Source of the DNA: a virus
DNA: 36,659 nt
Direction: 5' to 3' (one strand)
Virus record (IMG/VR): IMGVR_UViG_3300038701_003630
Coordinates: 1-36,659 of that record
Position 1 is the stretch's first letter. The number at the start of each line of letters is the position of its first letter. The position numbers were made by a program, and so were the translations under genes. The notes below the pieces were generated by a model that saw only the letters and a list, made by a program, of their open reading frames with translations, made no database searches and was not told where the DNA came from. Shown one piece after another: positions 1 through 36,659 of this stretch.

Positions 1-458
1 GGGACGTCTGCGTCGGCTGTTAGCTGAAGCTCCACGCTGCCATCTTGATCAATGTCCACAAAATAGAAAGCCGGACCTTCAAGCGAGCCCAGGTTCGTGA
101 AATAGCGCACACCGTTCGGCGAATCCGCGACCACTTCGATCGCGCCGTCAACTACGCCGATGCTCACAGGCGTAGACGCTCCCGTCGCCTGCCACCCTGT
201 CGTGTTCACGAACGGAGCGCCCGGATTGCTGACGATCTCCGGCCCGAGCACTAGCGGGCCGTCCTTGACTGAAACGACCCGCTCCACCGATTCTCCGGCT
301 GCGGCAGCAGTGCGCCCCCCCGCGTCGAGCGCGGCGAGCCCTGATCGCACCGGCTGATCGAACAGAAGAAGCGCGCCGTCTTCGCCATTGGCGAAGAGCG
401 CGTGCGGCGACCACGTTCGGCGCGTGTTGCGTGCCAGAGCTTTTCCGAGCGCAGCCAC
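1..458 (-). CDS. Partial tail fibre/tip protein (runs off window)
   Basis: This reading frame is open from a GTG at 458 to the window edge, so only the first 152 residues are visible and the C-terminus is missing. The GTG lies one base beyond the stop of the upstream 119-aa tail gene. The protein starts MAALGKALARNTRRTW and continues as beta-rich sequence with many Gly, Val, Thr and Asp residues (for example DIDQDGSVELQ near the edge). No catalytic motif is seen. Its position after the tape measure and tail tip genes makes a distal tail or receptor-binding component the natural inference. The product is not identified at family level. Confidence 0.7.
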   Translation of the reverse strand, partial: MAALGKALARNTRRTWSPHALFANGEDGALLLFDQPVRSGLAALDAGGRTAAAAGESVERVVSVKDGPLVLGPEIVSNPGAPFVNTTGWQATGASTPVSIGVVDGAIEVVADSPNGVRYFTNLGSLEGPAFYFVDIDQDGSVELQLTADADV

Positions 459-459
459 G

Positions 460-819
460 TCAGACGATCTCCCCCGCGAGCAGGTAATCGGTCCCGCCGT
501 CGCCGTCCTTGATGATCGTCGCCTGGGCGTTGAGGCCGGCGGTCTGCGCTGCGCCGAGGTACGCGTTCAGCGTCGAGCCTCCGGCAGCGACGAAGGTCAC
601 AGCAGCATCGCCCTTCTGCACGATCACGCAGCCGAAGCCGTCAGCCAGGCCCCCGACCGTGATCGCGCAGCCCGTTGCGTTTGTGCATCGGATCACGCGC
701 CCGTTGTCGGCGTCGGTCAGGGTGCGGGCGGTCGTGGTTTCGTCGATCACGTCGAGGGTCGCCAGACGCTGCTCGATTGCTTCGAGCGCCTCGTACAGCA
801 CTAGGTCATAGGCAGGCAT
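460..819 (-). CDS. Small tail-associated beta-rich protein
   Basis: The gene encodes 119 aa. An ATG follows a GGAG ribosome site with about 7 bases spacing. After a short helical N-terminus (residues 1-25) the sequence is strongly beta/Gly/Ala rich (DNGRVIRCTNATGCAITVGG and a Gly-Gly-Ser-Thr turn), as is common for fibre head or spike beta-sandwich domains. It sits between the coiled-coil fibre-like gene and the partial tail protein in an unbroken leftward tail operon. The role as a fibre tip or fibre-associated protein is inferred from context; the family is not recognised. Confidence 0.72.
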   Translation of the reverse strand: MPAYDLVLYEALEAIEQRLATLDVIDETTTARTLTDADNGRVIRCTNATGCAITVGGLADGFGCVIVQKGDAAVTFVAAGGSTLNAYLGAAQTAGLNAQATIIKDGDGGTDYLLAGEIV

Positions 820-822
820 GGG

Positions 823-1695
823 TCACTCCGGAAGCGTGAGGCGCACGGTGCGAATGCCGTCCGCCTGCGTGACGATCGTCGGCGTGTAGCCGGTCCCTGT
901 GGCGACGCGCAGGCGGCCGCCGTCCTGCTCGAGGACGAACAGTGCGTTCGCGAGATTCGTTTCGACGAACTGCCTGTCGGCCGCGACCTGCTGCTGATCC
1001 TCGTCGGTCGCGAGGAGGTCCTGCGCCACGGCCGCACGGTCGTCCGTGACCTGCTGAGCGAGCTGCTCGACGGCCTGGCGATCGGCTGCGACCTGCTGCT
1101 GGTCCTCGTCGGTGGCGAGGAGGTCCTGCGCCACCGCGCCGCGATCGTCCGTGACCTGCTGTGACAGCTGCTCGACGGCCTGCCGATCCGCGGCAACCTG
1201 CTGCTGGTCCTCGTCGGTGGCGAGGAGGTCCTGCGCAACGGCCGTACGATCGTCGGCGACCTGCTGCGCGAGCTGCTCCACGGCTTGTCGATCGGCTGCG
1301 ACCTCGAGCGCATCCTCGGCGGCGGCCGCCGCCGAGATCGCTGCGCCCGAAGCGAAGCTGGGGTCCTGAGGACTGGACCCGACGAGCGTCTCGATGCGCG
1401 CATCCGCGTCCGGCATCGTGATCGCTGGCTCCTCGTGGAGCACCTGCCGCGCCGGCCCGAGCTGCCTCACCGTACGCACGATGTACTGCGATCCAGTCAT
1501 CCCGAGGTCGTTCGGGAACAGGGATAGCAGCGCGACGCCCTGAGCATTCGTGGCGACGCGCACGAGCTCCGGTACGACCTGCCCGTCAGCCGTGTAGTCC
1601 GCCTTGGTGAGCTCAGCCTCGACGTAGAGGCGCCCAAGCGCCGTGCCGTCCGGCTTCAGCGTCGTGACCGTCAGCGTCCGCGTCTGAAGCGGCAT
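823..1695 (-). CDS. Tail fibre-like protein with 35-residue coiled-coil repeats
   Basis: The protein has 290 aa. Residues 1-115 form a beta-rich N-terminal domain. Residues about 125-250 are three and a half copies of a 35-residue repeat containing VAADRQAVEQL and VAQDLLATDEDQ, and the last 40 residues are again beta-rich. Thirty-five residues are exactly five heptads, so the repeats should form a long, register-preserving, probably trimeric coiled coil, as in tail fibre shafts. It lies in the tail operon after the tip protein and a small 81-aa gene. Fibre function is inferred from architecture and position; no specific family was recognised. Confidence 0.78.
   Translation of the reverse strand: MPLQTRTLTVTTLKPDGTALGRLYVEAELTKADYTADGQVVPELVRVATNAQGVALLSLFPNDLGMTGSQYIVRTVRQLGPARQVLHEEPAITMPDADARIETLVGSSPQDPSFASGAAISAAAAAEDALEVAADRQAVEQLAQQVADDRTAVAQDLLATDEDQQQVAADRQAVEQLSQQVTDDRGAVAQDLLATDEDQQQVAADRQAVEQLAQQVTDDRAAVAQDLLATDEDQQQVAADRQFVETNLANALFVLEQDGGRLRVATGTGYTPTIVTQADGIRTVRLTLPE
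983..1310 (-). repeat. 105-bp tandem repeats (coiled-coil shaft)
   Basis: About three 105-bp direct repeats lie inside the fibre-like gene. The period is visible as the recurring gcgacctgctgctg block at 983, 1088 and at 105-bp steps beyond. The period is a multiple of both 3 and 21 bases, so gain or loss of a unit keeps reading frame and heptad phase. Confidence 0.85.
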
Positions 1696-1698
1696 CCC

Positions 1699-1944
1699 TC
1701 AGCCCCCCTCACCGTCAGGTGTCATCGCCTGTGTCCCTGCTGCCACGATCTCGAGCCGGTCTGGATCCCACTCCTGACGCCAGTCCTCCACCCGGTCTGC
1801 CCCCGGCGGGCGAAGGTGCAGCTCCTCACCGTCTTCGAGCGCAGCGCGCAACGCGGGAACGCTCACGGCCTTGCACCGACCGTGCCGCACGATTTCGCGT
1901 CCTCGCACGACGAGGTACTGCATGCGGCGTGGCACGAGTTCCAT
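1699..1944 (-). CDS. Small conserved tail-operon protein, function unknown
   Basis: The gene encodes 81 aa starting MELVPRRMQYLVVRG. Its ATG overlaps the stop codon of the preceding tail tip gene (TGATG), showing translational coupling. The protein mixes short beta strands with charged helices and has no TM, cysteine cluster or catalytic motif. It is placed between a tip-like protein and a fibre-like protein, so a small tail component or fibre assembly factor is plausible but unproven. Confidence 0.72.
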   Translation of the reverse strand: MELVPRRMQYLVVRGREIVRHGRCKAVSVPALRAALEDGEELHLRPPGADRVEDWRQEWDPDRLEIVAAGTQAMTPDGEGG

Positions 1945-3827
1945 CAGAGCAGCTCCGTATGGTTGATCACGCGATTCCGGAAGGCCGTCGTGATGCCCCC
2001 GGCGACCTGGCGGAACTGGAAGTCGTACGTGTAGGTCCCCGGACCGAGTGTCTCCTCGCGGCGGTAGACCCAGGGCTGGTAGGCCGTGCCAGGCACGAAC
2101 GTGTTGAGCGACGAGAGTCCGCCGACCTCGACACCGTTCTTGCGGGCGCGCACTTGCGAGAACGTCGTCGAAGCGCTGAACAACCTGTAGATGTTTCCGC
2201 TCATCTCGATCACGACTCTCGTGGTCTCCGTGAGCGTAAAGGTGTGGCTCTGGGCGGTAGTCCAGCTGATGTTCGAGGAGTTCGAGACCTCGCCGTCGGT
2301 CTCGGCAGAATCTGAATCGATGACGCCTCGAGTCGCGTTGTCCTCGGGCCTGCCCGCGCCGGACACGCCTGACCATTGGGCTGTCCCTCCGAGGTTCGCG
2401 CCGTCCGCGAGCTGATTCGTGTCCGTCGTGCGATTCGCGTTGTCCTCGGGCCTGCCCGCGCCGGACACGCCTGACCACTGGGCTGTCCCTCCGAGGTTGG
2501 CGCCGTCCGAGAGCTGATTCGTGTTCGTGGTGCGATTCGCGTTGTCCTCGGGCCTGCCCGTACCGGACACGCCCGCCCACTGCGCAGTGCCTCCGAGATT
2601 CGCATCGTCGGCGAGCTGACTCGTGCTGGTGACGCTCTCGGCGAGCTCCTCCTCGCTCATGACCCGCGTCGGCGCGCCCCAGCCGAGGACGAGAGGGTTC
2701 CAGCGCGGCCAGGCGTCGACGAGCACGGGCGCCGAGACCTGCCAGTCGTAGAGCGTCTGGCTCGGGGTCGAGAACTCGAAGATCCGCGCGGACAGCTCGC
2801 CGAGCTCGTCCACCCACCAGGCTGCGCCCACCGACACCGCGACCGTCTCGATCCAGTCCGAGACGCGCACGCCATCGCTGTCGACGTAGAGCTTCACAGG
2901 GTGCGGGACGTCGGCGTCCAACTGCGCGAGGGCGGCCGCATCCACGGTGAGCCCGCCACCGTCCCAGAGCGCGTCGAGGATCCGCTGGATCACCTCACCC
3001 GGGGTCTCGACGTAGCCGCCGTCCGTCACGTCGGCATCGCCCTCGAAGTCGACGCACACGACACCCTTCGGCGTTCGCGCGAGGCGGATGAGTCCCTCCG
3101 CGACGCAGGTCACGTAGGTCCCGTCGAAGGCCGGGGCGCTCAGGTCCGCCGCTTTCAGCGCGGTGAAGGTGGCGTAGTCGCCTGCCGCCTGAAGCGGCAC
3201 GCCCTTGTCGGTGACGCCCTGGCGTCGTGGATCCGCGGCGTCGAAGAGGATCCCGCCGATGCGGCGGCAGTGGACCTGAGCGATCAGCGCGGCCCGGTCG
3301 ATGAACTTGCCCTCGAGGGGCACGTTGAACTGCGGGCCCAGCGCGAAGGGCTTCACTCGATTGGCGAACTCGGCCGAGCCTTCGGCGCCGCCCGTGCCTG
3401 CGTAGCGAGGGAGCTTCAGTGGCACGTCGAGAGCCCCGGAAAGATCTCGCAGCGCCACGGTGATCCGGCCGCGTTCGTCCTGCGCGATCGACTCGGCGCG
3501 GAGCTTCGCGAAGAGCGTGCAGTCGGAGAGATCGGTCGGGATCTCGACGTCGGCCCGGTACACCTCGACGAGGGCGTCGACCCAGGCGAGCCCGAGGAGC
3601 GCGTTGAGCGCGCCGTCCTGGTTCGCGAGCGACAGCGCACCCACGCCGGCGGAAGAGCCCGCACGCCCGAAGCCATCGACGAGCAGTTCGAGCGAGAGGG
3701 TCGGCAGCGTCAGGATTCGCTCGTGCGCGTCAAGGCGCCAGGGCTGCGCGAGTCCCGATGAGAACCGGTGGCTCTGGACCACACCGGCGCTGTCCTGAGG
3801 GCTCATGATCACCAGCCAGCGGTCCAC
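1944..3827 (-). CDS. Tail tip / host-interaction protein with three 34-aa repeats
   Basis: The protein has 627 aa from a GTG two bases past the tape-measure stop. The first ~400 residues are a mixed alpha/beta baseplate- or tip-like region. Residues about 395-496 hold three 34-residue repeats (ANLGGTAQWSGVSGAGRPED-type), a pattern seen in phage tip and host-specificity proteins. The remaining ~130 residues look like a jelly-roll or carbohydrate-binding domain, with alternating hydrophobic strands such as TYTYDFQFRQV. It directly follows the tape measure, where siphophages place tail tip genes. Tip function is inferred from order and repeat type. Confidence 0.75.
   Translation of the reverse strand: MDRWLVIMSPQDSAGVVQSHRFSSGLAQPWRLDAHERILTLPTLSLELLVDGFGRAGSSAGVGALSLANQDGALNALLGLAWVDALVEVYRADVEIPTDLSDCTLFAKLRAESIAQDERGRITVALRDLSGALDVPLKLPRYAGTGGAEGSAEFANRVKPFALGPQFNVPLEGKFIDRAALIAQVHCRRIGGILFDAADPRRQGVTDKGVPLQAAGDYATFTALKAADLSAPAFDGTYVTCVAEGLIRLARTPKGVVCVDFEGDADVTDGGYVETPGEVIQRILDALWDGGGLTVDAAALAQLDADVPHPVKLYVDSDGVRVSDWIETVAVSVGAAWWVDELGELSARIFEFSTPSQTLYDWQVSAPVLVDAWPRWNPLVLGWGAPTRVMSEEELAESVTSTSQLADDANLGGTAQWAGVSGTGRPEDNANRTTNTNQLSDGANLGGTAQWSGVSGAGRPEDNANRTTDTNQLADGANLGGTAQWSGVSGAGRPEDNATRGVIDSDSAETDGEVSNSSNISWTTAQSHTFTLTETTRVVIEMSGNIYRLFSASTTFSQVRARKNGVEVGGLSSLNTFVPGTAYQPWVYRREETLGPGTYTYDFQFRQVAGGITTAFRNRVINHTELL
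2341..2646 (-). repeat. Three 102-bp tandem repeats in tail tip gene
   Basis: Three direct repeats of 102 bp start with tcctcgggcctgcc at 2341, 2443 and 2545. The first two are nearly identical; the third has diverged. Each encodes 34 residues, so copy number can change without frameshift. They are coding repeats with no spacer-repeat structure. Confidence 0.88.
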
Positions 3828-3828
3828 G

Positions 3829-6800
3829 TCAGAGCCTCAGCTGGCGCGGGTCGAACGTCGGGAACGAGCCCGGCTGCCCGGGCTGCGAGATCGGTGCGCC
3901 GGTGATCTGCGCGTCGCGGATCTGCGTGAGGAGGTCGACGACCTCCGCGTTGCCCGAGGCGATCTCGCTGCCGATCTCGTCGAGCAGCCGCTGGAACTCC
4001 GGGTCCAGCTCGATCTGCCCGACCTGGTCCGCGATCGCCTGCACGCCCGAAGCGTCCAGGCCCGCTGCAGCGAGCGCCTCGAGCTGGGACTCGACCTGGC
4101 GCTGGATCGCGAAGAAGTCGGCGCTGCTCGCGAACACGCTGCCGGCGACGTCGAGCAGCTCCCTCGTCACCTGGTCGAGATCTGCGCGCGCCGTCTCGTC
4201 GAAGCGCGCTCGGGCGGCGACGTCCTGGAAGCGCTCGAGGAGCACCGGCAGCCGCTCCTGTTCCGCAAGCCCCGACGCGGGGCCGAAGCGCAGGTCGTCG
4301 AGGATCGTCTGGATGTCGTCGCGGAACGCCGCCGCCATGCGCTCGGTGCCCGCAGTGAGCTCCGCGATGAGCGCCTCGCGATCGAGGCGGACGCGGCGGC
4401 GTGCGAGGTCGAGGTCGGCGCCGACGGCAGCGGCGTCGAGGAGGAACTGCCGCGCCTCCTGCTGCTGCCGCTCGAGCGCGGCACGCACGGGGTCTGTCAG
4501 GTCGAGGATCGCGAGGCGCGTCTCCTCTTCGAACTCGGACCGGACGCGGCCGAGTGCGCGTTCGCGCGCATCGCCGAGGGCGTCGGTCTCGAGGCCCAGC
4601 TCACGTGCCCGGGAGATCGCGTCGGCGAAGGTGGAGTTGAGGTCGCGCAGCTCGGCGCTGAAACGGCTCGTCTCACGTCCTGCCTCGAGCAGGGAGTTGT
4701 AGGTCGAGACGAACTCGAGGTCGGCGATCAGCGCTTCCGGCGTCGCCGCGCGCGAATTCGTGAGGGCCGTGCGGGCATTCTCGTCGAGCCCGGTCACGAC
4801 GCCCGAGCGAACGCCCTCCTGGATCGCCGCCACCACAGCCGCCTCGGGGCTCGCGAAAAGCGTGCGCGAATCGTGCGGGACGCCCGCGCGCCGGAAGCTC
4901 ACGCCGGCCTCGGAGTTGCCGATGACGCCGAAGTTGCGCGCGGAGATTCCGGTGCCGAAGGCATCGGCGATGGCGCTCAGCGACTCGTTGACGGCGTCTC
5001 GAAGGCGGATCGCGACCGTGTGGTCGGCTCCGTCGTACTTCCGGACGGCGCCGCCGGTGCCGGTCACGTCCGCCTCGACGAAGGGGTTCTGGCCGCCACT
5101 GCCGCCGAGGATGCCGCCGAGCCCCCCGAGGATGCCGCCGACGACCGCGCCGATCGCCGTGCCGATGCCGGGGACGACGCTGCCGATCGTGGCACCCGCG
5201 GCGGCGCCGCCAGCCGCGCCGCCGAGCGTGTTCGCCCCTCGCGTGCCCAGACCGAGCAGGTCGCCGATGGACTGCCCCACGCTGAAACCGACGGCGCCGG
5301 CGCCGAGTGCCTGGAACCCGGTGCCGATGCCCTGCGTGAGCGTCGTGCCGGGGTTCGCCACCGGCGGTCCGACCTGCGGCTGCGGCGCGGCGAACCCGAG
5401 GTTCGTGCCGAAGTTGTCGAGGGCGCGGGTGAGGCCGCCGAGAGCGGTGTCCAGGCTGCCGATACCGGCGAGCTCGACGGAAGGGGTCGCGCCCGGCCCG
5501 CGCTGCCCGAAGAGGGCGCTGAGGCCCGCTACGCCGCCCTCGCCGCCGTCGAACACGCGCGCTGCGAACGCCTCGGCGTAGGCGCGCTTCCAGATGTCCA
5601 CGAAGCGGTCGGCGATGTCCTCGACGTCGTCCAGCTGTCCGTCAAGGGCGTCGACGATCGCATCGGCGAAGGTCTCCTGGACGCGACGCCGTGCCTGCTG
5701 CCAGATGTCCGCGACCTCGTCGGCTGCGCGACGCTCTACCTCTGCGCGGCGCTCCGCTGCGGCCTCGGCGTCGCGCGTCGAGCGGATCCACGCACGGAGC
5801 TGCGCGATCTCCCGATCGGAGAGCGCGATGCCGGCCGCCTGCGCCTCGAGTACTCGGCGCCGCACCTCGAGCTCTACCTCGCGTTCGCGCGTGCTGAGGT
5901 CGAGCAGCCGAGCCTCCTCCTCGAGCTCCGCGTTCACGGCGGCGAGGAAACTCTCGGCCGTCGGGTAGATCTCCGCGTTCAGGCGGGCGACCAGGTCTGC
6001 GAGGCGCTCGCCCGAGATCGCCCCGCGCTGGTGAGCCTCTGCGAGGACGAGGACGGATTCCGTGTACTCCGCGGCACGCGCCGCCGCCGGGTCGAGCTGA
6101 CCGACGACGCGCGCGAGGCGACGGGCGAACTCCTCGGCATCGTCGGCGGCCTCACCCTGGGTGGCGCCGAGCTTTTCGGTGCGCTCGGCCGCTTTCTCCG
6201 TACCGGCGGCAAGCTGCAGGAGCCGCAGCTGCAAATGCTCGATCTCGCGCGCGTTGCCCGCGAGGGTCCGATCCAGCTGCGCGAGTTCGCCCTCGAGGGC
6301 CGCTGCCTCGGTGCCCGCGGACACGCCGGCCGCAGTCGTACCGAGGAACCCTCCGGGACCGGCGCGGCGCCGCTCGGCGGCGGCGCGGCTCCGCGCGAGC
6401 TGGAGCTCTGCCCGGGCCTCCTCGCGGCGCGCGATGGCCGCGGCCGTGCTCGCGTATGCCTGGCGCAGTGATGCCTCGGCAGCCTCTGCGCTCAGGTCCC
6501 GTGCTCGCTCGATCCGGTCGTTCAGATCGCCCAGCGACGACGCCTGATCGTCGGTCGCATGGATGGCCTCGAAGATCGAGTCGCGGAAGAGGTAGATCCC
6601 CAAGGCTGCCGACGCGGCGATTCCGACCGGGCCACCGAGCAGGGCGAGCGCGCCGCGCGCGACCGTGGCGGCCGTGCCCAGAGAGACGAGTCCGGCTGCA
6701 GTGACCGGCGCGACGCGCCCGAGCAGCACGACCCCCGCCACGGCGGAGCGATTCGCGGCGACGAACGCGGTGAGGGCGCCGATGCTCAGAGAGGCCGTGA

Positions 6801-8076
6801 ACCGGCCCGCGAGCAGCGCCGCCGCGACCGTGCCGGCCGCCGTCAGCGCGTCCAGGTTCTCGGCAGTCGCCTCGAGCCCCTCCACGAACTGCTCGTTGAG
6901 CACGCCGGCGAGATCCAGGAACTCTTCCCGGATGTCCGCGATGGCCTTCGTCTGCCGGACGGCCAGCGCCTCGGTCATCTTGTCGAAGGCGTCCTCCGTC
7001 GCCCCGGCGCGACCGCTCATGTCGTCGAGGATGCGGGCGAAGTCGTCTCCTTGGGCGCCCGCAAGCGCGAGGATCGGCACAAGGGCCTCGACTCCGCCGA
7101 ACAGCAGGGATAGGGACGCTTCGGATCCGCCGGTGGCCTCGACGAGCTGCTCGATGAAGCCTGCGAGCCCCTGCGTCCGGAGCGCGGCCGTGGTGAATTC
7201 GATGCCGAGTCGCTCGGCCTCCTCGCGCGCCTCGGAAGAGGGCTTCACGACGCTCGCAAGGACCTGTCGAAGGCCCGTCATCGCGATGTTCGTGTCGATG
7301 CCGCCGAGCGTCAGCGCGGCGACCGCGGCCAGCAGCTCCTCGAGCTCGACCTCCGTCTGTGCTGCGAGCGAGCCGACCGTGCCGAATTCGGTGGCCAGCT
7401 CGCCGATGGTCGTCTTGCCGGCGCGCATCGCCGTGAAGAGGACGTCGGAGATGTCCCCGGCCGCGTCCGCCTCTCGGCCGTAGGCATTCAGGATCGTCGT
7501 CAGGCCGTCCGCCGCTGTCCGCACGTCCGTGACGCCACCGATCGCGAGCCGGTTCGCCGCCTCGAGGAGCAGGATCGCCTCGCGCGCGTCCGACGCGCCG
7601 GCGGAGATGATCTGGTAGAGCGCGTTCGCCTGGGCCGTGGGCGTCGAGCCGAAGGCCGCGGCCTGCTCGCGCGTGGCGCGCTCGAGCAGCGCCATCTCCT
7701 CCCGCGTGCCCTCGATGAGCGTCGAGACCTCGGCGAGCGCCTGGCCGTAGGAGAGCGCCTCCCGCGTCGTCGCCCGCAGCCCGGTGCCGAGCCCGGCCAC
7801 GAGCGAGATCCCGGCGATGCCGCCGGCGAGGGTCTGCAGCCGCCCCAGCTCGCGCGTCAGCCCGCCGAGCTCGCCGCGGGCCACGCGCGCATCGCGACCC
7901 GCGCGCGAGAGACCGTCCCCCATGCGCTGGCTGCGCCGCCCGGCCTGCTCCGCCTGGCGCCCGGTGCGCTCGGCGGTGTCGCCGTAGCGGTCGAGCTCGC
8001 GCGAGACCTCGCGGCTCGTGGTGACGACGGCGCGCCCGTCAGCGGTGAGGCGGAGGCCGACCTCGAAGTCCGTCAC
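3829..8076 (-). CDS. Tail tape measure protein
   Basis: At 1415 aa this is the largest gene. It starts at a GTG overlapping the stop of the GT frame (GTGA). The N-terminal half has long alpha-helical Ala/Glu/Arg stretches, preceded by a TP901-type tape measure pattern around residues 80-330. A cluster of hydrophobic segments lies around residues 410-500 and a Gly/Ala-rich hydrophobic stretch around 900-990. Helical coiled regions rich in Glu and Arg follow. Tape measures set siphophage tail length and can carry membrane-active segments used in DNA ejection. The place directly after the G/GT chaperone genes is the canonical one. Confidence 0.93.
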   Translation of the reverse strand: MTDFEVGLRLTADGRAVVTTSREVSRELDRYGDTAERTGRQAEQAGRRSQRMGDGLSRAGRDARVARGELGGLTRELGRLQTLAGGIAGISLVAGLGTGLRATTREALSYGQALAEVSTLIEGTREEMALLERATREQAAAFGSTPTAQANALYQIISAGASDAREAILLLEAANRLAIGGVTDVRTAADGLTTILNAYGREADAAGDISDVLFTAMRAGKTTIGELATEFGTVGSLAAQTEVELEELLAAVAALTLGGIDTNIAMTGLRQVLASVVKPSSEAREEAERLGIEFTTAALRTQGLAGFIEQLVEATGGSEASLSLLFGGVEALVPILALAGAQGDDFARILDDMSGRAGATEDAFDKMTEALAVRQTKAIADIREEFLDLAGVLNEQFVEGLEATAENLDALTAAGTVAAALLAGRFTASLSIGALTAFVAANRSAVAGVVLLGRVAPVTAAGLVSLGTAATVARGALALLGGPVGIAASAALGIYLFRDSIFEAIHATDDQASSLGDLNDRIERARDLSAEAAEASLRQAYASTAAAIARREEARAELQLARSRAAAERRRAGPGGFLGTTAAGVSAGTEAAALEGELAQLDRTLAGNAREIEHLQLRLLQLAAGTEKAAERTEKLGATQGEAADDAEEFARRLARVVGQLDPAAARAAEYTESVLVLAEAHQRGAISGERLADLVARLNAEIYPTAESFLAAVNAELEEEARLLDLSTREREVELEVRRRVLEAQAAGIALSDREIAQLRAWIRSTRDAEAAAERRAEVERRAADEVADIWQQARRRVQETFADAIVDALDGQLDDVEDIADRFVDIWKRAYAEAFAARVFDGGEGGVAGLSALFGQRGPGATPSVELAGIGSLDTALGGLTRALDNFGTNLGFAAPQPQVGPPVANPGTTLTQGIGTGFQALGAGAVGFSVGQSIGDLLGLGTRGANTLGGAAGGAAAGATIGSVVPGIGTAIGAVVGGILGGLGGILGGSGGQNPFVEADVTGTGGAVRKYDGADHTVAIRLRDAVNESLSAIADAFGTGISARNFGVIGNSEAGVSFRRAGVPHDSRTLFASPEAAVVAAIQEGVRSGVVTGLDENARTALTNSRAATPEALIADLEFVSTYNSLLEAGRETSRFSAELRDLNSTFADAISRARELGLETDALGDARERALGRVRSEFEEETRLAILDLTDPVRAALERQQQEARQFLLDAAAVGADLDLARRRVRLDREALIAELTAGTERMAAAFRDDIQTILDDLRFGPASGLAEQERLPVLLERFQDVAARARFDETARADLDQVTRELLDVAGSVFASSADFFAIQRQVESQLEALAAAGLDASGVQAIADQVGQIELDPEFQRLLDEIGSEIASGNAEVVDLLTQIRDAQITGAPISQPGQPGSFPTFDPRQLRL

Positions 8077-8860
8077 CGGCGGCGCCTCCCGCGCGGCGGC
8101 TTGCCGCCAGCGCTACCGCGCGAGGCGGCCTTCGCCAGCTCGCGGCACGCGACCTGCTCCATGAGGCGGATCTCGGTGAAGCGCATCGGCGTCATCTCCA
8201 CGCCGAGCATGCGCGCGGTCGGCTCGACCGCGCCGTAGTCGAGGCCGACGCGCACGGCCTGCAGGCCGGCGAAGCGCCACTGCGAGCCGAGCGCATCGAA
8301 CAGCAGCACGGTCTCGAGGTTGTCCTCGTGAACCTCGATCGCATCGCGCGTGCTGCGGGCCTGCTCTGCTGCATGGAACGCCTCGATGTCCGCGTCGGAA
8401 GCGCCGAAGGCGCGCATCTCCTCGGCGACGTCGCTCTCGTCGTGCTCGGGGCGCGTGGCGCGGGCCCGGTAGAGCGCCCGCGCCACGGCCTTCAGTTTCC
8501 CGCCCTGCGTCCCCGTCGCGCGGCGAAGTACGCCCGGGTTATCGGCTCGGCGAACCAGGGGAACAGGAGCAGCCGACCGAGCTGCTCGCTGTCGAAGGGG
8601 AGCGCCTGGCCGGCCTCGTCCTCGAAGCCCTTCCAGTCGTGGGTGACGCGGCGCATGAACGCGACGCCGCGCTCGCGGTCCTCTGCGGTACCGCCGACCA
8701 GGCCGCCCTCGGCGCCGAGGCCGTCGGCCACTGCGGCGTCGTCGAGGAGTTCGAACTGCAGTTCCACCTTCGAGGTCGTGACGGCGCCGTTCTCGGCCAG
8801 GTAGCTGAGCGTGACCTCCTGCCAGACCTTGTGCGGAGCGCTCGTGACTCGGAATGCCAT
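8073..8860 (-). CDS. Tail assembly chaperone GT fusion (-1 frameshift product)
   Basis: Slippage by -1 on GGGAAAC just before the stop of the G gene would join the 122-residue G protein to 140 residues encoded in the second frame, ending at 8073 and giving about 262 aa. The T part starts KLKAVARALYRARA and is helical and basic at its end (RGRRRR). In lambda, gpG and gpGT coat the tape measure and recruit tail tube subunits. The T frame has no convincing ribosome site of its own and is open across the slippery site, which supports frameshift expression. The T stop overlaps the GTG of the tape measure gene. Confidence 0.82.
8492..8860 (-). CDS. Tail assembly chaperone G
   Basis: The gene encodes 122 aa (MAFRVTSAPHKVWQEV...) and stops at the TGA right after the slippery heptamer. 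It lies between the tail tube gene and the tape measure, the invariant place of the G/GT chaperones of siphophages. The N-terminal half is beta-rich and the C-terminal half helical. The product is expected in excess over GT. Assignment rests on position, size and the frameshift signal. Confidence 0.82.
   Translation of the reverse strand: MAFRVTSAPHKVWQEVTLSYLAENGAVTTSKVELQFELLDDAAVADGLGAEGGLVGGTAEDRERGVAFMRRVTHDWKGFEDEAGQALPFDSEQLGRLLLFPWFAEPITRAYFAARRGRRAGN
8495..8501 (-). promoter_or_regulatory. Programmed -1 ribosomal frameshift site GGGAAAC
   Basis: On the minus strand the G frame reads G GGA AAC TGA. This is a canonical X XXY YYZ heptamer directly before the stop, and the -1 frame continues open for 140 codons. 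Lambda uses G GGA AAG at the equivalent place. Confidence 0.85.
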
Positions 8861-8871
8861 CTACGTCTCCG

Positions 8872-9780
8872 TCAGCGCGTGGTGATGTGGATGCCGGAGC
8901 CGATCGGCCGCAGCGGGATCTGCAGGCCGTCGCCGTCGTCGTCGAGATCGACGTAGGTCGGGGGCATGGTCTGCATCTGGTCGATGGCGATCTCGACGAT
9001 GTTCCCGGCCGTGGTGCCGTGGACGAGGGACATGGCCTTCGGCGCACCGCCGGCGAGCGTGAAGAAGTTCTTCGTCGCAAGCGCCGGCGTCTCGATCGTC
9101 ATCGAGCCACTCGGGGCCGCGTCCTCGAACTCGATCGCCTCCCGGCCGACGCGATGCACGTAGGCGATCTGCTGCCCGAGGTCGAGCTCCAGGCTCTCGA
9201 GCACGGCCGAGTACGAGTCGTAGGTGAAGGTGGTGTGCGTGTTGCCGACTTCGAGCGGGGTCTGGAAGGCGGAGAAGTCCGGCGCCGTCGGCGTCGCCTC
9301 GGAGACGGCCACGAAGAGGCCCTGGAAGTCGAACTGCCAGCGGGCGAGATCCCGGCTCGGCATCGACAGCGACATGGCACCGCGGGCGCCGGAGAGCTTG
9401 TGCAGCTTCCCGCGCCAGTAGACGTAGAGGTAGGCGCTCTCGCAGGTGGACGGATCGTCGATCAGGTCGTAGTCGATGTGATCCACGTCCGCGGTTTCGG
9501 CGAAGCCGCAGGCCCGCGCGAGCACGCCCCAGGCGGGCTCCGTCGCGGCCGCCCCGCCACCGGCGACCTCCACGCCGAAGCGGACGCGCGCGCGCTTCGC
9601 GGTGAGCGCGACCTCGGTGTTGCCGACCCCGACGATGTCGAGGTTGCGGTCGATCTCTTCCACCTCGAGCGGCGTGATCTCGAGCCCGGTGGTGAGGATC
9701 GCGTGCGTGCCCGGCGCGAGGGTCGGGTCGGTCGCGTAGGTGCCTTCGATGCCGGCGAGCAGCAGGCGCGTGCGGCTCAT
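8872..9780 (-). CDS. Major tail tube protein (siphovirus type)
   Basis: The protein has 302 aa; its ATG overlaps the preceding stop (ATGA). It is beta-rich with the layout of the long tail-tube proteins of transposable siphophages: an N-terminal strand region (MSRTRLLLAGIEGTYATDPT), central beta-sandwich segments and a C-terminal strand pair. It follows the head-completion and tail-terminator genes and precedes G/GT. No sheath gene is present, which indicates a non-contractile tail rather than a Mu-type one. Confidence 0.8.
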   Translation of the reverse strand: MSRTRLLLAGIEGTYATDPTLAPGTHAILTTGLEITPLEVEEIDRNLDIVGVGNTEVALTAKRARVRFGVEVAGGGAAATEPAWGVLARACGFAETADVDHIDYDLIDDPSTCESAYLYVYWRGKLHKLSGARGAMSLSMPSRDLARWQFDFQGLFVAVSEATPTAPDFSAFQTPLEVGNTHTTFTYDSYSAVLESLELDLGQQIAYVHRVGREAIEFEDAAPSGSMTIETPALATKNFFTLAGGAPKAMSLVHGTTAGNIVEIAIDQMQTMPPTYVDLDDDGDGLQIPLRPIGSGIHITTR

Positions 9781-9947
9781 GCCTCACCTCCCTTCTTCGA
9801 CTTCGAGTCCGACGGAGCAGGCTTCGCCGCCGCCGACTCCCTGGGCGCGGGCTTGGCCGGCGCCGACTCCTTGGACGCGGGCACCGGCTCGCCGTCCCGC
9901 ATCACGTACTTGCCGCCCTGCACGGGCGAGCCGTCTCGTCTGCTCAC
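9777..9947 (-). CDS. Very small low-complexity protein between tail terminator and tube
   Basis: The gene encodes 56 aa from a GTG overlapping the previous stop (GTGA), and its own stop overlaps the tail tube start (ATGA). The C-terminal 35 residues are a Pro/Ala/Lys/Ser low-complexity run (imperfect repeats of SAPAKPAPRES type). Tight coupling on both sides argues that it is translated. Function is unknown. Confidence 0.65.
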   Translation of the reverse strand: MSRRDGSPVQGGKYVMRDGEPVPASKESAPAKPAPRESAAAKPAPSDSKSKKGGEA

Positions 9948-10363
9948 GGCAGCGTCTCCTGTTGTCGGGTCTGGAACTCGAGCTGCCAGGCGAGCTGGCC
10001 GCCGGTGGCCCGGAGCAGGCGCCCGGACCGGTAGGTCGTTTCGGTGGTCGCGTCGGGGTGCACCCAGCCGATGAGCCCCGCCTTCACGGCGGCCGTCATC
10101 GCCTCGAGCTCCTCGCTCACGGCCTGGCGGTTGCGGGCCTGCCCGCCGAGGATCAGCACCACGGCGAAGCGCACGGTGATCACCTGGCGCGTTGCGCTGC
10201 CGACGCGGGTGTTGTCGCTCGCGCTCTCGGCGACGGGGGCGACGTAGGCGCTGCCCGGGCGTGCCGACTCCTCGGAGAGGAGCGCAAGGCCGGAGATCCC
10301 GTCCACGTGGCGCAGCACGGGCACCGTCGCCTCGATGCGCTCGACGATCGGCGCGAGCCTCAT
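9944..10363 (-). CDS. Gp37-like tail terminator / head-tail completion protein
   Basis: The protein has 139 aa starting MRLAPIVERIEATVPVL, with the alternating helix/strand pattern and the central strand VITVRFAVVLILGG of the DUF1834/gp37 family found in Mu-like phages. It overlaps the virion morphogenesis gene upstream (ATGA) and the small gene downstream. In this family the product acts at the tail end that meets the head. The family call is from pattern and order. Confidence 0.72.
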   Translation of the reverse strand: MRLAPIVERIEATVPVLRHVDGISGLALLSEESARPGSAYVAPVAESASDNTRVGSATRQVITVRFAVVLILGGQARNRQAVSEELEAMTAAVKAGLIGWVHPDATTETTYRSGRLLRATGGQLAWQLEFQTRQQETLP

Positions 10364-10863
10364 GCCGCACCCCCGAAGGCGCCGGAGAGGAAGTCGGTGG
10401 CCTCGCCGAGGATCATGGCCTCGTCGTCGTCCGAGAGGCCGATGAAGGGGCGCGCGGGGATCTCCACGGCCTGCTTCGAGACCCAGCGCTCGCCGACGCG
10501 GAAGCGCAGTGCCTTCGCGTCCTTGGCTTCGATGCGCATGCCCTGCTGGTGCACCGCCGCATAGAGCACGTTCGTGCCCACTGCGACCGCGTCGCCGGCG
10601 ACGGCGTGCGTGATCGAGTCGGACAGGTTCCCGGACTGCACGAGCGTCCGGCCGCCCTCGAGCGCGGCGCGGATCGACGGCTGCCAGGGCGTGCCGTCGG
10701 GGGCCTCGTTCGTCTCGGCGAAGCGCTCGCGCACGCTCGCCTCGAGGCCCTGGCCGATCGAATCGAGCAGCGGGTCGAGCGCCTGCCCACGGGCGCCGAG
10801 CGCGCCGATGGCGCGCCCGTAGGTCTCGAGTTCGGCTCGGTCGAGCTCCACCGTCAGGCGCAT
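10360..10863 (-). CDS. Virion morphogenesis protein (Mu gpG / phage_tail_S-like)
   Basis: The protein has 167 aa from an ATG overlapping the previous stop (TGATG). It contains the hallmarks of the virion morphogenesis family: a helical N-terminus, the middle segment RERFAETNEAPDGTPWQPS, then LVQSGNLSDSI, a VLYAAVHQQG strand and the C-terminal IPARPFIGLSDDDE. Family members of about 150-180 aa are needed for head-tail joining or tail completion. The neighbours gp36- and gp37-like match the order in Mu. Confidence 0.88.
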   Translation of the reverse strand: MRLTVELDRAELETYGRAIGALGARGQALDPLLDSIGQGLEASVRERFAETNEAPDGTPWQPSIRAALEGGRTLVQSGNLSDSITHAVAGDAVAVGTNVLYAAVHQQGMRIEAKDAKALRFRVGERWVSKQAVEIPARPFIGLSDDDEAMILGEATDFLSGAFGGAA

Positions 10864-11600
10864 CACCACCCCGCCATCGAGTCTCGGGTGAAGAGGCGCT
10901 TCGGCCCCTCCACGATCGGCGTGTCGGCCCCCGTGGAACGCTGGCTGGCGCCGGGCAGCACGACCGTCCCCAGCGCGATCTGCTGGAGCTGGCGCCGCGA
11001 GGTGGCGGCGCGCTCGCGCACGGCGTCCGGCACCGTGCCCGTCGCGTGGAGGCGCTCGCGCGCGAGGTCCGCGGTCAGGGCGATCACCAGGTGCGGGATG
11101 GGCGAGAGCGGCGTCTCGTAGCGCCCGGCGAGGTAGCCGTCGACTTCGGCCGTGGCGTCGACCAGGGCCGCGCGGAGCACGAGCGGATCCACGCGGCCGA
11201 GGTCGTGCTCGTCGGTGAGGCGCACGGCCTCCTCGAGGCCGAAGCGGTGCACGTAGTCGAGAGGGGCGATGTAGACGGTCGCGGCCGGAGCGTCCGGGAC
11301 GTTCCAGTCGAGCGCGAGGACGTGGATCTCCACCGCCTCTTCGGCGGTGTCGCCGAGGTCGTCGGTCACCGTGACGGCGATGCGGTACACCTCGCCGGCG
11401 GTGCCGCCCGCGACCTGGATCTGCGCGACGTCCTGGTGGCTGCCGAGCGCCACGGCCGTGAGCGCGGCGACCTCGTCGACGAGGCCCCGCGCCGTGACGG
11501 CGACCGCGTCGATCGAAGCGATCGCGCGCCCGGCGCCGAGGCGCAGGCGCGCGTCGAGCGTGCGCGTCTCCGACGGCTGCTTGACGCGCGGGCGCAGCAT
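10863..11600 (-). CDS. Adaptor-domain / DUF1320 (gp36) fusion protein
   Basis: The protein has 245 aa, whereas Mu gp36-type proteins have about 140. Residues 105-190 carry the DUF1320 pattern (APLDYVHRFGLEEAVRLTD...VDGYLAGRYETPL), a head-tail connector family. The first ~95 residues are an Ig-like beta-sandwich with VAGGTAGEVYRIAVTVTDD, a pattern known from the separate Gp77-type fibre-tail adaptor domain. The gene seems to fuse two normally separate connector pieces. It starts at an ATG overlapping the previous stop. Confidence 0.78.
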   Translation of the reverse strand: MLRPRVKQPSETRTLDARLRLGAGRAIASIDAVAVTARGLVDEVAALTAVALGSHQDVAQIQVAGGTAGEVYRIAVTVTDDLGDTAEEAVEIHVLALDWNVPDAPAATVYIAPLDYVHRFGLEEAVRLTDEHDLGRVDPLVLRAALVDATAEVDGYLAGRYETPLSPIPHLVIALTADLARERLHATGTVPDAVRERAATSRRQLQQIALGTVVLPGASQRSTGADTPIVEGPKRLFTRDSMAGW

Positions 11601-11908
11601 CAGGCGGCAGCCTCCGCGGCCGCGCGGATGCGCTCGATGATCTCTTCCTTCCGACGTGCGCCGTCGAGGTCGACCTCACGCTCGCTCGCGAGGGCACGCA
11701 GCCGGGTAACGGTCATCTCTTCGAGGCCGTCGCCCTCGGAAGCGATCTCGCCCTCCTCGACGATGAGGTCGGGGTCGCCCGCCAGGGCGGCGCGGTCGGT
11801 CTCGGGCAGGCCGTCCAGGGCGACCGCGATGGGCTCGCGGCCGAAGCGCATGCCGGCCCGGCGATGGCCACCGGCACGGCGCGACTTGATGAGCAGGTGC
11901 GTGGGCAC
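11600..11908 (-). CDS. Small head protein with C-terminal HeH/SAP-like domain
   Basis: The gene encodes 102 aa. It has a basic N-terminus, an acidic linker and a C-terminal helix-extended-helix motif (VTRLRALASEREVDL followed by a Lys/Glu-rich helix) of the Rho-N/HeH type, which often binds nucleic acid. It lies where Mu has gp35. AAGGAGG stands a few bases before the start. It is separated from the capsid gene by strong hairpins. Function is inferred only weakly. Confidence 0.75.
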   Translation of the reverse strand: MPTHLLIKSRRAGGHRRAGMRFGREPIAVALDGLPETDRAALAGDPDLIVEEGEIASEGDGLEEMTVTRLRALASEREVDLDGARRKEEIIERIRAAAEAAA

Positions 11909-11929
11909 GACGTTCCTCCTTCAGGGCCT

Positions 11930-11961
11930 CGCCCCCGGCCGGTCCGCGCCGGCCGGGGGCG
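11930..11961. terminator. Perfect 13-bp GC hairpin downstream of capsid gene
   Basis: Arms 11930-11942 and 11949-11961 are perfectly complementary with a 6-base loop. There is no T run, so it is not a standard intrinsic terminator; it may instead attenuate transcription or protect the 3' end of the capsid message. Confidence 0.6.
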
Positions 11962-11962
11962 G

Positions 11963-11989
11963 GCAGGTGGCGGCCCGAAGGCCGCCTGC
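11963..11989 (-). other. Second hairpin with TTCG tetraloop after capsid gene
   Basis: On the minus strand GGCGGCC TTCG GGCCGCC forms a 7-bp perfect stem closed by the very stable UUCG tetraloop, between the capsid stop and the 13-bp hairpin. Together they make a double RNA structure in the capsid 3' region. Confidence 0.6.
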
Positions 11990-12021
11990 GCTCGCGGGGC
12001 ACGAGGCCCCTCTCAGGTATC

Positions 12022-12918
12022 TCAGGCGGCGAGCAGCTGCTCGACGTGGAGCTCCGAGAGCCCCATCGCGATGTTTGTGGCGCCGGCCGCATCGCGTTCG
12101 GCCTTCAGGACCTCGAGGGCCTTCTGCTCGAGGGGCGGCGGCACCACCAGGAGCGTCGGCCGGACCCGCAGGGGACGGTCGTAGTCGCCCTTCATGCCCT
12201 GCATGGCGGCCCGGGCGGCCATGAAGTTCGCGACCGTGAGGTCCGCCTTCGAGCCGTGGGCGAGCTGCCAGAGGCCGTAGCCGGCGTTCCAGCGGCCGTC
12301 GACGCCGTAGAGGAACTCCTTGCGGTGGAAGACGTTGTCGTCGTCCGGACGGTCCTTCCGCACGAACTGCGGCCGCTTGCGCATCTGCAGGATGAGCGGG
12401 CGGATCGCGCGGCTCGTGTCGAGCAGGAACCAGGGCGTCGCGGCGCCGGCCGTCATGTTGCTGACGGACTGCTCCACGCCGTCGGCGTCGAGCACCGGGT
12501 GGTCCGTGTCGAAGAAGTTCTGGCCGTCGTAGCAGGCCGTGGTGAAGCCCGCGGCGAGGAGGCCCCAGATCAGCGTGTCCGGGTGCTCGCCGACGGCGCG
12601 CCCCTGCTCGGCGAAGAGCGGGTTGTAGATGCCGAACTGGTCGTCCTCGATGTCGTTGCGATCGACACCGATGGTGTGCTCCCAGTCCTTGTTCAGGATC
12701 TTGTAGCCCTCGGCCTCGAGGTTCGCCACGACGCGATCGCCGAGCCACTCGCGCACCTGCGGCAGCTTCTTCATCCAGCGGTAGTCGTTCTCCCGCGTGG
12801 TCGAGGGCACCTCCATCGCCACCCGGTTCCAGGTCGGCTGCACGCCTTCCAGGGCCTGGTTGAAGATGGTGTTGAAGGCCGTGTACAGGCCGTTGAGCGA
12901 GTTGTTGGTGATCTGCAC
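12022..12918 (-). CDS. Major capsid protein (Mu gpT-like)
   Basis: The protein has 298 aa from a GTG with GGAGG 9 bases upstream. The sequence has the recognisable gpT features: QITNNSLNGLYTAFNTIFNQ at the N-terminus, then W..VA.E.PS, DYRWMKKLPQVREWLG, FGIYNPLFAEQGRAVGEHPD and NFFDTDHPV. Length agrees with Mu gpT (about 305 aa). It is the subunit of the icosahedral head. The two RNA hairpins after its stop may help set its high expression relative to the genes that follow. Confidence 0.95.
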   Translation of the reverse strand: MQITNNSLNGLYTAFNTIFNQALEGVQPTWNRVAMEVPSTTRENDYRWMKKLPQVREWLGDRVVANLEAEGYKILNKDWEHTIGVDRNDIEDDQFGIYNPLFAEQGRAVGEHPDTLIWGLLAAGFTTACYDGQNFFDTDHPVLDADGVEQSVSNMTAGAATPWFLLDTSRAIRPLILQMRKRPQFVRKDRPDDDNVFHRKEFLYGVDGRWNAGYGLWQLAHGSKADLTVANFMAARAAMQGMKGDYDRPLRVRPTLLVVPPPLEQKALEVLKAERDAAGATNIAMGLSELHVEQLLAA

Positions 12919-12952
12919 TGCGGGAATCCTCCGTGTGGCCCGGGCCGATGCC

Positions 12953-13360
12953 TCAGGCGATCTCGACCCAGACGCCGGCGTCGTCGACGTCGACGATCCG
13001 GCCCGCCGCCGAGCGGCTGCTGCTGCCGTTCGTGGCGGCCACGGTCTGGTCGTCCACGATGTACGCCTGCTCGCCGATGTCGGCCCGGTCGATCGGGTCG
13101 GCACCGAGGTTCGCGAAGCGGAAGACGCCGACGTCGGTGTCGACGTAGAGGTCGCCCGCGGAGCCGGGGTTGTTGTCGACCTCCTCGAGGGCGCGGCCGC
13201 GCGGCACGAGGCCGGTGGCCGTCGTCGCCGGGGCCGCGTTGCCGGCCGCATCCAGGACGACGAGCGCACCCGCGTAGATGTGGACGTTCGCGGCCACCGG
13301 GTCGGTGTTCCGGTTGCGCTCGCGGCGAGGGGTCGAGCGGTTCTTGGTCAGCGCGGCCAT
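12953..13360 (-). CDS. Head decoration-like protein (DUF2190-type position)
   Basis: The protein has 135 aa from an ATG overlapping the protease/scaffold stop (TGATG). It is beta-rich, with the run VHIYAGALVVLDAAGNAAPA and a C-terminal strand (IVDVDDAGVWVEI), like small capsid-stabilising proteins encoded between scaffold and major capsid in many phages. Role is inferred from order and composition. Confidence 0.72.
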   Translation of the reverse strand: MAALTKNRSTPRRERNRNTDPVAANVHIYAGALVVLDAAGNAAPATTATGLVPRGRALEEVDNNPGSAGDLYVDTDVGVFRFANLGADPIDRADIGEQAYIVDDQTVAATNGSSSRSAAGRIVDVDDAGVWVEIA

Positions 13361-13941
13361 CAGGCAGCCTCCTCACGCTTCCGCTGGGCGATGAACGTCT
13401 CTTCGGTGAGCCCGAGCTGCGAGCAGATCACCTTCTCCTCCGGCGTCAGCGCGGGCGCGCCGCCGCCTTCACCCTGGGGCGCGATGCGGCCGCCGACGAT
13501 CTGCGGCTGGGCCGCGGCGAAGGTCCGGAAGCCCTCGATGTCGCGGCTGGCGTAGGCGATGCCCCAGTCTCGCTGGGCCGGGATGAGCCGGCCCTCGCGG
13601 ATGGCGGCGTCGACCGCGGCCGTGGCCTGCTCCTGGCCGATCGACGCCTGAAGGGCGGCGAGCTGGGCCTGGGTCGCCTTGAACGTGGCGATGTCCACGT
13701 ACTGCGACGGGTCGGGGCCCTCTGCGCGGCCCTGCTTGAGCGCGGCGATCGCCGTGAGGACGGTCTGGCCGTCGGGCGTCTGCCCCTCGAGGCCGAGAGC
13801 GGCGGCGAGTGCGCTCACCTCCACGGCGTGCTCGGGACGCTTGCCGAGTTCGGCGAGGGCGGCGAGCGCCGTCTCCTCGGTGGTGTACTGCGCCGGGTCC
13901 AGGCCGGCGGCCTGCAGCGCCTTCTTCAGGTGCTCGTTCAC
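13360..13941 (-). CDS. Nested scaffold protein (internal start, Mu Z-like)
   Basis: An in-frame GTG at 13941 inside the protease gene is preceded by AGGAG with about 6 bases spacing. Translation from it would give a 193-residue protein starting VNEHLKKALQAAGLDP, helical and rich in Ala, Gln and Glu, ending with the same C-terminus as the protease. In Mu the scaffold Z is made in the same way from inside gene I. Expression here is inferred from the ribosome site and the domain boundary. Confidence 0.6.
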   Translation of the reverse strand: MNEHLKKALQAAGLDPAQYTTEETALAALAELGKRPEHAVEVSALAAALGLEGQTPDGQTVLTAIAALKQGRAEGPDPSQYVDIATFKATQAQLAALQASIGQEQATAAVDAAIREGRLIPAQRDWGIAYASRDIEGFRTFAAAQPQIVGGRIAPQGEGGGAPALTPEEKVICSQLGLTEETFIAQRKREEAA

Positions 13942-14463
13942 GGGAGTCTCCTGCTGATCATGGCCCTGGGCCTGAGCCAGCGCCGTCATGTCGAACGCCG
14001 GGTTGTTGGTGAGCGAGGCGCGCAGGACGCGCAGGACCTCGCCGTCCTTCGAGTGGGTGAACACGGGGGAGAGGAAGCGGTACTCGCGGTTCGCGATGGC
14101 GGCCTGGCCGAGGGGCGTCCAGGCGACCTTCGCCCAGAGGCCGTCGTCGCGGACCTCGAGCGCCGAGATCCAGCCGGCGGCCGGCGCGCGGCGCCCGTCC
14201 TTCGCGGCCAGGTCGATCGCGTGGTCGAAGTCGATCGCGAGCTCGCGCTCGCCGTCGAGGCTCGCGGCGATCACCGCGGCCGCGTCCCGGATCCGGAAGC
14301 TGCGGCCGTCCTGCGTGGCGACCACGCCGGCGGCCGCCGGGAACACCTGGATCCACTCGGGGGCCTGGTTCAGGCCGGCGGCGAGGGCGACGACGGTCGC
14401 GGCCCGGCGCGGGGCATCCGCGGCCGGAGCGGCGTGGGCGAGCATGACGAAGGGCGTGTCCAT
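13360..14463 (-). CDS. Capsid maturation protease with C-terminal scaffold (Mu gpI-like)
   Basis: The protein has 367 aa. Residues about 15-170 match the Mu-like protease: an N-terminal segment ending in WIQVFPA, the central FDHAIDLAAKDGRRAPAAGW, then LWAKVAWTPLGQ and REYRFLSPVF. The C-terminal ~195 residues are the helical scaffold part. The protease digests the scaffold during head maturation. The ATG has no clear ribosome site and lies 34 bases downstream of the 20-bp putative late promoter element, so a very short leader is likely. It begins the head/tail part of the late genes. Confidence 0.88.
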   Translation of the reverse strand: MDTPFVMLAHAAPAADAPRRAATVVALAAGLNQAPEWIQVFPAAAGVVATQDGRSFRIRDAAAVIAASLDGERELAIDFDHAIDLAAKDGRRAPAAGWISALEVRDDGLWAKVAWTPLGQAAIANREYRFLSPVFTHSKDGEVLRVLRASLTNNPAFDMTALAQAQGHDQQETPVNEHLKKALQAAGLDPAQYTTEETALAALAELGKRPEHAVEVSALAAALGLEGQTPDGQTVLTAIAALKQGRAEGPDPSQYVDIATFKATQAQLAALQASIGQEQATAAVDAAIREGRLIPAQRDWGIAYASRDIEGFRTFAAAQPQIVGGRIAPQGEGGGAPALTPEEKVICSQLGLTEETFIAQRKREEAA

Positions 14464-14871
14464 GACGACGCATGGAACGGGAGCCGGGGGTGGCGATACA
14501 GATGAAGGGCTTCAGCCGCTGCTGGGGGCCGGCGGGGAGCGGATCGGTGCGGGCGCCTTGACGCCCGCAGTGGCCTCAGGAGAGGCGGAGGCGTTTCGGG
14601 GTCCGAGCGTACGACGAAACCGCGAGCGAGGCGAGAAGGGGCCTTTTATAGGTTTTTGAAGGGGTGTCGAGGGTCCGACAAGGCTCTGGAGCGCCATCGA
14701 GGCCCGATTCGGTTGCTCCGAGACGCGTTCGGGGCCGTCTGGCGGCGATGCTCGAGCGGCGGTACAGTGGCCCTGCCAGTCGGGTGGCGACCCGCGCTGC
14801 TCGTACATACTCCGCTGGCGGAGGTGCAAGGGTAGCGGCAACCGCGCTGCTGGGCAGCGAAGGGCTCGACG
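14464..14871. other. 408-bp intergenic region before head operon
   Basis: This gap holds the 20-bp late-promoter-like element at 14497-14516, an AT-rich patch at 14642-14658 (minus strand reads TATAAAA) and a rightward intrinsic terminator starting at 14859. Short ORFs on both strands here lack ribosome sites and protein-like composition, and none is called. Confidence 0.6.
14497..14516 (-). promoter_or_regulatory. Putative late promoter / Mor-family binding element (head operon)
   Basis: On the minus strand it reads GCTGAAGCCCTTCATCTGTA. It matches 19 of 20 bases with the element at 23085-23104, and both lie just upstream of the first gene of a late cassette. The palindromic core with a CTGTA box suits a dimeric activator plus a weak -10. 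Confidence 0.6.
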
Positions 14872-14892
14872 TCAGTCGGGCCCTTCTTTTTT
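14859..14892 (+). terminator. Rightward intrinsic terminator
   Basis: Arms 14859-14870 and 14875-14886 pair over 12 bp with one G-T, loop GTCA, followed by TTTTTT on the plus strand. It points against the surrounding leftward genes and overlaps the stop codon of the leftward cargo gene. Confidence 0.75.
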
Positions 14893-15423
14893 CCGAAGCG
14901 CCAGTCTCGCTATCGGGCCAGTGCCCTTGATCTTGAGGTCGGACTTGGCTTGTCGGATGAACTTCCGCAAGCATGTGTCGGTGAGGATGCTTTCCATCTC
15001 GACGAGGTCTTGAAGAAACTGGGACTCATCGTCGTGCAGCCGATCGATGGCTTCTTCGTAGTCAGCCAGCAATCGAACTGCTTCGCTGCTCATCAAGAGT
15101 CTCCCTGCATCCCTCGCGCGCGCTAGGTCGTCTCTTGCTCTGCGCCAATCCTCGGTGAGCTGCACCACTCGGGCCTCTCCGATCTCCCGCTTCAATAGCA
15201 ATGAGCGCAGAATCTCGTCCGCGTACCTCTTCACGAGATGAAGCGCGTCGACGACACGCCCGTATGCCTCGACCTCCTTCTCCCACCAGTGCTGCGATCT
15301 GAACTTCGAGATAGAGAGCCTTACGGTTAGCCATGAGCTGAGCAGTGCGATCAAGGGAGCAGTCAGGAGCAAAGGAATCTGTTCACCGATCGAGGCCCAA
15401 ACGGCGTCCATGAGTGGATCCAT
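14872..15423 (-). CDS. Cargo (moron) membrane-anchored helical protein at the anti-CRISPR locus position
   Basis: The protein has 183 aa from an ATG preceded by GAGGGAAAG. Residues about 14-33 (IPLLLTAPLIALLSSWLTV) are one transmembrane segment. The rest is charged and mostly helical, with likely coiled coil around residues 75-150 (TEDWRRARDDLARARDAGRL). GC content is visibly lower than in the flanking late genes, suggesting acquisition. The gene sits between the gpF-like and protease genes; in D3112-like Pseudomonas phages that site carries anti-CRISPR and other accessory genes. No known anti-CRISPR or Aca helix-turn-helix partner is recognised. Function unknown; host-interaction or exclusion is inferred from location and membrane anchoring. 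Confidence 0.75.
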   Translation of the reverse strand: MDPLMDAVWASIGEQIPLLLTAPLIALLSSWLTVRLSISKFRSQHWWEKEVEAYGRVVDALHLVKRYADEILRSLLLKREIGEARVVQLTEDWRRARDDLARARDAGRLLMSSEAVRLLADYEEAIDRLHDDESQFLQDLVEMESILTDTCLRKFIRQAKSDLKIKGTGPIARLALRKKEGPD

Positions 15424-15494
15424 GCTTAGCTTTCCCTCGTGGCATCTCCCGGGTGGTATCTGAACACGGGAACCAACCGCAGGAACGCCCCGAA

Positions 15495-16787
15495 TCAGCT
15501 CCCGTCGTCGCCGCTTGCGCGCCGGTAGGCGAGCACGCCGGCGCGCCGGCTCAGGATGCGGCGGATGTTCTTCCCGTCGAACGCTGTCGTCCCCCGCCAT
15601 CCATCCTTGCCGATCTCCACGCCCACGATGCCCCGCACCTGCGACCCCTCGACGTCGAAGGTCGCGAGGTACGTCCTTCGCAGCCGGTACTCCTGCGTCT
15701 GCTCCACCAGGTCCCAGTGCCACCAGATCTCCGTGGGGTTGCGGAGGGTCTCGGCGAGGAGCAGCAGCATCCGGCGCCGTTCGCCCTTGTCGAGCTTCCA
15801 GCCACCGGCGCGGTGCTGCAGGAAGGACTCGTCGATGACCACGGGCTCACCGAGCTTGTCCTCGAGGACCACAGGCCGGCCCGGTGCAGCGCCGAACGCT
15901 TCCAGGAAGCGGCCCGCGGCGGCCTCGTCGTCCAGGCCCGCCGGCAACAGGCGCGACGCCGGCACGACGACGTCCCCCGGCCACGGCGGCGCCTGCCCCG
16001 GCTCGACGCGCCGCGGCCAGTCGATGGGACGGTCCAGCGGCGCCGGCGTGAGCGCCCGCATGTGCGCACGGCCCACGTTGTAGCCGAAGCCTGGGTCGAC
16101 GCCGTCCTGAATCTCGAGGATCTCGCCCGTGCGCCGGTTCACCCACTCCCGCGTCTGCTGCCGGATGGCGCCCGCCTCGCGGTCGGACGTGACCGACCAG
16201 CCCTTGCGCGCGAGATCCCGCTCTCCGTACTGCTGCACCAGGCAGCGGCAGTTCCAGCCGTTCGGCGGGTAGAGCGTCTCCCAGATCGGGTCGTCCCAGC
16301 GCCGGATCAGACCGTGCCAAGCGGCGTGCTCGGGCCGAGTACGGGCGTCCTGGATCGCCGAGTAGCGCAGGTACGGCCGGCGCTCGGCGTTGCGCTCGAT
16401 GCGCTCCCAGCGGCCCGCGGCTCGGGCCGTGCGGAGGTTCGTGTCGAAGATCGTGCGCAGCCGGTGCGGCGAGCCGAGCTGCACGTCGCGGATCTCGCCG
16501 GTCAGCGGGTCCCGCATCTCCTGGCGGCCCCACCAGCCTTCCGCCTGCAGCGTCGGCATCAGGTCCTTCGCCCAGGTCGCGAATGGCGTGCCCTCGCGGA
16601 GTGCCTTGTCGAGGCTGCGTCGGACCGTCTCGAGGAGGTCGTGGCGCATCATTTTCGCCACGGTGAAGCCCCGGGCGTGCTCCTGCTGCCAGACGTCCTG
16701 CCAGGCGAAGGACGGGGTGTAGCCCTTGTCCTCGAAGAAGCGGATCGCCTCCGCCGGCGGCAGCGGCTCGAGCGTGAGGTCGGCCAT
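15495..16787 (-). CDS. Head morphogenesis protein (Mu gpF/SPP1 gp7-like) with C-terminal PBECR2-type nuclease domain
   Basis: The protein has 430 aa. Residues 30-190 are the minor head protein domain, with FDTNLRTARAAGRWERIERN, the RPEHAAWHG motif at 151-159 and NGWNCRC at 176-182. Residues about 305-422 form a separate domain (VVIDESFLQHR, then WWHWDLVEQTQEYRLRRTYLATF) that fits the phage Barnase-EndoU-ColicinE5/D-RelE-like nuclease group, PBECR2 type. Such fusions are thought to deliver an RNase with the phage DNA. The start overlaps the portal stop. The minor head part is secure; nuclease activity is inferred from fold-level similarity. Confidence 0.85.
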   Translation of the reverse strand: MADLTLEPLPPAEAIRFFEDKGYTPSFAWQDVWQQEHARGFTVAKMMRHDLLETVRRSLDKALREGTPFATWAKDLMPTLQAEGWWGRQEMRDPLTGEIRDVQLGSPHRLRTIFDTNLRTARAAGRWERIERNAERRPYLRYSAIQDARTRPEHAAWHGLIRRWDDPIWETLYPPNGWNCRCLVQQYGERDLARKGWSVTSDREAGAIRQQTREWVNRRTGEILEIQDGVDPGFGYNVGRAHMRALTPAPLDRPIDWPRRVEPGQAPPWPGDVVVPASRLLPAGLDDEAAAGRFLEAFGAAPGRPVVLEDKLGEPVVIDESFLQHRAGGWKLDKGERRRMLLLLAETLRNPTEIWWHWDLVEQTQEYRLRRTYLATFDVEGSQVRGIVGVEIGKDGWRGTTAFDGKNIRRILSRRAGVLAYRRASGDDGS

Positions 16788-18343
16788 CAGTCGTCAGCGT
16801 CGTCGATCGCGCCCAGGCTCGCGGCCATGCGCGCCGCGAAGGTCGAGCGCGCGAGCAGCTCCTCGAGCGCCGAGCTGTCCATGCGGGCGAGCTGCGCGAT
16901 GAGCAGGCGCTGCACCTCCTCGTAGGACGTCGCCTGCGCCACGAGCTCGCGGATGGGCGCCACGAGCGGCTCCATCAGCGGCTCCCACTCGTCGTCGATG
17001 GCGGTCGCGGCGAGCTGCTCCACGGCATCCCGGGGCGCCTGCTGCTGTGCGAGCGCGCGCGCGGCGCGCGCCGGCGGCAGCGGAGGGCCTTCGGGCGACT
17101 TAGGCGCAGCGGCCGACCCGCCGAAGGCATCCTCGGGCGACTCCGGGGCGTTCAGGCCGAGCTTGCCGCGGACCTCGGACTGCGAGAACTCCATGTGCGG
17201 CGCGAGGGCGCCCACAGCTTGGCTCAGTGCCTGCACGTCGACCGTCTCCGGCCGGCCGATGCGGATCCGGGGATAGCGCTGCTGCGGGCCCCGGTTCAGG
17301 TCGACGATCGCGCGCACGAGCTGCTGGTTCAGCACCGCGGCGAGGGCCTTCGCGTCGGCGCGCTCGATGTCCTCGCGGACCTCGTTGTGCTCGCGAGAGA
17401 CCGCGTGGCCGCCCGAGATCGCGTCCGTGGTCGTGGACTGCCCGAGCACCGCCTTCGAGATCTGGTGGTCCATGTACTCGGCGAGGGTCTTGTGGCCGTC
17501 TCCGCCTCGAGACGAGGAGTCGGTGATGAACTCGATGTCCATGCCCGTCGGGATCACGGCCGCGGCGTCGGCGCCGATGTCGCGGACGGCGCGCAGCAGC
17601 AGCCGCTTCTCGTCCTCGCTCGCCCCTCGGGCGTGCTTGCCGACGCGATAGGGCTGGCCGTAGACCTCGAGGAACTGCACCCAGCCCTTCACCCCGAAGT
17701 TCTTGAACGTAGCCGCCCAGGCGACCGGGCGCGCGAGGCCGCCTCGCACCGGCAGGCCGGACTTCGCCCGGATCTGCGCCCACAGGAACTTGTAGGCGGG
17801 AAGCGGCCGGACGCCGCCGTCGTCCTTCAGCAGCGGCGTCGCGAGATCCTCCCGGTCCAGCTCAAGGAAGGTCGGGTGCACCCACTCCAGGCGCTGCGGC
17901 ATCCACTGCCGCTCGCTCGTCTCCCAGATGATCTCCGTGAGGGAGATGCCCTTGCCGATGGCGTCGAGGATGTCGAAGAGCTCGTCCTCGAGCGTGTCGC
18001 GGTGCAACCAGGTGCGGATCAGCTCCGCGTTCGCCTCGTCCTCCGGGGTGTCGCCGCCAGGCTCCACGGAGATCTCGAGCTGGCAGACCGCGCGCTTCCG
18101 CGCGCCCAGCACCGTCAGGTACTGCAGCTCCTTCTCCTCGAGTTCCTCGGCGAGGCGGAAGTAGGCCCGCGGGTCCTCGGTCTCGGCGGCCTTCAGGAGC
18201 GAGGCGAGCCCGGCGGGCGTCAGGCCGATCGAGACCCCGGAGGGTTCGTGCTGCCGCACTCCGGAAACCGAGGGCGCGGCGATCTCCTGCGTGAGCAGGG
18301 CCTTCTCGAGCACGAGCGGCCGGCCGCGGGCGTCGACGAGCAT
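16787..18343 (-). CDS. Portal protein (DUF935, Mu gp29-like)
   Basis: The protein has 518 aa from an ATG overlapping the terminase stop (TGATG). DUF935 features are clear: LLKAAETEDPRAYFRLAEELEEKE near residue 50, LGARKRAV, then GISLTEIIWE, GVKGWVQFLEVYGQPYRVGK, and SKAVLGQSTTTDAISGGHAV. The portal dodecamer is the DNA entry channel and the docking site for the terminase encoded just upstream. Length is normal for the family. Confidence 0.93.
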   Translation of the reverse strand: MLVDARGRPLVLEKALLTQEIAAPSVSGVRQHEPSGVSIGLTPAGLASLLKAAETEDPRAYFRLAEELEEKELQYLTVLGARKRAVCQLEISVEPGGDTPEDEANAELIRTWLHRDTLEDELFDILDAIGKGISLTEIIWETSERQWMPQRLEWVHPTFLELDREDLATPLLKDDGGVRPLPAYKFLWAQIRAKSGLPVRGGLARPVAWAATFKNFGVKGWVQFLEVYGQPYRVGKHARGASEDEKRLLLRAVRDIGADAAAVIPTGMDIEFITDSSSRGGDGHKTLAEYMDHQISKAVLGQSTTTDAISGGHAVSREHNEVREDIERADAKALAAVLNQQLVRAIVDLNRGPQQRYPRIRIGRPETVDVQALSQAVGALAPHMEFSQSEVRGKLGLNAPESPEDAFGGSAAAPKSPEGPPLPPARAARALAQQQAPRDAVEQLAATAIDDEWEPLMEPLVAPIRELVAQATSYEEVQRLLIAQLARMDSSALEELLARSTFAARMAASLGAIDDADD

Positions 18344-19902
18344 CACCAGGTCCCCCTGTTCCAGGCGCCGGCCGAGCCCTCGTCGGCGCGCATGCGCATG
18401 CGTGTGCGGTCCGGATCGTCGCCGAGCTCCCGACGCACCGGCAGGTAGCCGACGTCGTGCGGGTCCTTCCTCGAGGCGTAGTGCGCGAGCGCGAGGGCGA
18501 TCGCGAAGTCGCCGTGGCGGTTCTTCTGGCCGGTCGACTTCGGCAGGCGCGCGACGCCGCTCACGCGCTTCACGGCGAGCAGGTCCTCGAGGAGATCCAC
18601 GTCCTTCGGGATCTCGATCGTGTCCTCGTCGAAGGCGCTCTTCAGCGGCGGCATCTCCTCCCGGTACCAGCCCTCGGAGAGCTTGATCTCCTCGAAGACG
18701 GAGCCGTACTCCTGGACGGCCACCTCGGCGAGGTAGGCGCCGTTGCCACCGGCGTCCAGGGCGCCGGCCTGCAGGCGCGGGAGCGCATCGCAGAGGTGGA
18801 AGAGGATCTGCCGCTGAGCCTCGAAGGGGACGTTCAGCAGCTCGACGACGAACGGGACGCGCCGGCGGAGATCTCGCTCGGTGAGCATCGGCACGATCAC
18901 GGACAGGTCGGAGATCCGGCCGAAGTCCTGGCCGACCGCGCACCACAGCTCGCGGGGCAGCGCCTCGAGGAGCGGGTCGAGTTCGGTGCGGCACCAGGTG
19001 GCGATCTCCGCCTCGCGCGCGGCCTTCGGCCAGTGCTTGAACTCGTCCTCGAGGCGCAGGCGCAGCACGGGCGCCTCCGCCATGCGCGCCTCGACGAGCA
19101 CACGGGTCAGCCAGGCGCCCGAGCCCTCGGACGGGATGACGTCCAGCTCCTCGCTCGCGTGGTCGCCGTAGAAGGCGTACACGTCGTCGACCCACGCCTT
19201 CTCGCCGAACGCCGTCCACTCGATGCCGCGCCGCAGGCAGACGCGCCGGTACAGGCCCTCGTCCACGGCCTCGCCGAAGGTGATGCGCTGGACGCTGCCG
19301 GCGCGCCGGCCGGCGCGGATCTCGTCGACGAGGAGGTTGAAGGCGTTCTGCTCGCCGTTGTGCGTGCTGATGACACGGACCTTGCCGCCCCATATGAGCA
19401 GCGCGAGGGCCGCCTTCAGGAGCTGGTCGAGCTGGTCGTGGAAGGCCGCCTCGTCGATGACGACGACGCCCTGCTTCCCGCGCAGGTTCGCGGGCCTCGA
19501 GGAGAGCGCGACGATCCGGTGCCCGCTTTCCGGGAAGCGGATCGTGTAGGTCTTGATCGCCTTCTCACCATCGTCCTCCCAGAAGCCCTCGTCGACCTCC
19601 GAGGCGGCCCGATCGAACGCGCGCGCCCAGAGCGCGCACGCCTCGATGTACTCGATGGCCATGTCCTGGTTGTAGCCGATGTAGTAGACGTTCTGGCCGC
19701 CGTGGGCCTTCTCCGACGCGGCGATGAGCACGTCGTCCGATGCCTCGGCCCAGGTGAGACCGGTCCGCCGGCTCTTCTCCATGACCTTCAGCTGGCTGTC
19801 GTCCTCGATCCAGCGCCGCTGATAGCCGAGTAGCACGCCGCCCGGGACCTCCGGAACGCTCGCCTCCGCCGGGAGCGCCGCCTTCAGCGCGTTCGCGGTC
19901 AT
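18343..19902 (-). CDS. Terminase large subunit (Mu gp28-like)
   Basis: The protein has 519 aa; the ATG overlaps the small-subunit stop (ATGA). The ATPase part shows a Walker A-like KSRRTGLT at residues 43-50, Walker B VVVIDE at 146-151 and the following STHNG motif. The C-terminal half is the nuclease domain, with acidic residues in QDFGRISD and near the end HGDFAIALALAHY. It packages phage DNA by the headful mechanism into the prohead through the portal. Gene order DUF3486 - large terminase - DUF935 - gpF is the Mu order. Confidence 0.93.
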   Translation of the reverse strand: MTANALKAALPAEASVPEVPGGVLLGYQRRWIEDDSQLKVMEKSRRTGLTWAEASDDVLIAASEKAHGGQNVYYIGYNQDMAIEYIEACALWARAFDRAASEVDEGFWEDDGEKAIKTYTIRFPESGHRIVALSSRPANLRGKQGVVVIDEAAFHDQLDQLLKAALALLIWGGKVRVISTHNGEQNAFNLLVDEIRAGRRAGSVQRITFGEAVDEGLYRRVCLRRGIEWTAFGEKAWVDDVYAFYGDHASEELDVIPSEGSGAWLTRVLVEARMAEAPVLRLRLEDEFKHWPKAAREAEIATWCRTELDPLLEALPRELWCAVGQDFGRISDLSVIVPMLTERDLRRRVPFVVELLNVPFEAQRQILFHLCDALPRLQAGALDAGGNGAYLAEVAVQEYGSVFEEIKLSEGWYREEMPPLKSAFDEDTIEIPKDVDLLEDLLAVKRVSGVARLPKSTGQKNRHGDFAIALALAHYASRKDPHDVGYLPVRRELGDDPDRTRMRMRADEGSAGAWNRGTW

Positions 19903-20447
19903 CCGGCGACCCCGAGGATCTCGCGCCGGAGCTCGGCGGCGACGTCCTTCGATAGCCCACCGCGCTTCGCCACGGCCGAGGCCGCGTCGGCGGCGTCCTT
20001 CAGGGCCTGCTCGCGCACCTCGCGCGCGAAGCGCTTCTGGGTGACGGTCGCGCGCGTGCAGTCCGCGATCGCCCGGGCGGCCTTGTTCAGGAGCAGGATG
20101 CGGGAGGCAGGGTCGACGTCGTCCTCTCCGGCCTCGTCGAGCGCCATGAGCGCCTCGTGGAGATCGGTCTGGACGAGCGCGAGGGCGGCGGCCGACTGGC
20201 GCCCCTCGTCGTCGCCCGCGGCTTCGACGATCAGGTGCGCGGCCTCGGCGCTCGCCTTGATGCGCGACAGGCGCCGCTCGAGGCGCGAGCCATGCCGATG
20301 CAGGGCGCTCTTCGAGATCTCGTGACCGCGCTCGGCCAGCCACTCCGAGAGCGCCTCGTAGCCTGCGAACCCCCGGTCGATCAGCTCCCGCTCGAGGTCG
20401 GCACGGACCTCCTCGGGGAGCTGCGAGATGGCGCTGCGACGCGGCAC
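19899..20447 (-). CDS. Terminase small subunit-like (DUF3486, Mu gp27-like)
   Basis: The protein has 182 aa from a GTG. The N-terminus (RRSAISQLPEEVRADLERELIDRGF), the segment ISKSALHRHGSRLERR resembling a DNA-binding helix-turn-helix, and the long helical C-terminus match DUF3486. These proteins take the small terminase role in transposable phages. It is coupled to the large subunit by an ATGA overlap. Confidence 0.88.
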   Translation of the reverse strand: MPRRSAISQLPEEVRADLERELIDRGFAGYEALSEWLAERGHEISKSALHRHGSRLERRLSRIKASAEAAHLIVEAAGDDEGRQSAAALALVQTDLHEALMALDEAGEDDVDPASRILLLNKAARAIADCTRATVTQKRFAREVREQALKDAADAASAVAKRGGLSKDVAAELRREILGVAG

Positions 20448-20448
20448 G

Positions 20449-20760
20449 TCAGTACCACTTCTTCGGCCGCGCGATCCCGGGCTCCGCGGGGATCGTGTAC
20501 TCCACGAAGTCGATGCCGACGCGCGTCAGGCTCGCGAGCCAGGTCGGCGCGTCCCGGTCGGTGATGTGGATCATCTCCCGGGTCGCGAGGTAGTCGAGCT
20601 CGCGGCGGACGTCGTGGGGCGAGAGCGGGAGCTGGACGTCGGCGATCGCCGCGAAGATCACGGTCTCCGCCACGTGGTGCGGGCGGCCGGCGTCCAGGGC
20701 GCGCAGGATGCGCCAGCGCGCTTCCTCGCGGACGTGCTTGGCGGTGTCGATCTCGTGCAT
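20449..20760 (-). CDS. Mu gp26-like winged-helix phage protein
   Basis: The protein has 103 aa from an ATG overlapping the previous stop (TGATG). The pattern HVREEARWRILRALDAGRPHHVAETVIFAAI followed by PHDVRRELDYLATREMIHI is an ArsR-like winged helix, typical of the VpaChn25_0724/gp26 family found beside DUF3486 in Mu-like phages. Its role in packaging or late regulation is not known. Confidence 0.82.
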   Translation of the reverse strand: MHEIDTAKHVREEARWRILRALDAGRPHHVAETVIFAAIADVQLPLSPHDVRRELDYLATREMIHITDRDAPTWLASLTRVGIDFVEYTIPAEPGIARPKKWY

Positions 20761-21113
20761 CAGGACGGTCCTCCCGGCCGCTCATCACCCCTTCGAAACG
20801 ACTTCACGAGCCACTCGAAGCGCTCGTACAGACGGTCGAGCTTCGCGTCGATCTGACCGCTGAAGCGGATCCAGTCCTCGCGCCGGACGTAGTCGCGGGA
20901 GACCTCGAGGCGGAACTCGGCGAGGTCGCGCATCACTGATTCGAGGCGCTGCTGTTCCGCGATGTCGTGCCGCTGCAGCGTCTCGAAGCGCTCGTCCATG
21001 TGGTCCGAGTACTTGTCGATGAGCCACTTGATGGCGCCGACGAGCGCCGAACTCCATGCGAGCAGCAGCGTCACGATCACGCCGATCGCCTTCCAGTCCA
21101 ACATCACCTCCAT
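20760..21113 (-). CDS. DUF2730-like membrane/coiled-coil protein (Mu gp25-like)
   Basis: The protein has 117 aa. An ATG at 21113 with GGAGG five bases upstream is preferred over a second ATG at 21104. One TM lies at residues about 10-30 (IGVIVTLLLAWSSALVGAI), followed by coiled coil (MDERFETLQRHDIAEQQRLE and further). This layout and the place between TraR-like and gp26-like genes fit DUF2730. Function unknown, possibly lysis- or packaging-associated. Confidence 0.78.
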   Translation of the reverse strand: MEVMLDWKAIGVIVTLLLAWSSALVGAIKWLIDKYSDHMDERFETLQRHDIAEQQRLESVMRDLAEFRLEVSRDYVRREDWIRFSGQIDAKLDRLYERFEWLVKSFRRGDERPGGPS

Positions 21114-21319
21114 GCGCGCCTCCGCTGCTCGTGGCGTTCCTGGCACTCGACGCACCGGCTGGCGCCGAGCGACTGCCGCAGCGGCGAGATCGTCTCGCCG
21201 CACTCACACTCCGGGCGGCCGGCGCTCGCATCGACCTGAGCCCGGTGCCGCGCGATCACGGACTCGAGCTCGGCCTCCACGACCTCACCGGCCCGTTCGA
21301 GATCCCGCTCGTCGATCAC
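21104..21319 (-). CDS. TraR/DksA-family zinc finger protein
   Basis: The protein has 71 aa from a GTG with GGAG eight bases upstream; the gene overlaps the outer spanin gene by 35 bp. A helical N-terminus with acidic tip residues (IDERDLERAGEVVE) is followed by the zinc finger with Cys at about 38, 40, 56 and 59 (ECECGETISP...RCVECQE). TraR-type proteins enter the RNA polymerase secondary channel and change promoter output without ppGpp. The first Cys pair is spaced C-x-C, not the usual C-x2-C. Confidence 0.85.
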   Translation of the reverse strand: MIDERDLERAGEVVEAELESVIARHRAQVDASAGRPECECGETISPLRQSLGASRCVECQERHEQRRRAWR

Positions 21320-21590
21320 ACTCGTCGCTCCAGGTACGGATGGCCGCGATGCGCGTCCACGCCCGCGCGCCCCATGCGTAGAGACCGTCGAGGTACTCGG
21401 CCACGTCACGCTGCGTGTAGGCGCCCTCGGGCTTCGCCGGGGGCGCCGACGGCGCCGTCATCCCGGCCGGCACGACGCAGGCGACGACCTGCACCTGCGG
21501 CGCGACTTCCGGCGGCGGGATGGGACTCGCCGGCTGCAGAGCGCAGCCGGCGAGGAGTACTGCGAGCAGGACGACGGCCCGGGCGATCAC
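21285..21590 (-). CDS. Outer membrane spanin lipoprotein (Rz1-like)
   Basis: The protein has 101 aa from a GTG overlapping the inner spanin stop (GTGA). The lipobox LLAGC puts the lipidated Cys at residue 16. A Pro-rich stretch (PASPIPPPEVAPQ) follows, which is characteristic of outer spanins. With the inner spanin it would bridge the periplasm and disrupt the outer membrane at the end of lysis. The presence of spanins argues for a Gram-negative host. Confidence 0.82.
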   Translation of the reverse strand: MIARAVVLLAVLLAGCALQPASPIPPPEVAPQVQVVACVVPAGMTAPSAPPAKPEGAYTQRDVAEYLDGLYAWGARAWTRIAAIRTWSDECDRRAGSRTGR

Positions 21591-21991
21591 GGAAGGGCCT
21601 CGATCGCCGCTGCGAGCACCGGCGCCACCGGGCCGTCGTCCTCGGGGGGCGCCGCCCTGATCCGGGCGATGCGCGCCCGGTGCTCACCCTCCTGGGCCAC
21701 CAGGCGGCCCTGCAGCGCCCGGACCGCGGCCGCGGCCTGGCGTCGCCCTTCCTCCGCGATCTCGAACTGCACTGCGCCCTGCTCGGCGAGGGCGCGCCAG
21801 GCGTCCCGGTCGCGCTCCACGACCGCGGACTCGCACCGGACCGTGTCGGCCCGTTCCCCTGCGAGGCGGGCGTAGAGCAGCAGTCCCCCGGCGGCGAGCA
21901 CGGCGAAGACGATCAGCGTCCCGGCGCCGCCGGCGCGCCGGCCCACGAACCAGCCGAGCGCACGCGTGCCGAGGCGCCGCGCGAGGGCCAT
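21587..21991 (-). CDS. Inner membrane spanin (Rz-like)
   Basis: The protein has 134 aa with a single N-terminal TM at residues about 23-41 (AGTLIVFAVLAAGGLLLY) and a periplasmic, charged helical region suited to coiled coil (ALAEQGAVQFEIAEEGRRQA). The ATG lies three bases past the transglycosylase stop, and its own stop overlaps the lipoprotein start. Assignment as inner spanin rests on topology and on pairing with the lipoprotein gene. Confidence 0.8.
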   Translation of the reverse strand: MALARRLGTRALGWFVGRRAGGAGTLIVFAVLAAGGLLLYARLAGERADTVRCESAVVERDRDAWRALAEQGAVQFEIAEEGRRQAAAAVRALQGRLVAQEGEHRARIARIRAAPPEDDGPVAPVLAAAIEALP

Positions 21992-21993
21992 GC

Positions 21994-22674
21994 TCAGCAC
22001 GTGGGGCGCCCCCTCCAGCCGGCGGCGAGGTAGCGGGGCTCCAGCTCGAGCAGCACCCGGCGGGGGTAGCCGCGGTTCTCGCGGAACGCCCACTCGGCAC
22101 GCTGGCTGTGCTGCTCGACCTCACCCCACCAGCGGTTCGGGTCCGCGCCCGCGGCGGCCGCGGCGGCGCGATCGCGCGGGATCCAGCCCGGGCCGCCGTT
22201 GTAGGCCGAGAGGGCGAAGGCCCAGCGATCGCACCGAGGCAGCGCCGCCGGGGCGTCGACCTCGGGCACGTCGGCCACCCACGGCTGCATCCGCCCGAGC
22301 AGATGCCGGTCGTAGCGAAGCAGCGCGCGCATCGCCCAGCCAGGCGAGAACGGCGCCGCCTCGCCGAGGTCGGGGTAGATCTCCGCGATCCAGTCCGCCG
22401 TCGCCGGCGTGAACTGAGCGAGGCCGTCGGCGTAGCGGCTCGAGACGCGACTTCGCCAGCTCGACTCCTGGTGGATCTGAGCGGCGAACAGGGCGACCGG
22501 CGCATCGAGGCCGAACTCTGCGTACGCGAGGCGCGTGAGCTCGCGCTCGTGGGCCTTGGCGGCGCGCGGTATCTCGGCGGCCGCCGAAGGGGTGGCGGCG
22601 AATGCGAGCAGCGCTACGGCGAGCAGGAAGGCGACGGTGAGCCAGAAGGTCGTGCGAGCGTCTCGGACGTCCAC
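21994..22674 (-). CDS. Endolysin: lytic transglycosylase (SLT family)
   Basis: The protein has 226 aa from a GTG just past the holin stop. Residues 10-33 are a hydrophobic signal sequence (FLLAVALLAFAATPSAAA) with a plausible signal peptidase site, so the enzyme may reach the periplasm by Sec. The SLT domain follows: catalytic Glu70 in IHQESSW, then YADGLAQFTPATADW and, near residue 165, ALSAYNGGPGW. It cleaves the glycan strands of peptidoglycan. A signal-anchor-release mode is the alternative to clean cleavage. Confidence 0.9.
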   Translation of the reverse strand: MDVRDARTTFWLTVAFLLAVALLAFAATPSAAAEIPRAAKAHERELTRLAYAEFGLDAPVALFAAQIHQESSWRSRVSSRYADGLAQFTPATADWIAEIYPDLGEAAPFSPGWAMRALLRYDRHLLGRMQPWVADVPEVDAPAALPRCDRWAFALSAYNGGPGWIPRDRAAAAAAGADPNRWWGEVEQHSQRAEWAFRENRGYPRRVLLELEPRYLAAGWRGRPTC

Positions 22675-22676
22675 GG

Positions 22677-23009
22677 TCAGACCCCCACCGCGAGGCCGAG
22701 GATCGTCGCCGCCATGATCAGCGCGCGGCGTACCTGGCTCGCCACGGCGATCGCGATGGACAGCTGCAGGCGATCGACGGAGCCGGTGCGCAGCTCGTGA
22801 GGGTCGCCGATCCAGAGGTGCGGCCGGGCGTAGGGGAAGATCGATCGGTCGATCCAGTAGCCGAGGTAGGCGCCGAAGCACAGCTTGCACAGCGACCAGA
22901 CGAGCACGCCGAGCTGGTAGGGATGGAGCAGCGCGACGATGAGCGCGGCGAGAAGGGCGAAGCCGAGCCAGGGGCCGGCGCGGAGGCTGCTGCGGAGCCA
23001 GTCGTTCAC
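22677..23009 (-). CDS. Putative holin
   Basis: The protein has 110 aa from a GTG with GAGG upstream. Three hydrophobic segments lie at about residues 12-28, 33-52 and 95-110, with the motif GAYLGYWIDRSIFPYARP that recurs in putative holins of Mu-like phages. It is the first gene of the lysis cassette and lies 76 bases downstream of the putative late promoter element. It would form the membrane holes that trigger lysis. Confidence 0.8.
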   Translation of the reverse strand: MNDWLRSSLRAGPWLGFALLAALIVALLHPYQLGVLVWSLCKLCFGAYLGYWIDRSIFPYARPHLWIGDPHELRTGSVDRLQLSIAIAVASQVRRALIMAATILGLAVGV

Positions 23010-23084
23010 GGGGAGGTTCCTCTGGATGGGGACAGGCAGCGAGTGCCAGGAGAGTCCAGAGGGTGCGGGGTGGTGGCTTCGGTC

Positions 23085-23104
23085 TACAGCTGAAGGGCTT
23101 CAGC
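23085..23104 (-). promoter_or_regulatory. Putative late promoter / Mor-family binding element (lysis operon)
   Basis: On the minus strand it reads GCTGAAGCCCTTCAGCTGTA with a perfect 16-bp palindromic core. It differs at one position of 20 from the element at 14497-14516. The rest of the 23010-23264 gap shows no gene. Confidence 0.6.
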
Positions 23105-23264
23105 GGGTGCGCGATGGCGCACGCCGCGCGGCTGGATGGTCCTACACGATGGCAGGTGATGTCGACAGGGACGCGCTGCGGGAACGCGGGATACTACGAC
23201 TGCGCCCGTTGCCTGCACTACGCGTTCCGATGGATCGCCGGACGACCCGCGGCGGGCGCATCCC

Positions 23265-23732
23265 TTACGAGTCAGATTCCGTCGACCGCGTAGACTTCAA
23301 CGCCGCTCGGGTCTCAGCTTCCGAGTCCTTGTCGAGCATTCGGAGCGTGGCCGTGCTGACCTCGTACACTGCAATCGCGACCAGCGCGAACATCAGTGCT
23401 GCCGCACCGCAGCCCAGCGCGGCGAAGCTCCAGTGGTCGAACGCACCGAAGACAAGGTTCACGAGTGCACTCGCGAAGCACGCGGACACCGTCCAGATGA
23501 GTAGCTTGGACAGGCGGCGGAGCGGGACGTACCGATCGACCAGCCCGTGCTCATCGGCCCAGCGCACGTACCACTTCGTGTCGTAGACGTCGCGCTTGAT
23601 CGTCTGAACCATGAACGACTTCATCGCGAAGATGAAGGTCCCGAGCGTCATGCTGGTGCCGAAGAGTTCGGTGCTGTACCGCGAGTAATACTCGACGAGA
23701 GCGGTCGTCCAGACCGCGCATTCGGCCGTCAC
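23265..23732 (-). CDS. Three-TM membrane protein, RexB-like partner (candidate exclusion effector)
   Basis: The protein has 155 aa from a GTG overlapping the stop of the upstream gene (GTGA), so the two are translationally coupled. TM segments lie at about residues 24-43, 77-98 and 102-124. A charged loop between TM1 and TM2 holds a Trp/Arg-rich run (DTKWYVRWADEHG). The C-terminal tail is acidic and Ser-rich. Lambda RexB is a 144-aa, four-TM ion channel encoded just after rexA; size, order and general topology agree, but no clear sequence identity can be claimed. GC is lower than in neighbouring phage genes. Function as an abortive-infection channel is a hypothesis. Confidence 0.75.
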   Translation of the reverse strand: MTAECAVWTTALVEYYSRYSTELFGTSMTLGTFIFAMKSFMVQTIKRDVYDTKWYVRWADEHGLVDRYVPLRRLSKLLIWTVSACFASALVNLVFGAFDHWSFAALGCGAAALMFALVAIAVYEVSTATLRMLDKDSEAETRAALKSTRSTESDS

Positions 23733-24676
23733 GACAGGCTCCCGAACACGCTCGGGTGCTGCCGTACGGTGTCAGCCAGCCGCTTGAACGAATCACAGGC
23801 GCGAAATCCGGGCAGCGAAGCCGGAAGACCCTCAACGTATGCCTCGTAGTCGAGCTGCCCGAAGTGCTGCAGCACCGTATCGATCGCCTCTCGTCTCGTT
23901 TCCCTGTTCAAGTCTTTCCCGATGATCGTGAGCGTCTTCTTCGCCTCTCCCTTGGCTGTGGTGAACGGCGTGAACTCGGAGAGCAACGTACTCAGCGCGC
24001 TCACAAGATCCGACCGAGAGATGCTGCTCGCATCTATGCTCGCAGTGAGCTTCCCACGCGTGGCGAGCGGTTGGATCGCCTGTAGCCCCTTGTGTGCGAC
24101 AACTTCCTCTGCATGGACCTCGATGCCGGTGACCTCTTTCAGCGCATCTACTGCACGCTGAACATCCTGCTCTCGTACCCTGAGCTCGAACTTCATGCGC
24201 CCGTGAACACGGCGCTTCGCGCGCCGTTCCGCCCGCTCCCGGTCGTCGTCCTGGTCGTCCTCCATGAGTTGGTCCACTTTCGCGCGCATGGCTCTGGAAT
24301 GTGCTTCCCGGAGGATTCTCGCCAAGTGCACCATGCTCGGTGCGCCCCGATGGGTCGAAACGCACCCGACTCCGTTCGCGGGGTTGAGCAGCCAGAGCGC
24401 CACCTCGCTCTGATGGGTGCCGGCCGCGAGCGCCTGGCGGTCGAGGATCACGTTTCCCTTGTCATCGCGGCGAATGATCACGTCGGTACGCTTCGGCTTC
24501 TGGACCAGCAGTGCTCCGGCCGCCCAGGTCCCGTGCTGCTCGCAGATCGGCACGAACACCCGCCCGGCGATCTCGTGCTCCGTCTGGTTGATGTGACGCA
24601 GCTGCTCGACGATGTCGCCGATCGAGAGCTCGGTCGCAATCTCGGCGACCACGAAGCAATGGAACTTGACCTTCAC
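23729..24676 (-). CDS. Two-domain soluble protein, RexA-like (candidate phage-infection sensor)
   Basis: The protein has 315 aa from a GTG at 24676 with AAGGAGG eight bases upstream; an upstream in-frame ATG at 24703 lacks a site. An N-terminal alpha/beta domain (about 1-140) ends with a G-V-G...G...L...L pattern. A charged linker (DDQDDDRERAERRAKRR) leads to a second alpha/beta domain (about 160-290, MKFELRVREQDVQRAVDAL...). This two-domain layout and the RexA segment FVEGDTIGFAR...DLTDFL are comparable in pattern, not in clear identity. It is followed by a coupled membrane protein, as rexA is by rexB. No TM or catalytic motif is visible. Recognition of incoming phage DNA is a hypothesis. 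Confidence 0.78.
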   Translation of the reverse strand: MKVKFHCFVVAEIATELSIGDIVEQLRHINQTEHEIAGRVFVPICEQHGTWAAGALLVQKPKRTDVIIRRDDKGNVILDRQALAAGTHQSEVALWLLNPANGVGCVSTHRGAPSMVHLARILREAHSRAMRAKVDQLMEDDQDDDRERAERRAKRRVHGRMKFELRVREQDVQRAVDALKEVTGIEVHAEEVVAHKGLQAIQPLATRGKLTASIDASSISRSDLVSALSTLLSEFTPFTTAKGEAKKTLTIIGKDLNRETRREAIDTVLQHFGQLDYEAYVEGLPASLPGFRACDSFKRLADTVRQHPSVFGSLS

Positions 24677-24771
24677 ACCGGCACCCTCCTTGGTAGGCTC
24701 CACGCCGAGCTTAGCTTGTCCTCGCCCTCCCGGCAGGGGGGGCGGGAGCCATTCGTCATCGGAGGACGACC
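24677..24771. promoter_or_regulatory. Divergent promoter region of cargo block
   Basis: These 95 bp separate the RexA-like gene (left) from the membrane-anchored gene (right). They contain an inverted repeat, arms CTCCCG 24727-24732 and CGGGAG 24743-24748, around a poly-G run. No strong -35/-10 pair is visible; both promoters must lie here if the genes are expressed independently of the phage operons. Confidence 0.5.
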
Positions 24772-25899
24772 ATGCTGGCCCTGCTCGCCATCGCCGCGTT
24801 TGCGGCTCTGTTCATCACTGTTGTACTGCTGATCCGTTCAGATCGTGGGCAGGCGTCGCAGCAGCCCAACCGGCGCGCACCGATAGCTGTCCCTTGGGAG
24901 ACACGGCCTACCGAACGTGGTCTCGCACTTGAACTACCCGGGTCGATCACCCTAACCCTGATCGGTGACGCCGACGGCCCTGCCTCTCTCGAGCAGCTCC
25001 TGCGCGCGACGATGGGGCAGCGCTTCATCGAACGATCCGGGGCCCTCGCCGTGGCGATGTCACGAGCGAACGTCGAGTGCCCTGAAGTCGAGGCGTGGCG
25101 CGTGAAGTCGCTGGCCGCTGCCGATCGGCTGCTCCGGAAGAAGCTCAAGGAAGAGATCGCAGCCGATCCGGAGTTCCTCGAGGACTTCGACGGCGACGAG
25201 CAAGCAGCACTCGACAGCCTCTACGGCGACGCCGCGGACGAACTGCCGGAGTGCGCGAGCCACTGGATCGGGCGCGACCTCCTTCGCGTGCCGCGCCCGG
25301 AATCCCTTGCTTCGGACGACGTGCTGCTCGACCACGTCCAGGACCGTCCCGAGGCCGTCTACGCTTTGTTCCGACTGGCCGATCGAATCGGGCGAGGCTT
25401 CCGCCCCAGCAAGTGGGACTGGATGCCAGGGATCGATGCGCTCATCGAGGCGGGAGCCGCACGTCGCGGCACCGACCTCCCGCCGGAGGCGGTGATCGAG
25501 GCGACCAAGATGGCGGACCTCAGGGCCGCGCTTCCCGAGGGCGTGAAGATCCGCCGCAAGGCAGATGCCCTACCGCATCTCACGGAGCAGGTCATCGAGC
25601 GGCTCCCCGGTCTTGAGGAGGTCGTGTTCATCGATCCCCTTCCGGATCAGGTCGCCGCTGCACTTCCTGCGTGGCGGTGGTCGTCCGTGCACGCGCAGCT
25701 GTTGCTGGAGACCATAGTGTGCGCTGAGCGCGTGGCGGCAACGCTGGAGGAGCCGCTCGGCGAGGGCGACGAGTGGGCGATCTCGGGGGACTGCTGCAAG
25801 CGCTCTCGGGCCGCCGCTGAGCGCGATTCCTCGCGCAGGAAGCCGAAGGCCCTGCCTCCGTTCCACGTAGGGTGCCAGGCGGAACTCGAGGTCTGGTAG
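24772..25899 (+). CDS. Membrane-anchored cargo protein of unknown function
   Basis: The protein has 375 aa from an ATG with GGAGG six bases upstream. Residues 1-22 are one N-terminal TM (MLALLAIAAFAALFITVVLL), then a Pro/Arg linker and a large soluble part with acidic helices (EEIAADPEFLEDFDGDEQAA). The last 40 residues contain a Cys pair (GDCCK) and PPFHVGC, resembling the terminal Cys/His element (PPHPNCRC type) of minor head proteins. The gene is on the opposite strand to the phage operons, ends 10 bp from mor, and shares a divergent promoter region with the RexA-like gene. It is not recognised; it may be a third component of the cargo system. Confidence 0.78.
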   Translation: MLALLAIAAFAALFITVVLLIRSDRGQASQQPNRRAPIAVPWETRPTERGLALELPGSITLTLIGDADGPASLEQLLRATMGQRFIERSGALAVAMSRANVECPEVEAWRVKSLAAADRLLRKKLKEEIAADPEFLEDFDGDEQAALDSLYGDAADELPECASHWIGRDLLRVPRPESLASDDVLLDHVQDRPEAVYALFRLADRIGRGFRPSKWDWMPGIDALIEAGAARRGTDLPPEAVIEATKMADLRAALPEGVKIRRKADALPHLTEQVIERLPGLEEVVFIDPLPDQVAAALPAWRWSSVHAQLLLETIVCAERVAATLEEPLGEGDEWAISGDCCKRSRAAAERDSSRRKPKALPPFHVGCQAELEVW

Positions 25900-25909
25900 G
25901 GCGAACGGG

Positions 25910-26302
25910 CTAGAGCAGGCTGCCCTGTGCGGCTTGACCACCATTCGATGCCAGGATCGAGAAGACCTGCCGCTCGGTGAGCCCATGCTCCCGCGCCAGC
26001 CGAGCAACCGGCTCCCCCTCCGCCCGCCGCCGCCGGATCTCCGCATCCCGCTGGTGCCTGATCGCCCGCACGCACCGCGGCACCGACAGCACGTCCCCAC
26101 CGAACACATGCACGAGCTGCTCCGCCGCTCGCTGCCCGATGAGGTCGATCAGCGCCTGACCCCCGCCCGCGCCCTCCAGCCGCTTCGGCACCCACAGCCG
26201 GATCCCGCCGTGGCTTTCCACGAGCTTCAGCGTCGCCGCCAGGCCGATCACCTCGACCAGCGACTGGACCGATTCGGGCAGCGCGTCAGGATCGAGTTCC
26301 AC
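25910..26302 (-). CDS. mor: Mor-family transcription activator (Mu Mor/C-like)
   Basis: The protein has 130 aa from a GTG with AGGAGG seven bases upstream; it overlaps the upstream gene by 17 bp. The Mor signature is clear: GLAATLKLVESHGGIRLWVPKR in the dimerisation part, then VPRCVRAIRHQRDAEIRRRRAEGEP and the C-terminal helix-turn-helix VARLAREHGLTERQVFSIL. Mor-type proteins bind inverted repeats and recruit RNA polymerase to weak promoters. As the last gene of the early operon it is the obvious activator of the late genes; the two 20-bp elements at 14497 and 23085 are candidate sites. Confidence 0.92.
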   Translation of the reverse strand: MELDPDALPESVQSLVEVIGLAATLKLVESHGGIRLWVPKRLEGAGGGQALIDLIGQRAAEQLVHVFGGDVLSVPRCVRAIRHQRDAEIRRRRAEGEPVARLAREHGLTERQVFSILASNGGQAAQGSLL

Positions 26303-26669
26303 CGTCGGGCCTCCTGATGAGCGTGCGCAGCTCCTCGAGCACCGCCCGGGCCCGGCTCCGCTGCTCGGGCGTGGGCGCGGGGCGACCGAGCCGGGGCTGT
26401 GCCGGCCGGGACGGCAGTACGTCCAGCACCGCCCGCGGCGCCGGCCAGCGCGTGATGCGGCCGGCGAGCGCCACGAAGCCCGCCTCGAGGCGCCGGTAGT
26501 CGACGGCCTCCTGCCAGGCGACGGGCGCATGCCAGAGCGCGTCGCACCAGACGTTCTCGACAGCGTCGAGGGTGTCCGCGGCCGGCGCGCCCTCGAGGCG
26601 CAGCACGTAGAGCCGGGCGATCCCGGTCGCCACCACCTCGCGGAACCACTCAGGTGCGTCACCGACCAT
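26286..26669 (-). CDS. Conserved early phage protein, function unknown
   Basis: The protein has 127 aa. An ATG at 26669 with GAGGGG upstream is preferred over a GTG two codons earlier. The pattern PEWFREVVATGIARLYVLRLEGAPAAD...W..ALWH followed by RLEAGFVALAGRITRWPAP and a Pro-rich C-terminus resembles a small family commonly seen near mor in transposable phages of proteobacteria. No function is known to me. It lies between the zinc-containing 150-aa protein and Mor. Confidence 0.75.
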   Translation of the reverse strand: MVGDAPEWFREVVATGIARLYVLRLEGAPAADTLDAVENVWCDALWHAPVAWQEAVDYRRLEAGFVALAGRITRWPAPRAVLDVLPSRPAQPRLGRPAPTPEQRSRARAVLEELRTLIRRPDGGTRS

Positions 26670-27111
26670 CGCCACGCCCCTCGAGCAGGCGCTGCACGGC
26701 GGCGCGCGTGCGGCTCACCGGCGCGGTCGCCGAGGCCGAAGGCGACGCCGCGATCGGCCGCGGCCGCGCAGCCACGGACTCGAGTACTCGTCGTAGGTAG
26801 TTGTGGTTCCCGAGGGGTTTCCAGCTGCCCTCCTGCTGCTTGGCGCGCAGGGCGTCCACCGTCTCGGAGAGCGCCTCGCCGAGCACGAACGGATCCGCGT
26901 GCAGCGCCGCGACCTCGCGCGCGAGCCGCAGGGCCCGCTCCCAGGCGAGCGCCCGCGACCGGGCCCGGAAGAGGCCGAGGTAGGCCGTGAGCGGCCGCCC
27001 CAGCTCCGCGGGCGCCTCGGCGAGGAGCGCCATGAGCTCACGGGCCGCTTCGTCCGCGGCGGCCTGCTCGAGCGAGAACTCGGCGTGACAGGAGGGGCAG
27101 CGGCAGCGCAT
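26659..27111 (-). CDS. Conserved early phage protein with N-terminal zinc motif
   Basis: The protein has 150 aa from an ATG overlapping the GemA stop (TGATG). The N-terminus MRCRCPSCHAEFSLEQ carries Cys 3, 5 and 8 and His 9, a compact zinc-binding knuckle. A helical domain with LTAYLGLFRARSRALAW and GNHNYLRRVLESV follows, and the tail is Arg/Ala-rich. It is probably a DNA replication or transposition accessory factor, judged only by its place in the early operon. Confidence 0.75.
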   Translation of the reverse strand: MRCRCPSCHAEFSLEQAAADEAARELMALLAEAPAELGRPLTAYLGLFRARSRALAWERALRLAREVAALHADPFVLGEALSETVDALRAKQQEGSWKPLGNHNYLRRVLESVAARPRPIAASPSASATAPVSRTRAAVQRLLEGRGDGR

Positions 27112-27686
27112 CAGCCCTCCTCGCGCTTCCGCCGGTACTCGAGGGCGGCGACGATCTTCCGGAGCTGCTCCGGCTTGCACCACTCCCAGCGCTCGATGCC
27201 GAACATCCGCTTCGCGATGCCGTCCGCGTACTTCGCCGAGAGCCCCTGCGCCTCGAGCTGCTTTCGGATCTTCGCGGCCACCGTCTCGCGCGGCTCGGCG
27301 GTGCGCGTCCGCCCCTTCCGGCGCGGCCGGTGCCCGAGAGACCGCAGGTGCTGGATCACCCGCATGCGGCCGCCCTTGTCGAGTTCCTTCGCCGTGCGCA
27401 CGCGCGCGATCGTCCAGAGCATGTCGCGGTAGGTGTCGTCGTCGAGGCCGAGTTCCTTCTTCGCGACGTGGATCTGCGCGAGCTCGCGCCGGCGCTTCGC
27501 GTCGGCCGCGGCCTTTCGCTCGGCGAGGGCCGCAGCCTCCGCCTCGAGCGCACGCGCCTGGGCGTCCAGCTCTGCCGCCCGGCGCATGTCGTCCGAGTAC
27601 GCCCGCCCGTCTGCGTACTGCGCCAGGTGGCGGATCTCGGCTGCCTGGGCGCGGAGCGCCGCGGGATCTCGGGCCTGCGATGTCAC
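27111..27686 (-). CDS. GemA-like protein (Mu gp16, DUF1018) with coiled-coil extension
   Basis: The protein has 191 aa from a GTG overlapping the Gam-like stop (GTGA). Residues about 70-191 match gp16/GemA: AQIHVAKKELGLDDDTYRDML, then LRSLGHRPRRKGR, AAKIRKQLEAQGL and the C-terminal WCKPEQLRKIVAALEYRRK. Residues 1-68 are an added Ala/Glu/Arg coiled coil not present in the short Mu protein. GemA of Mu affects host DNA topology and early gene expression. Confidence 0.87.
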   Translation of the reverse strand: MTSQARDPAALRAQAAEIRHLAQYADGRAYSDDMRRAAELDAQARALEAEAAALAERKAAADAKRRRELAQIHVAKKELGLDDDTYRDMLWTIARVRTAKELDKGGRMRVIQHLRSLGHRPRRKGRTRTAEPRETVAAKIRKQLEAQGLSAKYADGIAKRMFGIERWEWCKPEQLRKIVAALEYRRKREEG

Positions 27687-28237
27687 GCCGAGGGCACCTC
27701 GCCGCTCTCCTTCTCGGCCGCCTCGAGGAGCTTGGCGACCAGCTTGTCGACGTCGGAGTCCGTGGGGCGGATGACGACCTCGTCGTCGGCGCCCTCGATG
27801 CTCACGCCGAGCTTCGCCAGCTCGACGGCGGTGAGCTGCTGGAGCGCCTTGCGCACCGGCGCCTCCTTCGTCTGCACGAGCACCTCGGCCTGGTCGGGGA
27901 AGTGCTTGCGGATGAGCCGCACGACCTGATCGTCGCGCTCCCACACGAGCCGGCCCTTGCCCTTCTGGTAGCCGACGCGCACGCCCTCGATCACGACCGT
28001 CCGCCGCGGCGGCTGCCACAGGTCAGGCGTCGCCTCGACCTGCGCCTGGAGCGCCTCACGGGCGCCCTGCGTGGCGCGCACGGCCTCCCGGATGCGCGGG
28101 AGGTACTCGCGCTTCAGCGCCTCCAGCTCGTCCTCCAGGGCCTCGACGAGGCGTCCGAGCGCGGTGTGCTCGCCGGCGTAGGCCCGGGTGAGGCGCTCGA
28201 TCTCGTCCATGCGCATGTCTTCGGCTGCTTCAGCCAT
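27683..28237 (-). CDS. Gam-like host-nuclease inhibitor
   Basis: The protein has 184 aa; the start overlaps the previous gene by 8 bp and has AAGGAGG upstream. A long helical coiled coil (residues 10-65) precedes VVIEGVRVGYQKGKGRLVW and the terminal EAPVRKALQQLTAVELAKLGVSI...EVVIRP, the order of elements seen in Mu Gam-type proteins. Gam binds DNA ends and protects the linear phage DNA from RecBCD. The family call is by pattern; identity to Mu Gam itself is low. Confidence 0.75.
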   Translation of the reverse strand: MAEAAEDMRMDEIERLTRAYAGEHTALGRLVEALEDELEALKREYLPRIREAVRATQGAREALQAQVEATPDLWQPPRRTVVIEGVRVGYQKGKGRLVWERDDQVVRLIRKHFPDQAEVLVQTKEAPVRKALQQLTAVELAKLGVSIEGADDEVVIRPTDSDVDKLVAKLLEAAEKESGEVPSA

Positions 28238-28460
28238 GATTGGAAACCTCCTTCGAGAGCTGCTTGAGACGGCGTTCGACGGCCTTTCTCACCGTCGCCT
28301 GGAGGTGACGTAGCTCGAGCGCCGCCTCGCACTGCGCGCGGTCGAAGCGCCGCACGGCGCGGATACGATCCGTGGCCGCGACCCAGCCGATCGGCGCGCC
28401 GTTGAACGTGCCCGTCTGGAACGGGCCGAGCGGGTCCATGCTCAGATCCAGCATCGCCAT
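28230..28460 (-). CDS. Small early protein, function unknown
   Basis: The protein has 76 aa from an ATG with GAGGAG overlapping the upstream stop. The N-terminal half is non-polar and Gly/Pro-rich (DPLGPFQTGTFNGAPIGWVA), the C-terminal half a basic helix (ATVRKAVERRLKQLSKEV). It is coupled to the Gam-like gene by an 8-bp overlap. Not recognised. Confidence 0.68.
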   Translation of the reverse strand: MAMLDLSMDPLGPFQTGTFNGAPIGWVAATDRIRAVRRFDRAQCEAALELRHLQATVRKAVERRLKQLSKEVSNHG

Positions 28461-28464
28461 CTCC

Positions 28465-28806
28465 TCAGGTCGGCAGGTGAAGCTGCCCGCGCAGGTCGGG
28501 CAGCGAGACGCGCCGCATGGCGGCGATCTGCTCGAGCGAGGTCATCGCCCGGTCGTAGAGGAAGTCGCACGTGCGCACGAGTTCCGTGTCGCTCGCGGCC
28601 ATGTGGTAGCCGGTCGCCGGGTGGGCGCAGATGTGGAACCCCGCCCGCCGCAGCTCGGTGATCGCGGCGCGGATCGTTCGCTCGTCCCGCGCCGTGGCGT
28701 TCGGGCCCGCGACCTGGCGTGCCAGCTCGCGGATGCCGATGCCCTCGTCCTCGCCGATGTGCCAGGACAGGACGTGGAGCACGTCGCTCTGCGTGATCTC
28801 GCTCAT
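28465..28806 (-). CDS. Small winged-helix early protein
   Basis: The protein has 113 aa from an ATG overlapping the upstream stop (ATGA). The segment IGIRELARQV...DERTIRAAITELRRAGFHI followed by a GYHMAAS wing is a winged helix-turn-helix. The C-terminus is helical (TCDFLYDRAMTSLEQIAAMR). It is probably a DNA-binding early regulator or replication helper; the family is not named. Confidence 0.72.
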   Translation of the reverse strand: MSEITQSDVLHVLSWHIGEDEGIGIRELARQVAGPNATARDERTIRAAITELRRAGFHICAHPATGYHMAASDTELVRTCDFLYDRAMTSLEQIAAMRRVSLPDLRGQLHLPT

Positions 28807-29093
28807 GCCGGCGCCCCCACGGTGTGCGTGCGGAGCCGGCAGCTCGGGCACTCGCCCCGCACCAGGTGATGATCGAAGAGCCCGCACCACTCGCACTCGC
28901 CGATGACGGTGGTCCAGACGCGGACCTCGGCGAGCGGGTAGCACGGCCCCTCTACCCACAGCTCGCCGTCGCGGACCATGTCCAGCACCTTGAGCGAGGC
29001 GATGTCGAAGCTCGTCTCGAGGTGATCCGCGATCTCCGCGATGGAGCGCGGCGAGGCCGCCGCGGTGCAGTAGTCGAGGATCTGTTTCCTCAT
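28803..29093 (-). CDS. Small winged-helix protein with C-terminal zinc ribbon
   Basis: The protein has 96 aa from an ATG overlapping the upstream stop. Residues 1-50 form a winged helix (ILDYCTAAASPRSIAEIADHL...GELWV). Residues 67-85 hold four cysteines, C67-x2-C70 and C82-x2-C85, the spacing of a zinc ribbon. Such small proteins regulate transcription or bind DNA; the exact role is unknown. Confidence 0.74.
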   Translation of the reverse strand: MRKQILDYCTAAASPRSIAEIADHLETSFDIASLKVLDMVRDGELWVEGPCYPLAEVRVWTTVIGECEWCGLFDHHLVRGECPSCRLRTHTVGAPA

Positions 29094-29617
29094 GCCGCGG
29101 CCCTCCCGAGCAGCTCGCGCAGCTCGGCGACGCGCTTGCGGTGCCGTCGCGAGTGCGGATCCACGGGCAGCGCGGCGAGGAAGCAGCAGTCGAAGCGCTT
29201 CCCCGCTGCGCTCACGGCCTCGACGGTCACGTCCAGCGCCGTGGCCCACTCGGCGAGGGAGTAGCGCTCGCTGTGCCGGAGCAGTCCCGCGCGGTGTGCG
29301 TCGATGCGCTCGGCCAGGACGGCGGCCGGATCACGTACCGGCGCCGGAGTACTCGTGGGCGCAGCCGGTGCGGATGCGGCGGCTGCGCCGGCACCCACCG
29401 CGAGGCTGTAGCGACACCGCCCGAGCTTGTCCGGCGTCGTGCGCTCGACCTCGCCACGGCGCCCGAGCGTCGCCAGCGCGTTGAACACGGTCACCCGCCC
29501 GCGCATCGCCTCGGGCAGGTGCGCGGCGATCTCGTTCGCGCTCATCGTGGGGCGGTCTGCCCCATGCTGGCGCAGCACCCGCTTCACGGCCTGCTCGACT
29601 TCAGCCTTCGACGTCAT
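29090..29617 (-). CDS. Putative DNA-binding early protein
   Basis: The protein has 175 aa and overlaps the upstream gene by 17 bp. Residues 1-70 look like a winged helix (MSANEIAAHLPEAMRGRVTVFNALATLGRRGEVER). An Ala/Pro linker leads to a second helix-turn-helix-like part (YSLAEWATALDVTVEAVSAAGKR) and a basic C-terminus (HSRRHRKRVAELRELL). Two DNA-binding-like parts joined by a linker suggest a regulator; not recognised at family level. Confidence 0.7.
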   Translation of the reverse strand: MTSKAEVEQAVKRVLRQHGADRPTMSANEIAAHLPEAMRGRVTVFNALATLGRRGEVERTTPDKLGRCRYSLAVGAGAAAASAPAAPTSTPAPVRDPAAVLAERIDAHRAGLLRHSERYSLAEWATALDVTVEAVSAAGKRFDCCFLAALPVDPHSRRHRKRVAELRELLGRAAA

Positions 29618-29912
29618 GAGAGACCCTCCGGCGGAAATCCGACTTGCCGCGGTTCGCGTGGTGCGCCTTGTGGCGCATGCGCTCGAGCGGCGCGCCGTGG
29701 ATCCGCGGCAGCGCCTCGAGCTGGGCCTCCGCGTCCAGGGCGTCGCGCACGGCCGCCTGGCGCGCGAGCAGCGGCTCCGGCTCCAGCGCGAGGTGCGCGT
29801 AGCGCTCCGGCTCGTGGAGGTACTGCTCGAGCGTCACGCCGTGCGCGCCGATGCGGCCCGCGACGAAGGCGTCCGCGTGGTGGTGGAGGTATGCCTCGGG
29901 CCAGACCTTCAT
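29601..29912 (-). CDS. Small His-rich early protein, function unknown
   Basis: The protein has 103 aa from an ATG overlapping the upstream stop (ATGA). Histidines cluster at the N-terminus (YLHHHADAF) and C-terminus (RMRHKAHHANRG), with a Leu/Ala/Glu helix between. A metal-binding role is possible but speculative. It sits in the semi-essential early region after the Lar-like gene. Confidence 0.65.
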   Translation of the reverse strand: MKVWPEAYLHHHADAFVAGRIGAHGVTLEQYLHEPERYAHLALEPEPLLARQAAVRDALDAEAQLEALPRIHGAPLERMRHKAHHANRGKSDFRRRVSHDVEG

Positions 29913-30118
29913 GCGGCAGCCCTCCGGTGACGGCCGTTCCAGGCCACGTGTGCGCGCTCACGGAGGCGCTCGCGAGGCGCGTTGCCGTAGCGACCCCGGA
30001 CCCTCGGGCCAGCCGCGCCGCAGGCGCAGGTGACGCGCGCGGAGGTGTCGTCGGCGTCGAACTCCACGGCGAGCGCCGCGCAGCCGCAGAAGGGGCAGTC
30101 CTTCAGTCCCAGGCTCAT
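29909..30118 (-). CDS. Lar-like restriction alleviation zinc ribbon protein
   Basis: The protein has 69 aa from an ATG overlapping the MuB-like stop. It contains CPFC at 8-11, C-x-C at 31-33 (TCACGAAGP) and AWN at 59-61, the order typical of the Lar_restr_allev family (CPFCG ... C..CGA.GP ... AW). Lar of the Rac prophage modulates type I restriction to favour modification of incoming DNA. Most phage members are not tested, so the function is tentative. Confidence 0.75.
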   Translation of the reverse strand: MSLGLKDCPFCGCAALAVEFDADDTSARVTCACGAAGPRVRGRYGNAPRERLRERAHVAWNGRHRRAAA

Positions 30119-31107
30119 GCGTCACCCCCGAGGTCCAGCCAGGCATGGCGCACATGGGCGAGGCCGATCTCGCGCGTGTCCTGCTGCGAGGCGAACATCC
30201 GCGCGAGACGCAGCGTCTGCGTGAGGCCCCGCAGCGCGCCCGGGCGGCGGCCGATGTCCATGCAGAACTTCCGGCAGTCGGGGTCGTTCACGCCCCATGC
30301 GGAGAGCAGCGCGTCGACGTCGGCCGGCTTCGGCTTCGTGAGCCGCACCCGCTTCGCGAGGCGCGAGAACACCTGGGCGTACACGGCGTCCCGAGAGCCG
30401 CCGGTCATCTGCGCGTAGATGCGCTCGTTGCCGGCGAGCGCGAGGCCGATCGACGTCGCGTCGTGGATCTGGCGGATGCAGTCGAGCGAGCGGTGGCAGA
30501 GGTGCTGCGCCTCGTCGACGACGAGCAGGCCGCGCGTGTCGCGCACCCGGTCGTAGATCGACGTCTCCATGCGGGCGTTGTTCGCCGACGGGCGGATGCC
30601 GAGCTCGACGCAGATCCGGCTCAGCAGCGGACCCGGGCGCGCCGTGTTCGGCGTCGCCGTCACGGCCCACACGTTCGGCGCCTTGCTCTGGTAGCGGCGG
30701 ATCGCCGTGGTCTTGCCGACGCCGGCACCGCCGTAGATGACGACGACGGCCGGCGCGATCTGCGCGAACGAGAGCGCGTCGATCGCCGCGTTCGCCGAGG
30801 GCGTCTCGAAGTACTCGGGCGCGTCCGGCAGCGTCGCCTTCAGCTCCGCCGCCGCGATCCGGCGGTCGAGCCAGGCGCGCACCGCGTGCACGATCGGCTC
30901 GCGCTTGCCCGGATACACGCAGTGCAACCACTGGTTGAAGCGCGCGTAACTGAGGCCCAACTCGCCGGCGAGCTTCGCCTGCGAGATCCCGTCCAGCTCC
31001 ATCGCCGCCTTGATCTGCGTGCGGAGCGCCTGCTCCTCGGCACCGCCCGCGTGCTGCGGCCCGGTCACCTCGTCGCTGGTCTGTGCTGCGTTCGCCGTCT
31101 CGGCCAT
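30115..31107 (-). CDS. DNA transposition protein B (MuB-like AAA+ ATPase)
   Basis: The protein has 330 aa; the ATG follows GGAGA with six bases spacing. A helix-turn-helix lies at about residues 41-67 (ISQAKLAGELGLSYARFNQW). The AAA+ core has Walker A GGAGVGKT at 126-133 and Walker B LLVVDEAQ at 194-201. MuB-type ATPases coat target DNA, select the transposition target and activate MuA, and give target immunity. It follows the transposase as in Mu, separated by 88 bp containing a strong hairpin. Confidence 0.93.
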   Translation of the reverse strand: MAETANAAQTSDEVTGPQHAGGAEEQALRTQIKAAMELDGISQAKLAGELGLSYARFNQWLHCVYPGKREPIVHAVRAWLDRRIAAAELKATLPDAPEYFETPSANAAIDALSFAQIAPAVVVIYGGAGVGKTTAIRRYQSKAPNVWAVTATPNTARPGPLLSRICVELGIRPSANNARMETSIYDRVRDTRGLLVVDEAQHLCHRSLDCIRQIHDATSIGLALAGNERIYAQMTGGSRDAVYAQVFSRLAKRVRLTKPKPADVDALLSAWGVNDPDCRKFCMDIGRRPGALRGLTQTLRLARMFASQQDTREIGLAHVRHAWLDLGGDA

Positions 31108-31151
31108 CTACACTCTCCGTGCTTGTGGGTGGTGCTTCGCACCGCTTGCTC

Positions 31152-31183
31152 GGGCCCGGCGGAGTTGCCGCTCCGTCGGGCCC
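31152..31183. other. 13-bp hairpin between transposase and MuB-like genes
   Basis: Arms 31152-31164 and 31171-31183 (GGGCCC at the base) pair over 13 bp with one G-T and a 6-base loop. No T run follows on either strand, so a role in mRNA processing or in lowering ATPase gene expression is likelier than termination. Confidence 0.55.
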
Positions 31184-31195
31184 ACCTTCTCGGGG

Positions 31196-33136
31196 CTATG
31201 CCGCCCCATCCCCGAAGTGCGCGCGGCGCACCTCGGCCATCGCCTTGCTGAACGCCTCCTCCGCGTCGAAGTCGTCGTCCTCCACCGGTTGCTGCGGGCC
31301 CTGGAATGCAGGCCGCACCACGTTCGTCTCCGGCTCTTCGCCCTCCGGCGCCGTGGGCATCAGCTCCAGCGCTTCCTCGGGCGTCATGCGCTGCTCGATC
31401 TCGGCGCGCTCCTTCGCGTTCCGTCTCAGTCGCTGGATCTCGCGGCCGTAGCGCTTGCCGCCCTCGACGTCGCCGAAGCCCACGGGCGCGATGCACGTCG
31501 CCGTGCCGATGTAGCGGCCACCCAGCTCGTAGACGTGCACGTCCTCGTGGAGCGCGTCCGCGTCGAAGCGCACGACGACCGTGTGGCCCTGATGCGCGTA
31601 GAGGCAGTCGTCGCTGTAGCGGTTGCGGCCGTTCGGCCCCGTCCCTGCCTTGAGCACGATCGAGCCGTCGCGCTGCACCAGCGCCTGCTCGGCAGCGAGC
31701 AGCCACAGGCGCCGCTGGCTCTCGCTCGCGCGGCGGATCTTCTCGGCGTTGCGCTCGTAGGACTCGGCGAACGCCTCGTCACGGGACAGGCGGCCGCCGC
31801 CGATCTCGGTGCGGGCCTTCTCCAGGGCGTTGATGCGGCGGACGCCGTCGTCCAGCACCTCGATGAACTCCGCCCAGGTCAGGACGCGCTCGCCGTGGTT
31901 GTGCGGCTTCTCCTGCGTGTTCCGGCCGGTGTAGGCGCCGGCCGCCTTCGGGTGCTTGTCGACGTACTCGCCGATGCCGCCCTTCCCGAAGATGCGCTCC
32001 ACCGGCTTCGCCTGGCCGTGGCCCTTCCCGCCGGGGATGCTCGTCCAGTGCACCTGGATGCCGAGCTGCGGCAGGATGCCGAGCGCGTCCCCGTCATGCG
32101 TTCCGAACCGCTGCCGCCCCGGCGCCCGACCCGTCATCGCCTTGTTGGCCGCGGCCCGCGTGTTGTCGATGGTCACGTGGTTCGGAATGCCGTAGCGCTC
32201 CACCACGTGCCCGAGGGCGCGGCGGATCTGGTCGCCGTTCTCGCTCTCGTCGGGCTGGTAGCCGACGATCTTCCGGCTCCGGACGTCCTGCCAGAACCAG
32301 GTCGTGGGCCGCCCGACGTTGCCGCTCGGGAAGCGCACCTGGAGGTTGTGCGTGTAGCCGTCGCCCGAGAGCGCCTCCATTGCGTGCAGCGACTGCACGG
32401 TGCGTTCGAACGGAGGACGCATCTGCTCGAGCAGCGCGCCTTCGCCCTCGCGCTTGAGCTTCTTCACGCGGGGATCGAGGTTCTGCACACGGCGCTGGAA
32501 CGTGCGCTCGCTCGCGACCTCCCAGCCGTGCTCGGCCGCAGCCTCCTTCAGCAGCTGGTAGCAGTGCGGCACGGAGCGCTGCTCCGGCGTGAGATAGAGC
32601 GCGAGGAAGAAGTCCCACGCCTTCGGCGTGATCTCGGCCACCGCGGTGCGCCCGGTCCAGCCGGGTGCCAGCCGAGGGAGCCAGTCGCCCGGGTGCACGC
32701 CCTTCACCGCCGCGCGCCAGCGGTGGATCGTCGCGGCGCTCACGCGGTTCGCCTTGCCGACCTGCTTCACCGCGGCCACCACGCCGGTGCCGTCCGCGAC
32801 GAGCCGCTGAATCGTGTAGAGGATCGCGTAGCGTCGCTCCGCCTCCTCGCGCATGGAGTTCGTCAGCCGCTCGTACCAGGCCCAGAGTTCCTCGCGGTCC
32901 TCGTCCGGCGTCGAGGCCGGGCGCTGCGTCTCGCGCGCTTCGGCCCGCGCCTCCTGGAGGAGTAGCGCGACGCGGGTCTCCTCGGGCAGGGACGCGATCG
33001 AGTACTCCCAGCCTTTGCCCTGGTCGCGATCGCGGCGCTCCCAGCGATCCGAGTGCGCGCGGCGCAGCACCGCACTTGGCGTCTTGGGCATCCCCCGCAG
33101 CCCCGCGAGCTCCGCCGCCGTGAACCACTCCTTCAC
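31196..33136 (-). CDS. Mu-type DDE transposase (MuA-like)
   Basis: The protein has 646 aa. A GTG at 33136 with GGAGG six bases upstream gives the expected N-terminus (VKEWFTAAELAGLRGMPKTP), matching the MuA enhancer-binding domain. Residues about 65-240 are the end-binding helix-turn-helix subdomains. The catalytic core has D259 in LSGDGYTHN, D324 in VTIDNTRAAANK and E380 in GQAKPVERIFG, so the DDE triad is intact. A C-terminal beta-barrel (VVVRFDADALHEDVHVY) and a MuB-contact tail follow. It integrates the phage and replicates it by transposition. Residues 164-238 are duplicated in another gene at 33616-34173. Confidence 0.97.
   Translation of the reverse strand: MKEWFTAAELAGLRGMPKTPSAVLRRAHSDRWERRDRDQGKGWEYSIASLPEETRVALLLQEARAEARETQRPASTPDEDREELWAWYERLTNSMREEAERRYAILYTIQRLVADGTGVVAAVKQVGKANRVSAATIHRWRAAVKGVHPGDWLPRLAPGWTGRTAVAEITPKAWDFFLALYLTPEQRSVPHCYQLLKEAAAEHGWEVASERTFQRRVQNLDPRVKKLKREGEGALLEQMRPPFERTVQSLHAMEALSGDGYTHNLQVRFPSGNVGRPTTWFWQDVRSRKIVGYQPDESENGDQIRRALGHVVERYGIPNHVTIDNTRAAANKAMTGRAPGRQRFGTHDGDALGILPQLGIQVHWTSIPGGKGHGQAKPVERIFGKGGIGEYVDKHPKAAGAYTGRNTQEKPHNHGERVLTWAEFIEVLDDGVRRINALEKARTEIGGGRLSRDEAFAESYERNAEKIRRASESQRRLWLLAAEQALVQRDGSIVLKAGTGPNGRNRYSDDCLYAHQGHTVVVRFDADALHEDVHVYELGGRYIGTATCIAPVGFGDVEGGKRYGREIQRLRRNAKERAEIEQRMTPEEALELMPTAPEGEEPETNVVRPAFQGPQQPVEDDDFDAEEAFSKAMAEVRRAHFGDGAA
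32423..32647 (-). repeat. Transposase end-binding segment (donor copy of duplication)
   Basis: This segment encodes transposase residues 164-238 (TAVAEITPKAWDFFLALY ... ALLEQ). It is closely matched by 33883-34113, about 1.46 kb away, in the same orientation. Confidence 0.9.
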
Positions 33137-33220
33137 AGGCGGCCTCCGAGATGGGCGGGGGCCCCGCACTCCGCTACCGTCGGGGTTGCGACACCGACCC
33201 ACGGACGGAGGGGAGCCCCC

Positions 33221-33469
33221 ATGACGCGAGATACCCAGCTCGAGCTGTTCCGAATTGCACGCGATATCGCCGTCGCCCAGCACAAGCACCTCATGGAAAG
33301 GTCGGCGGAGCGGCGCGTGTTCGACCGCGTTGCCGAGAGGAAGGCGCTCGAGGCTGGAGGCGAGCCCGCACCGACGGTCCAGGAGTGCTTTGTCGAGGCG
33401 TATCGCTTCATGACGTCAGAGCTCGCCGCCGCTGCCGATCCGGATGAAGCTTCCGAGCCGGGCGAGTAG
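33221..33469 (+). CDS. Small rightward protein divergent from transposase, function unknown
   Basis: The protein has 82 aa from an ATG with GGAGGGGA upstream. It is mostly helical (MTRDTQLELFRIARDIAVAQ) with an acidic C-terminus. Codon use with high GC at third positions supports coding. It is opposite to the early operon and its 3' end overlaps the 67-aa leftward gene by 54 bp. Not recognised; a possible accessory gene expressed from the prophage. Confidence 0.62.
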   Translation: MTRDTQLELFRIARDIAVAQHKHLMERSAERRVFDRVAERKALEAGGEPAPTVQECFVEAYRFMTSELAAAADPDEASEPGE

Positions 33470-33619
33470 CTGGAGCGGACCGCCTAGATCGACAGCCGCT
33501 TGAAGCAGCGCGCTGTAGGCGTGGTAGTCGTTCACCGCCCGCTGACGTATGAGCGCCACGATCTCTGCAGACAGCTCGCTGTCCGTGAGGTCACCGCGTT
33601 GCTGCGCGCCGTCGCTCAT
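33416..33619 (-). CDS. Small early protein, function unknown
   Basis: The protein has 67 aa from an ATG overlapping the upstream stop (ATGA). It is helical (TDSELSAEIVALIRQRAVND) with a non-polar Leu/Gly C-terminal half. It would be the original neighbour of the HTH gene at 34170 if the gene between them was acquired between the direct repeats. It overlaps the rightward 82-aa gene tail to tail. Not recognised. Confidence 0.6.
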   Translation of the reverse strand: MSDGAQQRGDLTDSELSAEIVALIRQRAVNDYHAYSALLQAAVDLGGPLQLLARLGSFIRIGSGGEL

Positions 33620-33639
33620 GCCTCTCCTCCCTCGAACAG
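33614..33639. repeat. 26-bp direct repeat, copy 1
   Basis: Identical to 34168-34193. It spans the end of the transposase-fragment gene (its last codons, stop) and the ribosome site and ATG of the next gene. Confidence 0.92.
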
Positions 33640-34173
33640 GTCGGCGAGATAGGCTTTGTGCTCTCGCACAACGGCATCGCTCAGATCTGCAGCCACGTAC
33701 GCAGCTCGCTCCGCGGCCGCGCGGACGCGGTAGGCGTGAATCTCTCGCGGACGCCCGCCCGTCATCTCCACCCACTCGTTCAGCTCGCGCTGCGCCTTGC
33801 GCGCCGCGGCGATCTGCGCCTCGAGTTCCAGCCAGAGCGGGTTGAGGCCCTCCGGCTCAGTCGCCGCGGGGGGCAGTGTCGTCTGCTCGAGCAGCGCGCC
33901 TTTGCCTTCGCCCTCGCGCTTGAGCTTCTTCACGCGGAGGTTGAGGTTCTGCACACGGCGCTCGAACGTGCGCTGGCTCGCAACCTCCCAGCCGTGCTCG
34001 GCGGCGACATCCTTCAGCAGCCGGTAGCAGTGCGGCACGGAGCCCTGCCCCGGCGTGAGATAGAGCGCGAGGAAGAAGTCCCACGCTTCCGGCGTGATCT
34101 CGGCCACCGCGGTGTGCCCCTCTGCCTCGTCCGCGCGTCGAAGCGCACGCACGACCCGTCTGAATCCGCTCAT
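33616..34173 (-). CDS. Stand-alone transposase end-binding-domain paralogue with novel C-terminus
   Basis: The protein has 185 aa from an ATG overlapping the upstream stop (ATGA). Residues 21-97 (TAVAEITPEAWDFFLALY ... ALLEQ) are over 80% identical to residues 164-238 of the transposase here, with a two-residue insertion. This corresponds to the I-gamma part of MuA, which binds the phage end sites. The catalytic core is absent; instead a different helical C-terminus (residues 105-185) ends with LFEGGEA, the same end as the upstream HTH protein. The gene is bounded by identical 26-bp repeats. Frame, start and coupling are intact, so it is probably expressed, perhaps as a competitor or modulator of transposase binding. 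Confidence 0.8.
   Translation of the reverse strand: MSGFRRVVRALRRADEAEGHTAVAEITPEAWDFFLALYLTPGQGSVPHCYRLLKDVAAEHGWEVASQRTFERRVQNLNLRVKKLKREGEGKGALLEQTTLPPAATEPEGLNPLWLELEAQIAAARKAQRELNEWVEMTGGRPREIHAYRVRAAAERAAYVAADLSDAVVREHKAYLADLFEGGEA
33883..34113 (-). repeat. Transposase end-binding segment (duplicated copy)
   Basis: Paralogous to 32423-32647 with a six-base insertion (Lys-Gly) near its end and about ten substitutions. Divergence shows that the duplication is not recent, while the open frame shows selection or youth moderate enough to keep it intact. Confidence 0.9.
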
Positions 34174-34193
34174 GCCTCTCCTCCCTCGAACAG
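34168..34193. repeat. 26-bp direct repeat, copy 2
   Basis: Identical to 33614-33639; it covers the last codons and stop of the HTH gene and the ribosome site/ATG of the transposase-fragment gene. The two copies are 554 bp apart. Confidence 0.92.
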
Positions 34194-34652
34194 CCCCAGC
34201 TCCGGCGTCTCCGCCAGCGGCACGTTCGCTCTGTGTGATGCGAGGCCCTTCATGGCCTCAGTGATGGTGTGCAGCACGTCCTCCGGGGCCGCGCTGCCGC
34301 GGTAGAAATCGGTGAGCGCGGCGACCGCGCGCGAGCAGGTGTTCTGCAGGTCGAGCAGCTCGGACTCGTCGACGCGCCGCCCCGTGGGGATGTCGACGAG
34401 GAGCTTGTTCGCGCTCGCGGCCAGGTACTCGGTGATGTACGTGCAGCCGCAGGCGAACTCGAAGGGCCGGATGCGGCGCGAGGGGATCGAGCCGTCGCCG
34501 GCCCACTTGTAGATCGTCCAGTGCGACGTGCCGATCAGGTCGCCGACCCGCTCCACGCCCCGGTTGTGGTGGTGCTCGGCGTACCGGAGGCAGAGGTGAA
34601 TCGCCTCCTGCATCGACCGCGCCTGGGCCGGCTTCCAGCGGCGCTTCGTCAT
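34170..34652 (-). CDS. Early HTH regulatory protein (CII/CP76-like pattern)
   Basis: The protein has 160 aa. An ATG at 34652 with AAGGAAGG six bases upstream is chosen; a longer version from 34685 has no site. Residues 10-60 carry MQEAIHLCLRYAEHHHNRG and the helix-turn-helix VERVGDLIGTSHWTIYKWAGDG. The later part, ASANKLLVDIPTGRRVDESEL, and a helical C-terminus resemble phage CII-like (CP76) regulators. It would act on early transcription or lysogeny choice. Family assignment is tentative. Confidence 0.72.
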   Translation of the reverse strand: MTKRRWKPAQARSMQEAIHLCLRYAEHHHNRGVERVGDLIGTSHWTIYKWAGDGSIPSRRIRPFEFACGCTYITEYLAASANKLLVDIPTGRRVDESELLDLQNTCSRAVAALTDFYRGSAAPEDVLHTITEAMKGLASHRANVPLAETPELGLFEGGEA

Positions 34653-34761
34653 TGGGCACCCTTCCTTCATGCGCTCTCCAATCACAGTCCGCTCCTGCAG
34701 CTATCGGCGCGCCGCGCAGCGACCTACGCTGCGGAGCACACCCACTGCCGGAGCACCACAG

Positions 34762-35229
34762 ATGCCGCCGAAGTTCGTCGTGTTCGACTCGATCGCGGAC
34801 CGCATCGAGCACCTGCCCGGGCTGGCCCTCGATACGCTCAGCCTCATCCCCGTGAACGACGTGCGCACCGAACTCCGCTGGCTGCGCAGGTGGCTCGACC
34901 TGCCCACCAGGCCGCCGGTGGTTCCCGACGTCGATGACGAGGCATGGGGCGAATTCATCGATGGCCTGCTTCCCTGCCTGCCTCCGGGCGGAATCGGTAC
35001 CGCCTCAGCGTCCGGCCCCGAACTATCGGGAGTGAGTCGAGATGCGCTGGCGACGCAGGTGCATCGGGCGCTTTCCGCCCTGAAGCACGCAGAGCACGTG
35101 CTCGACGCAGAGGGCTCAGCCACCGGGTTGCTGCTGCCGAGCACCTTTCCCAGGCGGATCGAGCACGTGCTCGGAGCGGCGGAACTGCCTCTCGCGTGGG
35201 TGCGACGGATCGACGTGACTCGGTTCTGA
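34762..35229 (+). CDS. Rightward cargo gene inside early region, function unknown
   Basis: The protein has 155 aa. An ATG at 34762 is preferred because residues upstream of it look non-coding; the ribosome site is weak (CGGAG 10 bases away). Strong GC3 bias over the whole frame supports coding. It has helices (FDSIADRIEHLPGLALDTLS, RDALATQVHRALSALKHAEH), a Pro/Gly-rich centre, and no TM or metal motif. It lies on the opposite strand between the Ner-like gene and the HTH gene. Not recognised. Confidence 0.72.
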   Translation: MPPKFVVFDSIADRIEHLPGLALDTLSLIPVNDVRTELRWLRRWLDLPTRPPVVPDVDDEAWGEFIDGLLPCLPPGGIGTASASGPELSGVSRDALATQVHRALSALKHAEHVLDAEGSATGLLLPSTFPRRIEHVLGAAELPLAWVRRIDVTRF

Positions 35230-35275
35230 CGGAATCGTCCATGCGGGGTCTCGGCGTGTTGGTTGGAGAAGCTGC

Positions 35276-35575
35276 TCATGCGACCTTCCGTCCCTGCTCA
35301 CCGCCCTCGGCGGGCGCCGCGCCGGCGCTGGTATCCTCGGCGGGGTAGCGGCTCGGCCAGATCTCTTCCGGGCGCACGCCGATCGCCTCGGCGATCAGGC
35401 GCTGCGCCTTCGGCCAGCGGCGTCCGAGCGCGTTCTGGAGCGTCGCGCTGTTCGCGTAGCCGTGGTGGAGCGAGAGCCGACGCAGCGACCAGCCCGCCTT
35501 GCGGAGGGCGGCCACGATGTCGGCCGGATGCCAGTCCTGAGGGGCTGGTTTTTTTGGGGGGCTGGATGTCGTCAT
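35276..35575 (-). CDS. ner: Ner-like transcriptional regulator
   Basis: The protein has 99 aa. Residues 14-75 match Ner/Nlp: DWHPADIVAALRKAGWSLRRL, then HGYANSATLQNALGRRWPKA and LIAEAIGVRPEEIWPSRY. Ner shuts off early and repressor transcription during lytic growth. The ATG has no ribosome site and sits at the predicted transcription start of the early promoter, so the message may be leaderless. An Ala/Glu/Gly tail is longer than in Mu Ner (75 aa). Confidence 0.92.
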   Translation of the reverse strand: MTTSSPPKKPAPQDWHPADIVAALRKAGWSLRRLSLHHGYANSATLQNALGRRWPKAQRLIAEAIGVRPEEIWPSRYPAEDTSAGAAPAEGGEQGRKVA

Positions 35576-35582
35576 GGAGGGA

Positions 35583-35612
35583 AGAATGCGCCACGAATGT
35601 GGCGCATGTCAA
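35583..35612 (-). promoter_or_regulatory. Early promoter (leftward)
   Basis: On the minus strand a perfect TTGACA (35607-35612) is followed after 18 bases by CATTCT (35583-35588). The spacer is almost wholly the perfect palindrome of operator 1, so repressor binding would block RNA polymerase directly. The predicted start is at about 35576. Confidence 0.65.
35586..35607. promoter_or_regulatory. Operator 1: perfect 9-bp inverted repeat
   Basis: ATGCGCCAC-GAAT-GTGGCGCAT. It lies between the -35 and -10 of the early promoter. Its core GCCACGAA recurs at three nearby places. Confidence 0.8.
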
Positions 35613-35625
35613 CACGTTCGTGGCG
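35612..35625. promoter_or_regulatory. Operator 2 (reverse orientation of core)
   Basis: Reverse complement reads CGCCACGAACGTGT, sharing the core with operator 1, immediately upstream of the early -35. Confidence 0.6.
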
Positions 35626-35642
35626 TCACTTTCGGCGAGATA

Positions 35643-35658
35643 GGCACGAACGTGCGCT
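35643..35658. promoter_or_regulatory. Operator 3 near repressor start
   Basis: GGCACGAACGTGCGCT contains the palindrome GCACGAACGTGC. It lies 20 bases before the repressor ATG, where it could autoregulate the repressor promoter. Confidence 0.6.
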
Positions 35659-35677
35659 AGCGCTTCAAGGTGCTGAT

Positions 35678-36184
35678 ATGGAAAGAAAAATCGAGAAAGT
35701 GACGGCGGAGGGCGTCGAGAATGCTGGCGTCAGATTCGACGAGCCAGAATCTGACGACCTCGCGAAGCGCATATCCGTAGCGGTAGAGCGAGGAGGAGGC
35801 GCCACGAACGTAGCGCGCTCCATCGGCTGCTCCACCAGCGTTCTCAGGAAGTGGCGTTCAGGTCAGTCAGAGCCGGTTGCTTCAGCTCTCCTGAGTCTGG
35901 CCGCGATCGGGAACGTCGACCCGGCCTGGCTACTCTCCGGGGATGGCACTCCCGATGCTGGTACAGAGCCAGCCGAGGCTGCAGGCCCCAGGCTCGACCT
36001 GGACCTCCTCGAGCACATCGTGCGGCTGCTCCGCACGCTCCTCGAGGAACGCGACCTGGTGATGCCCCCCGCCGCTGAAGCCCGCGCCGTACGGCTCCTG
36101 TACCAGATCTACGCGGATCGCGAAGATGCGCCACGGGCCGAGACCGTGGCCGAGGTGATCAACCTCGCCGCCTACCGCGCATGA
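35678..36184 (+). CDS. CI-like phage repressor
   Basis: The protein has 168 aa. An ATG at 35678 with CAAGG upstream is chosen; the longer frame from 35462 would run across the operators and the ner gene. Residues 27-70 form an XRE-type helix-turn-helix (LAKRISVAVERGGGATNVAR, CSTSVLRKWRSGQSEPV) followed by IGNVDPAWLLSGDG, as in small CI-like repressors. The C-terminal half is helical, without a Ser-Lys autoprotease motif, so inactivation by RecA is not expected. It is divergent from ner and is the prophage-maintenance repressor by position. Confidence 0.85.
   Translation: MERKIEKVTAEGVENAGVRFDEPESDDLAKRISVAVERGGGATNVARSIGCSTSVLRKWRSGQSEPVASALLSLAAIGNVDPAWLLSGDGTPDAGTEPAEAAGPRLDLDLLEHIVRLLRTLLEERDLVMPPAAEARAVRLLYQIYADREDAPRAETVAEVINLAAYRA
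35729..35755. repeat. 9-bp perfect inverted repeat inside repressor gene
   Basis: Arms GTCAGATTC (35729-35737) and GAATCTGAC (35747-35755) with a 9-base loop, within codons 18-26 of the repressor. May be an RNA hairpin or a further protein site. Confidence 0.55.
35799..35816. promoter_or_regulatory. Operator 4 inside repressor coding sequence
   Basis: GCGCCACGAACGTAGCGC shares 16 of 18 bases with the core of operator 1 and lies in the repressor's own coding sequence. Confidence 0.55.
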
Positions 36185-36194
36185 AGGAGGAACC

Positions 36195-36386
36195 ATGTCC
36201 GAGGATCTGGACGCCGCCCTGAAGACCCTCCTCGAGGCCGCCGCCTCGAGATCTCACCGCCAGGGCCTCGCCGCCCCCGTCGTCGCGGTCATCGGCGACA
36301 ACAACGTCATCACCATCCACCACGGCGCGCCGGTCGACTTCCATCGAGGAGAAGGGTCTGATGAGCCCCGGCCAACGCGCCTTTGA
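36195..36386 (+). CDS. Small protein downstream of repressor, function unknown
   Basis: The protein has 63 aa. AAGGAGG at 36184-36190 lies just before the ATG and touches the repressor stop, so it is co-transcribed. An N-terminal helix (MSEDLDAALKTLLEAA) is followed by strands (VVAVIGDNNVITIHHG). Not recognised; possibly a repressor modulator or a superinfection-related product expressed in lysogens. Confidence 0.68.
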   Translation: MSEDLDAALKTLLEAAASRSHRQGLAAPVVAVIGDNNVITIHHGAPVDFHRGEGSDEPRPTRL

Positions 36387-36659
36387 AGGTTTCTTGAAGG
36401 CCGATCGGCCTCAGCGGGAAACTCTCTTCTCATCTGGCGGCGCGGCTCGATCTGCGCCGCTGGTTCTCAATCCGGGTGTCATGGGCGAATTCGGTCGATC
36501 GGGCTGGAGCCCGCGCCATCCGTGGGCTGTCCCTCATTGGCCGCCGTCTTCTCCGATCTTCCCGGAATTCTCAGAGCATGTGTCCGCACACACTCGCCTC
36601 GCATCTGCCCGGCCATGCGCTGGCGACGGTGCGCGAGCCGATCGGCGTCGTCGCCTGCG
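36361..36659 (+). CDS. Possible partial ORF running off window end
   Basis: From an ATG with GGAGAAGG close upstream, overlapping the 63-aa gene by 26 bp, the frame stays open to the edge for 99 codons (MSPGQRAFEGFLKADRPQRE...). The first 20 residues look protein-like; later Pro/Ser/Arg-rich sequence is less convincing. The phage left end should lie in or beyond this stretch, so an ORF that reads across it into flanking DNA is an alternative. A 7-bp hairpin lies at 36437-36460. Confidence 0.35.
   Translation, partial: MSPGQRAFEGFLKADRPQRETLFSSGGAARSAPLVLNPGVMGEFGRSGWSPRHPWAVPHWPPSSPIFPEFSEHVSAHTRLASARPCAGDGARADRRRRL

Follow-up and report, generated by a model that had tools for sequence, protein, structure and literature searches.

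The DNA analysed here, hereafter the window, comprises one viral record, 36,659 bases long, and the phage that it carries is Mu-like. A gene for a CII-like transcriptional regulator (P0003, 34170..34652, minus strand; phrog_101, E=6e-16), whose homologues precede the transposase gene in related loci, lies upstream of gene A, which encodes a Mu-type transposase (P0002, 31196..33136, minus strand; Pfam DDE_2, E=7e-80). The transposase retains an intact Mu-type core with all three catalytic residues (D260, D325 and E381), and Pfam recognises in it both the DDE core and the Mu C-terminal domain. A MuB-like ATPase is encoded at 30115..31107 (minus strand). Between the CII-like gene and a small gene of 67 aa, P0004 (33416..33619, minus strand), whose homologue in the related locus L006 directly follows the CII-like gene, sits a further gene of 185 aa (33616..34173, minus strand), the subject of this report. 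Just upstream of the transposase gene, an 82-aa gene (33222..33469, plus strand) runs convergent to the early operon; its homologue occupies the same place in L006 (L006:1073-1372, minus strand), and opposite-strand open frames are found at this position in L016, L012 and L014 as well.

The two ends of the window have features of their own. Two left-end genes contain repeated peptide units (~1059-1400 and ~2220-2600, minus strand), which in the list of open reading frames run ADRQAVEQLAQQVxDDRxAVAQDLLATDEDQQQV and NxLxDGANLGGTAQWSGVSGAGRPEDNANRT. The right end (~36560-36659, ..TLASHLPGHALATVREPIGVVAC..) resembles by eye what we take to be a host aldehyde dehydrogenase, so the record probably extends into host DNA past the phage end. 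We found no convincing repeated sites for phage-end binding at either window end, and the left end may be truncated.

The 185-aa gene is a chimera of three parts. An earlier note on this DNA had described it as a transposase subdomain made into a separate gene, and the gene is indeed a real open reading frame with an ATG start, supported by Pfam, PDB relatives and structure prediction. An 18-codon leader (34120..34173, minus strand) precedes a transposase-derived part (33882..34119, minus strand), which is followed by an orphan C-terminal segment (33640..33881, minus strand). The middle part matches the transposase gene at 93% identity over 216 ungapped nucleotides (33904-34119 against 32438-32653), and a gapped alignment gives 216 of 238 identical positions with one in-frame insertion of 6 nt. 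A match of this quality is not to be expected by chance (E=2e-94 when the two sequences are compared with each other). Ahead of the insertion, 11 of 72 aligned residues differ, or about 85% identity, in agreement with the earlier figure of more than 80% identity to transposase residues 164-238.

What was copied is the I-gamma subdomain (HTH_Tnp_Mu_2, PF09039; E=4e-14, 52.9 bits against a cut-off of 20.5), and its best PDB relatives are 2EZH and 4FCY. The copy begins at transposase residue 163, and I-beta, which precedes I-gamma in the transposase, is absent; the protein does not contain the bipartite Mu end-binding module of I-beta, linker and I-gamma. Pfam matched neither a Mu C-terminal domain nor a DDE core in it, the latter as the note had stated. 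In an I-gamma tree built from 92 representatives plus added sequences, the copy is sister to the window's own transposase (support 0.999, branch distance 0.21), and on these sequence grounds that transposase is its source.

The flanking parts of the chimera are of less certain descent. The tail, about 85 codons long, scores 0.29 bit per codon in its annotated frame, the best of the six frames; for comparison, P0004 scores 0.23 and the large genes 0.5-0.7 bit per codon. Searches for relatives of the tail in Pfam, PHROGs, phage records, viral contigs and related loci returned none, the best phmmer matches in the related loci being at chance level (E about 0.7-1), and about 240 bp of the insert match nothing else in the window. 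The leader is not coding-like (-0.07 bit per codon). Within it, 26-29 nt resemble transposase nt 1559-1585 in a different frame. Among control windows, 0 of 2000 scored as high against the transposase gene, and 7% of random windows did so against the whole window; a derivation of the leader from the transposase in another frame is suggestive only. No close relative of the whole gene was found in the viral and bacterial contigs searched, and an exact 32-bp probe from the copied part matched no second record.

Structure prediction suggests that the I-gamma fold is kept in the 185-aa protein. In the AlphaFold model, the I-gamma part has pLDDT values of 85-94 over residues 31-80, and Foldseek aligns it with 2EZH at a TM-score of 0.85 (target-length normalised), an rmsd of 1.7 and E=5.9e-3. 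The tail is modelled at lower confidence (pLDDT 57-79) as two long helices, residues 112-138 and 144-181. A dimer role for the tail is a guess from this low-confidence model.

Two copies of a 27-bp repeat, 100% identical, bracket the gene in a unit of 554 bp (33613..33639 and 34167..34193). The earlier note had their identity and placement right and their length, given as 26 bp, slightly short; the junction that it described is present in both, since each copy holds the last codons, LFEGGEA, a GGAGG Shine-Dalgarno sequence and an ATGA stop/start overlap. The copy at 34167..34193 forms the 3' end of the CII-like gene, and the one at 33613..33639 spans the end of the 185-aa gene and the start of P0004. 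Most CII-like homologues in related loci have PELxLF(x)GG, or something close to it, as their C-terminus, so the upstream copy is the native one and the downstream copy the duplicate. What is repeated is therefore the conserved 3' terminus of the CII-like gene and not a dedicated recombination site.

Recombination between the two copies would delete 554 bp without damage to either neighbour. In L006, the CII-like gene is followed after 2 nt by the P0004 homologue and the 185-aa gene is absent. L006 also shares the convergent small gene beyond the P0004 homologue, and this is the empty site. Removal of the gene with preservation of its neighbours, as the earlier note had envisaged, is supported by this arrangement.

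The insertion lies at a hot spot for variable genes, the junction of the CII-like and transposase genes. These two genes lie within 60 bp of each other in 51 of 63 pairs from related loci, near-identical prophages from one strain being counted separately, and in the other 12 the junction holds more than 60 bp of extra DNA. The larger gaps contain unrelated small open frames. Like an early-operon variable gene (moron), the 185-aa gene is present in the window while the same spot is empty in L006. L014 has an additional gene (L014:2347-2706) between its CII-like gene and A. That gene, too, finishes with GGEA, together with GGAGG and an ATGAGC overlap, and genes inserted at this junction may therefore regularly bring along or restore the coupling signal.

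An assembly artefact, in which repeat and copy were wrongly joined in a single environmental or draft contig, would fit the fact that no second record holding the 185-aa gene was found. However, the copy is 7% diverged and about 240 bp are unmatched in the window, so the repeats alone cannot have made the insert. Frames and overlaps are also intact at both joints, and we consider such an artefact very improbable.

The divergence of the copy is indistinguishable from neutral drift. Over 78 codons, copy and parent differ by 12 nonsynonymous and 5 synonymous changes, a dN/dS of 0.74. When the parent was mutated at random, a mean of 11.9 amino-acid changes was expected, against 11 observed before the insertion, and the frame stayed open in 53% of trials (P(no stop)=0.53). 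These counts therefore establish neither purifying selection nor decay. By comparison with 139 other transposases, the copy alone seems to have changed at E186, R188, A200 and D222, whereas for K173E and Q215E it seems to be the parent that changed. At the nearly invariant position 186, E in 136 of the 139, the copy has G; it also carries R188G. The RTF.RR residues of the recognition helix are retained.

Such a pattern is what a neutral remnant would display: an illegitimate-recombination by-product in a tolerant spot, functionless, its frame open by chance and through high G+C, and due to be lost between the repeats. The drift-like substitutions, the loss of E186 and the single known occurrence all suit this reading, as do the leader, not coding-like and perhaps transposase scrap in another frame, and the tendency of G+C-rich sequence to give long open frames on several strands. 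It accounts less well for the retained recognition-helix residues and predicted fold, the coding character of the tail in the right frame, the good translational signals on both sides, and the conservation of free I-gamma proteins in other phages. We regard a remnant as a serious possibility that falls short of being probable, nearly as likely as the nascent interfering gene proposed below.

The earlier note named no described transposable phage with such a protein, but free I-gamma proteins are not confined to this phage. When 163 related loci were scanned with an I-gamma profile, one further intact stand-alone gene came to light, which encodes 92 aa and lies between A and B in a Mu-like prophage of Lonepinella koalarum (L087:8006-8284). 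A Pfam search of 140 Pasteurellaceae genomes found a second, encoding 68 aa and again between A and B, in G003 (L179:4219-4425); it also occurs in viral records L193 and L194. The two proteins are 40% identical, their reading frames both stay open, and they are sister in the tree (support 0.97) on long branches. Since this pair is sister to each other and the window copy is sister to its own transposase, free I-gamma arose at least twice.

The Pasteurellaceae proteins carry E and W at the transposases' basic recognition-helix positions (EVKEW and EMLEW, not R-rich) and so may work differently. The predicted structure for L087 (mean pLDDT 68) has a recognisable I-gamma fold, and its best match is 2EZH (E=0.04). 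No other intact free I-gamma was found in ~930 further genomes from three groups or in 369 genomes spread over the class, too thinly to carry weight; the samples overlap somewhat. A tblastn search of 50,697 phage records gave one place per record among the matches listed. Short I-gamma matches in L052, L090, L139, L142 and L180-L183 seem to be fragments of transposases that were interrupted or have decayed, and we do not count them as free proteins. Open-access literature yielded nothing on free I-gamma proteins, which is weak evidence of absence. Free I-gamma genes are thus rare but real, and the Pasteurellaceae genes provide the stronger evidence that a free I-gamma can be worth keeping.

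How might such a protein act? In Mu, I-beta and I-gamma together mediate specific binding to the ends, and R1-bound I-gamma makes extensive protein-protein contacts in the transpososome (PMC3362531). The reading that we prefer, while placing it a little below an even chance, is that the window gene is a nascent chimera in a Mu-like hot spot whose product, if active, hinders transpososome assembly. Part of the transposase gene, I-gamma only, has been copied and reads in frame with the orphan segment that codes for the helical tail; the duplicated CII-like 3' end provides each side of the unit with a ribosome-binding site and a stop/start overlap. Translated by coupling within the early operon, the gene would yield a small protein that keeps the I-gamma fold intact and adds a helical hairpin, through which two copies may pair. 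On its own, a free I-gamma that lacks I-beta would probably bind the ends weakly; pairing through the tail could strengthen end binding, or the protein could act through transposase contacts. With neither I-beta nor a catalytic core, its likeliest effect, if any, would be mild interference with the phage's own transpososome, by taking I-gamma half-sites or I-gamma's protein contacts.

Several observations weigh against interference: the copy bears no sign of selection, it carries E186G and R188G, it is missing I-beta, we found no second phage with this gene, and the Pasteurellaceae proteins no longer have the basic recognition helix. The gene may be too young for selection to have tested. The idea of a working end-binding protein is not supported by a copy with no selection shown, E186G, no I-beta and a tail without relatives in the collections searched. 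The earlier note's interpretation is partly supported overall, and any function of the gene is putative.

The same note had suggested that a free domain could help immunity; in a superinfection immunity or exclusion role, a prophage-made free domain would block the ends of incoming related phages. The domain does belong to the Mu end-binding module (PMC3362531), but, from the gene order, the 185-aa gene follows the CII-like gene in the early operon on the transposase side and would probably be silent in a lysogen, and I-beta is again missing. We think this role improbable.

Returning to the nascent chimera, a broader proposal is that Mu-like phages repeatedly free I-gamma as a small transpososome regulator. 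The window would hold a nascent, still DNA-binding-like form with a pairing tail, and Pasteurellaceae phages an old, acidic-helix form acting by protein contact, such a regulator having been invented at least twice and at different positions. We offer this tentatively, as rather unlikely. If free I-gamma proteins do regulate transposition, they would constitute a layer of control absent from the Mu model and assembled from pieces of the transposase itself. In that case the window would record how such a gene is born, parent, copy and empty site all being visible, and the early steps of domain capture would become testable. For asking whether a free end-binding subdomain functions, the Pasteurellaceae genes, between A and B and at 40% identity, are the more tractable.

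Comparison with known systems sets the window gene apart in several respects. By sequence and predicted fold its domain is the same as the I-gamma subdomain of MuA (PF09039; PDB 2EZH, 2EZI and 4FCY); unlike MuA, it would be a separate small protein that lacks I-beta, the catalytic core and the MuB-binding end and has a new helical tail. The Pasteurellaceae I-gamma genes likewise stand alone beside the transposase gene of a Mu-like phage. However, they lie between A and B, whereas the window gene is upstream of A, and they are old, common to two diverged phages, without a helical tail and with an acidic recognition helix.

The Mu repressor c sets a precedent for controlling transposition with a stand-alone phage protein that employs a transposase domain: its DNA-binding part and subdomain I-alpha of MuA are related. 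The repressor chain 1G4D appeared weakly (E=0.07) in the PDB search with the transposase. The repressor is ancient and uses I-alpha and the operator/enhancer, whereas the window gene is a recent copy that would use I-gamma and the ends. Tn5 Inh, IS1 InsA and IS911 OrfA are truncated or partial transposases that inhibit their parent. By analogy, the window gene too may present a non-catalytic part of a transposase as its own product and possible competitor. Those inhibitors are made from the transposase gene itself, through another start or without a frameshift; the window gene, in contrast, is a copied fragment joined to foreign sequence.
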